Part shown: positions 1-5,326 of the stretch, in pieces
Position numbering within the stretch: position 1 is the stretch's first letter
Layout: every line of letters starts with the position of its first letter
NCBI GenBank assembly: GCA_019308645.1
Contig: JAFDHR010000210.1
Span: forward strand, 1 to 5,326
Length of the DNA stretch: 5,326 bases
DNA from: Deltaproteobacteria bacterium
Lineage (GTDB): Bacteria; Desulfobacterota; DSM-4660; Desulfatiglandales; B25-G16
Direction of reading: 5' to 3'
The notes under the pieces: model-generated
Seen by the model: only the letters and a program-made list of their open reading frames with translations
Databases searched by the model: none
Told to the model about the DNA's origin: nothing
Translations under genes and position numbers: made by a program

Positions 1-630
1 CCTTATTCCGTCTCGGAATATTCTTATCTTGCTCCTTCCCTTTTCTCGCTTTTGAGTATTAATAGCAATATATTTTACACTCCTCCCGCTTCTTAAAGCA
101 CCCAACGTCAAAGTAGTAGGGTAAGAATAGGTGTTGGGAAGAAGGTATAGGAAATTATGAGCGATATCTGATTTTACAGCACGAAATCCGGAGGTGAGGT
201 CCTTAATGGGGAATTTCGCAACATACGAAGCCAGCCAATTGTATATTCTGTTGGCCAGTGCCCGTCCCCACGAGGCTTGATGGCCCTTTAACCTAGCGCC
301 TACGACCATGTCGAAGTCCGGAAAATATTCAAGCATTTTTTCTATATCTCTGGGATCATGCTGGCCATCTCCGTCCATAAATATCAAAATTTTACCTGAA
401 GCAAACCTTATACCACTTTTTACAGCAGCACCGTTTCCAATGTTATACGGATGGCTATACACAAGGGCGCCGGCATCTTTTGCAACTGCGGCTGTATCAT
501 CCGTTGAGCCATCATTAACTACAATGATCTCAAAATCAGGGTAAAGGTCTATGATCTTAGTAACAACATCACCTATGGTTTGAGCCTCATTGTATGCAGG
601 GATGATTATTGAGGCTTCTGTTTTATTCAT
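1..630 (-). CDS. GT2 polyprenol-phosphate sugar synthase (DPM1/DPG-like), C-terminus cut by window edge
   Basis: This is a family 2 glycosyltransferase of the dolichyl/undecaprenyl-phosphate mannose or glucose synthase type. It would transfer a sugar from a nucleotide donor to a polyprenyl phosphate at the inner face of the membrane. The frame is open for 210 codons from ATG at 630 and runs off the window at base 1. Visible motifs are the N-terminal strand SIIIPAYNEAQTIGDVV (residues 7-23), VVNDGSTDDT (37-46), the donor-binding HPYNIGNGAAVKSG (60-73), the metal-binding DGDGQHDP (86-93), VVGAR (109-113), the acceptor-side DLTSGFRAVK (144-153) and a basic KREKGRSKI near the cut. These are all hallmarks of this family. 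The C-terminal part, often carrying membrane helices, lies outside the window. The start lies only 6 bases after the stop of the broken nucleotidyltransferase gene, so the two may have been cotranscribed. No strong ribosome binding site is seen. The exact sugar cannot be told. Confidence 0.93.
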   Translation of the reverse strand, partial: MNKTEASIIIPAYNEAQTIGDVVTKIIDLYPDFEIIVVNDGSTDDTAAVAKDAGALVYSHPYNIGNGAAVKSGIRFASGKILIFMDGDGQHDPRDIEKMLEYFPDFDMVVGARLKGHQASWGRALANRIYNWLASYVAKFPIKDLTSGFRAVKSDIAHNFLYLLPNTYSYPTTLTLGALRSGRSVKYIAINTQKREKGRSKIRIFRDGIR

Positions 631-943
631 TTTGATTTAAAAATCCTTTACACGCCACTCGTCATTGATTTTTCCGCTCCGTCGTCCTTCAGCTAAGATT
701 CTGGAAAGGCGCTTATCTCGCCTTATCAAACGAGCCAGCTTCCATGCCTTTTCCTTTTCAGTATCAGACATGATCAAAAAGAGGTTTCTAACATCTTCTT
801 CATCTTGTGCACCACCTGCCATAAGTTTCATGCCCGCCAGATAAGGCATTGGATATACATTATGAAGTCCGGCATGTGGTGAAGGCATGGACCTAAACCC
901 TTCGAGTTCCCATTCATAATTTGCTATCAATATATGAACTTAA

Positions 944-968
944 CCCCGACATGTCGGGGAACTTTTTT
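944..968 (+). repeat. Perfect palindrome plus T-run (terminator-like on + strand)
   Basis: CCCCGACATGTCGGGG is a self-complementary 16-mer at 944-959, followed by AAC and six Ts (963-968). On the plus strand this looks like an intrinsic terminator. No plus-strand gene reads into it, and on the coding (minus) strand there is no T-run after it. I therefore read it as part of the inserted element and not as a terminator for any gene here. Confidence 0.55.
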
Positions 969-1028
969 GACAGGATTAACACGATTAACAAGATTTTTTA
1001 ATATCCGGAACATCCTGTCTATCCTGTC
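969..1028. repeat. Inverted GACAGGAT / ATCCTGTC repeat inside the inserted element
   Basis: GACAGGAT (969-976) is followed by the degenerate copies AACACGAT and AACAAGAT, then after a TCCGGA centre by two inverted copies ATCCTGTC (1012-1019, 1021-1028). Together they can fold into an imperfect stem-loop. The same words recur at 4727-4752 and 4946-4970, so this is a dispersed repeat type that is nested in, or forms part of, the TA-flanked element. Confidence 0.6.
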
Positions 1029-1339
1029 TAAAAAATGGGATTTCCTATACTATCAAGTTTCTTAAACCGTTTTTCTGAATCTGTTATTATTATCAGGTCA
1101 TGTCTCAGGGGATCAAACAGATCTTTAGATGCTTCAAAAACCTTAACTTCAAACTGTTCTCCCAGTGCTTTTCTCAAAAAGAAAAAGAATGATTTACGAA
1201 GATTGGTAATCTTATTCCTTCCATATGCAGAAAAAACAGAATATCAAGATCCAATGTTGTTCTCGGTATGCCACGCAGAATAACAGCCTCCCCTCCGATA
1301 ATAGCTGCAAGCCTGTTAGTGTTTTCTTTTCTTGCAAAG

Positions 1340-1510
1340 TTATCTATGCATTCTGTAACTATTTCTAATAAGTTTTTCATAGGCATCTTCTGGAGAAATC
1401 TTATACATTTGGGCCATCCTCTCTAAAGTCTCATCCAGTCGCCTTTCTGCCTCAGCAACCCTCATGGAGGAAACCATTTTCCTTACTCTCTCTGGATTAA
1501 ACTGGGGCAT
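1340..1510 (-). CDS. Small 56-residue charged helical protein of unknown function, overlapping both neighbours
   Basis: This short frame starts at ATG 1510 and ends at TAA 1342-1340. I do not recognise its family. It begins MPQFNPERVRKMVSSMR and ends SPEDAYEKLIRNSYRMHR. The composition is rich in Arg, Glu and Met and looks entirely helical, with no membrane segment; a short coiled coil is plausible around residues 17-36. Evidence that it is real: GAGAG lies 7 bases before the ATG, its start overlaps the end of the upstream MNT gene by 14 bases, and its end overlaps the start of the downstream nucleotidyltransferase by 41 bases. This is the arrangement of translationally coupled genes. The overlap also fills what would otherwise be an empty stretch of a compact operon. 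It could be a partner or regulator of one of the two nucleotidyltransferases, but that is inference. Confidence 0.65.
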   Translation of the reverse strand: MPQFNPERVRKMVSSMRVAEAERRLDETLERMAQMYKISPEDAYEKLIRNSYRMHR

Positions 1511-1904
1511 TGTAAATCTCTCTTAAATATTCATTTTGAAACCTAAGGAAATCATGTGTCTTTTTAAAAACAAGCCCCTCAAAATCACTTCTTATGTCAA
1601 GATTTATATCTTTTATCAGAATCCCATCCTTAATAACCTGAAAAACAAATGTTGTTGGCGCCTTATTCAGGACTCTAACATCTACAGGATACCCTGTTAA
1701 AGCTCCAACTTTATCCTCCATTTCAAACTCAATTTCCAGAGGTGACTTGGTTAAACCACCTTCCACATAAATTCCTATATCTATATCGGAAAAAGCCTCT
1801 CTCCTGGCAAAAGAACCAAAAATATAGGCAAAGATTATGATATCAACACTATTCAATATCTCACCTAAATTGTTTCTGATTTTAAGGGCATTAACCTCTT
1901 CCAT
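1497..1904 (-). CDS. MNT-domain minimal nucleotidyltransferase (MntA-like antitoxin), no HepT partner seen
   Basis: A 135-residue protein of the minimal nucleotidyltransferase family. It carries the GSx10DxD-type active site IFGSFARREAFSDIDIGIY, with G30-S31 and D40/D42, and a likely third carboxylate at D75 in GYPVDVRVL. The C-terminal stretch SDFEGLVFKKTHDFLRFQNEY matches the helical tail usual in MntA proteins. In known MntA-HepT pairs this enzyme adds AMP to a tyrosine of the HepT RNase and so silences it. Here no HepT (RX4HXY) gene is adjacent; the next gene is the unrelated 56-residue protein, overlapping by 14 bases. I chose ATG 1904 because AGGAGG stands 7 bases before it. A GTG at 1931 would add 9 residues but would place that ribosome binding site inside the gene. 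An 85-base gap separates it from vapC. Confidence 0.87.
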   Translation of the reverse strand: MEEVNALKIRNNLGEILNSVDIIIFAYIFGSFARREAFSDIDIGIYVEGGLTKSPLEIEFEMEDKVGALTGYPVDVRVLNKAPTTFVFQVIKDGILIKDINLDIRSDFEGLVFKKTHDFLRFQNEYLREIYNAPV

Positions 1905-1934
1905 AATCCTGCCTCCTGCAATGGACTTCACTTC

Positions 1935-1963
1935 AGCCTAAGACAACTTGGTGTATATGTCAA
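1935..1963 (-). promoter_or_regulatory. Possible promoter for the MNT operon
   Basis: In the 85-base gap after vapC the minus strand has a perfect -35 hexamer TTGACA (1963-1958). Seventeen bases on is a poor -10, TAGGCT (1940-1935). The gap allows a separate promoter for the MNT gene, but the weak -10 makes this tentative. Confidence 0.25.
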
Positions 1964-1989
1964 GCGTACAGATGTAGGTACTATACTGA

Positions 1990-2400
1990 CTAATCAGCAT
2001 TAATCCAGTCCTCGATATTCAGCCCAGGAATGTTCATGAAATGCCTTTTATTTCCTGTGACTAAAATCATATCGTGCTGAATAGCTATGGCGGCAATCCT
2101 TAGATCAGGTTCACTTTTTGATAGGCCCCTTTTTTCTAAAAGGGCCTTTAATCGGCCATATATTTTTCCGCTGTCTGTATCAAAAGGGAGGATGATCACA
2201 TTAGGGAAAACCTTATCTTCATAGGCTTTTAGGATTTTCTCTTGATTCCTTGAACGATAAGCGCCAAAATAGATTTCAGAAACATTTATCGAGGTTGTAA
2301 ATTGTAAGTCTTTTGGCAGTGATTCCAACTTTTTTATCAGCAGGGGTGATGGGGCCTTCTTCAGAATGTTGCTAAGGCAGTCTGTATCAAACAAATACAT
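1990..2400 (-). CDS. vapC: VapC-family PIN-domain ribonuclease toxin
   Basis: A 136-residue PIN-domain protein, the usual length for VapC toxins, which are Mg2+-dependent endoribonucleases cutting tRNA or rRNA. The expected acidic and polar active-site residues are visible: D5 (and D7) in MYLFDTDCLSN, E42 in NVSEIYFGA, D99 in EPDLRIAAIA, and N117 in VTGNKRHF, where many VapCs also have N or D. The toxin therefore looks intact. Its ATG shares one base with the stop codon of the antitoxin gene (TAATG), which is typical translational coupling in toxin-antitoxin operons. The toxin should be neutralised by the upstream Phd/YefM-like protein. The RNA target cannot be read from sequence. Confidence 0.93.
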   Translation of the reverse strand: MYLFDTDCLSNILKKAPSPLLIKKLESLPKDLQFTTSINVSEIYFGAYRSRNQEKILKAYEDKVFPNVIILPFDTDSGKIYGRLKALLEKRGLSKSEPDLRIAAIAIQHDMILVTGNKRHFMNIPGLNIEDWINAD

Positions 2401-2681
2401 TAGACCTCTGCGACGTTTCTGTCTGTAGAACTTTCTCTTGCTTCGTAAATACTTTCAATAAATTGATCAAAATCCTCAATGTCAGATAAAGCACCTTTGG
2501 CCAACAACAATCCTTCATTTCCCCCTGTTTCAGCCCACTTTTTCAAATAATCCTCATATGGCACCACCACTGCAACATTCTTGCCCTTCCTTCTGATCAT
2601 TACCGTTTCCCCTACAAATGTGACACGGCTTATAATAGCTGATAATTTTGCCTTGGCTTCAGTTATATTATAGATCTCCAT
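2400..2681 (-). CDS. Phd/YefM-family antitoxin paired with VapC
   Basis: A 93-residue protein. The N-terminal DNA-binding half has the Phd/YefM pattern: ITEAKAKLSAIISRV (residues 6-20), then ETVMIRRKGKNVAVVVPYED (25-44). The acidic C-terminal half (about 55-93, with SDIEDFDQFIESIYEARE) should wrap and inhibit the toxin. The stop overlaps the vapC start by one base. ATG 2681 has AAGGGG 8 bases upstream. Such antitoxins usually repress their own operon by binding repeats near the promoter, and two direct copies of AACCGATTAT lie 40-60 bases upstream. Pairing of Phd-type antitoxins with VapC-type toxins is common. The protein appears complete. Confidence 0.92.
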   Translation of the reverse strand: MEIYNITEAKAKLSAIISRVTFVGETVMIRRKGKNVAVVVPYEDYLKKWAETGGNEGLLLAKGALSDIEDFDQFIESIYEARESSTDRNVAEV

Positions 2682-2719
2682 ATCTTCTACCCCTTCAATA
2701 TTACTTAAAAATACTGGTT

Positions 2720-2740
2720 ATAATCGGTTCATAATCGGTT
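2720..2740 (-). promoter_or_regulatory. Direct repeat AACCGATTAT x2, possible antitoxin operator
   Basis: On the minus strand AACCGATTAT occurs at 2740-2731 and again at 2729-2720, 11 bases apart, about one helical turn. They lie 39-59 bases before the antitoxin start. Spacing and position fit an autoregulatory operator, though the assignment is inferred. The second copy runs into TATAAC, a weak -10-like sequence, so a proximal promoter is possible. Confidence 0.35.
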
Positions 2741-2749
2741 AAATTAGGT

Positions 2750-2812
2750 CGCAGATCTTCGCAGATAAATGCAGATAAGAATTTTTTATTTCGTAATCCA
2801 AAAAATCTGTGT
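2750..2812. repeat. CGCAGAT / ATCTGTG dispersed inverted repeat
   Basis: CGCAGAT at 2750-2756 and 2760-2766 and GCAGATAA at 2771-2778 are followed by the inverted AATCTGTGT at 2804-2812, so the unit can fold into a loose stem-loop. This kind of repeat (CGCAGATTAACGCAGAT ... ATCTGTG) is common between genes in some bacterial groups. It has no coding sequence and lies between the predicted distal promoter and the antitoxin gene. Confidence 0.55.
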
Positions 2813-2832
2813 CCAAAATGGGATTTCTATAC
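2811..2832 (+). repeat. Right end of a second copy of the TA-flanked element (truncated)
   Basis: GTCCAAAATGGGATTTCTATAC at 2811-2832 matches the right end of the element at 1026-1050 with one base lost before TATAC, and is followed by TA (2833-2834). No matching left end (TGAACTTA) is found to its left, so this copy is a remnant, perhaps replaced or overrun by the CGCAGAT repeat. Confidence 0.55.
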
Positions 2833-2881
2833 TATGAACTTAGCCGCCTATCATGTCTAAGAAATGGGATTTCTTATACTA
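2833..2881 (+). mobile_element. Short (45-base) copy of the TA-flanked element
   Basis: Bases 2835-2879 begin TGAACTTAGCCGCC and end AAATGGGATTTCTTATAC, with TA on both sides (2833-2834 and 2880-2881). The ends match those of the 116-base element at 935-1050: the first 8 bases are identical, and the last 25 differ at two positions. The interior palindromes are missing, so it looks like an internally deleted derivative. It abuts the remnant ending at 2832 through a shared TA, as expected if one copy inserted at the edge of another. Confidence 0.6.
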
Positions 2882-2885
2882 TTAA

Positions 2886-2914
2886 ATTATATATGGTCAA
2901 TTAGACTATGTCAA
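2886..2914 (-). promoter_or_regulatory. Consensus sigma-70 promoter reading toward the Phd-VapC operon
   Basis: The minus strand carries TTGACA (2914-2909), a 17-base spacer and TATAAT (2891-2886). Both hexamers match the consensus exactly at the best spacing. A start near 2879 would give a leader of about 200 bases before the antitoxin ATG at 2681, containing two element copies and the CGCAGAT repeat. It lies just after the stop of the upstream glycosyltransferase gene, so it would make the toxin-antitoxin and nucleotidyltransferase block independent of it. Confidence 0.6.
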
Positions 2915-2935
2915 CACTTTATCCTGCCATATGGC

Positions 2936-4624
2936 CTAATCAAAATTTTCCAATTGAGATACTCCATATCCCCACTTGAAATAAAGCAATTTAACATATT
3001 TCTCAAAAAATCCTTTTAGCAATTCCTGCTCCTTAATTGTAAAACTATTTTTCACCCATCTGTCAAAAATATCATCGTTAATGAACAGGTGCGTAATTCC
3101 CATCTCCTTGAGCCCACCCACTATCTCTTCAGGTTTATCTGACTTTTTCACAAGCTGACGTAAGGTACTCGTATTATTCTTCATATCAAAAACATACTCC
3201 CTGTTACAGTAATATCCTCTGTTGCCCAGAAAAATAAATAATATCCTGGTATCCTCGGGAAGATTCTTGTTTATATATCTCAGAGTCGGATATTCAAAAC
3301 GGTATTTTTCTATGTATTCATCACGAGTCAAGGTGCCATCAAGATAATTAAAAGGATTAACATATCTATATTGATGAAAAACATAGCTTGCATTCAACCA
3401 GAGCGCTAAGGATAAGATTAACGCAATGCCACCTAAGCCAGTGTTTCTTAAAGAGCGGTGGCTTACCTTCTTTACTCCGTCAACCATTTTCCTTAGACCA
3501 AAGATAGATAATATAACTAATGGAGGAATAATCGGAGAGATATAGCGAATCCTCAGGCTGCTACTGAAAAAGGCAAAGGCAAAAAACAAAACCACAAAAG
3601 TTAGCATGATCTTTTTCTCATTCCTGATAATTGCAGGTTCTCTTCTTATTCCATAAAAGGCAAAAAATGGGAGAAAGAAAAGGAATGGATTAAGTCTTCC
3701 ATCAAAATATTGTGGACTGCCGTCCTGCCCTTGAAAGAAAACTCTTAACGGCAAAAGCGCCATTTGCCACCAAGTCTCATGATAAACCAAACTTCTATAG
3801 GTAAAAAGACCGATGGTTTGACTATTACTGGTATTTTGTGGATTAAACCAATGATCATAAAGAGGAAAAATTGGGTTGGTTGTCCACAAATAATTTCTTA
3901 CCATCCAGGGAGAATAAAAGATAAAAGCTATAAACAGAAAAAGTATCCCATATCCGGCAGCCTTCAAAAAGTTTGGGTTTTTGTCTTGTTGTTGTCTTAA
4001 ATATAGAAATGGAACAAAAAGCGTTAAGAGGAAAAAGGTGATTAGGCCATTATATTTTGTGCCCATAGCCAGACCACAAAAAGAGGCAGATAGTATTAAA
4101 AGTTTTAGAGAAAAACCATTTTCGATCCATTTAAGCAACAATAGGAGCGATGCTGTAGAAAAAAATATCAGCCCTAAATCAACGTAAACAGCAATGGAAA
4201 GCTTTATAATAATGGGAATAGAAAGGAAAAAGATTACCCCAAGCAAAGCATAGATAGCATTAATTCGACGCCTTAGATAATTGAATATGAGCCAGGCCGT
4301 GAGCAAGGCGAAACTGAAATGGATAAATTTGGGAACGATGTCATTGCCAAAATATAGAGGGATCAGATAAATGAGATCCAAATTCATCGGATAATATGAG
4401 AATGGCATGAATGGGATTTCATATATACCCCCATGCTTAATATAGAGTTTAGGGATAGCCAGGTGGTGAACAAGTGCATCTTTACTGACAGGCGGAACAT
4501 AAGAGAGAATCACTATTGAGACAATTAAGACCACCACAAGTGTTAGAATCAAGACCTTGATGTAGCACATACCAGCAGGCTTTCCCGCTATCATTGATTG
4601 AGATGATTTCAAGTTGCTTCCCAT
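2936..4624 (-). CDS. GT-C membrane glycosyltransferase (GT39/ArnT-like)
   Basis: A 562-residue polytopic membrane protein. About 11-12 hydrophobic segments lie at roughly 22-43, 84-118, 124-142, 147-163, 172-212, 225-245, 310-330, 338-357, 366-380 and 400-418; the longer ranges may hold two helices. A soluble C-terminal domain follows from about 430. The first outer loop has SKDALVHHLAIPKLYIKHGG with D49 and H53-H54, the position of the catalytic Asp in GT-C enzymes, and YVDLG (D149) follows. The tail has NLPEDTRILFIFLGNRGYY and GITHLFIND, seen in many bacterial relatives. Such enzymes take sugar from a polyprenyl-phosphate donor and transfer it outside the cytoplasmic membrane to lipid, protein or glycan. 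The donor could be made by the GT2 enzyme at the window's left end. ATG 4624 has only a weak ribosome binding site; M11 and M19 are alternatives. Acceptor and sugar are unknown. Confidence 0.85.
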   Translation of the reverse strand: MGSNLKSSQSMIAGKPAGMCYIKVLILTLVVVLIVSIVILSYVPPVSKDALVHHLAIPKLYIKHGGIYEIPFMPFSYYPMNLDLIYLIPLYFGNDIVPKFIHFSFALLTAWLIFNYLRRRINAIYALLGVIFFLSIPIIIKLSIAVYVDLGLIFFSTASLLLLLKWIENGFSLKLLILSASFCGLAMGTKYNGLITFFLLTLFVPFLYLRQQQDKNPNFLKAAGYGILFLFIAFIFYSPWMVRNYLWTTNPIFPLYDHWFNPQNTSNSQTIGLFTYRSLVYHETWWQMALLPLRVFFQGQDGSPQYFDGRLNPFLFFLPFFAFYGIRREPAIIRNEKKIMLTFVVLFFAFAFFSSSLRIRYISPIIPPLVILSIFGLRKMVDGVKKVSHRSLRNTGLGGIALILSLALWLNASYVFHQYRYVNPFNYLDGTLTRDEYIEKYRFEYPTLRYINKNLPEDTRILFIFLGNRGYYCNREYVFDMKNNTSTLRQLVKKSDKPEEIVGGLKEMGITHLFINDDIFDRWVKNSFTIKEQELLKGFFEKYVKLLYFKWGYGVSQLENFD

Positions 4625-4661
4625 TAATGAAAGACCCGCACCACTCTATATACCAAGGAGA

Positions 4662-4692
4662 TGTATAACGCTTTAAATAAACAAGTTGTCAA
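4662..4692 (-). promoter_or_regulatory. Possible promoter for the GT-C gene
   Basis: The minus strand has a perfect -35 TTGACA (4692-4687) and, after 19 bases, TATACA (4667-4662), a four-of-six -10 match. A transcript starting near 4655 would have a leader of about 30 bases before ATG 4624. The spacing is longer than ideal, so this is tentative. Confidence 0.35.
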
Positions 4693-4803
4693 AATTAGTT
4701 AAATGGTAACAGTTCAGCTATCTTTTGACAGGATAAACAGGAATGACAGGATAATTGTCCTCATTCTGTTGATCCCCTATTATAGGTATCGCTTCAAAGT
4801 TAC

Positions 4804-4865
4804 ATATGGAATGTCCTTTGGGAAGAAAATAAGCGAGCTTATTTACCTCTAAAGGACCTCCATAT
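4804..4865. repeat. 62-base imperfect palindrome
   Basis: ATATGGA...GTCCTTT on the left pairs with AAAGGAC..TCCATAT on the right, and the centre AAATAAGCGAGCTTATTT (4827-4844) is an 8-base stem with a 2-base loop. As RNA it would form a long, slightly bulged hairpin. No neighbouring gene needs a terminator here, and there is no T-run. Confidence 0.65.
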
Positions 4866-4867
4866 TT

Positions 4868-4891
4868 GTCCCGATGAAGTTTCATCGGGAC
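4868..4891. repeat. Perfect 10-bp stem hairpin
   Basis: GTCCCGATGA (4868-4877), loop AGTT, then TCATCGGGAC (4882-4891): a perfect inverted repeat directly abutting the palindromes on both sides. Confidence 0.75.
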
Positions 4892-4914
4892 CCCCGCCAT
4901 TAAGCGGGGCTTTT
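4892..4914 (+). repeat. GC-rich hairpin with short T-run (terminator-like)
   Basis: CCCCGC (4892-4897), loop CATTAA, GCGGGG (4904-4909), then C and four Ts. The shape is that of a weak intrinsic terminator on the plus strand, but no plus-strand gene ends before it. It is more likely part of the repeat unit. Confidence 0.5.
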
Positions 4915-4992
4915 AAGCGATCATTAGAGCATAGAGGAGATTGAAATCTTGTCTATCCTGTAATCTTGTCAAGATATTTTTTCAGGTGAACT

Positions 4993-5009
4993 ATTACGTT
5001 AAATGTAAT
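4993..5009. promoter_or_regulatory. Quasi-palindrome next to the -35 box, possible operator
   Basis: ATTAC (4993-4997) and GTAAT (5005-5009) are inverted arms around GTTAAAT, ending 2 bases before the -35 hexamer of the promoter at 5012. Position and symmetry would suit a regulator site. Arms of only 5 bases in AT-rich DNA can arise by chance. Confidence 0.25.
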
Positions 5010-5011
5010 AT

Positions 5012-5040
5012 TTGACCTATGTCTGTTTATACATTATGAT
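5012..5040 (+). promoter_or_regulatory. Sigma-70 promoter for the TMTC-like gene
   Basis: TTGACC (5012-5017), a 17-base spacer and TATGAT (5035-5040), each five of six to consensus. Transcription would start near 5046-5048. The in-frame ATG at 5036 lies within the -10 box and so could not be used from this promoter; this points to ATG 5066 as the real start. Confidence 0.5.
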
Positions 5041-5065
5041 TCCTTTAAACCCATCAAGTAAAGAT

Positions 5066-5326
5066 ATGCAACAGTTATACCAATCAATCGAATCGCATAA
5101 CGAACTATCTATCTCCCACTGCCGTAAGGTGATTTTTGCTATCGTTGCCTTAGTAGTAATAATTTTTATTATATATGGGAATTCATTTGACTGTTCATGG
5201 CATTTTGACGACGAACCAAACATTACTACTAATCCCAATCTGCATCTCAAAGAAATAACATGGGAACATGTAAAACGAACGCTCTTTTCTGATCGCAACA
5301 ATCATCATGTTCTTTATAGACCTATA
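5066..5326 (+). CDS. TMTC-like membrane glycosyltransferase with probable TPR tail, N-terminal fragment
   Basis: The frame is open for 87 codons from ATG 5066 to the window end. After a short cytoplasmic stretch there is one transmembrane helix (about residues 21-37, KVIFAIVALVVIIFIIYGNS). Next comes FDCSWHFDDEPNITTNPNLH (41-60), with the acidic DDE (48-50) followed by an N-I-x-x-N pattern, and at the edge NNHHVLYRPI. This order (YxNSF...FDDxxNI..N.....RP) is characteristic of bacterial proteins that join a GT-C, PMT-like membrane part to C-terminal TPR repeats, related to eukaryotic TMTC O-mannosyltransferases. The TPR part would lie outside the window. Like the GT-C gene it would use a lipid-linked sugar, but it is transcribed away from it. 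ATG 5036 is an in-frame alternative adding 10 residues; neither start has a clear Shine-Dalgarno site, and the promoter favours 5066. Confidence 0.75.
   Translation, partial: MQQLYQSIESHNELSISHCRKVIFAIVALVVIIFIIYGNSFDCSWHFDDEPNITTNPNLHLKEITWEHVKRTLFSDRNNHHVLYRPI

Follow-up and report, generated by a model that had tools for sequence, protein, structure and literature searches.

The stretch of DNA analysed here (the window; 5,326 nucleotides, contig JAFDHR010000210.1 of a deltaproteobacterial assembly) contains a minus-strand gene interrupted by a non-coding insert, and removal of 118 bp joins its parts in one frame (...EKRFKKLD-ILIANYEWELEG...). Three copies of one kind of element are present in the window (936-1053, 2740-2835, and 2836-2882), and the features discussed below are as follows:

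637-935, minus strand: 3' part of the interrupted gene
936-1053, plus strand: element, very probably a non-autonomous IS91-type insertion, with no open reading frame of its own; delimited by in-frame removal and by the left ends and empty sites of relatives
936-942, plus strand: left-end heptamer GAACTTA (N-A-A-N'-TTA), proposed rolling-circle stop (ter); the same heptamer type stands at the left limits of other copies
944-959, plus strand: GC-rich hairpin CCCCGACATGTCGGGG beside the left end, from the sequence and the DNA fold; the same hairpin occurs in another copy (L161)
967-976, plus strand: interior fold-back, left arm TTGACAGGAT
1021-1030, plus strand: interior fold-back, right arm ATCCTGTCTA
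1030-1053, plus strand: right end AAAAAATGGGATTTCCTATACTAT, proposed ori end; conserved over 165 copies, present on transposase-bearing IS91-type elements, and matched by ATTTCCTATAC in Escherichia coli IS91
1054-1060, plus strand: host target CAAGTTT, with the tetranucleotide CAAG at 1054-1057; directly 3' of the right end and assigned by the target rule described below
1054-1386, minus strand: 5' part of the interrupted gene, with a frame change of its own at about 1200-1240
2740-2835, plus strand: second copy, different in its interior (TAAATTAGG...CGCAGAT type) and with a right end that lacks one C of the consensus; abuts the third copy
2836-2882, plus strand: third copy, 47 bp, a deletion derivative (GAACTTAGCCGCC...GGGATTTCTTATACTAT) followed by TAAATTA

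The copy within the gene is laid out as GAACTTA, hairpin, ...GGGATTTCCTATACTAT, and the DNA fold of 925-1060 gives a z of -3.35. At the junction of the other two copies, a single heptamer serves as the left end of one and as the target of the other. A Phd/YefM-type antitoxin gene (2400-2681) and a PIN gene (1990-2400) have these abutting copies (2740-2882) immediately upstream, and their promoter could be affected. Pieces resembling the GACAGGATTAACA interior are found at 4723-4753 and 4944-4961, in inverted order and without a right end. No transposase is encoded in the window, and a search with Rfam 15 gave no match there at the gathering score (one sub-threshold match, 13.8 bits versus 60).

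The protein joined across the insert matches 160 proteins at E<=0.001, the best of them 86% identical. Among 15 homologues chosen from the best 120 of the 160 matches and aligned at the junction, all 15 lack the insertion and run continuously through KKLD-[I/L]-L-[I/A]-[A/S]-N-Y. An earlier note on this DNA had described a non-coding insertion with sharp borders that splits a gene, and had proposed that homologues should read through a KLDILIAN-type junction; both survive the comparison, the junction being free of gaps in every aligned homologue. Its further statement that clean removal restores the frame is true of part of the gene. The halves do join, and yet the gene is damaged a second time, independently: at about 1200-1240 its frame departs from that of all 15 aligned homologues, so that removing the insert rejoins the 3' part only. 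The label "nucleotidyltransferase" for the split gene is that of the earlier reader, and Pfam names no domain in its pieces; the neighbouring ORF at 1497-1931 matches nucleotidyltransferase families. Close homologues of the split gene were not found in 20 genomes carrying the family, where four weak matches were obtained.

The same product results from removal of 933-1050, 934-1051, 935-1052, or 936-1053 (not from 932-1049 or 937-1054), because TAT stands at both ends. The register is fixed by empty sites and by the left ends of related copies: judged from these sequences, the element is the 118 bp of 936-1053, placed between T and CAAG with no duplicated base. The insertion proposed earlier at 935-1050 is real and sharply bordered, with its borders shifted by one base on the left and three on the right. 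The proposed 2-base TA target duplication does not hold; read against the related copies, it is a 3-base overlap (TAT), and the right-hand TAT belongs to the end of the element, where A occupies the second place in 165 of 165 copies and T the third in 162, in a search that itself required A at the second place and T or C at the third.

Ten joined flanks of related insertions were searched for empty sites in 41 relatives. A DNA-level empty site was found for three of them, all agreeing on the border and refuting the duplication: L228 aligns with L238 over 240 bp (82%), L025 with L240 over 239 bp (74%), and L233 with L237, both from the same genome, over 161 bp (97.5%), each with no gap. L025 also aligns with L248, with two gap positions. 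For the other seven junctions, no empty site was found in these 41 relatives, and the loci already collected yielded tandem cases only; two alignment rows of L165 represent a tandem-element junction and provide no test of the border. Comparison of L233 with the more divergent repeats L243, L250, and L068 gives 8-35 gap positions and does not support the border, and one alternative left start for L233, 10 bases away, produces a 10-base gap. In another genome (G007), one contig has two neighbouring paralogous genes (L020 and L026), both interrupted at T|CAAGTT by elements that differ in their interiors; removal of 116 and 118 bp gives the same frame. A third paralogous stretch is present on that contig.

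A miniature element of the Tc1/mariner/IS630 type, duplicating TA, is suggested by the TA on both sides of the window copy and can practically be dismissed, given the lack of inverted ends, the absence of a duplication in the three empty sites, and the fact that no more than 13 of 109 candidate copies have TA ahead of their left end. The earlier note had likewise set aside a standard mariner/IS630 miniature element and had seen no terminal inverted repeats, with which inspection by eye agrees.

The element belongs to a multicopy family. The right-end pattern ATGGGATTTCYTATACTA, searched in public genome contigs with no demand on the flank, gave 68 stretches with 70 copies. Most of the stretches are titled Desulfobacteraceae, Desulfobacterales, or Deltaproteobacteria, some are named "bacterium" only, and two come from one Planctomycetota draft; two flavobacterial stretches (L011 and L022) do not look like family members. 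A shortened pattern occurs 1-13 times in each of 20 of these genomes (reversed control, 0). With NAANTTA added, 197 genomes related to G007 were searched and 19 of them contain the pattern, one with as many as 49 copies, the control giving 0 among the matches listed. Altogether, 165 distinct right ends were collected, mostly from Desulfobacteraceae-type drafts, with the core GG[AG]A[AT]TTC[CT]TATAC followed by xAT or xAC; some of them were found with AA and TTA fixed and N and N' left free. About 20 bp of the right end are constant. Each of the four bases immediately upstream of position -15 is A in 154-163 of the 165 copies, and no position beyond them is well conserved.

The interiors differ and fall into many types. 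Where copies with different flanks have a common interior, the common part starts at or near an N-A-A-N'-TTA heptamer (among the matches listed). The left tetranucleotides of eight copies with one interior (type C) are CAAG (three copies), CCAG, GAAC, TAAG, TAAA, and CGAG, and the left and right tetranucleotides are identical in 10 of 45 copies. Next to the right end, a subterminal stem that may have any sequence is enriched (35 of 146 copies versus 30 of 438 with shuffled partners and 3 of 271 host stretches) and was rejected as a rule of the family.

Outside these genomes, phages and E. coli genome collections gave no match, and plasmids gave partial interior matches in four records. A Thiodictyon plasmid (L001), from another phylum, carries the GACAGGATTAACA...TAATCCTGTC interior alone, without the right end of the family. 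A search of viral contigs returned one match, whose layout was judged to be chance, and none for another string; two viral contigs with the same flank (L235 and L236) contain one plausible right end, AAAAAAGGAAATTCCTATACTAT, before TAAATTA. Within 3-3.5 kb of the right ends, no recurrent gene that might act as the mover was found, except for a GxxExxY gene in two copies. This gene (GxxExxY family, TIGR04256, as tested for L006) is located inside the element in L006 and L012 and looks like cargo; L060 has a short version without the gene at the same site as L006. TTCCTATAC looks like the yeast FRT site, a likeness judged to be chance. PMC6382973 contains the string in primers only and deals with an unrelated element that duplicates 9 bp.

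The search for an autonomous element with the same ends, suggested in the earlier note, led to the same right end on elements with an IS91-family (Y2/HUH) transposase in five copies from four genomes (G116, G085, G289, and G209), one of which is intact. The element of G289 has an intact ORF flanked by GAACATATCGCACCTTCGGTGCGG and GGAAATTCCTATACAAT|TAAATTA (1,543 bp), and the left end of this element also occurs on copies without a transposase gene (among the matches listed). In G116, an IS91-family gene truncated where the contig stops follows the right end at about 108 bp; G209 has two transposase copies with damaged ends in the same place; and G085 has a broken copy with TTT instead of xAT at its end and, 1,677 bp further on, a GC hairpin and TAAGTTC. 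The distance between the right end and the start of the gene is about 108 bp in G116, G289, and G209 (the spacing in G209 was determined by hand). The transposase scores 228.9 bits with NF033538 (cut-off 125) and also matches PF04986 and PF14319; four of these proteins align with one another, and the PDB contains no sequence relative.

The right end of E. coli IS91 is likewise placed directly before the target tetranucleotide: it reads ATTTCCTATACGT, including ATTTCCTATAC, and is followed by GAAC, CAAG, GCAC, or GTAC. In a Dongshaea element, ATTTCCTATAC was not found with one mismatch. Because the same right end occurs on transposase-bearing elements and matches that of E. coli IS91, the element at 936-1053 is, on sequence grounds, very probably a non-autonomous IS91-family member, one that an IS91-type (HUH, two-tyrosine) transposase would mobilise in trans. 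Other properties of the family are found as well: terminal inverted repeats and a target duplication are lacking (three ungapped empty sites), the right end abuts a tetranucleotide of the GAAC/CAAG type, the left end has GAAC (GAACTTA, 936-942) next to a GC-rich stem-loop (944-959), and the elements with the same end, unlike that of the window, encode an HUH/Y2 transposase with the IS91 zinc-binding domain. In PMC3189936, the right end of IS91-family elements is described as essential, and the left end as beginning with GAAC and carrying a GC-rich stem-loop. The relatives differ from IS91 and IS801, with which they have the GAAC and CAAG targets in common, by also targeting TAAA and AAAT. They differ further in gene orientation: the IS91 gene points towards the right (ori) end in five annotated E. 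coli stretches (L316, L323, L324, L326, and L328), whereas in all five copies from Desulfobacteria the transposase gene points away from it. This reversal looks new, as far as the compared sequences go.

Elements of the IS200/IS605 and REP types are also short, carry hairpins, cause no target duplication, and are moved by HUH enzymes. A miniature element of this kind, moved by a Y1 (one-tyrosine HUH) transposase, would account for a lower strand whose host side ends like TTGAT and for an element ending in a hairpin and a similar motif. A search for the Y1 and Y2 families covered 20 and later 13 family genomes: Y1 genes are present in 17 of 20 and 13 of 13, Y2 genes in 9 of 20 and 8 of 13. The genome with the most copies of any (G187, 49 copies) has Y1 matches and no Y2 match; a Y2 match is also lacking in G135, which has Y1 matches, and in G001. 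A right end lies near 2 of 60 Y1 loci, and in one of them (L104) the direction from gene to end is that of the Y2 cases. In L104, however, about 380 bp containing other fold-back repeats separate the end from an IS200-like Y1 gene, and in L119 the end is mismatched; there is no common spacing, as opposed to the 108 bp or so of the Y2 copies. As no Y1 gene occurs between these ends in a constant layout, and as the end matches that of E. coli IS91, a Y1 mover was judged highly improbable. An IS91-type mover is preferred, although 25 of 28 Y2 loci have no right end within the stretch examined. Of 395 genomes from the phylum, only three have a matching transposase at E<=1e-30; the protein database holds many 429-residue relatives (72-97% identity), from which it appears that draft genomes may lose the transposase gene.

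We infer movement of the element itself by the following route. The lower strand would be nicked at host ...TAACTTG|AT... at the right (ori) end, so that the minus-strand reading of 1030-1053 would form the 5' end of the transferred strand. The CTTG|AT sequence resembles the nick sites of phiX174 and pC194. Rolling-circle replication would then displace one strand to the left as far as a hairpin with TAANTTN after it (the left end), and this strand would be joined 3' of another TAANTTN exposed as a single strand. Since any TAANTTN site may act as a stop, interiors could be lost, picked up, or swapped (one-ended transposition). The site would be read partly as a shape, with bases 1 and 4 of the tetranucleotide required to be able to pair. 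In Helitrons, gene polarity relative to the transferred strand is as in the Desulfobacteria elements; their ends (TC...CTRR) and their insertion in AT are unlike those of the present elements, whose IS91-type transposase, unlike Helitrons, has no reported helicase domain. A conserved starting end and a hairpin terminator near the other end are common to both: for Helraiser, PMC4778049 describes a conserved end at which transposition begins, a terminator hairpin close to the opposite end, and the capture of neighbouring sequence by read-through. For IS801 of Pseudomonas syringae, PMC3189936 describes fragments that start at GAAC-type tetranucleotides and truncated fragments that are mobile by one-ended transposition. 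By analogy, the two processes would explain the varied interiors.

The landing sites follow the form N-A-A-N'-TTA, with N and N' complementary. In the set unselected for the flank, 64 of 70 sites obey (expected fraction 0.366; p 9.9e-22, too sharp a value as the copies are related), the exceptions being L004, L011, L022, L044, L058, and L068. Over the 165 right ends, the tetranucleotides are CAAG (61; also the target in the window), TAAA (37), AAAT (21), GAAC (14), and rarer ones; 151 are paired (C-G 71, T-A 43, A-T 22, and G-C 15). The left ends are paired in 41 of 45, versus 385 of 1453 background NAANTTA sites; two hairpin-type left ends, including that of the window, dropped out of this count through a one-base offset, and both read GAAC by eye. 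In E. coli IS91, all nine distinct flanks obey (GAAC, CAAG, GCAC, and GTAC), with two of them nearly one site and GAAC and CAAG already known.

These counts might instead reflect a few favoured words (CAAG, GAAC, TAAA, and AAAT) read base by base and multiplied by kinship, with no rule of shape. The share of CAAG, the relatedness of copies within one genome, and the exceptions (6 of 70 right flanks and 4 of 45 left ends) are in keeping with this, as is IS801, which uses the non-pairing CGAC according to PMC3189936. However, all four pairs occur with both bases changed, no other pair among the eight flank positions tested has such an excess (threshold, 0.12 over expectation), and the insertions are mostly in different places, so that favoured words are an unlikely explanation. 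The pairing of the first and fourth target bases looks new from the sequences compared, as if the enzyme read an internal base pair in the manner of viral HUH nucleases. For viral Rep nucleases, PMC9973303 and PMC7826260 describe a single-stranded site that has to contain a Watson-Crick pair within itself, whichever the two bases, and PMC9973303 places this pair between -4 and +1; in the present elements, the pair would be -4/-1 if the nick, placed from sequence alone, is at the element border.

A further reading, of moderate probability, is that IS91-type transposases choose their landing and stop tetranucleotides by shape (any first-fourth pair), so that ends and targets would drift by compensatory double changes, and that the Desulfobacteria branch carries its gene on the transferred strand as Helitrons do, which would make its polarity intermediate between IS91 and Helitrons. 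No account of such elements in Desulfobacteria, or of a pairing rule for IS91 targets, was found among the open-licence papers listed, in which older IS91 work is scarcely covered. If correct, the rule would provide natural, large-sample evidence of an HUH transposase reading base pairing at its cut site, previously measured, in the literature covered, on viral replication nucleases, and the CAAG and GAAC of IS91 would be two cases of one rule. It would also mean that the likely mover has been named for a large set of short repeats by which genes are interrupted and draft assemblies broken in uncultured Desulfobacteria.
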